Assembly (NCBI GenBank): GCA_029167225.1
Contig: JARFNK010000009.1
Coordinates: forward strand, 1 to 64,000
DNA length: 64,000 nucleotides
Reading direction: 5' to 3'
Source of the DNA: Sphingobium arseniciresistens
GTDB lineage: Bacteria; Pseudomonadota; Alphaproteobacteria; Sphingomonadales; Sphingomonadaceae
The notes under the pieces are model-generated. The model ran no database searches and had not been told where the DNA came from. It worked only from the letters and a program-made list of their open reading frames with translations. A program made the position numbers and the translations under genes. The stretch's first letter is position 1; each line of letters begins with the position of its first letter. Positions 1 to 64,000 of the stretch are shown one piece after another.

Positions 1-31
1 AGGCTCGCTCCGTTCGCCTACCCACCCCCGG

Positions 32-52
32 CCCCTCCCTTTCAGGGAGGGG
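32..52. repeat. Small GC-rich palindrome
   Basis: CCCCTCCC (32-39) and GGGAGGGG (45-52) form a perfect 8-bp stem with a five-base TTTCA loop. It lies in a 230-base stretch with no recognisable gene downstream of the peptidase gene. It looks like a dispersed extragenic palindrome. There is no T-run on either side, so a terminator role is weak. Confidence 0.6.
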
Positions 53-93
53 AGCAGAGAGTCTCCTTCTGGTCGCCCACAGCCACCAACCTT

Positions 94-185
94 CCGTTCG
101 CCCCGAGCGTGTCGAAGGGCTGCACTTCGTTCGGCAAGGCACATGAAAGGAAAAAACGAGGCCTCGACAAGCTCAGCCCGAACGG
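94..185. repeat. Inverted pair of an extragenic repeat
   Basis: A segment at 94-120 (CCGTTCG ... GTCGAAGGGC) is mirrored at 161-185 by CTCGACAAGCTCAGCCCGAA plus CGG. The two arms are imperfect inverted copies around about 40 unrelated bases. Sequences of the type TTCGACAAGCTCAGCCCGAA are familiar intergenic repeats in sphingomonads and relatives. The pair could fold as a long hairpin just downstream of the oligopeptidase gene. The rest of 1-230 holds no gene that I can recognise. Confidence 0.6.
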
Positions 186-230
186 CTTGTGGATGGCACC
201 ATCCGGTCGCTCCCAGCTCTTCTTCAGTTC

Positions 231-2084
231 CTAAATCAAAGCCTCGATCTGATCCATGATCGCGCTCATCTTGCCGACGAGCGTGCGATAGGGGTCGGGC
301 CTGGTCATATCCAGCCCGGCGCGCTTGAGCAGTTCGTGCGGATAGTCCGATCCGCCGGCGCTCAGCAGGGTCAGGTAATTGTCGCGCTCCTTCGCCCCGC
401 CCTTCATGATCGTTTCGGCAAAGAAGGTCGCCGCCGTGATCGAGGTGGCATATTGCCACACATAGAAGTTGCGGAAGAAGTGAGAGACGAAGGTCCATTC
501 CGCCGCATAGCTCGGCTCCAGTTTCACCCCGTCGCCATGATAGCGCTTGAGCAAGTCCATATAGAGCGTGTTGAACGCCTCGCCGGAGAGGCCCTCGCCC
601 GCTTCCGCCTTGTCATGCGCGGCCAGCTCGAACTCGGCGAACATGGTCTGGCGGAAGAATGTGCCCCGGAGGCTTTCGAGCTGCTGGCCAAGGATGAAAA
701 GCTTTTCCTGCTTGCTCTTCGCCTTCTCCAGCAGGGTCGCGGCCAGCAGCTGTTCGTTGCAGGTGGAGGCGATCTCCGCGATGAAGGTGGCGTAGGACAC
801 CGTCTCGAACGGCTGCGCCTTGGCTGAGAGCAGCGTGTGCATCGCATGGCCCCATTCATGCGCGAACGTGCTCAGCCCTTCATAATTCTCGCCCAGGTTG
901 AGCAGCAGATAGGGATGCACTTCATAGGCGGCGGGCATCATATAGGCACCCGACTGCTTGCCGGGGCGCGGCAGCGGGTCCATCCACTTCGCGGCCGTCG
1001 CGCTGGCGAGCGTGTCGACATAGGCCTTGCCGAGCGGCGCCACCGCCTCCAGCGTCAGGGTCCGCATCTGCGGGATGGTGTAGCTGAGATTGGCCGAGAC
1101 CAGCGGCGGATAGATATCCCAATAGCCCATGTCGGGCAGCTTCAGCATCTTCTGCCGCAGGGCGAAATAGCGGTGCAGCACCGGCAGGCCCGCGTTGCAT
1201 TCGGCCACCAGCGTCCGGTAGATTCCCTCGGGCAGATTGTCGCCCGAGAGCGCCGCCTCCAGCGAATTCTTGTACTTGCGCGCCTTGGTGGTGAAGATAT
1301 CGCCCTTCAGCTTCGCCACATAGGCGGCGCCGATCGTCTTGCTGAACCCCATGCGCGTGCCGAAAAAGGTGTCCATCACCGCCTTGCGGTCGGCACGCAC
1401 GGGCGCGTCGCGATTGAGCGAATAGCCCTGATCGTCCAGCGTCACCTGCTTGCCGGTCGACAGGGTGACGACGGGCCAGGGGATATCGGAACTGTTGAGC
1501 TGGTCGCGGATCTGGCTCGGGCCGGAGAGCGTCGCGGAAGCGGCCGCGAGCAGCGCCTCGCCGTCCGGGCTCAGCACATGGTCCGCCTGCCGCAGCGTGT
1601 CGTCCAGCTGGAAGCGGAAGGGCGCGAGGCCGGCGTCGCTGGCGATGAACCCGTCGATCTTCGCCTTGCCCACCGACAGGATTTCCGGCGACTGCCATGA
1701 GGTCGCCTCGCCAAAGGCGGTCAGCAGATCACTCGCCTGCGCGAACCTCTCGCCATTGGCGGAGACGCGCAGATCCTCATCCTTCTTGAGGAAGGCATAA
1801 GTGTAGATTCGGTAGCTTTGCCGGGCGAGTTCCGACGAGGCGGTCAGGAATTTCTTGAGCTGCGCCGCGCTCTGGCCGAGCGTGCCCTTGAACCCGGCAA
1901 GGCCGGGAAGCGCCGCCAGTGCGCGCTTGCGGGCCGCGTCCCACGCCGCGTCGTCGGGATAGATTTCGGTGAGATCCCACTGCGCCACCGCACTCTCCTG
2001 CGCCAGCGCCCCGCTGGGCAGGCTTGCGGCGATCCCGGCAGCAAGCGAGGCGGCGATGGTTTCACGGCGAGACATGTCGTTCAT
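231..2084 (-). CDS. pepF: M3 family oligoendopeptidase F, Tat-exported
   Basis: This 617-residue zinc metallopeptidase has the thermolysin-like HEWGH site (residues 409-413) inside FAHEWGHAMH, which is typical of M3B oligopeptidase F enzymes that cut short peptides. The N-terminus reads MNDMSRRET followed by an Ala-rich hydrophobic stretch ending in GALAQ. This is a twin-arginine signal, so the enzyme is probably periplasmic, unlike cytoplasmic Firmicutes PepF. The length fits the family. The start is the ATG just before the RR motif, which keeps the signal intact. The gene stands alone. Its 3' end faces a repeat-rich spacer. Its exact peptide substrates cannot be told from sequence. Confidence 0.9.
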   Translation of the reverse strand: MNDMSRRETIAASLAAGIAASLPSGALAQESAVAQWDLTEIYPDDAAWDAARKRALAALPGLAGFKGTLGQSAAQLKKFLTASSELARQSYRIYTYAFLKKDEDLRVSANGERFAQASDLLTAFGEATSWQSPEILSVGKAKIDGFIASDAGLAPFRFQLDDTLRQADHVLSPDGEALLAAASATLSGPSQIRDQLNSSDIPWPVVTLSTGKQVTLDDQGYSLNRDAPVRADRKAVMDTFFGTRMGFSKTIGAAYVAKLKGDIFTTKARKYKNSLEAALSGDNLPEGIYRTLVAECNAGLPVLHRYFALRQKMLKLPDMGYWDIYPPLVSANLSYTIPQMRTLTLEAVAPLGKAYVDTLASATAAKWMDPLPRPGKQSGAYMMPAAYEVHPYLLLNLGENYEGLSTFAHEWGHAMHTLLSAKAQPFETVSYATFIAEIASTCNEQLLAATLLEKAKSKQEKLFILGQQLESLRGTFFRQTMFAEFELAAHDKAEAGEGLSGEAFNTLYMDLLKRYHGDGVKLEPSYAAEWTFVSHFFRNFYVWQYATSITAATFFAETIMKGGAKERDNYLTLLSAGGSDYPHELLKRAGLDMTRPDPYRTLVGKMSAIMDQIEALI

Positions 2085-2202
2085 CTACGGGCTTTCATCA
2101 ATTTCTATCTGTCTTAATCCTGCAATACGGTGGCCTGCAATGCAAGCAGCGGAAAGACAGCAAGTGGACGAAAACCGAGGATGAGCGCCAAATGGCGGAA
2201 GG

Positions 2203-3345
2203 TCAGCGGCCGTCCGCAAAGGCCACGGCGCGCGGGCGCTCGCGTGGCGGCGCGCTGCCAAGGCGGCCGCCGCTCAGCAGCGTCGCGGCGCTGGGCCACA
2301 GGCGGGCGAGCGCCGTGCCCACCGCCATGCTCGCGCCCAGCACCAACAGCGGTTGCAGCAGCAGGAACATGGGATAGGCGGGGGCGCCAAGCGGTCCTGT
2401 CATCCCGCCGATCACCGGCCCCAGCAGCCAGATGAAGATGAGGTGGCTACAAAAGAGGAAGAAGGCATAGCGCTCGACCCCGAGCAAGGCCGATGCCGCT
2501 CCGCTCCCGGCCAGCGCCCAGGCGGTGCGCCAGAAGGCCAGCGCCGCGGCAAGGCGCATGGCGAGGTCAAAGGCCGCCATCGCCGACGGATCGAGCACCA
2601 TCGACGTGAGAGCGGGGAAGGAAAAGCCGACCTTCACCGGCAGCAGCAGCAGGAAGGGCGCCACGGCCATGGCATAGGGCATCGCCGCGACGCGCTGCGC
2701 CCAGCCTCCGCGCTGCGCCAGCATGCCGAGCGTGAAGAAGAACAGGATGATCGGGCGCAGCAGCAGCGGCTGGCCCCAGCCGACGACCGAACAGAGCGCC
2801 GCGCCCAACCCGATCGCCGCCAGCGCCTTGCCTGGCAGGCGCAGCAGCAGCGGGGCGGCGAGCATGCAGAGGAAGAGATCGCGCAGGAACGGCATCTGCA
2901 CGTTGATGTCGGGATTGCGGGTGAGCAGCAGCACTTCCTGCGCCACCCATTCCAGCGAGACCGGAACCGGTGCCTTGAGATGGAAGAGCAGCGCCGCGCC
3001 GGAGACCAGCAGGATCGCGATGATGTTCCATGCCACCATCGGCAGCAGGATCGTGCGCGCTTTCACGGCCACATGCCCCCGCCAGTCCCGCGCGCGGGAC
3101 GAGCGGGCGACCAGCCAGCCCGAGACGATACCGAGCAGCGGCACCGCGCTTTTGCCCAGCCCCTCCATCAGCGCCCAGCGCAGCCCCTCCTGCCAGCTTG
3201 CCATCGCCGTCAGTTCCTCGCCCGTACGCCCCGTCCACGCGTGGACATAGACGACGCCGAGAATGCAGATGACACGCGCGATCGCGATGCTGTTGGAAAG
3301 GCGCGTATCGACCGTGCGCGCGGCTGTGGAAGCATTTGAAATCAA
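2203..3345 (-). CDS. Acyltransferase 3 family membrane protein
   Basis: This is a polytopic integral membrane protein of about 380 residues with roughly ten hydrophobic segments. It begins SNSIAIARVICILGVVYVHA, the usual first helix of acyltransferase-3 proteins (OafA/NodX/ExoZ type) with its conserved His. Such enzymes O-acylate sugars, lipids or glycans at the inner membrane. No ATG or GTG lies near the family-like N-terminus, and the best start is TTG at 3345. A longer reading frame continues upstream to 3525 but runs through the groEL terminator, so I reject that extension. The acceptor is unknown. Confidence 0.75.
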   Translation of the reverse strand: MISNASTAARTVDTRLSNSIAIARVICILGVVYVHAWTGRTGEELTAMASWQEGLRWALMEGLGKSAVPLLGIVSGWLVARSSRARDWRGHVAVKARTILLPMVAWNIIAILLVSGAALLFHLKAPVPVSLEWVAQEVLLLTRNPDINVQMPFLRDLFLCMLAAPLLLRLPGKALAAIGLGAALCSVVGWGQPLLLRPIILFFFTLGMLAQRGGWAQRVAAMPYAMAVAPFLLLLPVKVGFSFPALTSMVLDPSAMAAFDLAMRLAAALAFWRTAWALAGSGAASALLGVERYAFFLFCSHLIFIWLLGPVIGGMTGPLGAPAYPMFLLLQPLLVLGASMAVGTALARLWPSAATLLSGGRLGSAPPRERPRAVAFADGR

Positions 3346-3414
3346 GCGAAGAACATCCCGATAGCCTGCAAAATAAAAGCGCAGGCACCGCCCGGCGTTC
3401 CGCAGCCTACCGAC

Positions 3415-3445
3415 AAAAAGGGCCGGGGGATCGCTCCCCCGGCCC
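3415..3445 (-). terminator. Rho-independent terminator of groESL
   Basis: An 11-bp perfect GC stem, GGGCCGGGGGA (3420-3430) with TCCCCCGGCCC (3435-3445), has a TCGC loop. On the minus strand it is followed by TTTTT (3419-3415). It lies about 90 bases past the groEL stop. Confidence 0.92.
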
Positions 3446-3534
3446 GCTTGTCCGGTAATCCGGTCGGTTGGTCTTGGATGTCCTCCGCGACGTCCGGGAC
3501 AGCGAGTGATCCCACTCGCTGCCACGAAATCGCT

Positions 3535-5184
<1,650 letters not shown>

Positions 5185-5261
5185 TTACCTCTATTCTTGA
5201 GTAACTGGAGAAACTGGAAGAAACCGTTTTGGCTGTGGCCAGCAAAAAGCAGGCCGGAAAA

Positions 5262-5549
5262 TCAGCCGACGATGCCCAGAATGTCGCTTTCCTTCATGAT
5301 GATCAGGTCTTCACCGTCGACCTTCACTTCAGTGCCCGACCACTTGCCGAACAGGATGCGATCGCCGGCCTTGACGTCCAGCGGGGTCACCTTGCCATCA
5401 TCGGCCTTGGCGCCGGTGCCGACGGAGACGACTTCGCCTTCCTGCGGCTTTTCCTTGGCGGTGTCGGGGATGATGATGCCGCCGGCGGTCTTCGCCTCGG
5501 CTTCTACGCGGCGGACCAGAACGCGGTCATGCAACGGACGGAATGCCAT
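5262..5549 (-). CDS. groES: Co-chaperonin GroES (Hsp10)
   Basis: This 95-residue heptameric lid protein of the GroEL cage begins [14 protein letters not shown] and ends SDILGIVG, both typical. The mobile-loop region includes [20 protein letters not shown]. The ATG at 5549 is chosen because the GroES family always starts here. An in-frame extension upstream to 5687 would run across the CIRCE operator and is not plausible. It is the first gene of groESL. Confidence 0.97.
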
Positions 5550-5671
5550 AAATTTGCCTTTCCCTACGATTGGTGGGAGGGCGGCGCCCCGGCGACGTCC
5601 TTCGGGCAAAGAGCCATGCTCCCCCCAAGACGCTACCAATCGACTCCCCGCTCCCACGGAACCTGTGTTTG

Positions 5672-5698
5672 TTAGCACTCCCGGCAAGAGAGTGCTAG
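5672..5698. promoter_or_regulatory. CIRCE operator (HrcA binding site) of groESL
   Basis: TTAGCACTC (5672-5680), a nine-base spacer and GAGTGCTAG (5690-5698) match the CIRCE consensus TTAGCACTC-N9-GAGTGCTAA with one mismatch in the last base. It sits about 120 bases upstream of groES and predicts repression by HrcA. The hrcA gene is not in this window. Confidence 0.96.
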
Positions 5699-5706
5699 CG
5701 GCGTTG

Positions 5707-5734
5707 ATATGGGCGAAGCAAATGTCTGGTCAAG
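5707..5734 (-). promoter_or_regulatory. Putative heat-shock (sigma-32-type) promoter of groESL
   Basis: Reading the minus strand, CTTGACC (5734-5728) is followed after 14 bases by CCCATAT (5713-5707). This fits an RpoH-type promoter, and can also be read as a sigma-70-like TTGACC/TATCAA pair. The CIRCE element lies immediately downstream, so HrcA would block the start region. The assignment rests on motif matching only. Confidence 0.6.
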
Positions 5735-6022
5735 GGCGTTTGCCAAGAAAAATGTTACGCTGCGGGCCTCGCCTGCGACGAAGCATGGGCGCGCGGCGTT
5801 ACACGGCCGTGACATGGGCATGACGACACACGGGCGCAAGGCCCGTCAGGGAATCGATCGCCCGCCGCGCCGCACGCGATCTCCGGCCGAAAACGGCCCG
5901 TCAGCCATGTTTGCGGCGCGCATCTGATCGCGCCTCTCCATTGCGGGTGGCGGTGCGATGCACTAGCTCATGGGGCAGCGAGCGGGCACCCTGCCCTGCC
6001 CGCCTTTCTGGAGGTTTGAGCC

Positions 6023-7918
6023 TTGGCATTTGTGAAGAGCGTGTGGCGCATCCTGGTCGCGGTGAAGGATGGGTTGGTGCTGCTGTTCCTGCTGCTGTTC
6101 TTCGGCGGGCTCTATGCCGCGCTGTCCTTCACCCCGCGTCCGGCCAGCAGCGTATCGACCGGCGCACTGCTGTTGCGATTGGACGGCACCATCGTCGAGC
6201 AGCCGCAGGAGGTCGACCCCCTCGCCACGCTCAGCGGCGGCCGGACCATGCGCGAATACCGCCTGCGCGACGTCGTGACCGCGATCGAGGCGGGCGCGAA
6301 GGACAGCAAGGTAAAGGCGATCGTGCTGGACCTGGATGGATTCATGGGTGGCGGCCAGGTCGCCCTCTCCCGCGTTGGCAAGGCGCTGGATACCGCCCGC
6401 GCCGCGAAGAAGCCGGTGTTCGCCTATGCTACCTATTATGGCGACGACGCCTATCTGCTCGCCGCGCACGCCAGCGAGGTGTGGCTCAACCCGCTGGGCG
6501 GCGTCGCGCCGGTGGGGCCGGGCGGATCGCGCCTCTATTACAAGGGGCTGATGGACAGGCTGGGCATCGCCGCCCATGTCTATCGCGTCGGCACCTACAA
6601 GAGTTTCGTCGAACCCTATATCCGCACCGAAAGCTCGCCGGAGGCGAAGCAGGCCGATCAGGCGCTGGCCGACGCGCTGTGGGACGACTGGAAGCAGGAT
6701 GTCGCCAAGGCCCGTCCCAGGGCGAAGCTCGCCGCTTTCGTGGCCGATCCTGCCGCAGCGGCCCGCGCCGCGCAGGGCGACCTCGGCAAGGCCGCGCTCA
6801 ATGCCGGCATGGTCGACAAGCTGGGCGACGAGCAGACCTTCGGCGCGCGCGTCGCGCAGATCGCCGGCGAGGGCAAGGAAGGCAAGGCGGACAGCTTCGC
6901 CGCGATCAATTTCGATCGCTATGTGAAAGCCCGCACCCCCGGCAATAATGGCCAGATCGGCGTCGTCACCATTGCCGGCGAGATCGTGGACGGCGAAGGC
7001 GGCCCCGGTTCGGCAGCCGGCGACACCATCGCCAACCTCATCACCAAGGCGCTGACCGAGCGCGACCTGAAGGCGCTGGTGGTGCGGGTGGATTCGCCCG
7101 GCGGGTCCGTCACCGCATCCGAACGCATCCGGCAGGCGATCCTTGCGGCCAAGGCTCAGGGGCTGCCGGTGGTCGTCTCCATGGGCAATGTCGCGGCGAG
7201 CGGCGGATACTGGGTGTCGACGCCGGCGGACCGCATCTTTGCGGAGCCCGACACGATCACCGGTTCCATCGGCGTGTTCGGCATCCTTCCCAGTTTCGAG
7301 GGCACGATGACGAAGATCGGCATCTCCAGCGACGGCGTGAAGACGACGCCGCTGTCGGGCGAACCCAATGTGTTCGGCGGCATTTCGCCGGCCTTCGACA
7401 CCATGGCGCAAGGCAGCGTGGAGAATATGTATCGCCGCTTCGTGACCTTGGTCGCCCAGAGCCGCCGCAAGACGCCCGAGCAGGTCGACGGCATCGCGCA
7501 GGGCCGGGTCTGGGATGGCGGCACGGCGCGGCAGAACGGCCTAGTCGACCGCTTCGGCGGGCTGGAAGACGCGATCGCCGAGGCCGCCCGCCTTGCGAAG
7601 GTCGATCCCGAAGACGCCCGCCCCTATTATATCGAAAAGGCACCGGACAAGATCGTCGCCTTCCTCGAGCAGTTCATGCAGGAGGAAGAGGATGCGGCCG
7701 GTGACGACGCGCGCAGTGCGCAGGCGCGGGACTGGCTGGGCCGGCAGGCGCTGCTCCAGCAGCAATGGGCGCAGCAGATGGTCGCCGACGTGCGCGGCAT
7801 GATCGGCGGCAGCGCGATCCGCGCCACCTGCCTTGAATGCCGCGGCTATGCCCCGCCCCGCCCGCTGACGCAGGCGGATCGCGGCGTGCTGGCGATGATG
7901 CTGGCGAAGGTCTGGTAG
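6023..7918 (+). CDS. sppA: Signal peptide peptidase SppA, 67K type
   Basis: This 631-residue inner-membrane Ser/Lys protease degrades cleaved signal peptides. A single hydrophobic helix at about residues 17-35 anchors it. Two tandem S49 domains follow. The general base is Lys193 in GTYKSFVEP, and the nucleophile is Ser393 in [11 protein letters not shown], matching the Lys209/Ser409 pair of E. coli SppA. The start is TTG, supported by GGAGG seven bases upstream and by the family-like N-terminus. The C-terminal tail carries an unusual [12 protein letters not shown] segment. The next gene begins one base after its stop, so translation is probably coupled. Confidence 0.95.
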
Positions 7919-7919
7919 G

Positions 7920-8411
7920 ATGATCGCCATCCGCGATGCCGAGGCCCGCGATCTGGACGCGATCGCGGGCATCTACGCCCATCATGTGCTGCACGGGACA
8001 GCGACCTTCGACACCGAGCCGCCCACGGTGGTGGAATGGCAGGCCAAGCGCGGGGCGATCACCGGGAGGGGTTGGCCCTTCCTCGTCGCCGTGGAGGACG
8101 CGCGGGTCGTCGGCTATGCCTATGCGACCCAGTTCCGCGATCGCGCTGCCTATGCCCATAGCTGCGAGGACAGCATCTATATCGAAGCGGGTCATCTGGG
8201 CCGGGGGATCGGTGCAGCGCTGCTCGACGCGCTGATGATCGCGGCGCGTGCAGCGGGCTTCGCGCAGATGATCGGAGTGATCGGCGGGGCGGAGCCGGCC
8301 TCGATCGCGCTGCACGCCCGCTGCGGCTTCGAGCAGGTCGGGCAACTACGCAATGTAGGGCGCAAGTTCGGGCGGCTGCTCGATACGGTCTATATGCAGA
8401 GGGCGCTGTAG
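7920..8411 (+). CDS. GNAT N-acetyltransferase, phosphinothricin-acetyltransferase-like
   Basis: This 163-residue GNAT protein starts MIAIRDAEARDLDAIAGIYA and contains TATFDTEPPT, the Pat/YncA-subfamily substrate-side motif. It also has HLGRGIGAALLDALM, the acetyl-CoA pyrophosphate loop. Family members acetylate amino acid analogues such as phosphinothricin or methionine sulfoximine. The cellular substrate here is not known. The ATG lies one base behind the sppA stop. Confidence 0.88.
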   Translation: MIAIRDAEARDLDAIAGIYAHHVLHGTATFDTEPPTVVEWQAKRGAITGRGWPFLVAVEDARVVGYAYATQFRDRAAYAHSCEDSIYIEAGHLGRGIGAALLDALMIAARAAGFAQMIGVIGGAEPASIALHARCGFEQVGQLRNVGRKFGRLLDTVYMQRAL

Positions 8412-8422
8412 CGCCGCGCCCG

Positions 8423-8554
8423 TTACAGCGTCGGCAACAGATGCCCGAGCAGGACCGCGACGCCCGACAGCGCGATCATGCTGCCCAGCGAGAGTCGCAG
8501 GGGATTGGTGAAGCGCCTGACCGGCACGGCGATGCTGTTTTCGATTCTGCTCAT
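8423..8554 (-). CDS. Small membrane protein of unknown function (43 aa)
   Basis: A short reading frame encodes MSRIENSIAVPVRRFTNPLR followed by a hydrophobic helix (about residues 21-40) and ends LPTL. The gene is convergent with the acetyltransferase, with its stop 12 bases away. Pattern and size suggest a single-pass membrane protein with a basic cytoplasmic N-terminus. No clear ribosome binding site is visible, so it is a prediction only. I do not recognise a family. Confidence 0.45.
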   Translation of the reverse strand: MSRIENSIAVPVRRFTNPLRLSLGSMIALSGVAVLLGHLLPTL

Positions 8555-8643
8555 GCGACCGATATGGGGCGGCACAACCCGCCTGTCTCACGCACATTTC
8601 CGTTCAGACTGATGCGCCGGGCCATTCAATCCCCGGCCAAGCC

Positions 8644-9321
8644 CTATCCAACCGGGCCTTTTCCCGTGCCGTCACGATAGGGCGGCAGCGCGATGCCGCG
8701 CAGGATCGCCGCCGCACGCAGGGCGAAGCCCGCGAACGCCGCGATCACCGCAGCGGGCGCCAGCGCCACCCCGGCCCATGCCAACAGCACGAACAGGCCG
8801 GACGAAAGCGCCGCCACGGTCACGTAAAGCTCCGGCCGCAGCAGGATGGAGGGCTCGCCCGCCAGCAGGTCGCGCATGATGCCGCCGACACAGCCCGTCA
8901 CCACGCCCATCATCGCCGCCACGAAGGGATGCACGCCAAAGGACAGCGCCTTGGCCGCGCCGAAGACCGCGAACGCCGCGAGGCCGATGGCGTCGAGCCA
9001 GTCGAGCGCCCGCGCGCTCCACAGCCGCTGCGGCGTCATCCACACGATCAGCGAGGCCGCGAGGCATGTCATCGCCGGCAGCGGATCCTGCACCCAGAAC
9101 ACCGGCGCGCCGATCAGCAGGTCGCGCACCGTCCCCCCGCCGACGCCGGTAATGAGCGCGAAGAAGGCGAAGGTGATGATCGTCAGCCCCAGCCGCGCCG
9201 CCGCCAGCGCGCCGGACGCGGCAAAGACGAACGTGCCCACAAGGCTGAGATACTCCAGCACCGTGCCGAGATGCGGCACGATCGCGGCCGTGGCGGCGAT
9301 GGCGGGGGATGCGGCAGTCAT
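8644..9321 (-). CDS. TRIC/YicG family cation channel-like membrane protein
   Basis: This 225-residue membrane protein has two repeated three-helix halves. Each carries the family signature: ALITGVGGGTVRDLLIG and GVVTGCVGGIMRDLLAGE. Prokaryotic TRIC (UPF0126, YicG) proteins form trimeric monovalent cation channels. The ATG at 9321 is preferred because the protein then begins just before the first helix. A frame-open extension to 9465 lacks hydrophobic or conserved sequence. Confidence 0.85.
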   Translation of the reverse strand: MTAASPAIAATAAIVPHLGTVLEYLSLVGTFVFAASGALAAARLGLTIITFAFFALITGVGGGTVRDLLIGAPVFWVQDPLPAMTCLAASLIVWMTPQRLWSARALDWLDAIGLAAFAVFGAAKALSFGVHPFVAAMMGVVTGCVGGIMRDLLAGEPSILLRPELYVTVAALSSGLFVLLAWAGVALAPAAVIAAFAGFALRAAAILRGIALPPYRDGTGKGPVG

Positions 9322-9500
9322 GATCCTGGGCTGGCCTTGTCGTCTTTTCCCGATGCTTGGGCGTGCGGCGCGAAGATCGCAAGAGCATGTTACGCCCGGC
9401 CTCCCCAAACGCAGGAAGGCGGCCGCAAAGAGCGACCGCCTCCCCAATATCCTGCCTTGCGCCAAGCGGCCCTGCCGCGCGACGCGATGACATGAAGCGA

Positions 9501-10901
9501 TTACATGTGGATGGGCTTGCCCGTCACCGCCATCGCCGCTTCCTTCACCGCTTCATTGTGCGTCGGATGCGCGTGGCAGGTATAGGCGATGTCCTCGCTC
9601 GACGCGCCGAATTCCATCGCCTGCGCCGCCTGCGCGATCATCGTGCCGGCGGGACCGGCGACGATCCACACGCCCAGCACCTTGTCGGTGGCGGCGTCGG
9701 CGATGATCTTCACGAAACCGTCGGTGTCCTTGATCGCCTTGGCGCGGCTGTTCGCCATCATCGGGAACTTGCCGACCTTGACCTCGCCCTTTTCCTTCGC
9801 CGCTTCCTCGGTCAGGCCGACGCCGGCGATCTCGGGATGGGTGTAGACGACGGACGGGATCACATCATGGTTCACGATGCCGGTAAGGCCGGCGATATTC
9901 TCGGCCACGGCAACGCCCTCGTCCTCGGCCTTGTGCGCGAGCATCGGGCCGGGGATCACGTCGCCGATCGCCCAGACGCCTGCGACCTTCGTGCCGAACT
10001 CATGATCGGTCTCGATCTGGCCGCGATTGTTCAGCTCCAGGCCGATCTTGTCGAGGCCAAGGCCATCGGTGTTCGGCTTGCGGCCGATGGCGACCAGCAC
10101 CACGTCCGCCTCGATGCTTTCGGCAGCGCCGCCGGCGGCGGGCTCGACCGAGACGGTGGCCTTCTTGCCCTTTACCGCGACGCCCGTGACCTTGGTGGAG
10201 GTCTTGATGTCGAAGCCCTGCTTCTTGAACAGCTTGGCGGCTTCCTTGCGGACTTCGCCGTCCATGCCGGGCAGGATCTGGTCGAGATATTCGACGACCG
10301 TCACCTTCGCGCCAAGGCGGCGCCAGACCGAACCCAGCTCCAGGCCGATCACGCCGCCGCCGATGACGACCATGTGATCGGGCACCTTGGGCAGCGCGAG
10401 CGCACCGGTGGAATCGACCACGATGCCCTTGTCATTGTCGACCTCGACACCCGGCAGCGGGGTGACGGAGGAACCGGTGGCGATGACGATATTCTTCGCC
10501 GTGGTCTTCGTGCCGGCCACCTCGACGGTGTGCGCGTCGACGAAGCTGGCGAGGCCCTTCAGCCATGTCACCTTGTTCTTCTTGAACAGGAACTCGATGC
10601 CGCCGGTCAGTCCCTTCACCGCATCGTCCTTGTCGGCGAGCATCGTGGGCAGGTCCAGCTCGACCTTGCCCAGCTTCACGCCATGCTTGGCGAGCACGCC
10701 GGTCGATGCTTCCTCGAACAGGTGCGAGGCATTGAGCAGCGCCTTGGACGGGATGCAGCCCACATTGAGGCAGGTGCCGCCCAGCGTCTCGCGGCTTTCG
10801 GCGCAAGCGGTCTTCAGGCCGAGCTGCGCGGCCCGGATCGCCGCGACATAGCCGCCCGGCCCGGAACCGATCACAAGGACGTCGTAATCATAGTCAGCCA
10901 T
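9501..10901 (-). CDS. lpd: Dihydrolipoyl dehydrogenase (E3)
   Basis: This 466-residue FAD flavoprotein reoxidises the lipoyl groups of the 2-oxoglutarate dehydrogenase complex with NAD+. It shows the N-terminal FAD dinucleotide fold VLVIGSGPGGYVAAIRAAQL, the redox disulfide in GGTCLNVGCIPSKALL, an NAD fold at VVIGGGVIGLELGSV, and the C-terminal His-Glu pair in HAHPTHNEAVKEA. It is the last gene of the mdh-sucDAB-lpd series. It is separated from sucB by about 390 bases holding a GIY-YIG ORF with flanking repeats. Confidence 0.97.
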   Translation of the reverse strand: MADYDYDVLVIGSGPGGYVAAIRAAQLGLKTACAESRETLGGTCLNVGCIPSKALLNASHLFEEASTGVLAKHGVKLGKVELDLPTMLADKDDAVKGLTGGIEFLFKKNKVTWLKGLASFVDAHTVEVAGTKTTAKNIVIATGSSVTPLPGVEVDNDKGIVVDSTGALALPKVPDHMVVIGGGVIGLELGSVWRRLGAKVTVVEYLDQILPGMDGEVRKEAAKLFKKQGFDIKTSTKVTGVAVKGKKATVSVEPAAGGAAESIEADVVLVAIGRKPNTDGLGLDKIGLELNNRGQIETDHEFGTKVAGVWAIGDVIPGPMLAHKAEDEGVAVAENIAGLTGIVNHDVIPSVVYTHPEIAGVGLTEEAAKEKGEVKVGKFPMMANSRAKAIKDTDGFVKIIADAATDKVLGVWIVAGPAGTMIAQAAQAMEFGASSEDIAYTCHAHPTHNEAVKEAAMAVTGKPIHM

Positions 10902-10918
10902 ATATCACCTCTTGCGAT

Positions 10919-10945
10919 GTGCTCCTGCGCACGCAGGAGCCCAGA
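10919..10945. repeat. REP-like palindrome, left arm flanking GIY-YIG locus 1
   Basis: GCTCCTGC-GCAC-GCAGGAGC (10921-10940) is a perfect palindrome with flanks. It matches in inverted orientation the copy at 11251-11284, with 24 of 27 positions identical. The mismatches sit in the loop and at the outer end. The GIY-YIG ORF lies exactly between the two. Confidence 0.8.
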
Positions 10946-10950
10946 GCGGC

Positions 10951-11214
10951 TCAGAAAAGGTCTTCGAACAGATCAGTCCACCGGGGATTGTCACGCTCGA
11001 TCAGATCGATCTTCCAGGCCCGTTTCCATTTCTTCATCTGCAACTCGCGATGCCGTGCCTGTTGCAGATCGTCATGATGTTCAAACCAAACCAGTCGCGT
11101 GCAGCCATGATCCCTTGTGAACCCCGCCACCAGACCATTGCGATGCTGATAGACCCGGGCCGGGAGATCGCTGGTTGCCCCAAGGTAGAGCGTGCCGTTG
11201 CGCCTGCTTGCCAT
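10951..11214 (-). CDS. GIY-YIG nuclease family protein, possibly missing its first strand
   Basis: This 87-residue single-domain GIY-YIG endonuclease belongs to the short UPF0213/YhbQ-like class. Visible are GTLYLGATSDL (the YIG half), RVYQHRNG (catalytic Arg region), a Glu in ARHRELQMKKW and the terminal ERDNPRW. Codons upstream of the ATG, 11215-11241, read in frame VTKAGHVYL, which supplies the missing GIY-half strand. That frame has no ATG, GTG or TTG back to the sucB stop. Either translation begins at a non-standard codon such as CTG at 11217, or the gene has lost its start. Inverted palindromes bracket it. It interrupts the sucB-lpd junction. Confidence 0.75.
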   Translation of the reverse strand: MASRRNGTLYLGATSDLPARVYQHRNGLVAGFTRDHGCTRLVWFEHHDDLQQARHRELQMKKWKRAWKIDLIERDNPRWTDLFEDLF

Positions 11215-11250
11215 CAGATAGACATGGCCGGCTTTCGTGACACGTCTCCA

Positions 11251-11284
11251 TCCTGGGCTCCTGCTTTCGCAGGAGCACGACGTC
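11251..11284. repeat. REP-like palindrome, right arm flanking GIY-YIG locus 1
   Basis: GCTCCTGC-TTTC-GCAGGAGC (11257-11276) has outer flanks TCCTGG and ACGACGTC. It is the inverted partner of 10919-10945. The repeat lies between the sucB stop and the GIY-YIG coding region. Confidence 0.8.
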
Positions 11285-11292
11285 TCCCGTGA

Positions 11293-12537
11293 TTACAGGT
11301 CGATCAGCAGGCGCGTGGGGTCCTCGATCGCGTTCTTCACCGCGACAAGGAACGTCACTGCCTCGCGGCCGTCAATAAGGCGATGGTCGTAGCTGAGCGC
11401 AAGATACATCATCGGGCGGACGACGACCTGGCCGTTGCGGACGACCGGACGGTCCTCGATGCGGTGCAGGCCGAGCACGCCGGACTGGGGCGGGTTGATG
11501 ATCGGGGTCGACATCAGCGAGCCGAAGACGCCGCCGTTGGAAATCGTGAAGGTGCCGCCCTTCATGTCTTCCATGGTCAGCTGGCCTTCCTTGGCCTTCT
11601 TGCCGAAGTTGCCGATGGTCTTCTCGATCTCGGCGACGCTCAGGCTTTCCGCGTTGCGGATGACCGGGACGACGAGGCCGTTGGGCGCGGACACCGCGAC
11701 CGAGATGTCGGCGAAATTGTTATAAACAATCTCGTCGCCCTCGATCTGGCCGTTGACGGCAGGCACGTCCTTGAGCGCCATGCAGACGGCCTTGGTGAAG
11801 AAGCCCATGAAGCCCAGGCGGACGCCATGCTTCTTCTCGAACAGATCCTTGTACTTCGCACGCGCGGCGATGACTTCGGTCATGTCCACATCGTTGAAGG
11901 TGGTCAGCAGCGCGGCGGTTTCCTGCGCGCTCTTCAGGCGCTTGGCGACGGTCTGGCGCAGGCGGGTCATCTTCACCCGTTCCTGCGTGCGGCCGGGGCC
12001 GGCAGGCGCGGCGGCGACAGCGGCAGGCGCAGCAGCGGCGGGCGCCGATGCGGTCGCGGTGCCGGCAGCGACGGCCGCCGTCACATCGTCCTTGGTCAGG
12101 CGGCCGTCCTTGCCGGTGCCCTTGATCTTGCTCGGGTCAAGGCCATGTTCCAGCACCAGGCGGCGCACGGCGGGCGACAGGGTCAGGTTGCCCTCGTCCT
12201 CCGACGCGGCAGGCGCAGAGGCAGCCGGAGCGGGCGCGGCCGCTTCCGCCTTTGCGGCAGGTGCGGCAGCCGGAGCGGCCGAGGGCGCTGCGGCAGCGCC
12301 GCCAGCCTCGATCACCGCGATGACGGCGCCGACATTGACGGTGTCGCCTTCCTTGACGAGTTGCTGGCCCATCACGCCGGCGACGGGCGAAGGCACGTCG
12401 ACGGCGACCTTGTCGGTCTCCAGGCTGCAAATGGGCTCATCGAGCGCGACCGCCTCGCCGGGCTTCTTCAGCCACTGGCCTACGGTTGCTTCGGTAACGG
12501 ATTCGCCCAGTACGGGTACTTTGACTTCGGTTGCCAT
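11293..12537 (-). CDS. sucB: Dihydrolipoyllysine succinyltransferase, E2 of 2-oxoglutarate dehydrogenase
   Basis: This 414-residue core subunit transfers succinyl groups to CoA. The order is a lipoyl domain (residues 1-75, with Lys43 in ETDKVAV as the lipoylation site), an Ala/Pro linker, a peripheral subunit-binding domain (about 118-152, [20 protein letters not shown]), a second Ala-rich linker, and a catalytic domain. The catalytic domain ends in [20 protein letters not shown] with the active-site His. It starts 9 bases after sucA, as expected for a co-translated pair. Confidence 0.96.
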
Positions 12538-12546
12538 GATGCTTTC

Positions 12547-15360
12547 TCAGCCCTTCTTCTGGCGTCGGATTTCTTCACGAACGCTGTGTCCCAGCGCGTC
12601 GGCGACGAGTGCGCCCTGCTCGGCGAGGTGACGCTTGGCGAGGCCGGTGGCCGGCGACGCCGATGCCTTGCGGCCGGCATAGCGGGCACGCATCGGCGCC
12701 CGTCCGGCGTCGGCCAGCGCTTCCTCGATATAGGGCTCCACGAAGAACCACGCGCCATTGTTGCGCGGTTCTTCCTGACACCACACCACTTCCTCAAGGT
12801 TCGTCATCCGCTTCAGGCGGACGGCCAGTGCCTCGGTGGGGAAGGGATAGAGCTGCTCGATGCGGACGATCTGGGTGTTCTTGTCACCCGCGGCGTCGCG
12901 CGCCTCGATCAGGTCATAGGCGACCTTGCCCGAGCAGAGCACCAGGCGCTTCGTCTCCGTGTCGGGTGCCGGATTGGTATCCGACAGGATCCGCATGAAG
13001 TGCGTATCGCCCAGGAAGTCCTCCGCCTTGCTGACGGCCAACTTGTGGCGCAGCAGCGACTTGGGGGTCATCATGATCAGCGGCTTGCGGAAGCTGCGGA
13101 GCATCTGACGGCGCAGGATGTGGAAGTAGTTGGCCGGCGTCGTGCAGTTGGCGACCTGGATATTCCCCTCGGCGCAGAGCTGAAGATAGCGTTCCAGACG
13201 GGCCGAGCTATGCTCCGGCCCCTGCCCTTCATAGCCATGCGGCAGCAGGCAGACGAGGCCGTTGGCACGCAGCCACTTGCTCTCCGACGATGCGACATAC
13301 TGGTCGAAGATGATCTGCGCGCCGTTGGAGAAGTCGCCGAACTGTGCTTCCCACAGCACCAGGCTCTTCGGATCGGCCAGTGCATAGCCATATTCGAAGC
13401 CGAGCACGCCATATTCGGACAGCGGGCTGTCCAGCACCTCGAAGCGGCCGTGCGGCACGGTCGAGAGCGGGATATATTTGCTCTCGGTGTCCTGGTCGGT
13501 CCAGACCGAGTGACGCTGGCTGAACGTGCCGCGACCCGAATCCTGGCCCGACAGGCGCACGCCATAGCCTTCCGACAGCAGGCCGCCAAAGGCCAGGGCC
13601 TCGCCGGTCGCCCAGTCGAAATTGGTGCCGGAGTTGAACATCTCCGCCTTCGCGTCGAGCACGCGCTTCAGCGTCTTGTGGATGTTCACGCCTTCGGGAA
13701 CCGTGGTCAGCGTCTTGCCCAGGCTGTCGAACAGCTTCTGACTGATCGCCGTCTCGACATTCTGGCGCGAGGTCTCGGCATCGGCCGGCTTGTGCAGGCC
13801 GGACCAGCGACCGGCGAACCAGTCGGCCTTGTTGGCCTTGTAGCTCTTGGCCGCGTCGAACTCGGCTTCCAGATGGTTGACGAAGTCGCCGGTCACGCCG
13901 TTCACGAAATCATCGTCGACCACGCCCTCTGCCTTCAGGCGGGCGGAGTAGACGTCGCTCACCGGCGGATGCTGGCGGATCTTCGCGTACATCAGCGGCT
14001 GCGTGAAGCTGGGCTCGTCGCCCTCGTTATGGCCGAAGCGGCGATAGCACCACATGTCGATCACGATGTCGCGATGGAAGGTCTGGCGATATTCGATCGC
14101 CAGCTTGCAGGCGAAGGTCACGGCTTCGGGATCGTCGCCATTGACGTGCAGGATCGGCGCCTGAACGCCCTTCGCGACGTCGCTCGGATAGGGCGAGGAA
14201 CGCGCGAACTGCGGCGAGGTGGTGAAGCCCACCTGGTTGTTGACGACGAAGTGGATGCAGCCGCCGGTATTGTAGCCGCGGATGCCCGAGAAGCCGAAGC
14301 ATTCCCACACGATGCCCTGGCCGGCGAAGGCCGCGTCGCCATGGATCAGCACCGGCAGGACCGATTCATGCTTCTCCAGGTCGTCGCGGAACACCTGCTG
14401 CGCGCGCACCTTGCCAAGGACGATCGGATCGACCGTCTCGAGATGCGAGGGGTTGGGCACGAGCGACATGTGGACCTTCACGCCGTCGAACTCGCGGTCG
14501 GTGCTGGTGCCCAGGTGATATTTCACGTCACCCGAACCGCCGACATCCTCGGGATTGGCGGTGCCGCCCGAAAATTCGTGGAAGATCACGCGATAGCCCT
14601 TGGCCATCACGTTCGCGAGCACGTTCAGGCGGCCGCGATGCGCCATGCCGTACACGATCTCGCGCACGCCCAGCTGGCCGCCATATTTGATCACCGCTTC
14701 GAGCGCGGGGATCATGGATTCGCCGCCGTCGAGGCCGAAGCGCTTGGTGCCGACATATTTGCGGCCCAGGAACTTCTCATACTGCTCGGCCTGGATGACC
14801 TTGGACAGGATCGCTTTCTTGCCTTCCGGCGTGAAGATGATTTCCTTGTCCTTGCCTTCCATCCGGTCCTGCAGGAAGCGGCGCTCCTCCACGTCGGCGA
14901 TGTGCATATATTCCAGGCCGACATTGCCGCAGTAATTGGCGCGCAGGATGCCCACCAGCTCGCGCACGGTCGCATATTGCAGGCCGAGCGCGCCGCCCAG
15001 ATAGACCTTGCGGTCGAGCGCCGCGCCCGAGAAGCCATGATATTCCGGCGTCAGGTCGGCGGGCAGTTCGCGGTGCGAAAGGCCCAGCGGGTCAAGATTG
15101 GCGGCGAGATGACCGCGCACGCGATAGGTGCGGATCAGCATCATCGCGCGGATGGAATCGTCTGCGGCCTGTGCTACTTCCGTTTCGGATACAGCCTTGC
15201 CCGTCGCCTTTGCGGCAGCCTTCACGGCCACCTGCATCTGCGTGGGGTCCAGCGCACCCGTCAGGTCGTCGGTCTCGGTCGGCGGCCAGTTGCTGCGCGC
15301 CCAGCTCGGGCCTTGTTCGACTTCAAAATCCTGATTTTCGTAACCCATGTCACCATCCAT
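12547..15360 (-). CDS. sucA: 2-oxoglutarate dehydrogenase E1 component
   Basis: This 937-residue thiamine-diphosphate enzyme decarboxylates 2-oxoglutarate and succinylates the E2 lipoyl arm. Recognisable parts are YRVRGHLAANLDPLG near residue 80, MAHRGRLNVLANVM (substrate and TPP region), HGDAAFAGQGIVWE (TPP/Mg binding) and VVWCQEEPRNNGAWFF at the C-terminus. The length is close to the E. coli enzyme (933). It lies 68 bases downstream of sucD and 9 bases before sucB on the minus strand. Confidence 0.97.
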   Translation of the reverse strand: MDGDMGYENQDFEVEQGPSWARSNWPPTETDDLTGALDPTQMQVAVKAAAKATGKAVSETEVAQAADDSIRAMMLIRTYRVRGHLAANLDPLGLSHRELPADLTPEYHGFSGAALDRKVYLGGALGLQYATVRELVGILRANYCGNVGLEYMHIADVEERRFLQDRMEGKDKEIIFTPEGKKAILSKVIQAEQYEKFLGRKYVGTKRFGLDGGESMIPALEAVIKYGGQLGVREIVYGMAHRGRLNVLANVMAKGYRVIFHEFSGGTANPEDVGGSGDVKYHLGTSTDREFDGVKVHMSLVPNPSHLETVDPIVLGKVRAQQVFRDDLEKHESVLPVLIHGDAAFAGQGIVWECFGFSGIRGYNTGGCIHFVVNNQVGFTTSPQFARSSPYPSDVAKGVQAPILHVNGDDPEAVTFACKLAIEYRQTFHRDIVIDMWCYRRFGHNEGDEPSFTQPLMYAKIRQHPPVSDVYSARLKAEGVVDDDFVNGVTGDFVNHLEAEFDAAKSYKANKADWFAGRWSGLHKPADAETSRQNVETAISQKLFDSLGKTLTTVPEGVNIHKTLKRVLDAKAEMFNSGTNFDWATGEALAFGGLLSEGYGVRLSGQDSGRGTFSQRHSVWTDQDTESKYIPLSTVPHGRFEVLDSPLSEYGVLGFEYGYALADPKSLVLWEAQFGDFSNGAQIIFDQYVASSESKWLRANGLVCLLPHGYEGQGPEHSSARLERYLQLCAEGNIQVANCTTPANYFHILRRQMLRSFRKPLIMMTPKSLLRHKLAVSKAEDFLGDTHFMRILSDTNPAPDTETKRLVLCSGKVAYDLIEARDAAGDKNTQIVRIEQLYPFPTEALAVRLKRMTNLEEVVWCQEEPRNNGAWFFVEPYIEEALADAGRAPMRARYAGRKASASPATGLAKRHLAEQGALVADALGHSVREEIRRQKKG

Positions 15361-15428
15361 CCGTGCCGCTTGCAGCCGCGGGCCGGGAAAGCGCGGCCGG
15401 GGTGCAGCCCGGCCGCGTTCAGGCTCAA

Positions 15429-16313
15429 TTAGCCCTTGAGTACTTCTAGCAGCGTCGTGCCCAGTTCGGACGGGCTCGCCGCAACTTTGATCCCGGCCGC
15501 TTCCATGGCCGCGATCTTGCTTTCAGCATCGCCCTTGCCGCCCGAAACGATCGCACCGGCATGGCCCATGCGACGACCCGGAGGCGCCGTGCGGCCCGCG
15601 ATGAAGCCGGCCATCGGCTTCTTGCGGCCCTTCTTGGCTTCGTCGATCAGGAACTGCGCGGCCTGCTCTTCAGCATCGCCGCCGATCTCGCCGATCATGA
15701 TGATCGACTCGGTCTCGGGATCGCCCAGGAACAGTTCGAGCACGTCGATGAAGTTGGTGCCGTTCACCGGATCGCCGCCGATGCCGACGGCCGTGGTCTG
15801 GCCAAGGCCCGCGTTCGAGGTCTGGAACACCGCCTCATAGGTCAGCGTGCCGGAGCGCGAGACGACGCCGACGCTGCCCTTCTTGAAGATGCTGCCGGGC
15901 ATGATGCCGATCTTGCACTCATTGGGGGTCAGCAGGCCGGGGCAGTTCGGGCCGATCAGGCGCGACTTGGAACCGGTGAGCGAGCGCTTCACGCGCACCA
16001 TGTCCAGCACCGGAATACCTTCGGTGATGCAGACGATCAGCGGGATTTCCGCGTCGATCGCTTCCAGGATCGAGTCGGCCGCGAATGGCGGCGGAACATA
16101 GATGACGGACGCATCGGCGCCGGTCTTCGTCTTGGCTTCCAGCACCGTGTCATACATGGGCAGGCCGATATGGCTCGTGCCGCCCTTGCCCGGCGTGACG
16201 CCAGCGACCATCTGCGTTCCATAAGCGAGCGCCTGCTCGGTATGGAAGGTGCCGGTGGCCCCGGTCATGCCCTGGGTAATGACCTTGGTATTCTTGTTGA
16301 TAAGAATGGACAT
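15429..16313 (-). CDS. sucD: Succinate-CoA ligase, alpha subunit
   Basis: This 294-residue alpha subunit binds CoA through its N-terminal Rossmann domain ([20 protein letters not shown]). Its active-site phospho-His lies in [20 protein letters not shown]. The length is standard. The beta subunit gene sucC is normally adjacent but is not present on either side: mdh lies upstream and sucA downstream. The partner must be encoded outside this window. Confidence 0.96.
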
Positions 16314-16405
16314 GCGCGCCCCTTCATGCAGTTGCGTGGCATTTCAGTCTATCGACCCGTCCCAGGGCTGCTCACATTCCCTGGGACGACCCGGTGCAGC
16401 TCGTA

Positions 16406-17434
<1,029 letters not shown>

Positions 17435-17564
17435 TCAACAGCACATGCCCTTGGGGCACAAATTATCTTTGCAATTCATTCGCAATTGCATTAGAGCAGC
17501 TTTCATCGCTGTTTCAACGCTTGCAGTCCCTCGCAAGCGCCTTACCCCGACAGCGCCTCCCTGC

Positions 17565-17600
17565 GCCGGGTGCCCAACGTCTCCTCGGGCGGCACCCGGC
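17565..17600. terminator. Possible terminator hairpin between zapE and mdh
   Basis: GCCGGGTGCC (17565-17574) pairs perfectly with GGCACCCGGC (17591-17600) around a 16-base loop. CGCCTTTT follows on the plus strand. It lies in the 430-base gap between the end of zapE and the start of mdh. The orientation relative to zapE lacks a good T-run, so the role is uncertain. No gene is recognisable in 17369-17799. It should hold the mdh promoter. Confidence 0.4.
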
Positions 17601-17799
17601 CGCCTTTTCCAAGGGCAGCTAATGCCCTTCCCAAAGCCCACCCCCTCATCAGCCAGATTCCGGCCGTTTCCCGCGACTTTCCGCCCCGCTCGTCGCTGCG
17701 TACGCGCAGACCCGGCAGGGCGTTCCCATGGGGTATCTTGCGTGCAAATGGTGGCATGGCAATGACAGCGGCGGCACTGCTGCTGCGCCAGCGCGTGCC

Positions 17800-18912
17800 T
17801 TATTTCGGCCCGTGGCCCTGCGCCAGATAATCGTCCGACTGCATTTCCATCAGCCGCGAAACCGTCCGCTCGAATTCGAAGGCGCCATCGCCGGAGGGAT
17901 AGAGTTTCGCAGGCTCGGCGTCCGCCGAGCCGAGCAGCTTCACCTTATATTCGTAGAGCGAGTCGATCAGCGTCACGAAGCGCGCGGCCTCGTTACGGTT
18001 CTCCGGCCCCAGGATCGGGATGCCGACGATGATGACGCTATGGTAGCGCCGGGCGATCGCCAGGTAATCCGGCGCGCCCCGCGCCTCCGCGCACAGGCGC
18101 TTGAACGAGAAGACCGCGACGCCCTTCAGGCTCTTGGGCACGTGCATGATCCGCCCGCCCTGCACCGGAAGCTCTTCCGAGGGCACGTGGGCGCGGTCTT
18201 CGGGCGGATAGTCGGTCAGGCGGAAGAAGGACTCCGACAGCGCCACCGTCGCCTCCGGCCCGTTGGGCACATGCCACAGCTTCGCGCCGCCCAGCCGGTC
18301 CAGCCGGTAGTCGGTCGGGCCGTTCAGCGTCATCACGTCCAGACGATCCGAAATCAGGTCGATGAACGGCAGGAACAGTTGGCGGTTGAGGCCGTTCTTG
18401 TACAGCTCCGACGGCGCCCGGTTGGACGTGGTGACGATGGTGACGCGTGCGCCGAGCAGGCCGGTGAACAGCCGCGACATGATCGCCGCATCCGCCATGT
18501 TGTTGACCACCATCTCATCGAAGCACAGCAGCCGCGCCTCGTCGACGAGGCTCGCGACGACCTGCGGGATCGGATCGCCGCTCTCGGACTTGCGCGCTTC
18601 CGCCAGCCGCGCATGGACATCCAGCATGAATTCGTGGAAATGGGCGCGCTTCTTGCGCTGGACCTTCACCGTGTCGAAGAACAGGTCCATCAGCATCGAC
18701 TTCCCGCGCCCGACGCCGCCCCACATGTAGAGGCCACGCGGCGGCTCTGGTGCCTTGCGCAGCATCTTCCACAGCGTGCTGCCACGCGGCGGCGCGGCCT
18801 CAAGTTCCCGTTGCAGCACGTCGAGTCGCGCGGCGCCGGCTTCCTGGTCGGGATCGGCGCGCAGCTCGCCCGCGGCGACCAGCGCGCGATAGCGATCGAG
18901 GACGTGGGTCAT
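17800..18912 (-). CDS. zapE: Cell division ATPase ZapE (AFG1-like)
   Basis: This 370-residue AAA-type ATPase of the AFG1/ZapE family associates with the division ring in E. coli. The Walker A motif is GGVGRGKS (residues 65-72), preceded by the family hallmark PPRGLYMWG. The Walker B motif is LLCFDEMVVNN. The sensor region follows at VTIVTTSNRAPSELYKNGLN, and AHFHEFM is also typical. Its ATG overlaps the stop of the thioesterase gene (ATGA), so the two are translationally coupled behind sdhB. Confidence 0.94.
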   Translation of the reverse strand: MTHVLDRYRALVAAGELRADPDQEAGAARLDVLQRELEAAPPRGSTLWKMLRKAPEPPRGLYMWGGVGRGKSMLMDLFFDTVKVQRKKRAHFHEFMLDVHARLAEARKSESGDPIPQVVASLVDEARLLCFDEMVVNNMADAAIMSRLFTGLLGARVTIVTTSNRAPSELYKNGLNRQLFLPFIDLISDRLDVMTLNGPTDYRLDRLGGAKLWHVPNGPEATVALSESFFRLTDYPPEDRAHVPSEELPVQGGRIMHVPKSLKGVAVFSFKRLCAEARGAPDYLAIARRYHSVIIVGIPILGPENRNEAARFVTLIDSLYEYKVKLLGSADAEPAKLYPSGDGAFEFERTVSRLMEMQSDDYLAQGHGPK

Positions 18913-19367
18913 CGGCCTTCCGGTGCCTTGCGCAGGGTCGCCGTCGATGCCGCGACCACCCGATCGCCCTGCTTCAATGTCATGCGCAGGAACAACAGTC
19001 GCCCGGTTTCGCCCAGCAGTTCCACCTCGGCGCGCAGCACTTCGTCGATCGTGCCGGCGCTCAGATATTGCATGGACAGGTCCACCGTGACCGCGCTGGC
19101 CTGTGCGGGGCGACCGATCGCGGCCATCGCGGAGAAATAGGCATGGTCGGCGAAAGACGCCAGGAAGCCGCCGTGAAGCGCACCTTGCCGGTTGAGATGG
19201 CTGGAGCGAGGCTCCAGCTCGACGACTGCCCGGCTCTCCCCTTCGGGATGGGAATAGATGTCACCCAGCAGCGTCAGGAACGTGCCCTCGACAGGCTCCA
19301 TCCATTGGAGCCAGCCGGCGCGTGCCCCTTCGGTCACGCGCCTGACGATCGTGTTATCGGCGCTCAC
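18909..19367 (-). CDS. PaaI/YdiI-type hotdog-fold thioesterase
   Basis: This 152-residue protein has the hotdog-fold acyl-CoA thioesterase pattern. LNRQGALHGGFLASFADHAY matches the HGG...D catalytic helix entry of PaaI-like enzymes, followed by TVDLSMQYLSAGTIDEVLRA. The GTG at 19367 is chosen because it lies five bases after the sdhB stop and matches the usual length. Its stop overlaps the zapE ATG. The substrate is unknown. Co-transcription with sdhB is inferred from spacing. Confidence 0.85.
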   Translation of the reverse strand: MSADNTIVRRVTEGARAGWLQWMEPVEGTFLTLLGDIYSHPEGESRAVVELEPRSSHLNRQGALHGGFLASFADHAYFSAMAAIGRPAQASAVTVDLSMQYLSAGTIDEVLRAEVELLGETGRLLFLRMTLKQGDRVVAASTATLRKAPEGR

Positions 19368-19371
19368 CCGA

Positions 19372-20160
19372 TCAGAGCTGACGCTCGACCAGCATCTTCT
19401 TGGTTTCGCCGATCGCCTTGGCCGGCGAAAGCCCCTTGGGGCACACATTCGCGCAGTTCATGATCGTGTGGCAGCGATACAGGCGGAAGGGATCCTCCAG
19501 CTCGTCCAGGCGCTCGCCGGTATATTCGTCGCGGCTGTCCGCCAGCCAGCGATAGGCCTGCAGCAGGATGGCCGGGCCAAGGAACTTGTCGCTGTTCCAC
19601 CAGTAGCTGGGGCAGCTGGTCGAGCAGCAGGCGCACAGGATGCACTCGTACAGGCCGTCCAGCTTCTCGCGGTCTTCCGGGCTCTGCAGGCGCTCCTTGC
19701 CCGAGGGCGGCGGCGACACGGTTTGCAGCCAGGGCTTGATGGAATTGTACTGCGCATAGAAATGCGTGAAGTCGGGGACCAGATCCTTGATCACGTCCAT
19801 GTGCGGCAGCGGCGTGATGCGGATGTCCTTGCTGCCGCATTCCTCGATCGCGGTGGTGCAGGCGAGACCGTTCTTGCCGTTCATGTTCATCGCGCACGAA
19901 CCGCAGATGCCCTCGCGGCAGGAACGGCGGAAGGTGAGGCTGGGATCGGCCTCGTTCTTCATCTTTATGAGCGCGTCGAGCACCATCGGGCCGCAATCGT
20001 CGAGGTCGATCTCGAACGTGTCGTAGCGCGGGTTCTGGCCCGAGTCGGGATCGTAGCGATAGACCTTGAAGCTCTTGACGTTGCTCGCGCCTTCGGGCGC
20101 CTTGTGGGTCACGCCCTTGCCGTTGATCTTGCTGTTCTTTGGCAACGCAAATTCGGCCAT
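19372..20160 (-). CDS. sdhB: Succinate dehydrogenase iron-sulfur subunit
   Basis: This 262-residue subunit carries the three Fe-S clusters of complex II. The [2Fe-2S] cysteines are in [19 protein letters not shown] plus LACTT. The [4Fe-4S] and [3Fe-4S] motifs are [17 protein letters not shown] and [18 protein letters not shown]. SdhC, SdhD and SdhA are absent from both sides. The gene upstream is divergent. sdhB therefore leads its own minus-strand unit with a thioesterase and zapE. Confidence 0.97.
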
Positions 20161-20352
20161 CGCTCTTCAAGTCCTTCGGAGGATTTCAACTAATGGCAGC
20201 CCGCATAACAAAAATTGCGCAAAGGTCCAGCGCATACGCAGCATGAGGAAGCATAAGCTCAGCCCTTGCACTTTGCGGGCCCGGCGCGCACATGCGAGCG
20301 AAAGTAACGCAGTTGCGAAAGCCTCGCAAATCCAACGCCGGCCGGAGTTCAC

Positions 20353-21447
20353 TTGCCTTTGGTCAGTATCGCCTTTCTCGCCATTGCCGAGGCACAGCAA
20401 CTCTATCACTGGCTGCCCGCCGCGCTCGCCCTGTCGCGCCGGCCGGGGGTGAGGGTTTCGGTGCTTTCGCCTTCTCCCATGATCCGCGACCTCGTCGCCA
20501 GCTACGACCCCGAGGGACTGCTGCATCATGTGCGGCTGAAGCGCCCCGGCTTTACCCGCGACTCCCTGCTTCGCCAGCCTTCCCGCCTCGCGACGTTGCT
20601 GCTCAACGCGCGCACCATCGCGCGGTTCGACACCATCGTCACCACGGAGATTTCGAGCGCCCTCTTGCGCCGCCTGCCGGGTTTCGACAGCCGGCTGATC
20701 CTGATCAAGCATGGCGCGGGCGATCGCGCGGGCGGGTACAAGGCGCGGCATTCCGCCTTCGACCTTACCCTCGTGGCGGGCGAGAAGGATCGCGAACGGA
20801 TGATCGCCAAGGGACTTTGTACGCCTGACAACTGCCTTGTCGGCGGCTATGCCAAGTTCGAGCTGATGGCGTCGCCCCGGCGATTTTTTTCCAATGACGA
20901 TCCGGTGCTGCTCTACAATCCGCACTTCGACAGGACATTGTCCTCCTGGGTAAGGCATGGCCCGGAGATGCTGGCGGCGATCGAGCGCCTTTCCGGTTGG
21001 AACGTCATCATCGCGCCCCATACCAAGCTCGCCAGCCGCGTGCCGGCCATCCACAGCGATGCGCCGCATGTCCGCATCGACATGGGCAGCCGCCATTCCA
21101 TCGACATGAGCTACACGGTGAGCGCCGACGCCTATCTGGGCGACGCCAGCAGCCAGGTCTACGAGTTCCTGCTCACCCCGCGCCCGTGCATCTTCCTCAA
21201 CCTCGACCATCTCGACTGGACCGATGACGACGCCTTCGCGCATTGGCGGCTGGGGCAGGTCATCGAGTCGGCCGGCAATCTCCAGGCCGCGCTCGACCGC
21301 GCACAAGCCTTGCAATCGACCTTCCAGAATGCTCAGGAGGCCGCCATGCGCCATTCCATCGACACCGCACCCATCCCCGCCTCCCGCCGGCAGGCCGACG
21401 CCATCCTCGCCTTTGCCGAAGGCTCGCTCGCAGGAGGCCGCGCCTGA
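20353..21447 (+). CDS. CDP-glycerol glycerophosphotransferase-like GT-B protein
   Basis: This 364-residue protein starts at a TTG with GGAG five to six bases upstream. The overall pattern is a two-domain GT-B fold similar to CDP-glycerol:poly(glycerophosphate) transferases (TagF/TagB) and UDP-GlcNAc epimerase-like enzymes. KHGAGDRAGGY corresponds to the His-Gly donor loop. DAYLGDASSQVYEFLLTPRP corresponds to the TagF S/T-D-x-S-S-x-x-x-[DE] segment. No signal peptide is seen. It overlaps the CDP-alcohol phosphotransferase gene (TGATG). I infer transfer of a polyol-phosphate to an envelope glycan or lipid. The acceptor and donor are unproven. Confidence 0.7.
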   Translation: MPLVSIAFLAIAEAQQLYHWLPAALALSRRPGVRVSVLSPSPMIRDLVASYDPEGLLHHVRLKRPGFTRDSLLRQPSRLATLLLNARTIARFDTIVTTEISSALLRRLPGFDSRLILIKHGAGDRAGGYKARHSAFDLTLVAGEKDRERMIAKGLCTPDNCLVGGYAKFELMASPRRFFSNDDPVLLYNPHFDRTLSSWVRHGPEMLAAIERLSGWNVIIAPHTKLASRVPAIHSDAPHVRIDMGSRHSIDMSYTVSADAYLGDASSQVYEFLLTPRPCIFLNLDHLDWTDDDAFAHWRLGQVIESAGNLQAALDRAQALQSTFQNAQEAAMRHSIDTAPIPASRRQADAILAFAEGSLAGGRA

Positions 21448-22547
21448 TGCAGGAGGTCGCGACCACACTTGGCCCAATCTGCCTGATCGGCAGCAACGAC
21501 ACGCCGATCTGGGGCATGCCCAATGCCGAGCGCGCACGCCGCATGGCGGAGGGCGCTGCCAAGGGCGGCGACCGGCTGGCCGATGGCCATGCGCTGGTCT
21601 TCAACCTCGCCTATGTGTTCGACCCGCTGCTGCTGCGCCTCGCCATTGCGGAGCCGGGCACGCTGTTCACGCTGGGCGCGACGCCGATCGTGGGGCAGCT
21701 GCCCGTCGGCGCCGATCCGCTCGCCCCGCCCGCCGGCGCGAACGTCATCGACCTGTCCGACGGGCGCAAGCTCTACAACAAGCAGCTGCGCAAGCTGACC
21801 CAGCCCTTCGTCAGCGAACTGACGCCCGCCACCCGCAAGGCGATCGAGCGGCAGAGCTATTTCGGCGCCTATAAGGGCGTGACCGACCTGCTCACCAAAT
21901 ATCTGTGGCCCGAATTCGCGCTGGTGCTGACGCGCGGCGCGGCGCAGCTGCGGATGACGCCGAACATGGTCTCGGTCATCGGCGTCACGCTGTGCCTGCT
22001 CGCGACCTATCTGTTCGCGCAGGGGCTCTACTGGACGGGCATGCTCTCCGGCTTCATCTTCATGGTGCTGGATACGGTGGACGGCAAGCTCGCCCGCTGC
22101 ACCATCACCTCGTCCAAATGGGGCAATGTGATCGATCATGGCGTCGATCTCGTCCACCCGCCCTTCTGGTGGTATTTCTGGGGCACGGGGCTGGCGGTGC
22201 ATGGCCTCGCGCTTTCGCCGCAGGCTTTCATCCTCGTGATGGCCGCCGTGATCGTCGGCTATGTGCTGCAGCGGCTGATCGAGGGGATGTTCATCAAGGA
22301 TTTCGGCATGGACATCCATGTCTGGCGTCCGTTCGACACCTGGTTCCGCCTCATCACCGCGCGGCGCAACCCGAACATGGTGATCCTGTTCGTCGCCATG
22401 CTCTTCGCCCGGCCCGACATCGGCCTGCTGGCACTCGCATGGTGGACGGTGATCTCGCTGGTGGTCCACGCCGTGCGGCTGGCACAGGCCTATGCCGTGC
22501 GCCGGCGCGGCGAGAAGATCGTCAGCTGGATGGAGCAGCCGGCATGA
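21447..22547 (+). CDS. CDP-alcohol phosphatidyltransferase with extra N-terminal domain
   Basis: This 366-residue membrane enzyme has the full CDP-alcohol phosphotransferase signature D-x2-DG-x2-AR-x8-G-x3-D-x3-D, seen as DTVDGKLAR then GNVIDHGVDL (about residues 211-236). Several helices follow. Residues 1-165 are a soluble domain that resembles a degenerate sugar nucleotidyltransferase, without the GxGxR loop. It joins through a TPNMVSVIG linker. This layout recalls bifunctional inositol-phosphate cytidylyltransferase/DIPP synthase, with the first activity apparently lost. It starts inside the stop of the upstream transferase and overlaps the HIT gene. Confidence 0.82.
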   Translation: MQEVATTLGPICLIGSNDTPIWGMPNAERARRMAEGAAKGGDRLADGHALVFNLAYVFDPLLLRLAIAEPGTLFTLGATPIVGQLPVGADPLAPPAGANVIDLSDGRKLYNKQLRKLTQPFVSELTPATRKAIERQSYFGAYKGVTDLLTKYLWPEFALVLTRGAAQLRMTPNMVSVIGVTLCLLATYLFAQGLYWTGMLSGFIFMVLDTVDGKLARCTITSSKWGNVIDHGVDLVHPPFWWYFWGTGLAVHGLALSPQAFILVMAAVIVGYVLQRLIEGMFIKDFGMDIHVWRPFDTWFRLITARRNPNMVILFVAMLFARPDIGLLALAWWTVISLVVHAVRLAQAYAVRRRGEKIVSWMEQPA

Positions 22548-22999
22548 GCGACGCGGCCGCGGCCTCCCCCGTCAACGCGACGATGGAGAAGTTCGGCTAC
22601 CCCGCGACACTCCTGCGCGCATATGAGCATTGGGTCGTGCTGCTGCGCCCGGCCCAGCCGGTGCTCGGCGCCCTCGTGCTGGCGGCGAAGTCGAATGCGA
22701 CCGCCTTTGGCGAACTCCCCGCCGGCGCCCATGCCGAACTGGCGAGCGTCACCCGCGACATCGAGCGGGCGCTGAAGGCCGCAGTCGGCTATGACCGGAT
22801 CAACTATCTGATGCTGATGATGGTGGACCCGCATGTCCATTTCCACGTCCTCCCCCGCTATGAGGGCGAACAGGAGGCCGCCGGCATCGCGATCACCGAT
22901 GCCGGCTGGCCGGGGCAGCCCAATCTGGGGCAGGCCGTGAAGCTGGACGAGGAGCAAGGCGCTGCCTTGAAGGCGTGGCTCAGCCCCTATTTCGCTTAG
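22544..22999 (+). CDS. HIT family hydrolase/transferase
   Basis: This 151-residue histidine-triad protein carries HVHFHVLP, matching the HxHxHxx catalytic motif. Dinucleotide or nucleoside-phosphoramidate hydrolysis and AMP/CMP transfer are known for the family. The ATG overlaps the stop of the CDP-alcohol phosphotransferase (ATGA), making a three-gene translationally coupled unit. The context suggests a nucleotide-linked substrate from CDP chemistry, but this is inference. Confidence 0.9.
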   Translation: MSDAAAASPVNATMEKFGYPATLLRAYEHWVVLLRPAQPVLGALVLAAKSNATAFGELPAGAHAELASVTRDIERALKAAVGYDRINYLMLMMVDPHVHFHVLPRYEGEQEAAGIAITDAGWPGQPNLGQAVKLDEEQGAALKAWLSPYFA

Positions 23000-23094
23000 T
23001 TTCCGGCGACGGGCAGATCAGAAGCCCCGCGCTGTCGCGCATCGCGCCCGAGTGACGCGGAGCCCTGCACGGCAGGCGCCCCGCCCCTGTGCGT

Positions 23095-24948
23095 TCAGTC
23101 CTTCTCGACCTGGCTCACGTCGCGCACCGCGCCGCGCGCGGCGTTGGTGGTGAGCGCCGCATAGGCGCGCAGCGCCGGCGAGACATTGCGCTTGCGGCCG
23201 AAGGGCTTCCACGCCTTCTTGCCGCGCTCCACCATCTCCTCGTGCCGCGCGGCGATCACCGCGTCATCGATGTCCAGCTTGATGACGCGATTGGGGATGT
23301 CGATCACGATCGGATCGCCGGTATTGACCAACGCGATCAGCCCGCCCTCTGCCGCCTCGGGCGAGACATGGCCGATCGACAGGCCCGAAGTGCCGCCCGA
23401 GAAGCGCCCGTCAGTGATGAGCGCGCAGGCCTTGCCCAGGCCCTTCGACTTCAAATAGCTGGTCGGATAGAGCATTTCCTGCATGCCCGGGCCGCCCTTC
23501 GGCCCTTCATAGCGGATGACGACCACGTCCCCCGCCTTCACTTCATTGCCGAGGATGCCCGCGACGGCCGCGTCCTGGCTTTCATAGACCCGCGCGGTGC
23601 CGTGGAAGGTGAGGATGCTGTCGTCCACGCCCGCCGTCTTCACGATGCAGCCTTCGGGCGCGAGGTTGCCAAACAGTACGGCGAGGCCGCCATCCTTGGA
23701 GAAGGGATGCTCGGCGCTGCGGATCACGCCGTTCTGGCGATCGGTGTCCAGCTCCTTCCAGCGGTTGTTCTGGCTGAAGGCGACGGTCGTGCGCACGCCG
23801 CCGGGCGCGGCCTTGTAGAAATCCTGCACGCTCGCGCTGTTGGTGCGGCTGATGTCCCAGCGGTTCAGCGCCTCGCCCATGCTCTTGGCGTGGACGGTCG
23901 GCAGGCTGGTGTCGATCAAACCGGCCCGGTCGAGCTGGCCCAGGATCGCCATGATGCCGCCCGCGCGATGGACGTCCTCCATGTGGACGTCCTGCTTGGC
24001 GGGCGCGACCTTGCACAGGCACGGCACGCGGCGCGACAGCCGGTCGATGTCGGCCATGGTGAAATGCACCTCGCCCTCATGCGCGGCGGCGAGCAGGTGC
24101 AGCACGGTGTTGGTCGAACCACCCATGGCGATGTCGAGGCTCATCGCATTCTCGAACGCTGCGAAGCTGGCGATGTTGCGGGGCAGCGCGCTCGCGTCAT
24201 CCTGCTCGTACCAGCGCTTGGCGAGATCGACGATCGTATGGCCCGCCTCGCGGAACAGCTTCTCGCGATCGGCATGGGTGGCGAGCACCGATCCATTGCC
24301 CGGCAGCGACAGGCCCAGCGCTTCCGTCAGGCAGTTCATGCTGTTGGCGGTGAACATGCCCGAGCAGCTGCCGCAGGTCGGGCAGGCCGAACGCTCGATG
24401 ACGGCGACTTCCTCGTCGGTATATTTCTCGTCCGCCGCGACGACCATCGCATCGACCAGGTCGAGCGCGACCGTCTGCCCGCGAATATCGGCCTTGCCCG
24501 CTTCCATCGGCCCGCCGGAGACGAAGATGACCGGGATGTTGATCCGCATCGCGGCCATCAGCATGCCGGGCGTGATCTTGTCGCAATTGGAGATGCATAC
24601 GATCGCGTCGGCGCAATGCGCGTTGACCATATATTCCACGCTGTCGGCGATCAGGTCGCGGCTGGGCAGCGAATAGAGCATGCCGTCATGGCCCATGGCG
24701 ATACCGTCATCGACTGCGATGGTGTTGAACTCCTTGGCGACGCCGCCCGCCGCCTCGATCTCCCGCGCGACGAGCTGGCCCAGATCCTTCAGGTGGACAT
24801 GGCCCGGCACGAACTGGGTGAACGAATTGGCGATGGCGATGATCGGCTTGCCGAAATCCTCGTCCGTCATGCCGGTGGCGCGCCAGAGGCCGCGCGCGCC
24901 CGCCATGTTGCGGCCATGGGTGCTGGTGCGTGAACGATAATGCGGCAT
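23095..24948 (-). CDS. ilvD: Dihydroxy-acid dehydratase
   Basis: This 617-residue Fe-S enzyme catalyses the third common step of valine and isoleucine synthesis. It has cluster cysteines in [11 protein letters not shown] and [18 protein letters not shown], the metal-site region [12 protein letters not shown], and the C-terminal [19 protein letters not shown]. The length matches E. coli IlvD (616). It lies divergent from a LysR regulator gene with a 115-base AT-rich spacer between them. No other ilv gene is in the window. Confidence 0.97.
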
Positions 24949-25013
24949 GTCCGGTGTCCCTCGAAATCTTCATTATGACTTGGGTCCAGCTTTACGCCCT
25001 TCGCAGAAAGTTG

Positions 25014-25027
25014 AAAAATATATTTTT
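25014..25027. promoter_or_regulatory. AT-rich perfect palindrome in ilvD/LysR divergent promoter
   Basis: AAAAATATATTTTT is a 14-base perfect palindrome in the intergenic region between ilvD and the divergent lysR-type gene. The surrounding bases are much more AT-rich than the rest of the window. It could be a regulator binding site or a promoter -10 region. Confidence 0.5.
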
Positions 25028-25063
25028 GTGGCACGATAAGGTCGTAGAGCATATTATTCGACC

Positions 25064-25972
25064 ATGGACCTGCGCCAGCTCCGCCATTTTCTTGCCGTCG
25101 CCGACACGCTGCATTTCGGCCGCGCAGCCGAGCATCTGGGCATGACCCAGCCGCCGCTCAGCCAGTCGATCATGGCGCTGGAGACGTCATTGGGGGCGAA
25201 GCTGTTCGTGCGGTCGAAGCGCAGCGTCGCCCTCACCGCCTTTGGCCGGCAGTGGATCGAGCATGTTCGCCCCGCGGTTCAGGGCATCGCCGCCTTGCCC
25301 GAGATCGCGCACCGCCTGCGCACCGGCCTTGCGGGGCGGCTGTCGCTCGCCTTCGTCAGCACCGCCGACTACAGCGTGCTGCCACGGCTGGTGCAGCGCT
25401 ATTCGGCCGCCTTCCCCGACGTCGAGCTGGAACTGGTGGAGGCAACGAGCGACATTCAGATCGATGCGCTGCTCGACGGGCGGATCAATGCCGGCATCCT
25501 CATCTCGACGCGATCCACCCTCCCCTCCGCGCTGGACTATCGCCCGCTGCTGAAGGAGCCGCTGGTCGCAGCCGTGCCCCAGGCCTGGATCGAAGAGGGG
25601 CGCCTGACTGCGGTCGACGGGGTGCTGCACGGCGACGCATGGATGGCGCAGCCGCTCATCATCTTCCCCGCCCGCGTCTCGCCCGATTTCCACGACCTCG
25701 TGCTCGGCTTCTATCGGTCGCGGGGCCATCAGCCCTTCATCCGGCAGGAGGCGATCCAGATGCAGACCATCATCAGCCTCGTCTCCGCCGGCCTAGGCAT
25801 GGCGCTGGTCCCCGCATCGCTGCAGCATCTGGCGCGGACGGGCGTGCGCTACATCCCCTTCGCCAGCGAGACGCCCGAGCTGGAAACCGGGCTGGCATGG
25901 CGGAACGCGGACGATTCCCCCACCCTGTCGGCGATGATGGACATCGCCTCCGGCCTTGAGGGTGAAGGGTGA
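25064..25972 (+). CDS. LysR family transcriptional regulator, divergent to ilvD
   Basis: This 302-residue regulator has the N-terminal winged helix DLRQLRHFLAVADTLHFGRA followed by TQPPLSQSIMALETSLGAKL, then a periplasmic-binding-like effector domain. It resembles the BenM/CatM/AlsR class. Its divergent position next to ilvD suggests that it controls ilvD or itself. It does not look like IlvY by obvious signature, so the effector is left open. The ATG start follows the AT-rich spacer. Confidence 0.92.
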   Translation: MDLRQLRHFLAVADTLHFGRAAEHLGMTQPPLSQSIMALETSLGAKLFVRSKRSVALTAFGRQWIEHVRPAVQGIAALPEIAHRLRTGLAGRLSLAFVSTADYSVLPRLVQRYSAAFPDVELELVEATSDIQIDALLDGRINAGILISTRSTLPSALDYRPLLKEPLVAAVPQAWIEEGRLTAVDGVLHGDAWMAQPLIIFPARVSPDFHDLVLGFYRSRGHQPFIRQEAIQMQTIISLVSAGLGMALVPASLQHLARTGVRYIPFASETPELETGLAWRNADDSPTLSAMMDIASGLEGEG

Positions 25973-26008
25973 GGGTGGGACTGAGTGGCAAGCCGACACA
26001 AAATCACC

Positions 26009-26038
26009 CGTCATGCCAGCGAAGGCTGGCATCTCAGG
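26009..26038. repeat. REP-like palindrome, left arm at decayed GIY-YIG locus 2
   Basis: The core ATGCCAGC-GAAG-GCTGGCAT (26013-26032) is a palindrome with flanks CGTC and CTCAGG. The arm is an inverted match to 26256-26285, with 23 of 30 positions equal. Several differences are compensatory across the stem. Confidence 0.85.
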
Positions 26039-26040
26039 CG

Positions 26041-26252
26041 GCAGTACGCATCGTCCAGCATCGAAACGGTACAGGCTCTGCCTTTGCCGGAAATATGGTC
26101 TGCCCCGTCTCGTTCTGGCGGAACCGCATGACGATATCGCATTGGCCATCAGCCGGGAAAAAGCGCTCAAGGCATGGAAGCGCGAATGGAAAATCCGGTT
26201 CGTGGAGGAGAACAATCCCGACTGGCGCGATATTTCAGACGTCGTTCCCTAG
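26041..26252 (+). pseudogene. GIY-YIG nuclease remnant, 5'-truncated and frameshifted
   Basis: Two overlapping frames give one GIY-YIG protein body. RIVQHRNGTGSAFA is read in one frame. KYGLPRLVLAEPHDDIALAI and then SREKALKAWKREWKIRFVEE are read in the next. They join if one base is restored near 26091 in GCCGGAAATATGG. The segment aligns with residues 19-85 of the intact-looking copy at 10951-11214 (RVYQHRNG, RLVWFEHHDD, KKWKRAWK). The GIY-YIG catalytic strands and any start codon are missing. REP-like inverted palindromes sit immediately on both sides. Confidence 0.8.
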
Positions 26253-26255
26253 CTG

Positions 26256-26285
26256 CCCGAGACCCCAGCCTGCGCTGGGGCGACG
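26256..26285. repeat. REP-like palindrome, right arm at decayed GIY-YIG locus 2
   Basis: CCCCAGC (26263-26269) and GCTGGGG (26274-26280) form the stem, with outer CCCGAGA and CGACG. It is the inverted partner of 26009-26038 and begins 3 bases after the stop of the nuclease remnant. Confidence 0.85.
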
Positions 26286-26351
26286 ATAAGGGGAGCGCCC
26301 GCTCCTCGATCGGGCCGACGATGTCATGCCCGGTCACAACTCTCCTCAGCC

Positions 26352-27116
26352 CTATTTCCCGTAGCGTCCTTCGGCCACCCAGCGCGCCGTCAGCGCGTTG
26401 GCGGCTTCGACGTCCTGCGGGAAGTCGACTTCCTGCCAGTCCAGCCCCTCGATGGAGACGGTGCCGACCCGGTTGCCCTTGGCGATGATGTCGATGGCGC
26501 GCAGATACCAGCGCTCGACGCCTTCGGGCGTCCGCATCATCTGGTCGATCTGGTTGCGGAAGATCGCCGGGCCTTCGCCGGTGAAGGCCAGCATCCCGAT
26601 CGATTCGGCGTTGGTGTCGTGCGGCAACAGGCGCTTGCCGATGGCGAGCAGGCGGCCGGTCTCGTCGCGGTTCACCTTCATGTCGTCGTCGTCATAGTCG
26701 CCGCTCTTCACGTCGACGGTGACGGTGATCGCGTCTTGCGCCCCGGCCACCAGCTTCGCGACGATCTCTTGCGAGATGATGGTGTCGCCGTTCAGGATGA
26801 TGAAATCCCGGTCCATCTCCTCCCGCGCGATCCAGCAGGTGCCAAGGTTGTCGGCGACCTGGAAGAAGGGGTTGAACAGCGTCCTGATCCGCGCACCGGT
26901 GTCGCGATAGAGTTGCAGCGCATGGTCCTCCACCCGCTCGGTGCGGAAGCCGGTGACGACGACGATGTCGGTGATGCCGTTGGCCACTAGGGCAGCGACC
27001 TGCCAGCTGATGAGGGTGCGCCCGTTGAAATCGATCATGCACTTGGGCACGTCGCGGGTCAGCGGCAGCAGGCGGGAACCCTGCCCGGCGGAGAGGATGA
27101 TGGCTTTGTTCAACAT
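26352..27116 (-). CDS. NTP transferase, phosphocholine/sugar nucleotidyltransferase type
   Basis: This 254-residue nucleotidyltransferase starts MLNKAIILSAGQGSRLLPLT, the GxGxRL-PLT signature of the RfbA/LicC fold. DVPKCMI follows with the Lys, and the metal-binding Asp is in FIILNGDTIIS. The sequence is closest in pattern to LicC-like choline-phosphate cytidylyltransferases, which would yield a CDP-activated head group. The start at 27116 is set by the signature, and an upstream extension has no conserved content. It is divergent from the flippase gene, 137 bases away. Confidence 0.85.
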   Translation of the reverse strand: MLNKAIILSAGQGSRLLPLTRDVPKCMIDFNGRTLISWQVAALVANGITDIVVVTGFRTERVEDHALQLYRDTGARIRTLFNPFFQVADNLGTCWIAREEMDRDFIILNGDTIISQEIVAKLVAGAQDAITVTVDVKSGDYDDDDMKVNRDETGRLLAIGKRLLPHDTNAESIGMLAFTGEGPAIFRNQIDQMMRTPEGVERWYLRAIDIIAKGNRVGTVSIEGLDWQEVDFPQDVEAANALTARWVAEGRYGK

Positions 27117-27253
27117 GGGGCAGCGCCTTAGCCGACAACGCGCCCAGGCGCAAAATCCCTTGGCGGCCACATCGACAAAATTCCTGCGCGCGCCTAGATA
27201 CGCGGCCAGAAGCGAGCGCCCGAACCCGTGCTTGTAGTGAGTGATCGAAAAGC

Positions 27254-28645
27254 ATGGCCGGCGACAGACAGCCCCCTTCCCGCACCGGCGACGGCCCGCA
27301 GGCCGAACCCGCAAGCGTGGAGGCGGCGGACGCGCAGGGCGGCGGCGGCGGCGAGGCGAACGCGGCCTTCTCCCGCATCCTGCGCAACACAGGCTGGCTG
27401 CTGGGCGGCAAGGGCATTGGCGGCATCCTCAGCCTCTTCTACCTCGCCATCGTCACCCGCACATTGGGCGTGGCCGATTTCGGCCGCTTCGCGCTGATCC
27501 TGTCGACCGCGCAGGCGATCAACACCTTCGTCAGCTTCGAAAGCTGGCAGATCGTGGTGCGCTATGGCCAGACCCACCTGATGGGGACGGACCGGAATGC
27601 GCTCAACCGGCTGATCCGCTTCTGCATCCTGATCGACCTGGGCGGCGCGGCGCTGGGCTGCCTGATCGCGGGCGCAGTCGCGCTGTTCCTCGGGCCCCAT
27701 TTCGGCTGGTCGCCGGGGATCTCCCGCAGCGCCTTCATCTTCTGCGCCATCATGCTCATCACCATCCGATCGACGCCGACGGGCATCCTGCGCCTGTTCG
27801 ACCGGTTCGATGCGGGGGCGCTCGCCGAAACGATGATCCCGATCGGGCGGATGATCGGCGCGATCGTGGTGTTGCTCACGTCCCCGTCGATTATCGCCTT
27901 CCTCATCGCATGGGGGGCGGCGGAACTGGCCTGCGCCGCGACCTACTGGACGCTCGCCCTGCGCGCGGGGCGCGGGCAAATCGGATCGTGGCGTGGCGGC
28001 AGCCTGCGCAGCGCGCGGACGGAAAATCCGGGACTGATGGGCTTCCTGACAGCCACCAACCTCACCACCACCATGTCGGCCGGGGCGCGGCAGGCGGCGG
28101 TGCTGGTCGTCGGCCTGTTCGCCGGGCCGATGGGCGCGGGCTATTACCGCCTTGCCAACCAGCTCAGCCAGTCGATGACGAAGATTTCCGGGCAGCTTTC
28201 GCGCAGCATCTTCGTGGAGTTGGCACGGGTGAACGCCAGCGAGGATCGCAGCCAGCTGCGCGCCGTCTTCCGCCGCACCAATCGGCTGGCGTTGATCGGC
28301 GGCGCGACCACGGTGGCGCTGATCCTGCTGGCGGGCAAGCCGATCATCACGCTGATGTCCGGCCCGGCATTCCTCGGCGCCTATCCGCTGCTGGTGCTGC
28401 TGGGCATCGGTGCGTCGATCGACCTGATCGGGGTCAGCTATACCCCGCTGCTGATGGCGACCGGCCGCGCATCGACGGCGCTGCGGATCACCATCGCCAC
28501 CTCGCTACTGCTGCTGGGCCTGCTGGTACTGCTGATGCCGCGCTACGGCACGATCGGGGCCGCATCGGCGAGTTGCATCGCCGCCAGCGTCGGCTTCGGC
28601 TTGATGCTGTGGACCAGCCGCCGCGCGCTGAGCAGCGAACGATAA
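27254..28645 (+). CDS. Polysaccharide/lipid-linked glycan flippase (Wzx/MOP-type)
   Basis: This 463-residue membrane protein has about twelve to fourteen hydrophobic segments of the polysaccharide-synthesis MOP family. It begins RILRNTGWLLGGKGIGGILS after a hydrophilic 40-residue Gly/Ala-rich leader. Such proteins flip undecaprenyl-linked sugars or glycolipids across the inner membrane. It lies between two nucleotidyltransferase genes on the opposite strand, which supports a role in envelope-glycan assembly. Its stop codon sits in the loop of a strong hairpin. Confidence 0.85.
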   Translation: MAGDRQPPSRTGDGPQAEPASVEAADAQGGGGGEANAAFSRILRNTGWLLGGKGIGGILSLFYLAIVTRTLGVADFGRFALILSTAQAINTFVSFESWQIVVRYGQTHLMGTDRNALNRLIRFCILIDLGGAALGCLIAGAVALFLGPHFGWSPGISRSAFIFCAIMLITIRSTPTGILRLFDRFDAGALAETMIPIGRMIGAIVVLLTSPSIIAFLIAWGAAELACAATYWTLALRAGRGQIGSWRGGSLRSARTENPGLMGFLTATNLTTTMSAGARQAAVLVVGLFAGPMGAGYYRLANQLSQSMTKISGQLSRSIFVELARVNASEDRSQLRAVFRRTNRLALIGGATTVALILLAGKPIITLMSGPAFLGAYPLLVLLGIGASIDLIGVSYTPLLMATGRASTALRITIATSLLLLGLLVLLMPRYGTIGAASASCIAASVGFGLMLWTSRRALSSER

Positions 28646-28659
28646 ACGTTCGCTGCTCA
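28629..28659 (+). terminator. Hairpin overlapping the flippase stop codon
   Basis: TGAGCAGCGAACG (28629-28641) pairs perfectly over 13 bp with CGTTCGCTGCTCA (28647-28659). The loop, ATAAA, contains the TAA stop of the flippase. A second hairpin follows at 28670-28713 (outer GCATTTTC with GAAAATGC, inner GTCGGGTGA with TCACCCGAC). Together they separate the flippase from the convergent nucleotidyltransferase. Confidence 0.6.
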
Positions 28660-28703
28660 TAGCCTTTGCCGCATTTTCCGAGCCGTCGGGTGACATCACC
28701 CGA

Positions 28704-29540
28704 CTAGAAAATGCTTTGTGGCCGTGACGCGAGAATCGTCTCGATCAGGGTGATGTCGTCGGGCTTGTCCGCATCGATACAAGCTTCGGCCTGCGCCATC
28801 GGCACCAGCCGGGCGGCCAGCCCCAGCCGGCGCCCCGCTCGCCGGACGCCGCCTGCCAGCGTGTAGAGCCGCAACACCGCGCCGATCAGCAGCATCGGCC
28901 CGAAGGCGGCAATCACCCGCCAGCCCTTTTTCCGATCCTGCTCCACGCTGCGCCAGAGCGCGAGCGCAGTCCGCACCCGGTCGCTGCCCAGCCAGAACAG
29001 GTTCGCGCCGGACCACCATCCATCACGGAATTTGAGCCATGTGCGTCGCGACTGCGGATAGTGCGCGAGCAGTACCAGGCGCTCGACCAGCCCGACGGCA
29101 AGGTCCGCGCCCTGCGCCGCGCCGATGAACTGGTCCAGCATCGCCATGTCCAGCAGCACATGGTCGGCCGTCGTCACCAGCAGCGGCAGGGGCACGGCCT
29201 CCGCGTCGATCACGTCGAGCAGCGACTGGGAGATGCCCGATCCGCTCTGCAGGAAGCTGACGGCGGGATGCTCGGCGAGCCAGCGCGTGCCCTCATCCGC
29301 CGCGAACAGCTCCGCCTGCTGCGTCAGGATGATGAGCCGGCCGATCGCCGGATGCGACAGCAGCGCCCGCGCCGGGCGGTCGATCATCGGCAGGCCGCCG
29401 ACCCGCGCCAGCGGCTTGACCGGTACGCCAGCGGCGTCGGCGATCGGGTCGCGGCCGGGCCGGCTGCCCGCCAGCAGGATGGCCGTCAGCCCGGTCGGGG
29501 CGGTTGTGGGAAGTGGCGCTGCGCTGTCTGTCGAACCCAT
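28704..29540 (-). CDS. NTP transferase domain protein (MobA-like fold)
   Basis: This 278-residue protein starts before GLTAILLAGSRPGRDP, a MobA/GlmU-like nucleotide-binding loop. KPLARVGGLPMIDR holds the catalytic-type Lys, and LLVTTADHVLLD has the Asp pair expected for metal binding. A C-terminal hydrophobic segment (AFGPMLLIGAVLRLYTLAG) suggests membrane association. The ATG at 29540 gives the proper N-terminus. The activated substrate is unknown. It shares the region with a flippase and a LicC-like enzyme. Confidence 0.75.
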   Translation of the reverse strand: MGSTDSAAPLPTTAPTGLTAILLAGSRPGRDPIADAAGVPVKPLARVGGLPMIDRPARALLSHPAIGRLIILTQQAELFAADEGTRWLAEHPAVSFLQSGSGISQSLLDVIDAEAVPLPLLVTTADHVLLDMAMLDQFIGAAQGADLAVGLVERLVLLAHYPQSRRTWLKFRDGWWSGANLFWLGSDRVRTALALWRSVEQDRKKGWRVIAAFGPMLLIGAVLRLYTLAGGVRRAGRRLGLAARLVPMAQAEACIDADKPDDITLIETILASRPQSIF

Positions 29541-29659
29541 GGCGCCGCGATAGCCAACAGCGGCGCGGGGAGGAACCGATTTCTGCCTGTCATCTGCAGC
29601 TGAGCCTCGCAGCCTCCGGCATGATTGTATCCCGGCGCGGAAAGGACCAAGAATGAGCG

Positions 29660-30085
29660 ATGCCCGCCCCCGCCCGCTCCAGCCTGATCGCGGCATTGCT
29701 GCTTGCCGTCCCTGCATTGGCGGCAAGCCCGGCGGCGCAGGCGCGTCCCGTGGACGCCCCGGTATCCGTCACCACGATCGCGGGCCATTATTATCTTGAA
29801 GGGGTGATGGAGACGGGCTCCGAAATGCTGCTGAAGCCCGACGGGCGGTTCCAATGGTATCTCGTCTATGGCGCGCTCGACCTGTTTGCCGAAGGCAGCT
29901 GGACGCTGGAGGACGGCAAGGTCGTCCTGACATCCCGCAAGAGCGAGAATGCCCCCGAACCGCCTTTCCAGACCGCCGCCTTCGCCGTGCGCGACGGCAG
30001 GTTGATCCCGCCCGACGAGCGCGGCGCCTATGTGCGGGCGGCGCGGCGGGAGAGCCCGGACCCTGCGGATGCCGACGCGGATTGA
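29660..30085 (+). CDS. Small exported protein of unknown function
   Basis: This 141-residue protein has a Sec-type signal (PARSSLIAALLLAVPALAAS, cleavage near AQA-RP). The mature part has YYLEGVMETGSEMLLKPDGR and WTLEDGKVVLTS. This beta-rich pattern recalls small secreted proteins that report a lipocalin-like layer. The charged tail ends in DPADADAD. It precedes the dipeptidase gene by 59 bases on the same strand. I do not recognise the family. Confidence 0.65.
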   Translation: MPAPARSSLIAALLLAVPALAASPAAQARPVDAPVSVTTIAGHYYLEGVMETGSEMLLKPDGRFQWYLVYGALDLFAEGSWTLEDGKVVLTSRKSENAPEPPFQTAAFAVRDGRLIPPDERGAYVRAARRESPDPADADAD

Positions 30086-30144
30086 TCCGGTCGATTGACA
30101 GGGGCCGATTGACAGGCAGGGGCGCACCGTTACGCTGGCAATCC

Positions 30145-31425
30145 ATGAAAACAGCCCTGCTCGCAGCCGCCCTCGCCTCCTCCGCCATCCTGACCTCCGC
30201 CACTCCAGCCACTGCCCAGACCGATCCCTATGCGGCGCGCATAGCGAAAGTGCTGGCGAAGACGCCGCTGATCGACGGGCATAATGACTGGCCCGAAGCG
30301 CTGGTGGACCATGCCGGCGACGCGCGCTGGAGCACCGACCTCACCCGCCTCGACCCTAAGGATTACCATACCGACATCGCCCGCCTGCGCGCCGGCCATG
30401 TCGGCGGGCAATTCTGGTCGGTCTATGTCTCCGCCAACATGCCCGAGCTGGATCAGGTGAAGGCGACGCTGGAACAGATCGCGCTGGTGAAGCAGATCGT
30501 CGCGCGCTACCCCGCCGACTTCCAGCTGGCGACCACCGCGGCGCAGGTGCGCGCGGCGCACAAGGCAGGGCGCATCGGCTCCATGATGGGCGTCGAGGGC
30601 GGCGGGCAGATCGACGGCAGCTTCGCCGTGCTGCGCGCCTACAAGGATCTGGGCGCGGGTTATCTGACGCTCACCCACAGCAAGACCATCGCCTGGGCCG
30701 ACAGCGCGACCGACAATCCGCAGCATGACGGGCTGACGAAATTCGGCGAGGCGGTTGTCCATGAACTGAACCGCATCGGCATGCTCGTCGACCTCAGCCA
30801 TGTGAGCGAGGCGACAATGCTGGATGCGATCGCCGTCAGCAAGGCGCCGGTGATCTTCTCCCACTCCAGCGCGCGGGCGCTGTGCGACACCTCGCGCAAC
30901 GTTTCCGACGCGGTGCTGCAGAAGCTGACGGCCAATGGCGGCATCGTGATGGTGAACTTCGCCCCGCAATATATTTCGGAGGCCCGCCGCGTCTGGGGCG
31001 CGAACCGCAGCGCGGAGCAGGCCCGCTATAATGCACCGCCCTTTGGCGGGCTCTATATCGGCGATCCGGCAAGGGCGAAGGCCGCACTGGAGGCATGGGA
31101 AAAGGCGAACCCCAAGCCGGTCGTGACGCTGGCGATGGTCGCCGACCAGGTCGAGCATATCGCGAAGGTGGCCGGCGTCGACCATGTCGGCCTGGGCGGA
31201 GATTATGACGGCATCGGCGAACTGCCCGAGGGGCTGAACGGCGTGAACACCTATCCAGCGCTGCTCGCCGAACTGATGAAGCGCGGCTGGAGCGACGCCG
31301 ACATCGCCAAGCTCGCGGGCGGCAACATCCTGCGCGTCATGGAACAGGCGGAGAAGGTCGCTGCATCGATGAAGGGCGAGCCCGCCGCCACGGCGACCGT
31401 CGCAGCGCTGGACGGCACGAAATAG
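30145..31425 (+). CDS. Membrane dipeptidase (M19, renal dipeptidase type), exported
   Basis: This 426-residue zinc dipeptidase has a cleavable signal (MKTALLAAALASSAILTSAT, cut near TAQ). The metal site begins at LIDGHNDWPEAL with His and Asp. GVEGGGQIDG and VDLSHVSEATM follow, then FSHSSARALCDTSRNVSD and HVGLGGDYDG with the bridging Asp and His. The length and order fit the M19 family, which cleaves diverse dipeptides in the periplasm. The ATG at 30145 is the start that keeps the signal peptide. Confidence 0.93.
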   Translation: MKTALLAAALASSAILTSATPATAQTDPYAARIAKVLAKTPLIDGHNDWPEALVDHAGDARWSTDLTRLDPKDYHTDIARLRAGHVGGQFWSVYVSANMPELDQVKATLEQIALVKQIVARYPADFQLATTAAQVRAAHKAGRIGSMMGVEGGGQIDGSFAVLRAYKDLGAGYLTLTHSKTIAWADSATDNPQHDGLTKFGEAVVHELNRIGMLVDLSHVSEATMLDAIAVSKAPVIFSHSSARALCDTSRNVSDAVLQKLTANGGIVMVNFAPQYISEARRVWGANRSAEQARYNAPPFGGLYIGDPARAKAALEAWEKANPKPVVTLAMVADQVEHIAKVAGVDHVGLGGDYDGIGELPEGLNGVNTYPALLAELMKRGWSDADIAKLAGGNILRVMEQAEKVAASMKGEPAATATVAALDGTK

Positions 31426-31535
31426 CGCGACTGCACGAAATAGCGAGGGCTGGGCGTCGGCCACCGCCGCCCAGCCCTTGCCGGCAAAAATTAGCTATAC
31501 CCGGCACAACGGCAGGAGGAGATCCTCTTCCCCGC

Positions 31536-32795
31536 TCACGCGCAGGCGAGATTTTCCTCCGCGCGCCGGCCGCGCTGGTCGATCATCGCCAGCCCCCAGA
31601 TCGCGAGCCCGCCCAGCGCCAGCGCGCTGCCGACATAGCCGGTCGAGGGCAGCCCATAACCACCCGCAACGGCCAGCCCGGCCAGCCATGGGCCCAGCGC
31701 ATTGGCGGTATTGAACGCGCTGTGGTTGAGCGCGGCGGCCAGCGCCTGCGCGTCGCCGGCCACGTCCATCAGACGGGTCTGCAGCGGCGATCCGAGCCCG
31801 CCGCCCAGGCCGATGGCGAGGACGATCAGCAGCATCGACCAGAGATGCCCGGTCGCGAACGGATAGAGGGCCAGCATCAGCGCGCTCCAGATCAGCATGA
31901 CCGCCACGGACTTCATCTGCCAGCGGTCCGCCGCCCAGGCCGCGCCCAGATTGCCCACCGTCATGCCGATACCGAAGATCACCAGCACCGCGGGCACCAT
32001 CGCCGGTGCCGCGCCCGTCACCTGCATCAGGGTCGAGGCGAGATAGGTGTAGACCGCGAACATGCCGCCAAAGCCGATGGCGCCGATACCGAGCGTCAGC
32101 CACACCTGCCTGCGTCCGAGCGCGCCCAGTTCGCGGAGCGGGCTGGCGTTCGGATCGGGCCGGTCGCGCGGTGCATAGAGCCACACCAGCGCCACCGCCG
32201 TCAGCGCCAGCAGCGCGACGATGCCGAAGCCCCAGCGCCAGCCGATCCACTGGCCCAGCGCATTGGCGGCGGGCACGCCGATGACGGTGGCGACCGTCAG
32301 CCCGGTCATGACATAGGAAACCGACTGCGCCCGCTTGCCCGGCGGCACGAGCGAGGCCGCGACCAGCGCCGCGATGCCGAAATAGGCACCGTGCGGCAGT
32401 CCGCTCAGGAAGCGGAAGAAGACCATCCAGTGATAGCTCGGCGCCAACGCCGTCAGCCCGTTGGCGACGCCGAACAGCGCCATCAACCCCAGCAGCAGCG
32501 ACCGGCGCGACAGCCGCGCGGAAAGCACCGCGATCACCGGCGCGCCGACCACCACCCCCAGCGCATAGGCGCTGATGACATGACCGGCCGTCGGCTCGTC
32601 GATCGCCAGTCCCCTCGCGAAGAAGGGCAGCAGGCTCATCGCCGCAAATTCGGTGGTGCCGATGGCAAAGGCCCCGGTCGCGAGCGCGAACAGGACAAGG
32701 CCGACCGGAACATGCCGGCCAGGCGACGAAGCGTCCTCCGGCGCGGAGGCACCGGCGGGCGAATGGGGAATGGAATGCTGCATTGCACCAAGCAT
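31536..32795 (-). CDS. MFS transporter, AraJ/NepI-like exporter
   Basis: This is a major facilitator permease of about 419 residues with twelve predicted helices. Motif A-like FRFLSGLPHGAYFGIAALVA and SVSYVMTGLTVATVIGVP are typical of the DHA1 branch (AraJ, YdhP and others, including purine or arabinose exporters). Two ATGs (32795 and 32783) are possible and differ by four residues. The gene is on its own, with no evident regulator beside it. The substrate is unknown. Confidence 0.88.
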   Translation of the reverse strand: MLGAMQHSIPHSPAGASAPEDASSPGRHVPVGLVLFALATGAFAIGTTEFAAMSLLPFFARGLAIDEPTAGHVISAYALGVVVGAPVIAVLSARLSRRSLLLGLMALFGVANGLTALAPSYHWMVFFRFLSGLPHGAYFGIAALVAASLVPPGKRAQSVSYVMTGLTVATVIGVPAANALGQWIGWRWGFGIVALLALTAVALVWLYAPRDRPDPNASPLRELGALGRRQVWLTLGIGAIGFGGMFAVYTYLASTLMQVTGAAPAMVPAVLVIFGIGMTVGNLGAAWAADRWQMKSVAVMLIWSALMLALYPFATGHLWSMLLIVLAIGLGGGLGSPLQTRLMDVAGDAQALAAALNHSAFNTANALGPWLAGLAVAGGYGLPSTGYVGSALALGGLAIWGLAMIDQRGRRAEENLACA

Positions 32796-32949
32796 GTGTC
32801 GATATTGACCGCCAGATGCAAGGCCGCTGGGCTGCAAAGGATGCATCCGCCATAACGCGCAACGCATCCGAACGGGGAAGAGCGATGCTTTCCCTATATG
32901 TCCGCTCGCTCCTGTCGGGGCAGGAGAGCCGGACCCATCGGGCCTTGCC

Positions 32950-33129
32950 CTATCGCAGCTTGGCGATCTTGATGCCGTCCAGCTTGGCGCGGTCCTTGAC
33001 CGATTCCTCGCTGCGGGTCAGCGCCTTGGCGATCGCCTTCAGCGCCATGCCCTTTTTCACCAGCGCATGCAGCTTCTGCAGCTCGTCGCTGGTCCATGGT
33101 TGCTTGTGCCGTTCAAACCGTTCCGCCAT
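32950..33129 (-). CDS. Small HTH/SANT-like protein (59 aa)
   Basis: A complete 59-residue frame begins MAERFERHKQPWTSDELQKL and continues with HALVKKGMALKAIAKALTRS, EESVKDRAKL and DGIKIAKLR. The pattern is a short three-helix DNA-binding fold, with a Trp-Thr-x-x-Glu-Leu first helix as in Myb/SANT-like domains and an A-I-A-x-x-L-x-R-S recognition-helix entry. The high Lys/Arg content fits nucleic-acid binding. It lies between the MFS gene and the rpsI terminator on the same strand as the ribosomal genes. The function is unknown. Confidence 0.65.
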   Translation of the reverse strand: MAERFERHKQPWTSDELQKLHALVKKGMALKAIAKALTRSEESVKDRAKLDGIKIAKLR

Positions 33130-33175
33130 CGCGCACGCCTTAAAGGAAATGGGCCGGAAGGGCCAGGGACATAAG

Positions 33176-33204
33176 AAAAGGGGCGGCCCGAGGACCGCCC
33201 CTTT
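33176..33204 (-). terminator. Terminator after rpsI
   Basis: GGGGCGG (33180-33186) and CCGCCCC (33195-33201) form the outer stem, with a further pairing inside. A-rich sequence on the plus side (33176-33179) gives TTTT on the minus strand after the hairpin. It lies about 30 bases beyond the rpsI stop. Confidence 0.85.
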
Positions 33205-33227
33205 CGAGGTTTGAATGTTCTTCGAAA

Positions 33228-33752
33228 TCAGCGCTTCGAGAACTGGAAGCTGCGGCGAGCCTTCGCCCGGCCATATTTCTTACGCTCGACCGTGCGGCTG
33301 TCGCGGGTGAGGAAGCCTTCGGCCTTCACCGCGCCGCGCAGGGCGGGCTCATACTTGGTCAGCGCCTGGGCAATGCCATGCTTCACGGCACCGGCCTGAC
33401 CCGACAGACCGCCGCCCTTGACGGTGGCGATCACGTCATACTGACCTTCGCGGTCGGTGACGCCGAAGGGCTGGTTGATGACGAGACGCAGCGTGGGACG
33501 TGCGAAATAGATTTCCTGATCGCGGCCGTTGACCGTGATCTTGCCGGTGCCGGGCTTCACCCAGACGCGGGCGACGGCATCCTTGCGGCGGCCGGTCGCA
33601 TAGGCGCGGCCCAGACCGTCGATTTCCTGCTCGCGCAGGGGCATCGTGGGCGCAGCCGGCGCGATGGGCGCATCGACGGCGACGGGGGCGTCAACCGTGG
33701 CGCCGGCGGCGATGCCGGCGAGGTCGGACAGGGACTGGCGGTTATCGGACAT
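33228..33752 (-). CDS. rpsI: Ribosomal protein S9 with long N-terminal extension
   Basis: This 174-residue 30S protein has a conserved body beginning at [20 protein letters not shown] and ending [11 protein letters not shown], whose tail reaches the P-site tRNA. Residues 1-45 are an Ala/Pro/Val-rich extension not found in E. coli S9 (130 residues). Sphingomonad S9 proteins often carry such a tail. The start overlaps the rplM stop by one base (TAATG). Confidence 0.96.
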
Positions 33753-34231
33753 TATGCACCCACCTTGTTCTTGCGGTTGCGCGACCCGAGGTCGAGCACT
33801 TCGGGGTTCTGGGCTTCATGGCTGTGCTCAGCACCGGCGAAGATGCGCAGGTTGCGCATCTGCTGGCGGCCAAGCGGACCGCGCGGGATCATGCGCTCGA
33901 TCGCCTTTTCCAGAACGCGCTCCGGGAAGCGGCCGTCCAGCACCTTGGCAGGCGTGGTTTCCTTGATGCCGCCGGCATAGCCGGTGTGCTTGTAATAGAT
34001 CTTGTCGGTCAGCTTCTTGCCGGTGAACTTCACCTTCGCCGCATTGATGATGATGACATTGTCACCACAATCGATGTGGGGGGTGAAGCTCGGCTTGTGC
34101 TTGCCGCGCAGGATGTTGGCGATGATGGACGCAGCACGGCCGACAACCAGCCCTTCCGCATCGATCAGCAGCCACTTCTTGTCGACCGTCGCCGGGGTCG
34201 CCGGCTTCGTGGTCTTCATCAGCGCCTTCAT
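33752..34231 (-). CDS. rplM: Ribosomal protein L13
   Basis: This 159-residue 50S assembly protein has [40 protein letters not shown] and [20 protein letters not shown], all typical. The ATG at 34231 is preferred because TGGAG lies eight bases upstream; the frame remains open for five more codons. It is the first gene of rplM-rpsI. The L13 leader is a known site of autoregulation in other bacteria, but I see no clear structure here. Confidence 0.96.
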
Positions 34232-34371
34232 GGGGCGATACTCCACTTCAAAATGATATCGGGACCGACAGCCAGAAGGTCGCCGGAAGATGCGCGCTAA
34301 TGACGACGAATCGCTCGCAAGTCAAGAGAACACGGGGGTTTGCTCGCGGGTATCTGGATACCGTAGCACAA

Positions 34372-34722
34372 TCAGCCCGGTTTGACCTGCCCCGTCACCC
34401 ACTCGCCATAGGGCTCCGATACCGCGTCCACATGCCAGGAAAGGACAGCCGGAACGTCATAACCATGGGTCGCGGCGAGATGCGCCATCAGCGTGTCGCG
34501 GGCTTCGGCCGTCGTCTTGAACAGCACCGGCAACTCGCTCGCCTGCTCCATCCGCCCCTGCCATTCATAGAAGGAGGTGCAGGGTGCAAGCTGGTTGGCA
34601 CAGGCCGCAAGCCCGCGCGCGACCGCATCGCGGGCGGCGGCCCCGGCGGCGGCTTCGCTCCCGTAGAGCGCATAGACGATGACGAGCGCGCCGGTGGCCG
34701 GACCGGAGCCAGCCGCCTTCAT
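34372..34722 (-). CDS. cutA: Divalent-cation tolerance protein CutA
   Basis: This 116-residue small trimeric ferredoxin-fold protein is linked to copper tolerance. It has the conserved ANQLAPCTSFYEWQGRMEQA segment, which carries the CutA aromatic/Cys loop, LPVLFKTTAEARDTLMAHLA, and the terminal YGEWVTGQV. It starts at ATG 34722 overlapping the ctaA stop (TGATG), so it is co-translated with heme a synthase. That pairing hints at copper or cytochrome oxidase assembly. Confidence 0.9.
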   Translation of the reverse strand: MKAAGSGPATGALVIVYALYGSEAAAGAAARDAVARGLAACANQLAPCTSFYEWQGRMEQASELPVLFKTTAEARDTLMAHLAATHGYDVPAVLSWHVDAVSEPYGEWVTGQVKPG

Positions 34723-35780
34723 CAGCGGCGGCCGATGGCGTGCATGCCCCACGCGGTGGAGGCCACCACCAGCGCGCCGACCGCCTGGTGCAGCACCGCC
34801 AGCGGCAGGGCGATACCGCTCATCACGGTCGCGATGCCGAGCAGAACCTGCGTGCCGACCGCCGCATTGATCGCGATGGAGGCGCCGCGCACCCCTGCCC
34901 TGCGCGCGCGGACGGCGAGTAGGATCAGCACCGCCGCCGCCACCCACGCCCACCAGCGATGGATGAAGTGTACCAGATAGGGGTCGCTGCTGAGCGTCGC
35001 CCAGGCCGATCCCAGCCACTGCACGCCTTGCGGAAACAGATGATCGTTCATCAGCGGCCAGTCGCTCGCGACATAACCAGCGTCCATGCCGGCCGTGAAC
35101 GCGCCGAACAGCAGCTGCACCACCAGCACGGCACCGGCCAGCACCGCAAAGCCGGTCAGCCGCGCCGGCCGGGCACCCCGGTTGCGCGCGAGCAGCATCA
35201 GGTCCAGCGCCGTCCAGACCAGCCCGCCGATGATGAAGAGCGCGGCGAGCAGGTGTACCGCCAGCCGATAATGGCTGACATCGGTGCGGACGGACAGGCC
35301 GGAGACCACCATCCACCAGCCGATCGCCCCCTGGAGCCCGCCCAGTGCGAGCAGCGCGACCAGCCGCGGGCCATAGCCGGCCGGAATGGCGCGCCGCCAT
35401 GCGAACCAGAGCAGCGGCACCGCAAAGGCGAGGCCGATCAGGCGCCCGAGCAAACGATGCGCCCATTCCCAGAAGAAGATGAACTGGAAGGCGGACAGGC
35501 TCATGCCGCGATTGATCTCCCGATATTCCGGGATCTGCTGATATTTGCGGAAGGCATCCATCCACTGGTCATGGGTCAGCGGCGGCAGCGCGCCCGTAAC
35601 CGGCTTCCACTCGGTGATCGACAGGCCGGATTCGGTAAGCCGGGTAATCCCGCCCACCACCAGCATGACGAAGACGAGCGCGGCCACGGCAAGCAGCCAG
35701 CGCGCGAGCGCCAGCGGTCGGACCTGATGACTGCCGGCAAAGGCCGACGATGTGGAGGAAACAGCCATGGCCGCGCTCAT
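34722..35780 (-). CDS. ctaA: Heme A synthase
   Basis: This 352-residue COX15/CtaA-type membrane protein has eight helices and converts heme O to heme A for aa3 oxidase. The signatures are VGGITRLTESGLSITEWKPV near the start and EWAHRLLGRL with a heme-ligand His. ALGGLQGAIGWWMVVSGL and HYRLAVHLLAALF follow, then VHFIHRWWAWVAAAVL and TQVLLGIATVMSGIALPLAV. The ATG at 35780 has GGAG eight bases upstream. The stop overlaps the start of cutA. Confidence 0.94.
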   Translation of the reverse strand: MSAAMAVSSTSSAFAGSHQVRPLALARWLLAVAALVFVMLVVGGITRLTESGLSITEWKPVTGALPPLTHDQWMDAFRKYQQIPEYREINRGMSLSAFQFIFFWEWAHRLLGRLIGLAFAVPLLWFAWRRAIPAGYGPRLVALLALGGLQGAIGWWMVVSGLSVRTDVSHYRLAVHLLAALFIIGGLVWTALDLMLLARNRGARPARLTGFAVLAGAVLVVQLLFGAFTAGMDAGYVASDWPLMNDHLFPQGVQWLGSAWATLSSDPYLVHFIHRWWAWVAAAVLILLAVRARRAGVRGASIAINAAVGTQVLLGIATVMSGIALPLAVLHQAVGALVVASTAWGMHAIGRR

Positions 35781-35923
35781 GCGCCTGTCTCCGGCGGGTT
35801 TCAAGCGGGCGCCGCATTTTCATGTGCTGGTCGCGCGCCGCGGATTTGCGGCCGACAACGTCCCTTCGCAGGGCCATAAAAAAGTGCGGATGATATATTG
35901 TATCTTCGCCCCGAGGGGCCTAC

Positions 35924-36325
35924 ATGTCGCTCGGCATGGAGACGACCACCCCCTCTTTTATGAAAGACGCACTGTCGCGTGGCTTGCTTGACCGGTTGGC
36001 CATGGCGCTTTCCGGCCTGTGCGTCGCCCATTGCATCGGCACGGCTGCGCTGCTCGGCCTGATGGCATCGGCGGGCGGCCTGCTGGGCAATCCGCTGTTC
36101 CACGAAGTGGGTCTGCTGCTGGCCATCATCCTGGGCGCGGTGGCGCTGGGCCATGGCGCGCTGACCCACGCCTTCATGATGCCCGCGGCGATCGGATCGC
36201 TCGGGCTCGGCGTGATGGCCGGCGCCCTCTCCCTGCCCCATGGCTCCGAAGAAGGCCTCTATACGGTGTTCGGCGTCGCGCTGCTGGCGCTGGGGCATGA
36301 ACTGAACCGCCGCGCCGGGCATTAA
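35924..36325 (+). CDS. MerC-like membrane protein
   Basis: This 133-residue protein has four hydrophobic helices and the MerC mercury-transport fold. SGLCVAHCIGTAALLGLMA holds the pair-like His-Cys segment that stands at the metal-binding site. Family members move or sense heavy metals at the inner membrane, but the exact ion here is not shown. It is divergent from ctaA. An AT-rich TGATATATTGTATC box at 35891-35904 may be its promoter or operator. Confidence 0.8.
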   Translation: MSLGMETTTPSFMKDALSRGLLDRLAMALSGLCVAHCIGTAALLGLMASAGGLLGNPLFHEVGLLLAIILGAVALGHGALTHAFMMPAAIGSLGLGVMAGALSLPHGSEEGLYTVFGVALLALGHELNRRAGH

Positions 36326-36372
36326 CGAACCCTCTGCTTCCGCTGCGAAGACACCCCGATTCCGCACCAAAG

Positions 36373-36413
36373 AAAAAGCCTGCCGTCCGGCGAAACCGGG
36401 CGGCAGGCTTTTT
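36373..36413. terminator. Bidirectional terminator
   Basis: AAAAAGCCTGCCG (36373-36385) pairs with CGGCAGGCTTTTT (36401-36413), and CCGG/CCGG closes the inner part around CGAAA. A and T tracts flank the stem on each side, so it can serve both the MerC-like gene (plus) and the DUF4168 gene (minus), which converge here. Confidence 0.93.
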
Positions 36414-36463
36414 GCTATCTGGCCCCGATCCGTCCCGGACGTTGCCGGGATCGGAATGCGGCG

Positions 36464-36871
36464 TCAGTTGCCCGGCGTGGCCGGAGCAGCAGCACCCGGT
36501 GCGGCAGGCGTAGCGGCGCCCGGCGTCGGCGGCGCTGCCGCTGCCGAGATCTTTTGCTGCAGGCTCGGGTCGGACTGGGCCGCCGTCGCGATCTCATTGA
36601 AGCGGTTGGGGTCAAGCCCGCTCGCCTGCACGGCCGCCAGCATCTTGGGCTGCTTGTCGGCATCGGACACCGCGGCGTCGGACTGGATCTTGTTGATCTC
36701 GATCGCTGCGGCCGCGAACTTCTTCAGCTCATCGTCCGTGTAGCTTCCAGCCGCCGGAGCGGGTGCCGCGGCTGCCGGAGCGGCAGGAGCCGGCGCGGCT
36801 GTCTGGGCAAGCGCCGGCGAGACCGTAGCAATAGCCAGCGCCGACAAACCGATCTTGAACGAATTAACCAA
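36464..36871 (-). CDS. DUF4168 secreted protein
   Basis: This 135-residue protein has a signal peptide (LVNSFKIGLSALAIATVSPA, cut near LAQ). An Ala/Pro linker follows, then a helical DUF4168-like core from SYTDDELKKFAAAAIEINKI to QSDPSLQQKI, and a Pro/Ala/Gly tail. A TTG start is chosen at 36871: AGGAG sits seven bases upstream and the signal begins immediately. No biochemical function is known for the family. Confidence 0.78.
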   Translation of the reverse strand: MVNSFKIGLSALAIATVSPALAQTAAPAPAAPAAAAPAPAAGSYTDDELKKFAAAAIEINKIQSDAAVSDADKQPKMLAAVQASGLDPNRFNEIATAAQSDPSLQQKISAAAAPPTPGAATPAAPGAAAPATPGN

Positions 36872-37245
36872 AATGCTTCTCCTGTTATGACCCGAAACTG
36901 TTCTGCCTCCAAAAGCTGGTGGCTGGACGGCAACGATCAAGCCGATTTCGGTGGCGCGTGGCATTCTGTCGTTCACTCGCCGCGCGGAAACATTTCGTCG
37001 CGACTGAGTCACGCTCCGCCGCCACGCATATTCCTGCACCGAGGATGTGGAACAGCGCCCGACGCTGCAACGCAACATATCGTCCGGGCGAATCACCTCG
37101 CCCATGCAGATGGAAAGTGCCCGCGCTGGCGCAAACGGGCGTCAATCATGCGTGCAGGGAAGATTGTGCATGCGCGAGCCGCCCTGTGAACAAGGCAGGG
37201 GGCTGTCCTCAGCCATGACGCAGTGCTGGAGAAAAGAGGAAAGGA
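36872..37245. other. Gene-poor spacer upstream of DUF4168 gene
   Basis: This 374-base stretch separates the DUF4168 gene from tRNA-Ala. The open frames here lack conserved motifs, signal peptides or convincing ribosome binding sites. The end next to 36872 should contain the promoter of the DUF4168 gene. I see nothing else in it. Confidence 0.4.
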
Positions 37246-37321
37246 TGGTGGAGCCTAGCGGGATCGAACCGCTGACCTCCTGCATGCCATGCAGGCGCTC
37301 TCCCAGCTGAGCTAAGGCCCC
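37246..37321 (-). tRNA. tRNA-Ala (anticodon GGC)
   Basis: The minus strand reads GGGGCCTTAGCTCAGCTGGG at its 5' end, a D-arm. The anticodon stem CCTGC-ATGGCAT-GCAGG has GGC at positions 34-36. GGTTCGATCC gives the T-arm, and GGCTCCACCA the 3' end with encoded CCA. The acceptor GGGGCC...GGCTCC pairs well (with a G-T pair). The length is 76 bases. Two hairpins lie just upstream of it. Confidence 0.97.
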
Positions 37322-37358
37322 TTGACCATCTTTCTACACCGCCTGGGAAGCGGTGAGG

Positions 37359-37421
37359 CCCGGTTGCGAACCGGGTGGCTCGCTTCGGAGGCGCTGCCTT
37401 TAGTCGGGCAGCGCCTCCGAA
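37359..37421. other. Two tandem hairpins between the FYDLN gene and tRNA-Ala
   Basis: CCCGGTT-GCG-AACCGGG (37359-37375) is followed by TTCGGAGGCGCTGCC (37384-37398) pairing with GGCAGCGCCTCCGAA (37407-37421), a perfect 15-bp stem. On the minus strand they fall after the FYDLN gene and before the tRNA. There is no T-run there, so these may be a rho-independent-like stop without a tail, a processing site or a transcript-end shield. Confidence 0.65.
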
Positions 37422-37439
37422 TGCAAGTGCTTTTTTCAA

Positions 37440-37778
37440 TTAATTATCGTCGTCGCCATCATCGGCGCCCGCGTCGACGCCAAGGTCGTCGTCACCGCCC
37501 AGATCGACGTCATTGTCCGGCGAATCATCGTCCTCATCGACGTCCAGGTCGATGTCGAGATCGTCGTCCACAGCCTCCACGGACCCATCGGCGGCTTCCA
37601 CCACCTTCTTGGGCGCAACTTCCTCATAAGGCAGCGGCTGCTTGGACTTCAGAACCGGCTCGGGTTCCCACGGATTGCTGCAATTGATGCAGACAACCGG
37701 GTCATCCTTGCCCAGGTCGTAGAAGCGCGTGCCGCATTTCGGGCAGGTCCGCTTAGTACCCCATTCAGGCTTCACCAT
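37440..37778 (-). CDS. FYDLN acid protein (TIGR02300 family)
   Basis: This 112-residue protein has a zinc-ribbon start: KRTCPKCGTRFYDLGKDDPV with a second CINC pair. The name-giving FYDLGKDDP segment follows, then a long Asp-rich tail with few other residues (DDDLDIDLDVDEDDDS and similar). The pattern matches the TIGR02300 family of alphaproteobacteria, and the function is unknown. The four Cys suggest Zn binding. Confidence 0.9.
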   Translation of the reverse strand: MVKPEWGTKRTCPKCGTRFYDLGKDDPVVCINCSNPWEPEPVLKSKQPLPYEEVAPKKVVEAADGSVEAVDDDLDIDLDVDEDDDSPDNDVDLGGDDDLGVDAGADDGDDDN

Positions 37779-37926
37779 GTGCCGCCTCTGTCCTTCTAAT
37801 CATTATAAAGAAATCGCGGTCCAGCCATGCCAACCACGCAAAACGAGCCGCGCCTTGCCATAGCGGAACCGCGCTGTCAAAAGCCGCCTGCATTTTTACC
37901 CCCAAGCGCCCCCGGATCATTCCCCC

Positions 37927-39297
37927 ATGTCCCATCCTTCGTCGAGTCATGCCTCCCCCCTGCCCCAGCGCTTCACCGCCGCCCCGCCGCTTGCCGGCAC
38001 GGTGCAGGTGCCGGGCGACAAGAGCATCTCCCACCGCTCCCTGATGCTCTCCGCGCTGGCCGTGGGGGAAAGCCGGATCGAAGGCCTGCTGGAGGGCGAG
38101 GACGTGCTGGCCACGGCCGCGGCGATGCGCGCCATGGGCGCCGACATCCAGCGCGGCGAGGATGGCGTATGGCATGTCCATGGCGTCGGCGTCGGCGGGC
38201 TGATGCAGCCCGAAACCGCGCTCGACATGGGCAATAGCGGCACATCCACGCGCCTTCTCATGGGCCTGCTCGCCAGCCATGACCTGACGGCGACCTTCAC
38301 CGGCGACGCCTCACTCAGCAAGCGGCCGATGGGCCGGGTGATCGTCCCGCTCTCCACCATGGGCGCGGAATTCACCGCCAGCCCCGGCGGCCGCCTGCCG
38401 CTCACCATGCGCGGCATCAGCCCGGCCGTGCCGATCGAATATCGCCTGCCTGTCGCCTCCGCCCAGGTGAAGTCGGCGATCCTGCTCGCCGGCCTCAATG
38501 CGCCGGGCATCACCCGCGTGATCGAGCCGGTGCCGACCCGCGACCATAGCGAGCGGATGCTGCGCGGCTTCGGCGCGGACCTGACCGTCACCATCGAACC
38601 CGACGGCACCCGAATCATCGCGCTGAAGGGCGAGGCCGAACTGCGGCCACAGCATATCGTCGTGCCGGGCGACCCATCATCGGCCGCCTTCCCGATGGTC
38701 GCGGCGCTGCTCGTCCCCGGATCGCATGTGGTCATCGAGAATGTCGGCCTCAACCCGACTCGCGCGGGCCTTGTCGAACTGCTGCAGGCGATGGGCGGCC
38801 AGATCGAGATCCTGAACCCGCGCGAGGTCGGCGGCGAGCCGGTGGGCGACCTGTCTATCAAGGCGTCCTCCCTGCACGGCGTCGAGCCCGATCCGGCCAA
38901 TGTTCCCTCCATGGTCGACGAGTTTCCCGTGGCATTCGTCGCTGCCGCACTGGCAGAAGGGCGCAGCGTGTTCCGCGGCCTGGAAGAACTGCGCGTCAAG
39001 GAATCGGACCGGATCACCACCATGGCCGATGGCCTTCGCGCAATCGGCGCGCAGGTGGAAGAAGTGGAGGACGGATTGATCATCACCGGCACCGGCGGCA
39101 AGCCGCTCAAGGGCGGCGGGCCGATCGCGACCAAGCTCGATCACCGGATCGCGATGAGCTTCGCCGTCGCGGGGCTCGTGTCCTCCGATGGCGTGGAGGT
39201 GGACGATATGCGTCCGGTCGCCACCAGCTTCCCCGGCTTCACCGACCTGCTGGGCGGGCTCGGCGCCTTCGGCACCCGCGCGGAGCCGGCCGCATGA
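37927..39297 (+). CDS. aroA: 3-phosphoshikimate 1-carboxyvinyltransferase (EPSP synthase), class II
   Basis: This 456-residue shikimate-pathway enzyme joins PEP to shikimate-3-phosphate. The motifs GDKSI, RDHSE, SAQVK and NPTR match the four class II (CP4-like) signatures GDKx, RxHxE, SAQxK and NxTR. NSGTSTRLLMGLL and LRVKESDRITTMADGLRAIG are the usual loop and C-terminal helices. Class II enzymes are naturally less sensitive to glyphosate, so the same is expected here. The stop overlaps the cmk start (ATGA). Confidence 0.96.
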   Translation: MSHPSSSHASPLPQRFTAAPPLAGTVQVPGDKSISHRSLMLSALAVGESRIEGLLEGEDVLATAAAMRAMGADIQRGEDGVWHVHGVGVGGLMQPETALDMGNSGTSTRLLMGLLASHDLTATFTGDASLSKRPMGRVIVPLSTMGAEFTASPGGRLPLTMRGISPAVPIEYRLPVASAQVKSAILLAGLNAPGITRVIEPVPTRDHSERMLRGFGADLTVTIEPDGTRIIALKGEAELRPQHIVVPGDPSSAAFPMVAALLVPGSHVVIENVGLNPTRAGLVELLQAMGGQIEILNPREVGGEPVGDLSIKASSLHGVEPDPANVPSMVDEFPVAFVAAALAEGRSVFRGLEELRVKESDRITTMADGLRAIGAQVEEVEDGLIITGTGGKPLKGGGPIATKLDHRIAMSFAVAGLVSSDGVEVDDMRPVATSFPGFTDLLGGLGAFGTRAEPAA

Positions 39298-39923
39298 TCA
39301 TTGCCGTCGATGGCCCGGCCGGCGCCGGCAAGGGCACGATCGCGAGGGCATTGTCCGCCCATTATGGCATTCCCTATCTCGACACGGGCCTGCTCTATCG
39401 CGCGGTCGGGGTTGCGGTTGACCGTGCCGGCGGCGATCCCGACAATGCCGACGACGCCCTTGCCGCCTGCGGCTTTGACGACTCGCTCCTCGCCGATCCG
39501 GCATTGCGCGACGAGGCATCGGGCGCGCTGGCATCGCGCGTGTCGATCCACCCGCCGGTGCGCGCGATATTGCTCAAGCGCCAGCGGGATTTCGCGGCCC
39601 AGCCCGGCGGCGCCGTGCTCGACGGGCGCGACATCGGCACCATCATCGCGCCGGATGCGGACGCCAAGCTGTTCGTCACCGCCAGCGTCAATGCCCGCGC
39701 CTGGCGCCGCATGGCGGAGATGCAGGCACGCGGCATAGAGGCGGACGCCCATGCCATCGCCGTCGATATCGAGGCCCGCGACGAGCGCGACATGAACCGC
39801 CCCAATGCGCCCCTGCGGCAGGCCGAGGGTGCGGACTTGCTAGATACCAGCAATTTGACTATAGACGCGGCCGTTCAACGGGCGATTGCGCTTGTGGACG
39901 CACAGGTGGCTGGTCGCGGCTGA
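39294..39923 (+). CDS. cmk: Cytidylate kinase
   Basis: This 209-residue CMP/dCMP kinase has the P-loop GPAGAGKGTIA at the N-terminus. YLDTGLLYRAVGVAVD gives the nucleotide-binding Tyr-Arg helix, LDGRDIGTIIAPDADAKLFV the base-binding region, and DERDMNRPNAPLRQAEGADL the lid. It begins inside the aroA stop. A GC-rich terminator follows before rpsA. The aroA-cmk-rpsA order is common in proteobacteria. Confidence 0.96.
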   Translation: MIIAVDGPAGAGKGTIARALSAHYGIPYLDTGLLYRAVGVAVDRAGGDPDNADDALAACGFDDSLLADPALRDEASGALASRVSIHPPVRAILLKRQRDFAAQPGGAVLDGRDIGTIIAPDADAKLFVTASVNARAWRRMAEMQARGIEADAHAIAVDIEARDERDMNRPNAPLRQAEGADLLDTSNLTIDAAVQRAIALVDAQVAGRG

Positions 39924-39936
39924 CGCGACCCAGGGC

Positions 39937-39970
39937 GGCGCTTCGGATTCCGAGGCGCCCTTTTCGCTTT
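39937..39970 (+). terminator. Terminator after cmk
   Basis: GGCGCTTCGG (39937-39946), ATT loop, CCGAGGCGCC (39950-39959) with one G-T pair, then CTTTTCGCTTTT. It lies 14 bases past the cmk stop. A leftover 170-base gap before rpsA holds its promoter and AAGGA ribosome binding site. Confidence 0.88.
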
Positions 39971-40144
39971 TAACCCATGCGTCCATTTCGGTGCAGGATT
40001 TCGGTGAATGCCCGTCTGGCATACGGCCATGCGGGCGCTTTGGCCACGGCCCTGATCGTCCCTCGGGACATCCATCGGGACCGCGTTTGAAAAGACCGCC
40101 GGAGACAACCGGCTGGCCAGCAACGATGTGAAGGAACTCTAACC

Positions 40145-41854
40145 ATGGCCTCTACGGCATTTCCCTCGCGCGACGATTTCGCCGCGCTTCTCAATGATTC
40201 CCTCGGTGGCGAGGACGGCGGCTTTGAAGGCCGCGTCGTCAAGGGCACCGTAACCGCAATCGAAAACGACCTGGCCGTCATCGACGTAGGCCTCAAGAGC
40301 GAAGGCCGCGTGCCGCTGCGCGAATTCGCGATGCCCGGCCAGAAGGCTGACATCAAGGTCGGCGACGAAGTCGAAGTCTATGTCGACCGCGTCGAGAACG
40401 CCCATGGCGACGCCATGCTCAGCCGCGACCGCGCCCGCCGCGAAGCTGCCTGGGACAAGCTGGAAAGCGAGTTCTCCGAGAACGCCCGCGTCGAAGGCGT
40501 CATCTTCGGCCGCGTCAAGGGTGGCTTCACCGTCGACCTCGACGGCGCCGTGGCCTTCCTGCCCGGCAGCCAGGTCGACATCCGCCCCGTGCGCGACGTC
40601 ACCCCGCTGATGGACATCCCCCAGCCATTCCAGATCCTCAAGATGGATCGTCGCCGCGGCAACATCGTCGTGTCGCGTCGCGCCATCCTGGAAGAGACGC
40701 GCGCCGAACAGCGCAGCGGCCTCATCCAGACGCTGGCCGAAGGCCAGGTCATCGAGGGCGTGGTCAAGAACATCACCGATTATGGTGCGTTCGTTGATCT
40801 GGGCGGCATCGACGGCCTGCTGCACGTCACCGATCTCAGCTACAAGCGCATCAACCACCCCAATGAGATGATCAACATCGGCGACACCGTTCGCGTGCAG
40901 ATCATCCGCATCAACCGCGACACGCAGCGTATCTCGCTGGGCATGAAGCAGCTTGAGAGCGATCCGTGGGAAGGCGCATCCGCCAAGTATCCGGTCGGCG
41001 CGAAGCTTTCGGGCCGCGTCACGAACATCACCGAATATGGTGCGTTCGTCGAGCTGGAGCCGGGCATCGAAGGCCTCGTCCATGTGTCCGAAATGTCCTG
41101 GACCAAGAAGAACGTCCACCCCGGCAAGATCGTTTCGACCAGCCAGGAAGTCGAAGTTCTGGTTCTGGAAGTCGACGAAGAGAAGCGTCGCATCTCGCTC
41201 GGCCTCAAGCAGGCCCAGTCGAACCCGTGGGATGCCTTTGCTGATCGTCACCCGGTTGGTTCCGTGGTCGAAGGCGAAGTCAAGAACGCGACCGAATTCG
41301 GTCTGTTCATCGGTCTCGACGGCGACGTCGACGGCATGGTCCACATGTCCGACATCGCATGGGGCATCTCCGGCGAGGACGCGCTGGCGCTGCACCGCAA
41401 GGGCGAGATGGTCCAGGCCATCGTGCTCGACATCGACACCGACAAGGAACGCATCAGCCTTGGCATGAAGCAGCTTGAAAAGGGTGCGCCGGGCGCCGGC
41501 TCCACCTCTGCCGCTTCGGGCCTCAACAAGAACGCCACCGTCACCGTCACCGTGCTCGAAGTGCGCGACGGCGGCCTGGAAGTTCAGGCTGGCGACGATG
41601 GCGCCACGGGCTTCATCAAGCGCAGCGACCTTGGCCGCGACCGCGACGAACAGCGCCCCGACCGTTTCCAGGTCGGCCAGAAGTTCGACGCGCTGGTCAT
41701 CGGTTTCGACCGTGCGAAGAAGCCCAACTTCTCCGTCAAGGCGCTGCAGATCGCCGAAGAGAAGCAGGCAGTTGCGCAGTACGGCTCGTCCGACAGCGGC
41801 GCATCGCTGGGCGATATCCTTGGCGAAGCGCTGAAGGCCAAGAGCGACAGCTAA
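40145..41854 (+). CDS. rpsA: 30S ribosomal protein S1
   Basis: This 569-residue mRNA-binding ribosomal protein has six S1-type OB repeats. Each shows G-x-V-x-x-[IV]-x-x-[YF]-G-[AV]-F-V-x-L forms such as GVVKNITDYGAFVDLGGIDG and GRVTNITEYGAFVELEPGIE. The N-terminal repeats are the ribosome-binding ones and diverge from this pattern. AAGGA is 10 bases upstream of the ATG. A strong terminator follows. Confidence 0.97.
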   Translation: MASTAFPSRDDFAALLNDSLGGEDGGFEGRVVKGTVTAIENDLAVIDVGLKSEGRVPLREFAMPGQKADIKVGDEVEVYVDRVENAHGDAMLSRDRARREAAWDKLESEFSENARVEGVIFGRVKGGFTVDLDGAVAFLPGSQVDIRPVRDVTPLMDIPQPFQILKMDRRRGNIVVSRRAILEETRAEQRSGLIQTLAEGQVIEGVVKNITDYGAFVDLGGIDGLLHVTDLSYKRINHPNEMINIGDTVRVQIIRINRDTQRISLGMKQLESDPWEGASAKYPVGAKLSGRVTNITEYGAFVELEPGIEGLVHVSEMSWTKKNVHPGKIVSTSQEVEVLVLEVDEEKRRISLGLKQAQSNPWDAFADRHPVGSVVEGEVKNATEFGLFIGLDGDVDGMVHMSDIAWGISGEDALALHRKGEMVQAIVLDIDTDKERISLGMKQLEKGAPGAGSTSAASGLNKNATVTVTVLEVRDGGLEVQAGDDGATGFIKRSDLGRDRDEQRPDRFQVGQKFDALVIGFDRAKKPNFSVKALQIAEEKQAVAQYGSSDSGASLGDILGEALKAKSDS

Positions 41855-41899
41855 TGCTTCGCAACAACCCATGAATGGGTTGGTATACACTAAAGTACA

Positions 41900-41940
41900 G
41901 GCCCGCCGGATCACAATGATCCGGCGGGCCTTTTCTTTTG
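41900..41940 (+). terminator. Terminator after rpsA
   Basis: GGCCCGCCGGATCA (41900-41913) pairs with TGATCCGGCGGGCC (41917-41930), a 14-bp stem with a CAA loop. It is followed by TTTTCTTTTG. It lies about 45 bases past the rpsA stop. Confidence 0.95.
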
Positions 41941-42080
41941 CCCGACCTTGCTGACCGCTGCGGCAACGCATTGTCCCATTGATACACAAGTCGGATTTCT
42001 ACCCAATTGTCCTTATGCTTACATTTCACTAAGCATCAAAAACAGGGTTCTATAAACAGATAGTAAGAATCGGGGGCGTA

Positions 42081-42362
42081 ATGATTCGTTCGGAACTGGT
42101 CCAGAAGCTGGCCGAAGAAAATCAGGAACTGACACTCCAGGAAATCGAACGGATCGTCGATCTGTTCTTCCGGGAGATCGTTGAGCGACTGGCCAACGGG
42201 GGTAGAGTGGAACTCCGCGGTTTTGGCGCTTTTTCGACCCGCGCACGCGATGCGCGGACCGGCCGCAACCCGCGTACGGGAGAAACCGTGCCCGTCGATG
42301 CGAAGCGCGTGCCCTATTTCAAGCCGGGCAAGGAAATGCGTGACCGGCTGAACGCCAAATAA
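42081..42362 (+). CDS. ihfB: Integration host factor beta subunit
   Basis: This 93-residue HU/IHF-fold DNA-bending protein starts [40 protein letters not shown] is the beta-arm entry, and [20 protein letters not shown] is the arm with the Pro that intercalates in the minor groove. The N-terminus MIRSEL and the body are closer to IhfB than to HU. It pairs with an IhfA encoded elsewhere. Location after rpsA is common (rpsA-ihfB). Confidence 0.95.
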
Positions 42363-42512
42363 CGCGCCGCGCCGGGAGCGGGCCACCGGCTCCGCACCCC
42401 ATGCCGGCGTCCGCCGGATCGGTATCGCCGCTCTTATCCTCACCATGATGCTTGACGCACGCAATCGCGCGCGGCACGGACGCAACGACTGTGCCGCATG
42501 CGGCGCCGTCGT

Positions 42513-42598
42513 GCGGACGTGGTGAAATGGTAGACGCGGCGGACTTAAAATCCGCTTCCAGTAATGGAGTGCGGGTTCAAGTCCCGCCGTCCGCACCA
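42513..42598 (+). tRNA. tRNA-Leu (anticodon TAA)
   Basis: GCGGACG opens the acceptor and CGTCCGC closes it before the encoded CCA. The anticodon arm GCGGA-CTTAAAA-TCCGC gives TAA. A long variable arm (TTCCAGTAATGGAGTG) fits a class II tRNA-Leu. GGTTCAAGTCC is the T-arm. The length is 86 bases. Confidence 0.97.
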
Positions 42599-42988
42599 GA
42601 AAATTTCGGTCGTGGCGAGAGCGATTTCCAGTCAGATGGCATCATCTGGTGACCCGGAAATCGCGTAAAACCAAAAAGCCGGAGCGGTTGATCCGATGCA
42701 ATCGGATCGCAAGCCGCTCTGGGGCGCGCTAGGGTCCAGCCGCCGACGCCGCTTTCCCCTATGGTCGCGTGCTCCCGCTCCCATTCTCCGCCAGACCGCG
42801 ATCCTGATCGCCGCGCCGTTTGGAAATGGCGACGGTTGCGCAAGGGGCGGCAAAATCCGGCGGCCCGAGCGCGACCGAGATATGATAATGTCCTTCCGCA
42901 CACGGATTCTTCCGCTCCATCGCCACAGGATCAATTGGGGCCGGCGACCGTTAGCTTCTCAAGTCGAAACAGAAGGACGATGTGGACG
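42599..42988. other. Spacer between tRNA-Leu and lipoprotein gene
   Basis: This stretch of about 390 bases has no convincing coding region: the frames lack motif, signal or ribosome binding site. Its distal end must hold the promoter of the lipoprotein gene. I see no repeat family or RNA structure here. Confidence 0.4.
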
Positions 42989-43477
42989 ATGCCCACCCCC
43001 AGCCGCCTGACTGCAGCCCTTCCCCTCGCCATGACGATGCTTGCCATGACGGCATGCTCCAGCCAGCCGACAGCCGAAAACAGCGCGAACATCACCAACA
43101 TGTCGGTCAGCAACAGCGCCAATGTGACGGCCATCGCCGAAGACAGCGACGCGCTGGGTGCGCCCGACGGTCCGGGCAGCGAGCCCCTGCCGACGGACAG
43201 CTGGATCGGCCGATGGGCCGGACCGGAAGGCCTGTTCCTCGATATACGGACGGCTGGCGACGGCACGCCGGGCCATTATGCGTTGACCATCCAGGATACG
43301 CTGGATCGCAAGGCGGACTATGTCGGCACGGCGAACGAGAACAGCATCACCTTCCGGCGTGACGGCAAGAGCTTCACCATCCAGCCCGGCAGCGGCGCCG
43401 ATACGGGCTTCAAATATCTCGCGGAGAAGGAGGATTGCCTGATCGTGCAGAAGGGCAAGGAAGGCTATTGCCGGTAA
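42989..43477 (+). CDS. Putative lipoprotein of unknown function
   Basis: This protein of about 162 residues has a lipoprotein signal (LTAALPLAMTMLAMTAC, Cys near residue 20). An Asn/Ser/Ala-rich stretch and an acidic linker follow, then a compact beta-type domain with SWIGRWAGPEGLFLDIRTAG and HYALTIQDTLDRKADYVG. Two in-frame ATGs at 42980 and 42989 are possible. The second gives a shorter, cleaner signal, though neither has an ideal SD distance from AAGGA at 42973-42977. It is likely anchored to the inner or outer membrane. I do not recognise the family. Confidence 0.72.
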   Translation: MPTPSRLTAALPLAMTMLAMTACSSQPTAENSANITNMSVSNSANVTAIAEDSDALGAPDGPGSEPLPTDSWIGRWAGPEGLFLDIRTAGDGTPGHYALTIQDTLDRKADYVGTANENSITFRRDGKSFTIQPGSGADTGFKYLAEKEDCLIVQKGKEGYCR

Positions 43478-44055
43478 CGCCTTTCCCAGCCGCGAGCGAG
43501 GAATGCCGGAAGCCTGACGATGGAGAGAGGGCGGCGATCGAGAGATTGGCTGCCGCTCCATAACAAAATGGGGGCCGGCATTGCTGCCAGTCCCCACTTC
43601 CGCCGTCGCCGCCGGCATGTCCGCGGACGGACAGCAAGGCGAGGCCTCGGCGTGTTGCGACCCGCAAGCGCGAATCCGTGCAGGGCGCACTGATTCGTTT
43701 CCGGTGTCGCAGCAGCGTGGATCGCGAACGACCCCGCGCCGCCAGGTTCCAATCCACGGCCGCCCTTCGCATACGCCTTCACGCCGCTGGACGACCATTT
43801 CCATCGAACCCCTGCCTGTAACGCCGGTGCCAGGGCCCTTGGGCCATGCCACACGCCATTTCCTGGCAGTTCGTCTGGCGCGGCAGGCGGGTTCCCCCTC
43901 CTGCCCGGTCGGAATTTCTCCCGGCACCTGCCTTTCGATGTCTCCATGCTCTCACCCTCGGCGAGTCGTTCAAAATGGAATTCGCTAAACACGGCACCGC
44001 TCCCGTCGGAAAGCTGTGGATAAATGTGGATAAGTCCCAGCACAGCCCGCCAGGC
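43478..44055. other. Gene-poor region with DnaA boxes at its end
   Basis: These 578 bases have open frames on both strands, but none has conserved motifs, a signal peptide or clear translation signals. The right end carries two perfect tandem DnaA boxes (44015-44033), right beside the stop of a DUF985 cupin gene. A regulatory or replication-linked role is possible. See the findings. Confidence 0.45.
44015..44033 (-). promoter_or_regulatory. Two tandem DnaA boxes
   Basis: The minus strand reads TTATCCACATTTATCCACA, which is two perfect copies of the consensus TTATNCACA box in direct orientation with one T between them (44033-44025 and 44023-44015). Nothing else in the window shows such a pair. 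They lie 22 bases from the stop of the DUF985 gene and at the edge of a 578-base gap without recognisable genes. Confidence 0.75.
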
Positions 44056-44490
44056 TCAGGCGCCTGGCGCCCAATCTGGCGCGGCGAGCGTGAACCCAGA
44101 GAAATCGAAGCCCGGTGTCACGGTGCAGCTTACCAGCGCCCACCCCGCATCGGCATGGGCCGCCTGCCAATGGTTCGCCGCCACCAGGCCCTGCGGCGAT
44201 TGCCCAGCCCCGATATCGGCGCCCAGCCAAAGGTCGGACACCGGGCCATCATCCGCCGGCGCGGTCAGCAGGTGCAGAGCGTGCCCGGCATGCCAGAACC
44301 AGATTTCGGTCGCGTCCACCCGGTGCCAGTGCGATCGCTGACCCTGTTCCAGCAGGAACAGGATGGCCGTACCAGGCGAACGCGCCCCGGCCATCGCTTC
44401 GGCACGCCATGTTTCCCGATACCAGCCGCCCTCGGGATGCGGGGCGAGACCCAGCCTGTCGATCAGCATGCGCGCCTCGTCCATCGCCAT
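44056..44490 (-). CDS. Cupin superfamily protein, DUF985
   Basis: This 144-residue beta-barrel protein begins MDEARMLIDRLGLAPHPEGG with the DUF985 motif HPEGGWYRETWRAE. The body contains TAILFLLEQGQRSHWHRVDA, TEIWFWHAGHALHLLTAP and CTVTPGFDFSGFTLA. DUF985 (cupin_5) members bind metals or small carbohydrates, but their role is not settled. The gene is divergent from a glycine-zipper gene with an AT-rich gap of 220 bases. Confidence 0.88.
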   Translation of the reverse strand: MAMDEARMLIDRLGLAPHPEGGWYRETWRAEAMAGARSPGTAILFLLEQGQRSHWHRVDATEIWFWHAGHALHLLTAPADDGPVSDLWLGADIGAGQSPQGLVAANHWQAAHADAGWALVSCTVTPGFDFSGFTLAAPDWAPGA

Positions 44491-44712
44491 TTGCCCCTAT
44501 CCTTCCAGCCTGCCCGTTTTGCATGCGCCCTGCCACGCCGCCGCCAGTCTACATACGCGCAGAGACACAGCCAGACACATAATATTATTCAGCTATTCCA
44601 ATACTTTATATTGTTGTGACAGGTTCATGCAACTTACGCCATTGTCGAACGGTTCATTGCCCGAGGTTAAGAACAGGCCGGTCATTCGGCCCGCACAGTA
44701 AGGAGCAAAACA

Positions 44713-45015
44713 ATGCGTACTCTCATGCTTTCGCTGGCGGCAGCCGCCGTCGCCATTCCCGCCACGTTCGCGCTGCCCACGGACCAGGCCGAAGCCCGCC
44801 GTGATCACCGCTACAAGGAATGGCGTGGCCGCGACGGCCGGACCTATTGCCGCAAGTCTGACGGCACGACCGGCCTGATCGTCGGCGGTGTCGGCGGCGC
44901 GCTGGTCGGCCGCGCGGTCGATACCAATGGCAGCCGCGCCACCGGCACCATCCTTGGCGCCGCCGCAGGCGCGCTGATCGGCAAGGAAGTCGATAGCAAG
45001 CGCCGCTGCCGTTGA
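44713..45015 (+). CDS. Glycine-zipper 2TM protein
   Basis: This 100-residue protein has a Sec signal (LSLAAAAVAIPATFALPTDQ) and then KEWRGRDGRTYCRKSDGTTG. The hydrophobic Gly-zipper GLIVGGVGGALVGRAVD and GTILGAAAGALIGKEVD complete the pattern. Such proteins are found at the outer membrane or periplasm with a Gly-zipper as in Rick_17kDa family members. The ATG has GGAG 8 bases upstream. The role is unknown. Confidence 0.85.
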   Translation: MRTLMLSLAAAAVAIPATFALPTDQAEARRDHRYKEWRGRDGRTYCRKSDGTTGLIVGGVGGALVGRAVDTNGSRATGTILGAAAGALIGKEVDSKRRCR

Positions 45016-45148
45016 GGCAGGGCTATGCCCCTCGCCGGCAAGGGCTGGCGAGGGGCAAGGCAAAAGAGCCTTTGAGCGAGGATGGCCCGAAGAAGGATAG
45101 GGCCGTCATGGTCGCCCAAGGACCGAACGCTCGATTGCAAGCGACACG

Positions 45149-45187
45149 AAAAAGGGGCGGCCTGGAATACCAGGCCGCCCCAAAATT
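45149..45187. terminator. Bidirectional terminator
   Basis: GGGGCGGCCTGG (45154-45165) pairs with CCAGGCCGCCCC (45170-45181) around AATA, with AAAAA before and AAAATT after. It separates the glycine-zipper gene from the convergent small exported protein. Confidence 0.92.
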
Positions 45188-45210
45188 CGTGGTCCGACAG
45201 ATAGTCAGAC

Positions 45211-45516
45211 TTAGTTGGCAACCGCCTTCGCACCAGCAGCAGCGCCGCGGGCCGCTTCAACGTTGAAGGCAACGCTCTGGCCGCCGGAAACGCCGTTCAC
45301 CTTGCCGTCGCGAACGACGAGCGAGAAGGCTGCGCCACCGGGATAGCGGTTGCCGGAAATCCGGCTCGCGCCCTTGTTGTCTTCCTTCACCTGGTACACA
45401 TAGGTGTAGCCTTCGTGAACGAAACGGGCCTTGGGCGCATCGCCGGCGACAGCGGCGGAAGCGAAAAGTGCAGCTGCAGGAGCGGCGGCAAAAACAATCT
45501 TGGACAGCATTCGCAT
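45211..45516 (-). CDS. Small exported protein of unknown function
   Basis: This 101-residue protein has a Sec signal (MLSKIVFAAAPAAALFASAA, cut near VAG) and a mature core EGYTYVYQVKEDNKGASRIS with AFSLVVRDGKVNGVSGGQSV. An Ala-rich tail follows. The GGAG before the ATG at 45516 supports the start, rather than the frame-open extension further up. I do not recognise the family. It may be a periplasmic beta-type protein. Confidence 0.68.
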   Translation of the reverse strand: MRMLSKIVFAAAPAAALFASAAVAGDAPKARFVHEGYTYVYQVKEDNKGASRISGNRYPGGAAFSLVVRDGKVNGVSGGQSVAFNVEAARGAAAGAKAVAN

Positions 45517-45673
45517 TGAGTTATCTCCGTGTGAATGCCGATCAAACACCTCGGTATGTTCTGTTCTGTTGAGACCCTTATATGTTGCGACGCAGCAAAG
45601 CAGCAATCGCAAAGCACGTTATGACGATTGCATGATGCGCAACCACATTCCAACCGTTGCGCCAGAAAATCCT

Positions 45674-46081
45674 CTATAAGCCTGCAAGCCCCAGAATATG
45701 GCGGTATTGCGCTTCCGTGACGGGCGATACCGACAAGCGCGACTGACGGATCATCGCCATGTCGGCCAGCGCCGGGTCGGCCTTTATCGCCTTTAACGTT
45801 ACGGAATGTGGCAGTTTTTTATGCGGCGCAACATGGACCGCGATCCACTTTCCGCTCTCGTCGGTGCTGTCGGGCACGGCCTCCTTCACGATCGTCATGA
45901 TGCCCACGGCCTCCAGCCCGATATTGCTGTGATAGAACAGCGCCAGATCGCCTTTTTTCATCGCCTTCATGTGCAGTTGCGCGGCATGGTTGCGCACCCC
46001 GTCCCATTCCGCCTCGCCCTTCCTGACCAGATCGTCCCACGAAAAGGCGTCGGGTTCCGATTTCATCAGCCAATATTGCAT
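45674..46081 (-). CDS. EVE domain protein
   Basis: This 135-residue protein has the EVE/PUA-like fold: MQYWLMKSEPDAFSWDDLVR with the KSEP motif, WDGVRNHAAQLHMKAMKKGD (the VRN...M...KGD pattern) and LALFYHSNIGLEAVGIMTIV. EVE proteins bind modified bases in DNA or RNA, for example methylcytosine. The ATG at 46081 has AGGAG nine bases upstream. It is divergent from the oxygenase gene. The bound base is not known. Confidence 0.93.
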   Translation of the reverse strand: MQYWLMKSEPDAFSWDDLVRKGEAEWDGVRNHAAQLHMKAMKKGDLALFYHSNIGLEAVGIMTIVKEAVPDSTDESGKWIAVHVAPHKKLPHSVTLKAIKADPALADMAMIRQSRLSVSPVTEAQYRHILGLAGL

Positions 46082-46313
46082 GCGGGCACGCTCCTGCTTC
46101 GCGGATGGTAACGATGCTTCCCCATGCAACGGCGGCGGATCGCGGATCAAGCCCGCTCTGCATCGCGCCGGCTCCCGTGCCCCCTACCCCTTGCCTCCGC
46201 CCCGTGTCTCCGTCCCGTGCCCCCCACCTTGTGGCCACACCCCGTGACAGCGCGCGCGCGCGCCGCTAGACTCGCCCTTCTTCCGTCCCAGCCCATCTGT
46301 GGAGTTGAAATCC

Positions 46314-47261
46314 GTGTCCCAGACCGTTCTCGATGCCGTTCCCGTCCTCTCGATGGCCGGTGAGAGCAAACAGGCCTTTGCCGAGAAGTTCGGCGGCTCC
46401 TTCCACCGTTTCGGCTTCGCGATGGTGAAGGATCACGGCATGGACATGGCGCTGATCGACGATGCCTGGGCAAAGGCGAAGGCGTTCTTCGCGCTGCCGG
46501 AGGACGTGAAGCGCCGCTACATCGTGCCGGGCGGCGGCGGCCAGCGCGGCTACACCGCCTATGGCACCGAAATCGCCAAGGGCGCGAGCGAGAACGACCT
46601 GAAGGAATTCTGGCATGTCGGCCGCGACCTGGCGCCGGGCGATCCGCTCGCGCAAACGATGCCGCCCAATATCTGGCCGGACGAAGTGGCGGGCTTCCGC
46701 GACACCTTCACCCGCCTGTTCGCCGAGTTCGACCGGGTGGGCGCCCGCCTGCTCTCGGCGATCGCCCTCTATCTGGGGCTGGACGAGCATTGGTTCGACG
46801 ATCCGATCCGCGACGGCAACAGCATCGTGCGCGCGCTGCACTATCCGCCGGTCTCCGCAGAGGCACCCGGCATCCGCGCCGGAGCGCATGAGGACATCAA
46901 CCTCATCACGCTGCTGCTGGGCGCGGAGGAAGGCGGGCTCGAACTGCTGGACCGCGACGGCAACTGGCTTCCCGTCGTGCCGCCGCCCGGCGCGCTCGCC
47001 ATCAATGTGGGCGACATGCTGCAGCGCCTGACCAACCATGTGCTGCCCTCGACCAGCCACCGGGTGGTGAACCCGCCGCCCGAGCGCCGCGGCCACTCGC
47101 GCTATTCCATGCCCTTCTTTCTGCACCTGCGCCCCGACTTCATGATCGAGGCGCTGCCGCAGTGCGTGACGGCGGAAAACCCGCTGCGCGAACCGCCCAT
47201 CAGCGCCCACGACTATCTGTACGAGCGGCTGGTGGAGATTGGCCTCATCAAGAAAGGCTGA
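46314..47261 (+). CDS. 2-oxoglutarate Fe(II) oxygenase, isopenicillin N synthase family
   Basis: This 315-residue non-heme iron oxygenase has an N-terminal DIOX-like part from AVPVLSMAGESKQAFAEKF. The core has the 2-His-1-Asp triad: HEDIN with the first His and Asp, then HRVVNP with the second His. RYSMPFF (R-x-S) binds 2-oxoglutarate. GTG at 46314 is chosen since GGAG lies nine bases upstream; the frame stays open to a GTG at 46299. Substrates in the family vary from flavonoids to antibiotics or hormones. The role here is unknown. Confidence 0.88.
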   Translation: MSQTVLDAVPVLSMAGESKQAFAEKFGGSFHRFGFAMVKDHGMDMALIDDAWAKAKAFFALPEDVKRRYIVPGGGGQRGYTAYGTEIAKGASENDLKEFWHVGRDLAPGDPLAQTMPPNIWPDEVAGFRDTFTRLFAEFDRVGARLLSAIALYLGLDEHWFDDPIRDGNSIVRALHYPPVSAEAPGIRAGAHEDINLITLLLGAEEGGLELLDRDGNWLPVVPPPGALAINVGDMLQRLTNHVLPSTSHRVVNPPPERRGHSRYSMPFFLHLRPDFMIEALPQCVTAENPLREPPISAHDYLYERLVEIGLIKKG

Positions 47262-47390
47262 CCGGACGCGCGGCACGCCGGTTCCCACCCCCACCCCATA
47301 AGCACGTTTCCTTGCCCTGCATGCAGGCCCGCCGCCGTGGATCTTCAGCAAGGCATCGGGCGTTAGCGGCGTCCAACATCGGAGAAGCAG

Positions 47391-48275
47391 ATGATCGTCG
47401 ACGCCGTACCCAGCATGCGCCAGATCGCGACGGAAGTGTGGAAGCCGCTGGCGGTGCTGTTCATCTGGGACTGCGTCGTCACGATCACCTACTTCCTGCT
47501 GCCCTTCAAGGCGCCCTCGCTCCCGCTCACCCTGTTCGGCACGGCGCTGGCGCTGTTCCTGGGCTTTCGCAGCAATTCCGCCTATCAGCGCTGGTGGGAA
47601 GGCCGCATCCTGTGGGGCGCGATGATCAATGCCTCGCGCAGCCTCGCGCGGGCCTCACGCAACTTCCTGCCCGACCCGGAAGCGTCGGAACTCAAGCGCA
47701 CGATCGTCTATCGGCAGATCGCCTATGTGAATGCCCTGCGCTGCCAGCTTCGCCGGCAGAACCCGGATGAGGAGGTGCTGCGCTTCCTCTCCCGAAGAGA
47801 CGCGGATTTCGCGCTCGCCCGCAGCAATCGCGCGAACGGCCTGCTGGACGGCACCGGCCGCCGGATCGACACCGCGCGGCGGGCGGGATGGATCGATACG
47901 ATCCAGCAGACGCAGATGGAAAGCGTGTTGATCGACATCGCCAATGCGCAGGGCGGGATGGAGCGGCTGAAGAACACGCCGCTGCCCAATCAATATCGCT
48001 TCTTCCCGACCTTTTTCGCCCACATCTTCTGCGTGCTGCTGCCGATCGGGCTGGTCGAGAGCCTGGGGTTCGCGACGCCCCTGGGATCCACGCTGGCGGG
48101 GTTGATGTTCCTTGCGGTGCTGCGCGTGGGCGACGATCTGGTCGATCCCTTCGCCAACACCGTGCATGATCTGCCGCTGTCAGCGATGTGCCGCACGATC
48201 GAGATCGACCTGCTGCAATCCACCGGAGAACCGCCGCCCGAACCGCTGACGCCGGTCAAGGGCATCCTGTGGTGA
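47391..48275 (+). CDS. Bestrophin-like anion channel (UPF0187)
   Basis: This 294-residue membrane protein has the bacterial bestrophin (RFP-TM, UPF0187) pattern. KPLAVLFIWDCVVTITYFLL and LALFLGFRSNSAYQRWWEGR match the family anion-channel region, and GDDLVDPFANTVHDLPLSAM is the C-terminal family motif. Family members form pentameric anion or cation channels. The gene is 129 bases beyond the oxygenase, so co-transcription is possible but not shown. Confidence 0.92.
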   Translation: MIVDAVPSMRQIATEVWKPLAVLFIWDCVVTITYFLLPFKAPSLPLTLFGTALALFLGFRSNSAYQRWWEGRILWGAMINASRSLARASRNFLPDPEASELKRTIVYRQIAYVNALRCQLRRQNPDEEVLRFLSRRDADFALARSNRANGLLDGTGRRIDTARRAGWIDTIQQTQMESVLIDIANAQGGMERLKNTPLPNQYRFFPTFFAHIFCVLLPIGLVESLGFATPLGSTLAGLMFLAVLRVGDDLVDPFANTVHDLPLSAMCRTIEIDLLQSTGEPPPEPLTPVKGILW

Positions 48276-48332
48276 AGCGATAAGCCGACGTTCGTCAGCC
48301 GGCACCAGGCCGGCGGAGGACAGCGGCGGCGA

Positions 48333-48716
48333 CTATCGGCGCCAGCGCCCCATGGTGATGCCGATCGATTCGCCGCGCTCGGACAGCGCCAGCTTCACGA
48401 TCTTCACCTCGACATGGCGCACCTTGTCGTCCTGGAGCAGCACCGTTTCGATGATATGTTCGGCGACCGCCTCGATCAGGGTGAAGTGCCGGTCCTTGGG
48501 GATGGCGCTGGTCGCCGCATGCTTCAGGTCCATATAGTTTTTGGACTGCGACAGCGCGGTTTCGGGCGCATAATGGTCCGCCATCGCCAGGCGCGCACGC
48601 ACGGAAATGCGCAGTGGCTGGGGCAGATGGGTTTCCTCGGAATAGATGCCGGTCAGCACGTCGACGTCCAGGTCGTCGACTTCCAGGATCAGATAGTCCT
48701 CATTGGGCAGGATCAT
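48333..48716 (-). CDS. Dihydroneopterin aldolase/FolB-like protein
   Basis: This 127-residue protein has the T-fold of FolB. YLILEVDDLDVDVLTGIYSE carries the family start (the GIY-like turn at residue 20), and LSQSKNYMDLKHAATSAIPK matches the pterin region. HFTLIEAVAEHIIETVLLQD has the conserved Glu. FolB makes 6-hydroxymethyl-dihydropterin for folate, but paralogues exist, so the assignment is by fold. The first ATG at 48716 is used. Confidence 0.82.
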   Translation of the reverse strand: MILPNEDYLILEVDDLDVDVLTGIYSEETHLPQPLRISVRARLAMADHYAPETALSQSKNYMDLKHAATSAIPKDRHFTLIEAVAEHIIETVLLQDDKVRHVEVKIVKLALSERGESIGITMGRWRR

Positions 48717-48871
48717 GAGAATGCAGTTCCTCGGCACCCCGCGCATCGCCGCCATGGGTTGCCTGCACGTCGCCTGCACCCGGCTGCTGTCGCGAAATTG
48801 CCGTTTTTCCTTTTCATTTATCGGCGAGGCGGTATTAGGCCGCCGCTCCGGGCGCTCATGCCCCTTTGCGG

Positions 48872-49402
48872 ATGGAACGGCAAGTGACGAATATCCTCCC
48901 CCTCGTGTCGCAGACCGACGAGGCGATCGAGCTGCTGCTCGACGCGGCGTTCGGTGCGGACCGACGCGGGCGGACGGCCTATGTCATCCGCCAGGGCATG
49001 CCGTGGCTGCCGGAGCTTTCCTATGCCGCGCTCGACGATGCCGGCATGCTGGTCGGCACGCTGCAGAGCTGGCCGGTGGCGCTGCATGGCGCCGACGGCG
49101 CCGTTACGCCGCTGGTCATGGTCGGCCCGGTGGCGGTGATGCCCGATCACCAGGGCGGCGGCCATGGCCGGGCGCTGATGGATGCGGTGGTCCGCGACGC
49201 GCGTGCGCAGCGCAGCGCGCCGCTGATGATGATCGGCGACCCGGAATATTATGGCCGCTTCTGGGGCTTCACGGCCGACCAGACCGGCCTGTGGGAAGCG
49301 CCCGGCCCGTTCGAGCGCCATCGCCTGCTGGCGCTGGAAACCGGTGGCGGCGCCATCCCCCGGCAGGGCATGCTTGGTCCCCGCGTGAGCGTCGCGGCCT
49401 AA
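48872..49402 (+). CDS. GNAT acetyltransferase, YhbS-like
   Basis: This 176-residue protein has the GNAT acetyl-CoA loop VAVMPDHQGGGHGRALMDAV and the C-terminal YYGRFWGFTADQTGLWEAPG seen in the YhbS subgroup. An alternate GTG at 48884 would drop four residues. The substrate is unknown. It is divergent from the FolB-like gene. Confidence 0.85.
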   Translation: MERQVTNILPLVSQTDEAIELLLDAAFGADRRGRTAYVIRQGMPWLPELSYAALDDAGMLVGTLQSWPVALHGADGAVTPLVMVGPVAVMPDHQGGGHGRALMDAVVRDARAQRSAPLMMIGDPEYYGRFWGFTADQTGLWEAPGPFERHRLLALETGGGAIPRQGMLGPRVSVAA

Positions 49403-49443
49403 ACCCCTTTGCTTTGGGCGGCGGGCCGTCCTATCCCGACCCC

Positions 49444-50022
49444 ATGCCGATGGACCCGCCCCCAGACCTTTCCACCCTGTCGCTCGCCGATATCGCGCGG
49501 CTGGCGCAGGAGAAGCGCCTGCCGCCGGTCGAGCAATGGAACCCCACCCATTGCGGCGACAGCGAGATGCGGATCGCGCGCGACGGCACCTGGTTCCATC
49601 AGGGATCGCCGATCGGGCGCGAGGCGATGGTGCGCCTGTTCTCCACCATCCTGCGCCGGGAAGCCGATGGCAGCTTCGTGCTGGTGACACCGGTGGAAAA
49701 GCTCGACATCGCGGTGGAGGATGCGCCCTTCGTGGCGGTTGAGGTGAAGAGCGAGGGCGAAGGCAAGAGCCGGAGCCTCGCCTTCCGCCTGAACATCGGC
49801 GAGATCGTCGCCGCAGGGCCGGAGCATGTCCTGAGCGTGCGCGCGACGGAGGATGGCCCACGCCCCTATCTGCGCGTGCGCGGCGGGCTGGAAGCACTGA
49901 TCGCGCGCAGCGTCTATTATGAGCTGGTCAACATGGCGATCGAGGACGGATCAGACCCCGTCGGCCTGTGGAGCGAGGGCGCCTTCTTCCCGCTCGACCT
50001 GCCTGCGGACGGCACCGCATGA
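49444..50022 (+). CDS. DUF1285 family protein
   Basis: This 192-residue protein has the DUF1285 core EMRIARDGTWFHQGSPIGRE and RLFSTILRREADGSFVLVTP. The C-terminal half has ARSVYYELVNMAIEDGSDP and LWSEGAFFPL, matching the family. The function is unknown. Two close ATGs are possible (49444 and 49450). The stop overlaps the CoA pyrophosphatase start (ATGA). In alphaproteobacteria this family is regularly the partner of nudL and cca. Confidence 0.9.
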   Translation: MPMDPPPDLSTLSLADIARLAQEKRLPPVEQWNPTHCGDSEMRIARDGTWFHQGSPIGREAMVRLFSTILRREADGSFVLVTPVEKLDIAVEDAPFVAVEVKSEGEGKSRSLAFRLNIGEIVAAGPEHVLSVRATEDGPRPYLRVRGGLEALIARSVYYELVNMAIEDGSDPVGLWSEGAFFPLDLPADGTA

Positions 50023-50624
50023 GGCTGGCGGAGCGGCTGCGCGCGGACCTTGCCATCGGCCATGCGCGGAGCATCGACGAACTGGGGCTGAACCTGCGCG
50101 ACCCAAGGATCGACGGCGACCTGCCGCTCGCCCCCGCCGCTGTTCTGGTGGCCATCACCGACCGGCCGGAACCGGGCCTGATCCTGACGCAGCGATCGGC
50201 GGCCCTGCGCAAACATGCCGGGCAGATCGCCTTCCCCGGCGGACGCGTGGACGCGGGCGACACCAGCGAAGCGGCCGCCGCCCTGCGCGAGGCGCATGAG
50301 GAAATCGGCCTGCCGCCCGACAAGGTCGAAATCATCGGCGTGTCGGATCGCTACCATACCTTCACCGGCTTCGACATCGTGCCAGTGCTGGGGGTGGTGC
50401 CGCCCGACCTGACGCTGACGCCGCAGGAGGCCGAGGTCGACAGCTGGTTCGAACTGCCGCTCGCCTTTGCGCTGGACCCTGCCAACCGTCACTGCCAGGA
50501 GGCGGAGTTCATGGGACGACCGCATCATTATTACGAAATCCAGTGGCAGGACCACCGCATCTGGGGGATCACCGCTGCCATCCTCGCCAATCTCTCGCGC
50601 AGGCTCGGCCATGATCCTGCCTGA
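50019..50624 (+). CDS. NUDIX CoA pyrophosphatase
   Basis: This 201-residue Nudix hydrolase has the CoA-specific UPF0035 motif LTQRSAALRKHAGQIAFPGG. The Nudix box follows immediately: GGRVDAGDTSEAAAALREA then HEEIGL. It splits CoA into 3',5'-ADP and phosphopantetheine, as in NudL/YeaB. The start at ATG 50019 overlaps the DUF1285 stop, and its 3' end overlaps the start of cca by 14 bases. Confidence 0.92.
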   Translation: MRLAERLRADLAIGHARSIDELGLNLRDPRIDGDLPLAPAAVLVAITDRPEPGLILTQRSAALRKHAGQIAFPGGRVDAGDTSEAAAALREAHEEIGLPPDKVEIIGVSDRYHTFTGFDIVPVLGVVPPDLTLTPQEAEVDSWFELPLAFALDPANRHCQEAEFMGRPHHYYEIQWQDHRIWGITAAILANLSRRLGHDPA

Positions 50625-51813
50625 CGCGCCCTGGCGGCACAAGCCGGGCCTCGACCGGCTGCTGGCGGCGCTTGGCCCCGATGCCGCGCGCTTCGTCGGC
50701 GGCGCGGTGCGCGACGGACTGCTGGGCGAGCCGGTCAAGGATGTCGACATCGCGACGATCCATGCGCCCGAAGAGGTGATTGCGCGCCTGCGCGACGTGC
50801 CCGGCATCAAGACGGTGCCGACCGGCATAGACCACGGCACGATCACCGCCGTCATCGAGGGGTGGCCGGTGGAAATCACCACCCTGCGACGCGATGTCTC
50901 CACCGACGGTCGCCGCGCGACCGTCGCCTTTTCCGCCGACTGGCGCGAGGACGCCGCCCGCCGCGACTTCACCTTCAACGCGCTCTATGCCGATCCAGCG
51001 GATGGCGCGATCACCGATTATTTCGGCGGCGTGCGCGATCTGGAGGATCGCCGCGTGCGCTTCATCGGCGTTGCCGCCGAGCGCATTGCCGAGGATCACC
51101 TGCGCATCCTGCGCTTCTTCCGCTTCCACGCCCGCTTCGGCCGGGGCGAACCGGATGCAGAGGGCTATGCGGCCTGTGTCACCGCCGCCAACAGCCTGAT
51201 GGCGCTTTCCCGCGAGCGGGTGGCGGACGAACTGCTGAAGCTGCTGGCTGTCACCGATCCCGCGCCCACCATCGGCCTGATGGTGAAGGGCGGCATCCTC
51301 TTGCCCGTGCTCCCCGAGATCGACGAGAGCGGCGTCGCGCGGTTGCGCGCGCTGGTCGCGGCGGAAGCGGATGCAGGCATCGCCGCTTCGGCGCTGCGCC
51401 GGCTGTGCGCCCTGCTGCCGCAGGATCCAGCGATCGGCGAAGCGGTCGCCGCGCGCCTGAAACTCTCGAACAAGGCCCGCAAGCGCCTGGCCATCGCCCT
51501 CTCCCCTTCGCCCGCGCATCGCGACGCGCATGAACTTGCCTACCGGCTCGGGGCCGAAGGCGCGATCGACCGGCTGCTGCTGGGCGAAGACGGGTCTCCC
51601 TCCGACGCGGCCACGCTCAAGGGCTGGCACAAGCCGACCCTGCCGGTCAGCGGCGGACAACTGGTGGCGCGCGGCCTCGCCGCCGGGCCGGAGATTGCCC
51701 GCGCCCTGCGCATGATCGAGGAACAGTGGATCGCCGAGGGTTTCCCGCAGAGCGAGCGGGCGAACGCGATCGCGGATCAGATCGTTTCGAAATTCCAGCG
51801 GGCGCGCCAATAG
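50611..51813 (+). CDS. cca: tRNA nucleotidyltransferase (CCA-adding or poly(A) polymerase family)
   Basis: This 400-residue class II nucleotidyltransferase has ARFVGGAVRDGLLGEPVKDV with GG-x-VRD and the D-x-D motif in DVDIA. RRDFTFNALYADPADG is the base- and ribose-selecting motif region, and EDHLRILRFFRFHARFG is motif E-like. It adds or repairs CCA tails, though both tRNAs here encode CCA. The last 37 bases overlap the 3' end of the convergent GGDEF-EAL gene. Confidence 0.93.
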   Translation: MILPDAPWRHKPGLDRLLAALGPDAARFVGGAVRDGLLGEPVKDVDIATIHAPEEVIARLRDVPGIKTVPTGIDHGTITAVIEGWPVEITTLRRDVSTDGRRATVAFSADWREDAARRDFTFNALYADPADGAITDYFGGVRDLEDRRVRFIGVAAERIAEDHLRILRFFRFHARFGRGEPDAEGYAACVTAANSLMALSRERVADELLKLLAVTDPAPTIGLMVKGGILLPVLPEIDESGVARLRALVAAEADAGIAASALRRLCALLPQDPAIGEAVAARLKLSNKARKRLAIALSPSPAHRDAHELAYRLGAEGAIDRLLLGEDGSPSDAATLKGWHKPTLPVSGGQLVARGLAAGPEIARALRMIEEQWIAEGFPQSERANAIADQIVSKFQRARQ

Positions 51814-53522
51814 GCATAGGCGTCCGCCGCCGTCATCGGCACGGCATAATGATAGCCCTGCCCCTGCCAGCAGCCCATCCGGTCGAGTGCATCGGCCACT
51901 TCCGCCGTCTCGATACCCTCGGCCGTCACTTTCAGGCCGAGCGAATCGGCGAGGGACAGGATTGCCTTGACGATCGCCTTCTTGTCGCGATCCACCAGCA
52001 TGTCCGTCACCAGGCTGCGGTCGATCTTCAATACGTCGATGGGCAGGCTCTGCAGGCTCGACAGGTTGGAATAGCCGGTGCCGAAATCGTCCATGGCGAT
52101 CGATGCCTCCATCGCCTTGAGCGCAGACAGCACCTGCCGGGCCTTTTCCGGGTCGGCGATGATCGCGCTTTCGGTCAGCTCCACGGTCAGGCGCTTGCCG
52201 TCGATGCCGCTGTAGCGCAGCGCCTCCTCGAAGACCGTGGGCACGTCGTCGCGCGCCATCTGTATGGGAGAGAGGTTGCAGCTCATGCGGATCGGCAGCG
52301 GCTGCCCATGCATGCGATCCCACTTGGCCAGTGTCTGCGCGGTCTCGTGCAGCGCCCAGCGCCCGAGCGGCACGATCAGGCCGGATTCCTCTGCGGCGGG
52401 AATGAACTCGACCGGCGGCACCACGCCCAGTTCGCTGTCGTTCCATCGGGCCAGCGCCTCGAAGCCGGTCAACTCGCCGGTGCGCAGCTGGACGATGGGC
52501 TGGAAGGCGAGTTCAAGGCCCCCATTGGCCAGTGCCTCGCGCAGGCGGCTTTCCAGCGTGAAGCGGCGATGCGCTTCCTTGAGTACGCCGGTCCGGTAGA
52601 TTTCCAGTTTGCCGGATCGCTTGGCGAACTTCACCGCGGCCTGCGCCTGGCGCACGATGTCGTCGGGGTCGTCGTCCTGGCTGCTCGACAGCGCGCAACC
52701 GATCGCGCAATCGACGCTGATCTGGAGGTTCGACAGGCGTACCGGCGACGAGAGCGTATCGTTGATGCGCTGCACGATATGGAGCGCGTCGGACAGGCCG
52801 TTGTGCAGCCGCGCGAAGATGGCGAACTCATTGCCGCCGATGCGCGCCAGCACGTCACCCTGCCGCAACGAGGATTTCAGCCGCTTGGCAACCGTGATGA
52901 TGAGTTCGTCGCCAGCCAGCGCGCCGAGCGATTCGTTGACGCGGCTGAACCGCGCCAGATCGATGCACAGGATCGCGAAGCCGCTGCCCTCCGGCCAGGG
53001 AGAATGGGCGCGCCGGTCATCGATCTCTTCTCCGAAACCGACGCGATTGGGCAGTGCGGTCAGGCTGTCGGTCAGCAGTTCTCGGCGGAAATTCCGTTCG
53101 ATCACCCGCTCGCTGGTTCGATCGATGACCGTCAGCAGGAAGGGCGTGACGCCGCGCGAATCGGGGCTGAGGCGACCGATGGTGCAGGAATAATATTCCG
53201 CGCCCAGCAGGCCGTCCTTGCGCACTTCGAACTCGAACGAGGCGTTGCCTGAGTTCAGGAATGACGTCATCCGATCCCGCCAGTCGGCCTGAAACCCGCT
53301 CCGCCGATCATCCTCGCCGTTGATGTAACCGCTGAATTTACGGGCGAAAGCCTGATTGTACAACCGCACGCGCAGTTCATCGCCCGCCCGCGACATGATC
53401 GCGGCGGCGTGAGGCAAGGCTTCAAGCCAGTCGAAAGGCGCCAGGTGATCGTTCACCGGCGCCTGCTCTGACATGCAAGCCAGGTCTTCCCCTGTCCAGA
53501 CTCTTGCGGGCACGGATTCCAT
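51777..53522 (-). CDS. PAS-GGDEF-EAL protein with degenerate GGNEF site
   Basis: This 581-residue cytoplasmic protein has a PAS-like N-terminus (about 35-145) and a GGDEF domain (about 160-310). The signature is IGGNEF instead of GGDEF/GGEEF, so cyclase activity is probably lost. A full EAL domain (325-575) follows. EAL is intact (GFEALARW), as are NLSP, ELTES, DDFGTGYS, LKIDRS, AEGIET and QGYHYA, so c-di-GMP phosphodiesterase activity is expected. No membrane segment is seen. Two ATGs (53522, 53474) are possible. The 3' end overlaps cca. Confidence 0.93.
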   Translation of the reverse strand: MESVPARVWTGEDLACMSEQAPVNDHLAPFDWLEALPHAAAIMSRAGDELRVRLYNQAFARKFSGYINGEDDRRSGFQADWRDRMTSFLNSGNASFEFEVRKDGLLGAEYYSCTIGRLSPDSRGVTPFLLTVIDRTSERVIERNFRRELLTDSLTALPNRVGFGEEIDDRRAHSPWPEGSGFAILCIDLARFSRVNESLGALAGDELIITVAKRLKSSLRQGDVLARIGGNEFAIFARLHNGLSDALHIVQRINDTLSSPVRLSNLQISVDCAIGCALSSSQDDDPDDIVRQAQAAVKFAKRSGKLEIYRTGVLKEAHRRFTLESRLREALANGGLELAFQPIVQLRTGELTGFEALARWNDSELGVVPPVEFIPAAEESGLIVPLGRWALHETAQTLAKWDRMHGQPLPIRMSCNLSPIQMARDDVPTVFEEALRYSGIDGKRLTVELTESAIIADPEKARQVLSALKAMEASIAMDDFGTGYSNLSSLQSLPIDVLKIDRSLVTDMLVDRDKKAIVKAILSLADSLGLKVTAEGIETAEVADALDRMGCWQGQGYHYAVPMTAADAYAYWRARWNFETI

Positions 53523-53589
53523 ATCTTCCGCCTAACCCCAGAGGTCGTAAAATTTTGTAAATGGATCAAACGCGTAACGCTGTCGCTTT

Positions 53590-55890
53590 TCAACCGAAGC
53601 GATTGTCCCTTGGAAAACCGCTCGGCGGCATCCGCCCAGCAGCGCCGCGTGCGACGCGCCATGGTGTCATGTCCGCTTCGGTGCGAACACGCCCGGTCTC
53701 TCCGCCCATGACCCAGCTGAGGCCATCCGCCAGGGTGAATGCGATCAGGTCGGACAGTCCACCATCGCGATAGCGCTGCAGCTGGACCCCCTGCCCGCGC
53801 GACATTTCGGGCAGTTCGTTGAGCCTGAAGACCAGCAGCTTGCGATTCTCGCCGATCACGGCGACGCTGTCCGCGCCCTCCGATATGGCATGGACGACCT
53901 TCAGCTTCGCGCCGGTACGCACGTTCACGACCTGCTTGCCCTTGCGGGTTTCTGCGATGATGTCGTCGATGGGCGCGACAAAGCCCCGACCGTCCGACGC
54001 GCCGACAAGCAGCTTGCCGCCGGCACGCGCGACATGCAGCGCCAGGATCTCGACATCATTTTCCAGGTCGATCAGCAGCCGCACCGGCTCGCCGAAACCG
54101 CGCCCGCCCGGCAGCTTGTCCGCGCCCAGCGTATGGAAGCGGCCATTGGCGCTGGCCACCAGCAGCTTGTCCGTCGTGTACATGCGGATGGCGCCGATCG
54201 CCGGGTGCGGGCCGTCGCCTTCCTTATATTTGACGCCGGCGACGGTGGCATCGTCGACATGCCCCTTCATCGCCCTGATCCAGCCGCGCTGGGAGATGAT
54301 GACGGTGACGGGCTCCCGCTCGATCATCGCCTCCAGCGGGATCTCGCGCGCGGGCGCGGCCTCCTCGATCAGGGTACGACGCTTGCCGAGCGGCGTGTCC
54401 GGCGCATAGCGCTTGCGCAGGTCGGCCAGGTCGCGCTTCAGCCGGGTGCGCTGGCGTGCCGGGCTCTCCAGCAGCTTCTCCAGCTCCTCCCGTTCCTTCA
54501 CCAGCTCCGCATGCTCGCGCCGCAGTTCCATCTCCTCCAGCTTGCGCAGGGAGCGCAGGCGCATGTTGAGGATGGCTTCGGCCTGGCGGTCGGTGAGCTG
54601 GAACTCGGCCATCATCACCTCCTTGGGCTCATCCTCGGTACGGATGATCTCGATCACCCGGTCGAGGTTGAGATAGGCGATGATATAGCCGTCGAGCAGT
54701 TCCAGCCGGGCGGCGATCTTGTCCAGCCGGTGCTGCGAGCGGCGCACCAGCACGTCGATCTGGTGCCTCAGCCATTCGACCAGCACCTGCCGCAGGCCCA
54801 TGACGCGCGGGGTATGCGTGGCGTCCAGCACGTTGAGGTTCAGGCCGAAACGGGTCTCGAGGTCGGTCAGGCGGAACAGGCTGTCCATCAGCACCTGCTG
54901 GTCCACCGTGCGTGCGCGCGGTTCCAGCACGATGCGGATCTCCGCGTCGCTCTCGTCGCGCACATCGGCCAGGATCGGCAGCTTCTTGTCGTTGATGAGC
55001 GCCGCGATCTGCTCGATCAGCTTCGACTTCTGCACCTGATAGGGGATCTCGGTGATGACGAGCGTCCAGGTGCCGCGCCCCTCATCCTCCTTGTGCCAGC
55101 GCGCACGGGTGCGCAGCGATCCGCGTCCGGTGGCATAGGCTTCGGAAATCACCGCCGCGCTGTCCACCAGCACGCCGCCGGTCGGGAAGTCGGGGCCGGT
55201 GACGACCTGCATCAGCGTGGCATGATCCGTCTCGGGCTGGTCGATCAGCATCGTCGCCGCGTCGATCAGTTCGGAGACGTTATGCGGCGGGATGCTGGTG
55301 GCCATGCCGACTGCGATGCCGCTCGCGCCATTGGCCAGCAGATTGGGGAACAGGCCGGGGAAGACCTCCGGCTCTTCGTCCTCGCCATTATAGGTCGGGC
55401 GGAAATCGACGGTACCCTCGTCCAGACCCGCCATCAGGTCGGACGCGGCCTGCGTCAGCCGCGCCTCGGTATAGCGCATGGCCGCCGCATTATCGCCGTC
55501 GATATTGCCGAAATTGCCCTGCCCGTCGACCAGCGGCGTACGCAGCGAAAAGTCCTGTGCCAGCCGCACCATCGCGTCATAGACGGACGAGTCGCCATGC
55601 GGGTGATATTTGCCGATCACGTCGCCGACGACGCGCGCGCACTTCTTGTAGGGCGTGGTGTTGCGCGCCGGGTTGGCGATCAGCACTTCGGGGCTGGCGC
55701 CCGCCGGCTCCATCCGCAGCAGCCGCATCGCCCACAGAAGGCGGCGATGCACGGGCTTCAGCCCATCGCGCAGATCCGGCAGCGACCGCGCCGTGATCGT
55801 GGAAAGGGCATAGACAAGATAGCGTTCGGACAGCGCGGCGTCGAAAGGATGGTCCTTGATGCTGTCGAACGGGTCGCGGAAATCGGTCAT
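53590..55890 (-). CDS. parC: DNA topoisomerase IV subunit A
   Basis: This 766-residue type IIA topoisomerase subunit decatenates daughter chromosomes with ParE. The catalytic Tyr140 lies in [11 protein letters not shown]. The quinolone-resistance region is [16 protein letters not shown], with Ser in the place of E. coli Ser80 and Asp at the Glu84 place. A full set of C-terminal beta-blades follows. ATG 55890 ([10 protein letters not shown]) is the family-like start. A TTG at 55953 would add 21 residues. The partner parE is outside the window. Confidence 0.95.
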
Positions 55891-55962
55891 CGACGCCGGG
55901 ATAGCAGGGCGATCGGCACTTGGCGAGGGGCGCTCGTCGATCCGCGCCGTCAATCCGGCCGC

Positions 55963-56883
55963 TCAATCCCTTGGCAGGAAACGCCCATCTGGATCGGTCG
56001 CATGGGCGGCGGCGAACTCCGCCGTGATCCAGTCCCGAAACGCCTTCACCTTGGGCGTGTTGCGGGCATGGGCGGGCCAGGCGATCCAGTAGCTCGCGAT
56101 TTCCCGCACGAAGGAGGGCACCGCCTCCACCAGCAGCCCCGCCTCGATCTCCTGCCGCCAGAAATACATGTTGAGGATGGCAATACCCTGCCCGGCCAGC
56201 GCCGCCCGCCCTTCCAGCACCTGGCTGTCGAGCGCGATCGTGCTGGCCTGCTCCCCGTCATTTTCCAGGCCCATGGCGGCGAACCATTCATGCCACCACA
56301 TGTCGTTGGGCGTCAGGCGCGGCATCGCCCGCAATGCGCTGGCGTCGGCGATGGGCCCATGCTGTTCCAGATAGGCCGGGCTGCACAGCGGCGCGATGCG
56401 GTTATGGACGAGCAGCCTTGCCTCCAGCCCCGGCCAGTCGCCCCGGCCGCCGCGCACCGCGACGTCGATGCCGTCGCGGGCGAAATCGACCAGCGTGTCG
56501 GAGGCATGCATCCGCACCGCCAGCCCCGGCTGCTTCACCTGGAAGGCACCGATGCGCGATGCGAGCCACAGATGCGCGAAGCTGTGGGTGCAGCTGATCG
56601 TCAGCACGCTGGCGTCGTCGCCCTTCACCGCCGCGAAGCCCGCCCGCATCTCCTCGAAGGCGCGGGTCACGACCGGCCCCAGCGCACGGGCGCGATCGGT
56701 GAGCATCACCCGCCGGCCGGAACGATGAAACAGGCTTATGCCAAGTCGTTCCTCCAGCAGCTTTATCTGATAGCTGACGGCCGCCTGCGTCATCCCCAGT
56801 TCCTCTGCGGCGGCGGTAAAATTCTCGAGGCGTGCGGCAGCCTCGAACACGCGGACGGCAGAGAGGGGCGGCAGGCTCGACAT
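55963..56883 (-). CDS. LysR family regulator, GcvA-like
   Basis: This 306-residue regulator starts LPPLSAVRVFEAAARLENFT. AAAEELGMTQAAVSYQIKLL is the recognition-helix part and is close to the GcvA/AmpR class. The effector domain has CTHSFAHLWLASRIGAFQV and NDMWWHEWFAAMGLE. A perfect dyad sits 11 bases upstream of its ATG. The gene is divergent from a small ORF, a likely target. The regulated function and ligand are unknown. Confidence 0.9.
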   Translation of the reverse strand: MSSLPPLSAVRVFEAAARLENFTAAAEELGMTQAAVSYQIKLLEERLGISLFHRSGRRVMLTDRARALGPVVTRAFEEMRAGFAAVKGDDASVLTISCTHSFAHLWLASRIGAFQVKQPGLAVRMHASDTLVDFARDGIDVAVRGGRGDWPGLEARLLVHNRIAPLCSPAYLEQHGPIADASALRAMPRLTPNDMWWHEWFAAMGLENDGEQASTIALDSQVLEGRAALAGQGIAILNMYFWRQEIEAGLLVEAVPSFVREIASYWIAWPAHARNTPKVKAFRDWITAEFAAAHATDPDGRFLPRD

Positions 56884-56893
56884 GCCCGGAAAG

Positions 56894-56908
56894 ATAAGGC
56901 CAGCTTAT
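56894..56908. promoter_or_regulatory. LysR-type dyad operator (ATAAG-N5-CTTAT)
   Basis: ATAAG-GCCAG-CTTAT is a perfect dyad with an internal T-N11-A core, which is the hallmark of LysR-type boxes. It lies 11 bases upstream of the LysR gene and 94 bases upstream of the divergent 54-residue ORF. Autorepression plus control of the small gene is the simplest reading. Confidence 0.75.
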
Positions 56909-57001
56909 GTGTCCTGTCCATGCTTTTGTTGGCGAAACGTCCGGTTTTTGGGCATTCACATGGCGCGGCAGAGGTGCCGCACCCCACGAAAGGACATCGA
57001 C

Positions 57002-57166
57002 ATGGAAAGCGACTTTGAAAGCCGCCAGTGGGCGGAAAATCACCAGCATGTGAGCGCCAGCATCGGCCGCCTGCTCGGCAGCATCATGCAGGCCTTCTGC
57101 GTGCTGCATAACATCGAATGGTCGGCGCCCTGGATCGCCGCCAAATGCCTGCCGCGCCGCAAATGA
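57002..57166 (+). CDS. Small protein of unknown function (54 aa)
   Basis: The ATG at 57002 has AAGGAC six bases upstream. The product begins MESDFESRQWAENHQHVSAS and has a hydrophobic middle (GRLLGSIMQAFCVLHNIEW). It ends with a basic tail, LPRRK. It has two Cys and several Trp/His. It is divergent from the GcvA-like regulator and faces the dyad operator, so it may be the regulator's target. No family is recognised. Confidence 0.65.
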   Translation: MESDFESRQWAENHQHVSASIGRLLGSIMQAFCVLHNIEWSAPWIAAKCLPRRK

Positions 57167-57243
57167 ACGACGCCCGACGACCGGCACGCCTCCCCGTCAG
57201 GCGCCGGGGCTGATCGCCACACCACCCAGCGAGACACCCCGGC

Positions 57244-57275
57244 GCCTGATATATTGTCCGCCTGATACATTTTCC
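57244..57275. repeat. Tandem 16-base direct repeat upstream of a small exported gene
   Basis: GCCTGATATATTGTCC (57244-57259) is followed without a gap by GCCTGATACATTTTCC (57260-57275), with 14 of 16 positions identical. It lies 85 bases upstream of the 63-residue secreted ORF. The shared TGATATATTG also occurs upstream of the MerC-like gene at 35891. It could be two regulator half-sites or overlapping promoters. Confidence 0.7.
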
Positions 57276-57359
57276 GACAATTGCGCCACCCGCGCGGCAC
57301 ATTTGCGTGACAGCTGCCCGTTAATCCCTCCCCATCATCAAGGGGACGGACATCCGCAC

Positions 57360-57551
57360 ATGACACGCTTCTTCATCGCCCTGGCCTCGATCGCCATGAC
57401 CGCCGCACCGCTCTGGGCCGTCGATTCGATCCGTCCCGAGGCCCGCGCGCGCCGTGCGGCAACGACGCCCGAAACCATTGGGCTCGACAATCCGGTTTTC
57501 CTCGGGCGCATGACCGTCACGGCATCGCCGCTGCCGCCGACGGCGGGCTGA
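57360..57551 (+). CDS. Small exported protein of unknown function (63 aa)
   Basis: The ATG at 57360 has AAGGGGACGG upstream, though a little far for a typical SD. The product starts MTRFFIALASIAMTAAPLWA with a likely Sec signal. A charged stretch SIRPEARARRAATTPETIGL follows, then a short tail. Only about 43 residues would remain after cleavage. It lies behind the tandem repeat and before otsB. No family is recognised. Confidence 0.55.
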   Translation: MTRFFIALASIAMTAAPLWAVDSIRPEARARRAATTPETIGLDNPVFLGRMTVTASPLPPTAG

Positions 57552-57669
57552 GGGTCGCTACAATGGGCCGGGCAGACCAGAGCCCCGACCTCCTTCGATC
57601 CCCGCTCTCCGATCACATTCCGCCCGTCTTCGCACTTGCGTTTCGCACTTGCCGCACCACTTTGGGCGC

Positions 57670-58443
57670 GTGGCTGACATAGACCTTCCCCCGCTCACCC
57701 CCCCGCCCCTCTCCCTGCTCGACGGCGCGGCCCTGTTCCTCGATTTCGACGGTACGCTGGTGCCGCTCGCCGATGTGCCGGACGCCGTGGATGTCGACGA
57801 CGCGCTGCATGCCCTGCTGGCGCAACTGCGCGATGCGCTGGACGGGCGGCTGGCGATCGTCAGCGGCCGGGCGATCGCCACCCTGCGCGACAGCTTCGGC
57901 CTTGGCGACTTCCTGCTCGCCGGATCGCACGGGCTGGAGATCATGGCCGCCGACGGCAGCATCGCCGCGCCCGCACGGCTTCCGGCGGTCGACGATGCCC
58001 AGCACAGGCTGGACCGTTTTGCCGCCGACAAGCCCGGCCTGGTGGTCGAGCGCAAGACGCTCAGCGTCGGCCTGCACTATCGCCTCGCCCCGCAATGGGA
58101 GGCCGAGGCCGCCGTCATCGTGGAGGCATTGGCCCGCGACAGCGGCCTGATGATCCAGCGCGGCAAGATGATGCTGGAACTGCGGCCAGGCGGCATCGAC
58201 AAGGGCAGCGCGCTCGCGGTGATGATGCAGTCCGCCCCCATGTCCGGCGCCACCCCCATCTTCGTGGGCGACGACGTGACCGACGAGGAAGGCTTCCGCG
58301 CTGCAGCATCGCTTGGCGGGCACGGCATCCTCGTCGGCCCGGCGCGCGACACTCAGGCGAACTGGCGATTGGAACAGGTTGCCGCCGTCAGGCATTATCT
58401 CACCAGCTATGCTGCTACTGCGAAGAACGCAGCCGCGCCCTGA
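57670..58443 (+). CDS. otsB: Trehalose-phosphatase
   Basis: This 257-residue HAD-superfamily phosphatase has the nucleophile motif LFLDFDGTLVPLA, VSGRAIATLRD, and LELRPGGIDKGSALAVMM. The metal-binding GDDVTDEEGFRAAA is near the C-terminus. It dephosphorylates trehalose-6-phosphate to trehalose. The start is uncertain: GTG at 57670 is used, and TTG at 57649 is also in frame. It heads otsB-GH15-otsA. Confidence 0.93.
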   Translation: MADIDLPPLTPPPLSLLDGAALFLDFDGTLVPLADVPDAVDVDDALHALLAQLRDALDGRLAIVSGRAIATLRDSFGLGDFLLAGSHGLEIMAADGSIAAPARLPAVDDAQHRLDRFAADKPGLVVERKTLSVGLHYRLAPQWEAEAAVIVEALARDSGLMIQRGKMMLELRPGGIDKGSALAVMMQSAPMSGATPIFVGDDVTDEEGFRAAASLGGHGILVGPARDTQANWRLEQVAAVRHYLTSYAATAKNAAAP

Positions 58444-58482
58444 CCGGGGCAGCAGGAGCCCCAAGGGCAGACTGGAGATAAT

Positions 58483-60282
58483 TTGAGCATAAGAGACCTC
58501 GACCTGTGGCCGATCGGCAATTGCCAGGCATCGGCCCTGATCGACAGCGCAGGACGGATGATCTGGGCCTGCGTTCCCCGTGTCGACGGCGACCCCGTCT
58601 TTTCCGCATTACTCGATACCGATGAATGGGACAGCCCGCAGGCGCGCGGCTTCTGGGCGATAGAGCTGGAAAATTGCGCGCGGGTCGAACAGGACTATGT
58701 CCGCAACACGCCGATCCTGCGCACCCGCCAGACCGACCGGGACGGCAACGCGATCGAAACCTACGATTTCTGTCCCCGCTTCCTGCAGCGCGGCCGCATG
58801 TACCGCCCCGTCGCCTTCGCCCGCATCGTGCGGCCCGTGCATGGCAGCCCGCGCATCCGCATCCGCCTGCGCCCGTCGACGAGCTGGAACAGCGATCCGG
58901 TGCCGATCAGCTATGGCTCCAACCATGTCCGCATGCAGCTCTCCTACATGGCGATGCGGCTCTCCACCGACGCGCCCATCGGCCTGATCTCACAGGAAAG
59001 CTGGTTCCGCCTGGAGCAGGACGCGCATTTCTTTCTCGGCCCGGACGAGAGCTTTTCCGACGCGCTGCGGCCCACGGTCGAGCGGATGCTGGACGATACG
59101 CAGGCGCAGTGGCAGCACTGGGTGCGCGGGCTCGCCACGCCGCCCGAATGGCAGGAAGCGGTGATCCGGTCCGCCATCACGCTCAAGCTGTGCCAGCATG
59201 AGGAAACCGGCGCGATCGTCGCCGCGCTGACCACCAGCATTCCCGAACATGCCGATTCGGGCCGCAACTGGGACTATCGCTACTGCTGGATCCGCGATGC
59301 CTATTATACGGTGGAGGCGCTCAACCGACTGGGCGCGCTCGACGTGCTGGAGGCCTATCTCGCCTATCTGCGCAACATCGTGGATGGCGCCAAGGGCGGC
59401 CATATCCAGCCGCTCTACGACGTGCGCGGCAACGCCCGGCTGGAGGAATGGGAAGCGGACAAGCTGCCGGGCTATCGCGGCATGGGGCCTGTGCGCGTCG
59501 GCAACGCCGCCTATTCCCAGATCCAGCATGACGCCTATGGCCAGATCGTCCTCTCCTCGGTTCAGGCCTTCATCGACGAACGGCTGCTGCGCAAGGCGGG
59601 CAAGGCGGATTTCGAATCGCTGGAGGCGGTCGGCGAGCGCGCCTGGGCGGTTTATGACCGGCCCGACGCCGGCCTGTGGGAACTGCGCACCCGCGCCCAT
59701 GTCCACAGCTATAGCGCGGTCATGTGCTGGGCGGCGGCCGACAGGCTCTCCCATGCCGCCGGCGCGCTGGGCCTCAAGGAACGCGAAGCCCATTGGGCCG
59801 AGCGCGCCACCGTGATGCGCGACGCCATCCTCAAGGCCGCCTGGCGGGAGGACAGCAACGCGATTTCCGCGAATTTCGAGGACGATGCGCGCGATGCCTC
59901 GCTGCTGCAACTGCTCGACCTGCGCTTCGTCACCGCCGACGATCCGCGCTTCGCCGGCACGCTCGCCGCGCTGGAAGCAGACCTACGGCGCGGCGACGAC
60001 ATGCTGCGCTACAGCGCGCCCGACGATTTCGGCGCGCCCGTCACCGCCTTCAACGTCTGCACCTTCTGGCTGATCGAAGCGCTGCATCGCACCGGCCGCA
60101 CGCAGGAAGCCCGCCGCCTGTTCGAGACGATGCTGGCCCGGCGCACCGCCGCCGGCCTGCTCTCGGAAGACATCGACCCGCTGACCGGGGAGCTGTGGGG
60201 CAATTATCCGCAGACCTATTCCCTGGTCGGCATCATCAACTGCGCAATGCTGCTCAGCAAGCCATGGAGCGAATGCCGATGA
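58483..60282 (+). CDS. Glycoside hydrolase family 15-like protein (glucoamylase/trehalase type)
   Basis: This 599-residue protein has a beta-sandwich N-domain from DLWPIGNCQASALIDSAGRM (residues 7-26). An (alpha/alpha)6 domain follows, with GRNWDYRYCWIRDAYYTVEA, the family R-N-W-D-Y-R-x2-W-x-R-D signature, then LWELRTRAHVHSYSAVMCWA and GNYPQTYSLVGIINCAMLLS. There is no signal peptide, so it acts in the cytoplasm. GH15 enzymes include glucoamylases and mycobacterial-type trehalases. Position between otsB and otsA suggests trehalose or maltose-type chemistry. The TTG start has a GGAG ribosome binding site seven bases before it. Confidence 0.88.
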   Translation: MSIRDLDLWPIGNCQASALIDSAGRMIWACVPRVDGDPVFSALLDTDEWDSPQARGFWAIELENCARVEQDYVRNTPILRTRQTDRDGNAIETYDFCPRFLQRGRMYRPVAFARIVRPVHGSPRIRIRLRPSTSWNSDPVPISYGSNHVRMQLSYMAMRLSTDAPIGLISQESWFRLEQDAHFFLGPDESFSDALRPTVERMLDDTQAQWQHWVRGLATPPEWQEAVIRSAITLKLCQHEETGAIVAALTTSIPEHADSGRNWDYRYCWIRDAYYTVEALNRLGALDVLEAYLAYLRNIVDGAKGGHIQPLYDVRGNARLEEWEADKLPGYRGMGPVRVGNAAYSQIQHDAYGQIVLSSVQAFIDERLLRKAGKADFESLEAVGERAWAVYDRPDAGLWELRTRAHVHSYSAVMCWAAADRLSHAAGALGLKEREAHWAERATVMRDAILKAAWREDSNAISANFEDDARDASLLQLLDLRFVTADDPRFAGTLAALEADLRRGDDMLRYSAPDDFGAPVTAFNVCTFWLIEALHRTGRTQEARRLFETMLARRTAAGLLSEDIDPLTGELWGNYPQTYSLVGIINCAMLLSKPWSECR

Positions 60283-61673
60283 GCCGCCTCATCATCATAT
60301 CCAACCGCGTCAAGCGCCCCGGCTCCGGCGCCGAACAGGGCGGGCTCGCGGTGGCACTCGCGGCCGCCCTGCGCGAGAGCCGCGGCATCTGGGTCGGCTG
60401 GTCGGGGGAGACGACCGACACGTTCACCGGCCAGATCGCCTTCAACGAGGATGCCGGGGTCAAGACCGCGACCATCGACCTCGAAGAACAGGATATCGAC
60501 GAATATTATAACGGCTATGCCAACAAGACGCTGTGGCCGCTGTTCCATTTCCGCATCGACCTGGCCGAATATGCCCGCGATTTCGAGGGCGGCTACAACC
60601 GGGTGAACCAGCGCTTCGCCGAGACGGCGAGCCCGCTGCTGGAGCCCGACGACATCGTGTGGGTGCATGATTATCACATGATCCCGCTCGGCAAGATGCT
60701 GCGCGCCCGCGGCCACAAGAACCGCATGGGCTTCTTCCTACACATCCCCTGGCCGCCCACCCGCCTGCTAGTCTCGCTGCCCCATCACAGCGCCTTGGTG
60801 GAAACGCTCTTCGCCTATGACGTGATCGGCTTCCATACCGAGGAATGGCTGGAATCCTTCAGGCACTATGTCGAAAAGGAAATGGGCGGCACGGTGAACG
60901 GCGACTATGTGACACTGGGCGATCGCACCATCCAGGCGGTGGCCTGCCCGATCGGCATCGACACGTCCGAGTTCGTCGCCGGCGCCAACAGCAAGGCGGC
61001 GAGCGACATGCGGAAGCGGGTGACGGACTCGCTTCAGCGTCGCGCGATGATCGTCGGCGTCGATCGGCTGGATTATTCCAAGGGGCTGGAGGAGCGCTTC
61101 AGCGGCTATGCCCGCTTCCTCAAGGACAATCCCGACATGCACCGCAAGATCGTGCTGACGCAGATCGCGCCGCCATCGCGCGGGGAGGTGGAAAGCTACC
61201 AGCAGATCCGCGCGACGCTCGACTCGCTCGCGGGCCGCATCAACGGCGAATATAGCGATGTCGACTGGACCCCGATCCGCTATGTGAACCAGGGCTATCC
61301 GCGCGACGAGCTGGCCGGCATCTATCGCGCCGCGCGCATCGGCCTCGTCACGCCGCTGCGCGACGGCATGAACCTTGTCGCCAAGGAATATGTCGCGGCG
61401 CAGGATCCCGAGGATCCCGGCGTGCTCATCCTCTCGCGCTTTGCCGGCGCAGCGCTGCAGCTCAAGGACGCGCTGCTCATCAACCCCTACAGCCCGGAGG
61501 AAATGTCCGACGCCATCAAGCGCGCCCTGGCCATGCCGCTGGACGAGCGCAAGCGGCGCTGGCGGGCGATGATGGACAGCGTGGAGCAGCAGGACGTGGT
61601 CTGGTGGCGGACATGCTTCACGGGGCGCCTCGCGCAACAGGTCGCACCCGAGGAACCCGCCATCGTCGAGTGA
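60279..61673 (+). CDS. otsA: Alpha,alpha-trehalose-phosphate synthase
   Basis: This 464-residue GT20 enzyme uses UDP-glucose and glucose-6-phosphate. The N-terminus [11 protein letters not shown] and donor loop [20 protein letters not shown] are typical. [17 protein letters not shown] and [14 protein letters not shown] define the acceptor site, and [15 protein letters not shown] with [14 protein letters not shown] the nucleotide-sugar site. The ATG overlaps the GH15 stop (ATGA), so the operon is tight. Confidence 0.96.
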
Positions 61674-61739
61674 AGGATTTTCTGCGCCGTCGGTCTTCTG
61701 GTTAACGTCTCGATAGCCAATTTTCCCTAGAGCGGAGGC

Positions 61740-62108
61740 ATGCGCGCTTCCCTCCCACCGCACGCGCCGACCGGGTCTGGTACGGTTTCAGCGTTTCGCT
61801 CTGCTGCCGTCTGGATGCAGGCATGCGGTGTGCTTGCCAGCTTTGCCCTACTGGCATTCATGCCGCCGCTTTCGGGCCGCATGATCCTGCTACCACTCGG
61901 CATGCACAGCCATGGCGAGATCATGGCGCTGGCCATCGCCCATGGCGCAAGGCCAGTGGGTTATGGATCGGTCGCCGGATCGCTGGTGGTGGACGGCCGG
62001 CGCGACCGGCTGATGACCGCGATGCTGGCGCAAGGCATCGTCCCGCTTGCCGCGCCCGCCGCCGGATGCGAGCCGCAACGGGCTGCGCGACCGGGTGTCC
62101 GATCGTGA
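61740..62108 (+). CDS. Small protein of unknown function upstream of a chemoreceptor
   Basis: This 122-residue protein has a hydrophobic helix at about 25-50 ([20 protein letters not shown]) and a soluble part with [20 protein letters not shown]. The end is Arg/Ala-rich and is less conserved in look. GGAGG lies close to the ATG, which is short spacing but usable. The stop overlaps the chemoreceptor start by four bases (GTGA). The function is unknown. It may be a helper of the chemoreceptor. Confidence 0.55.
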
Positions 62109-63628
62109 ACGAACTGAACGAGCTTCGTCGCCGAGGCGTTGCGCTGCTCGCCATCGCCGGATGGATCGCGGTGCTGTTGCTGCAACTGATTGGCATGGCC
62201 CTGGGTGCGGAAAATCTGGGCATCATCTTCGGGATCGGCGCGCTCGCCAACCTCACGCCCACGGTCATGGCCATACGCCATCGCCATGACCTCGCCGCCC
62301 GGATGACGGCAGGCACATTCGCCGCGGTCTATCCGGCGCTCGGGGTCTATCTGCTGTCCGGGCATCAATGGCAGCTCGACGGCCACATGTATTTCTTCGT
62401 CGCGCTGGCCGCATTGACCGTGCTGTGCGACTGGCGACCGATCGCGCTCGCCTCCGGGCTGATCGCGCTGCATCACTTGCTGCTCGAATATGTCGCGCCA
62501 TCCTGGGTCTTTACCGGCGAAGGCAATCTGATGCGCGTGGCGATCCACGCGATCGCCGTGATCCTCCAGTTCGCCGTACTGGGTTATCTGACAGTCCAGC
62601 TGCGCGCGCTGATGCTGCGGCAGGCCGAGGCGCGCATCGAAAGTGAAAAACTGGCTGCCGAAGCCATCGAGCGGCAGCAGCAGATAGAAAGTGCGATGCA
62701 CGCCACGCGCGAAGCGGAACGGCGGGAAGCGGACGAACGCCTGCGTCGCGAGGCGCTGGAGCGCGAGGCCAGCACCTCGCGCCGGGACGACATGCTGGCC
62801 GTGGCCCACGCCTTCCATGCCTCCGTCGCCGAGGTCATCCAGTCCGTCAGCACCGCCTCCATCGCACTGGAGCAATCCGCGGTCTCGCTCAACCGGATCG
62901 CCCACAAGGCCAGCCATGAAGCCACCGAGACGGCCGCGCACGCGCGCCAGTCCTCCGACGCGGCCGACATCCTGGCCGGGCGGATCAAGGATCTTTCCGG
63001 CTCGATCAGCGCGATTGCCGCCAGCGCGGAGCAGCAGGCGCTGCTCTCCGGCGATGCCCATGCGCTTTCGACCTCCGGCCATGATATCGTGCGCGACCTC
63101 GCCCGGCGCAGCTGCACCATCATGGACTTTGCCGAATCGATCCACGAGATCGCCTCGCGCACCAATCTGCTCGCGCTCAACGCGACGATCGAGGCTGCTC
63201 GCGCCGGCGATGTCGGCCGCGGCTTTGCCGTGGTCGCGGGCGAAGTGAAGCAGCTTGCCGGGCAGACGGCGAACGCCACCGGCGAGATCCGGCTGCTCTC
63301 CGATTCCGTCCAGACCAGCGCCGACAGCGCCGATGACACGCTCAACCGGATCGCGCGGATCATGGGCAATCTGGACGATTCGGCGCAGGCCATCCGCTCC
63401 ACGGTCGAGCTCCAGCGGGAAACCTCTCTGGTGATCGAGCAGACCGCGCGGGAGACCGCGACCGGCGCAACCCAGATCGCACACCAGATCGACGCCGTCG
63501 TCTCCATGGCCAGCGTGACAGAGGCGCTTTCGGGCAAGGTCTCCAACGCCGCCAGCGACCTGGCGCTGGGTGCCCGCACGCTGCAGCAGGCCTCGGACGA
63601 TTTCGTAAGCCGTATTCGTGCCGCCTGA
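62105..63628 (+). CDS. Methyl-accepting chemotaxis protein without a periplasmic sensor domain
   Basis: This 507-residue chemoreceptor has about five or six N-terminal hydrophobic helices in residues 8-170 and no large periplasmic loop. A long coiled coil follows (about 180-240), then the cytoplasmic signalling domain with the tip motif [20 protein letters not shown] plus [20 protein letters not shown]. There is no obvious HAMP domain. GTG at 62105 overlaps the stop of the previous ORF. The helices may sense membrane state or a small molecule. Confidence 0.9.
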
Positions 63629-63738
63629 CACAGGCATTGCGACATAGGCATTTCTGGCCCGATCTGGGAAGGCGCCTCCCACCGCCGCCCTGCCATTTGC
63701 ACCCGAACCCGCTTTCGTCTATGGGCGCGAGCTACCAG

Positions 63739-63790
63739 CCCCGGCATCGCTGATCCCCAAGAGATTCGCGTCGCCGGGGCGCCGTTTTTT
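63739..63790 (+). terminator. Weak hairpin with T-run upstream of purC
   Basis: CCCCGGC (63739-63745) pairs with GCCGGGG (63773-63779) across a long loop, followed by GCGCCG and TTTTTT. The loop of 27 bases is long for a terminator. It may end the chemoreceptor transcript or act as a purC leader. I do not claim a riboswitch. Confidence 0.35.
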
Positions 63791-63810
63791 GTCCAGACAG
63801 GAACACGCCC

Positions 63811-64000
63811 ATGGCCCGTCGCCGCCAGATCTACGAAGGCAAGGCAAAGATCCTCTACGAAGGCCCAGAGCCCGGCACGCTGATCCAGTATTTCAAGGAT
63901 GACGCGACCGCCTTCAATGCCCAGAAGAAGGGCACGATCAACGGCAAGGGCGTGCTCAACAACCGTATTTCCGAGCATATCTTCACGCTGCTCGGCAATA
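63811..64000 (+). CDS. purC: SAICAR synthetase (5' part; continues beyond the window)
   Basis: The frame starts at ATG 63811 and reads [20 protein letters not shown], followed by [18 protein letters not shown] and [15 protein letters not shown]. This is the ATP-grasp-like N-terminal part of PurC, which joins CAIR and aspartate in purine synthesis. The gene is cut by the window end after about 63 codons. No frame problem is visible in the part present. Confidence 0.95.

Follow-up and report, generated by a model that had tools for sequence, protein, structure and literature searches.

Small solitary GIY-YIG nucleases are probably the dedicated partners of CGTC REPs, whose hairpins they would nick and thereby move REP units. 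According to the naming survey (Di Nocera 2013, PMC3733652), CGTC-tagged REPs, including the dRS3 repeats of Neisseria, span five phyla, with most cases in Alphaproteobacteria, and apparently have no dedicated transposase. In our proposal, the GIY-YIG nuclease would stand to CGTC REPs as the RAYT tyrosine transposases stand to GTAG REPs. The observations behind it are inverted REPs with matched stems around the genes, stems that follow the nuclease, recurrence across the class of the source organism and in a Neisseria CGTC-1 array, multicopy units, gene-less derivatives with both ends, and empty sites. Mechanistically, the nuclease would recognize its cognate REP hairpin when the latter is extruded or single-stranded and nick at or close to it, and this nicking could move or copy the entire REP-gene-REP unit; gene-less REP dimers might be mobilized in trans by the same enzyme. 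These findings point to an unrecognized enzyme partner for a large hairpin family with no known way of spreading, and a concrete gene partner makes the question of the CGTC-REP transposase accessible to bench tests. They would also place GIY-YIG enzymes on the short list of nuclease folds from which bacterial mobile DNA is built and give meaning to genes that are annotated merely as 'GIY-YIG nuclease family protein'.

A GIY-YIG gene between inverted palindromes

The window, a stretch of 64,000 nucleotides of Sphingobium arseniciresistens DNA, contains an open reading frame called from an ATG (positions 10951 to 11214, minus strand; 87 aa) that matches the Pfam GIY-YIG domain with an E value of 9e-12 (profile search with PF01541, 45.5 bits against a cut-off of 22.6). 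It is the middle one of three genes on the same strand, with sucB upstream (11293 to 12537, minus strand) and lpd downstream (9501 to 10901, minus strand), both of which are open reading frames named in the initial reading rather than by an annotation tool. The initial annotation placed the frame at the sucB-lpd junction between inverted hairpin repeats, and this arrangement was borne out, the two arms being equal at 24 of 26 positions. The upstream palindrome occupies positions 11253 to 11278 (minus strand; hairpin 11257 to 11276), and its inverted copy downstream of the gene occupies positions 10919 to 10944 (plus strand; hairpin 10921 to 10940). Both arms are 26 nt long (92% complementary), form hairpins with an 8-bp stem and a 4-nt loop, and have a CCAG tail facing the gene.

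A scan of the 6.6-Mb genome for the stem pattern CTCCTGC-N2-6-GCAGGAG gave 15 sites, of which 13 are not at this gene, compared with a single occurrence of the reversed control pattern. Chance palindromes are ruled out by these genome-wide stem counts and by bracketing far above control (see below). The survey (PMC3733652) describes CGTC-REP families with stems of 8 to 9 bp, loops of 4 to 5 nt, a CCA tail, and dimers, as is the case here (8 bp, 4 nt, and CCAG in the window copies), and defines them by a CGTC (TGTC, CCTC) tag adjoining the stem, together with A-T at stem positions one and two. What we propose to add to these families is a gene partner. The window hairpins are divergent from CGTC REPs in both tag and stem, because GTG-like letters precede a GC-first stem where the tag and the A-T stem start are expected, whereas the other copies in this genome and many relatives display a CGTC or TGTC tag and an AT or AC stem start.

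Six protein matches with E values of 1.4e-9 or better, including the window copy and one truncated copy, were identified in the genome. Different stems bearing CGTC tags, ATGCCAGC and ACCCCAGC, bracket three of the copies (L002-L004) and the truncated L005; in L004, one of the two stems contains a mismatch. L005 is a second GIY-YIG element within the window (positions 26009 to 26285, plus strand), flanked on both sides by CCAGC-type REPs, and its coding region is disrupted by an internal deletion.

Coding region and protein fold

The GIY-YIG gene of the initial annotation is real, but its reported extent is probably too short: the frame remains open past the called ATG up to an ACG at 11236-11238, the added stretch contains the GIY strand, and a Shine-Dalgarno-like GGAG (11246 to 11249, minus strand) lies 7 nt ahead of this ACG. 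The probable full coding region, with the ACG start and the GIY strand, spans positions 10951 to 11238 (minus strand) and encodes 95 aa. The same situation recurs among 32 sucB-lpd loci, 18 of which have no ATG, GTG, or TTG at codons -6 to -12; ACG is present at codon -8 in 15 of these and at codon -9 in two, and ATT in one, so that translation of 18 of the 32 copies apparently begins at a codon other than AUG, which is ACG in 17. A GGAG-like motif is located 5 to 9 nt ahead of codon -8 in 16 of the 18 loci without a standard start. Across the sucB-lpd loci L012-L070 and the window, the start ACG is nearly invariant and the adjoining Lys, Gly, Val, and Tyr codons vary synonymously. In an AlphaFold2 model built from the ACG (pLDDT 97.1), residues 4-10 form the first strand. 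Given the conserved ACG, the GGAG motif, and this modelled strand, the ATG as called probably lies too far downstream. The position of the probable ACG start directly behind the REP hairpin suggests low expression of the window copy.

GIY-YIG enzymes use two tyrosines, an arginine, a histidine, a glutamate, and an asparagine. Numbered from the ACG, residues Y7, Y18, G20, R28, H32, E65, and N84 are invariant in 33 sequences. The nearest fold is UPF0213 (E = 2e-4, the only value below 0.001), followed by Slx1 (0.012) and UvrC (0.16), and the nearest solved structures are the UPF0213 entries 1zg2 and 1ywl. The window protein thus resembles the UPF0213 proteins in size and nearest structures, whereas the REP association is a feature of the present group. 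With the GIY-YIG domains of Slx1 and UvrC, it shares the fold and the catalytic-type residues but is a solitary protein of 95 aa without partner domains. By analogy with Slx1, which processes branched DNA, we infer that hairpins or cruciforms would be fitting substrates for the nuclease. A defence or phage gene was also considered and rejected: PADLOC yielded no match, PHROGs a single weak match (E = 0.003), and an NCBIfam search with the window protein no match.

REP hairpins bracket related genes

The link between GIY-YIG gene and REP-like palindromes suggested for the window proved to be general, far above control, and wider than initially guessed (123/132, 58/80, and 17/29 loci in three samples). 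Among the best 80 of 207 relatives identified in a search of species genomes, 58 loci have hairpins that share a stem core on both sides of the gene, compared with 15 of 6,079 control positions from these loci. Broken down by site, such bracketing is seen in 29 of 31 loci at sucB-lpd and in 29 of 49 at other locations. Bracketed loci in this set of the best 80 include L079, L085, and L090, from records titled Chloroflexi and Omnitrophica. A class-wide sample consisted of the best locus from each of 29 genomes, out of 289 sampled evenly across the class of the source organism. Same-stem bracketing was found in 17 of these 29 loci (control, 0 of 683), with hairpins upstream of 21 and downstream of 24 genes (control, 83 and 66 of 683, respectively) and on at least one side of 28.

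The third sample comprised 132 de-duplicated loci, to which a tag and tail filter was applied that accepts hairpins as far as 260 nt from the gene on its upstream side and 220 nt on its downstream side. At least one oriented CGTC-REP-type hairpin accompanies the gene in 123 loci (control, 969 of 6,712), and 83 loci have such hairpins both upstream and downstream (control, 40 of 6,712); under this filter, which is lenient inasmuch as L152 and L158 of genome G183 pass without looking like REPs, an oriented hairpin was absent from nine loci. The tag of the outermost hairpin is directed outward in 87 of 103 upstream cases and equally in 87 of 103 downstream cases. Bracketing on two sides is not universal, being observed in 53 of 100 loci outside sucB-lpd. 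Other GIY-YIG copies with the same flanks, which the initial annotation had suggested seeking, do exist insofar as the flanks are of the same kind, with other stems.

REP stems follow the nuclease

In the 53 two-sided loci outside sucB-lpd, the mismatch between the left and right 7-nt stems is 0.30, compared with 2.84 in permuted pairs (minimum of 5,000 permutations, 2.19). Protein distance is correlated with stem distance (r = 0.33, n = 92, 0 of 2,000 permutations), with shared descent ignored in this comparison. Within a single genome, G183, divergent paralogues are accompanied by different stems; of the ten copies examined there, L157 and L159 have no filter-passing hairpin, and L152 and L158 have doubtful ones. 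Locus L154 of this genome and L162 of G287 have homologous flanks (84% and 76%) that enclose different GIY-YIG genes, with 46 of 84 residues equal, and different REP stems, which indicates turnover at a single site.

Among the 37 genomes that have three or more four-nt-loop REP sites, 29 encode a strong homologue (E ≤ 1e-20), as do 53 of the 252 others (p = 1.3e-11, calculated on genome counts with shared descent ignored). Five-nt-loop sites were counted with a somewhat looser pattern in 80 selected genomes: 40 were taken from the 53 genomes that encode a strong homologue but have fewer than three four-nt-loop sites, and the other 40 lack any match at E ≤ 1e-8. At least three five-nt-loop sites were present in 19 of the former 40 and two of the latter 40, again ignoring shared descent. 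A PF01541 search of ten REP-bearing genomes without a strong homologue recovered matches only in a frame of 649-806 aa, the size of UvrC, in eight, and matches in short frames in G141 and G231. REPs can therefore persist after loss of the gene or exist without it; examples are G337 (105 pattern sites), G235, G111, G165, and others, REP-bearing genomes in which a GIY-YIG match was found only in a UvrC-sized frame. At 13 other GIY-YIG loci of REP-bearing genomes (four short and nine long frames, up to 1.5 kb per side), no CGTC-type REPs were found, and thus the REPs mark this group rather than GIY-YIG genes generally. A filter-passing hairpin inside the long frame of L265 is not REP-like.

Other taxa and a second GIY-YIG group

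A homologue with 53% identity is present in two Neisseria gonorrhoeae records, in one of which, the record examined, it is located inside a CGTC-1 array of CGTCATTCCCGC-type hairpins (L255). The CGTC-1 repeats of Neisseria correspond to dRS3 according to the survey (PMC3733652). A copy on Sinorhizobium pSymB resides among such hairpins with the tag CCTC, and a Rhizobium plasmid copy likewise among CGTC-REP-type hairpins.

The divergent copy in the genome of the window (L006/L171) belongs to a second GIY-YIG group; of 80 genomes from the same order, 15 contain members of this group. Inverted repeats scoring at least 17 bracket 18 of the 24 loci of this group (control, 0 of 388), and a long bracketing repeat is absent from the other six. 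The repeats are mostly variants of CCGTTCG-N-CCTGAGCTTGTCGAAGG, with one of the 18 loci, L193, having the CGTC type. We tentatively entertain, as a possibility somewhat in doubt, a GIY-YIG-driven class of transposition that would include at least two groups of ~95-aa proteins, each recognizing its own palindromes, the palindrome classes being CGTC REPs and CCGTTCG...CTGAGC..GTCGAAGG repeats, and spreading both themselves and gene-less REP dimers, Neisseria dRS3 among them. If true, this would be bacterial transposition that relies on neither HUH nor DDE nor site-specific recombinase chemistry.

Probable mobility of the CCAGC-type units

The idea that the unit is a mobile element gains support from the CCAGC-type copies, for which units in multiple copies, derivatives lacking the gene, and sites free of the element were all found. 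Units of this type are present at many sites in congeners, with seven examined in G032. Genome G001 contains four full units and two gene-less derivatives of 136-138 bp that have both ends, and G035 has four matches at contig ends, hence at least two physical copies. By eye, the conserved sequence continues for ~60 nt past the left REP and 66-70 nt past the right REP and then ends, so that the REPs in these units are subterminal. The notion that mobile units always end exactly at their palindromes, hinted at by many BLAST ends at the tags, fails for this type. Palindromes are subterminal in IS200/IS605 as well. A multicopy unit with defined ends and empty sites, as in insertion sequences, was found for the CCAGC-type copies only, the ends being judged by eye.

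The genes flanking L003 are 15 to 1237 bp apart, with the element absent, in all nine relatives having both flanks (19 loci were examined, with the left flank missing in 10); some of these gaps contain other sequence, and thus only the shortest two, of 15 and 118 bp, qualify as compact empty sites. The left and right flanks of L005 are at different places among the relatives listed. In G032, L241 and L243 have a common left flank of at least 110 nt and different right flanks, a pattern that suggests recombination between copies or a duplicated flank.

The sucB-lpd junction

The first 70 codons of lpd have a match in all 61 genomes searched, the source genome included, and 30 loci from this search were used for a comparison of the junction. 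The GIY-YIG element occupies the junction in five of the 30, again including the source genome, and is absent from 25, one of which has no sucB in reach; junctions free of the element, which the initial annotation had proposed to look for in relatives, are thus present. Three element-free junctions are compact (17-26 bp), one measures 84 bp, and eight contain another hairpin pair. About 11 of the 30 are filled by a gene-less inverted dimer of the CCGTTCG...GTCGAAGG repeat, which is of the class found around genes of the second GIY-YIG group (congener loci L095, L097, L099-L101, L105, L116-L119, and L121, with L105 and L121 degenerate). Because the contents differ among the 30 loci, sucB-lpd is a variable, hot-spot-like junction. 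At L108, it contains an unrelated small gene, by eye apparently one for a secreted cysteine-containing protein.

In the larger locus set, the 32 sucB-lpd copies are mutual nearest relatives, and their distances follow those of lpd (r = 0.45, n = 31, 0 of 2,000 permutations), which rules out a fresh insertion. From these sequence comparisons, the window copy looks like an old resident of the junction, apparently inherited mostly vertically. The earlier suggestion that the unit split sucB-lpd by insertion is therefore in line with the 25 element-free junctions but does not hold in the sense of a recent event.

Alternative explanations and known systems

Homing into REP dimers would leave the spread of the REPs to another agent, with the nuclease cutting the spacer of a dimer and its gene being copied in via REP recombination. 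Free-standing GIY-YIG homing endonucleases are selfish stand-alone genes and are copied similarly, the gene studied here sits between both REPs of an apparent dimer, and gene-less units with identical outer ends occur. Nevertheless, we regard this scenario as unlikely: the units of one subgroup extend, by eye, 60-70 nt past the REPs at unrelated sites, and some element-free junctions are just 15-26 bp long and have no dimer, so that insertion need not use a resident dimer. Furthermore, although both kinds of gene are selfish and stand-alone, a length of 95 aa leaves no separate DNA-binding tail, and the REP brackets and intergenic sites also differ from what is seen with homing endonucleases.

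Distinctly improbable, in our view, is a housekeeping role in which nothing is mobilized and the enzyme serves to resolve or trim REP cruciforms or to control its own mRNA via the adjacent hairpin, with the cognate REPs kept nearby for autoregulation. Such a role would be compatible with the Slx1-like fold (E = 0.012), with the long residence of the sucB-lpd copy, and with the REP hairpin that, in the window as in many relatives at sucB-lpd, immediately precedes the ribosome site and probable ACG start, but multicopy units at different sites, empty sites, and the presence of REPs on both sides of the gene, not upstream alone, argue against it. That REPs and gene are passengers, moved by another enzyme or tolerated by chance in intergenic space, is highly implausible: some genomes have REPs and no stand-alone gene, and many REP sites are distant from the gene, but the same-locus controls are low, left and right stems are matched, none of the 13 other GIY-YIG loci has REPs, and, according to the survey (PMC3733652), CGTC REPs flank no transposase gene beyond a few fortuitous cases.

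A dedicated partnership of GIY-YIG nucleases and CGTC REPs would have its closest counterpart in the REP-RAYT systems (REPtrons and REPINs, with the IS200/IS605-derived TnpA-REP), in which a small gene is likewise enclosed by inverted cognate REPs and gene-less REP dimers occur elsewhere. The inverted cognate REPs of REPtrons are thus found here as well; however, the bracketed protein is a GIY-YIG nuclease associated with CGTC-type REPs, in place of an HUH tyrosine transposase with GTAG REPs. Titles and abstracts in the open-licence literature yielded no paper joining GIY-YIG genes with REPs, and reports elsewhere are possible; in passages of PMC10928387 and PMC7318869, 'RAYT' is an author's name only. 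In a paper on casposons (PMC4046053), a GIY-YIG gene is named as possible repair cargo.
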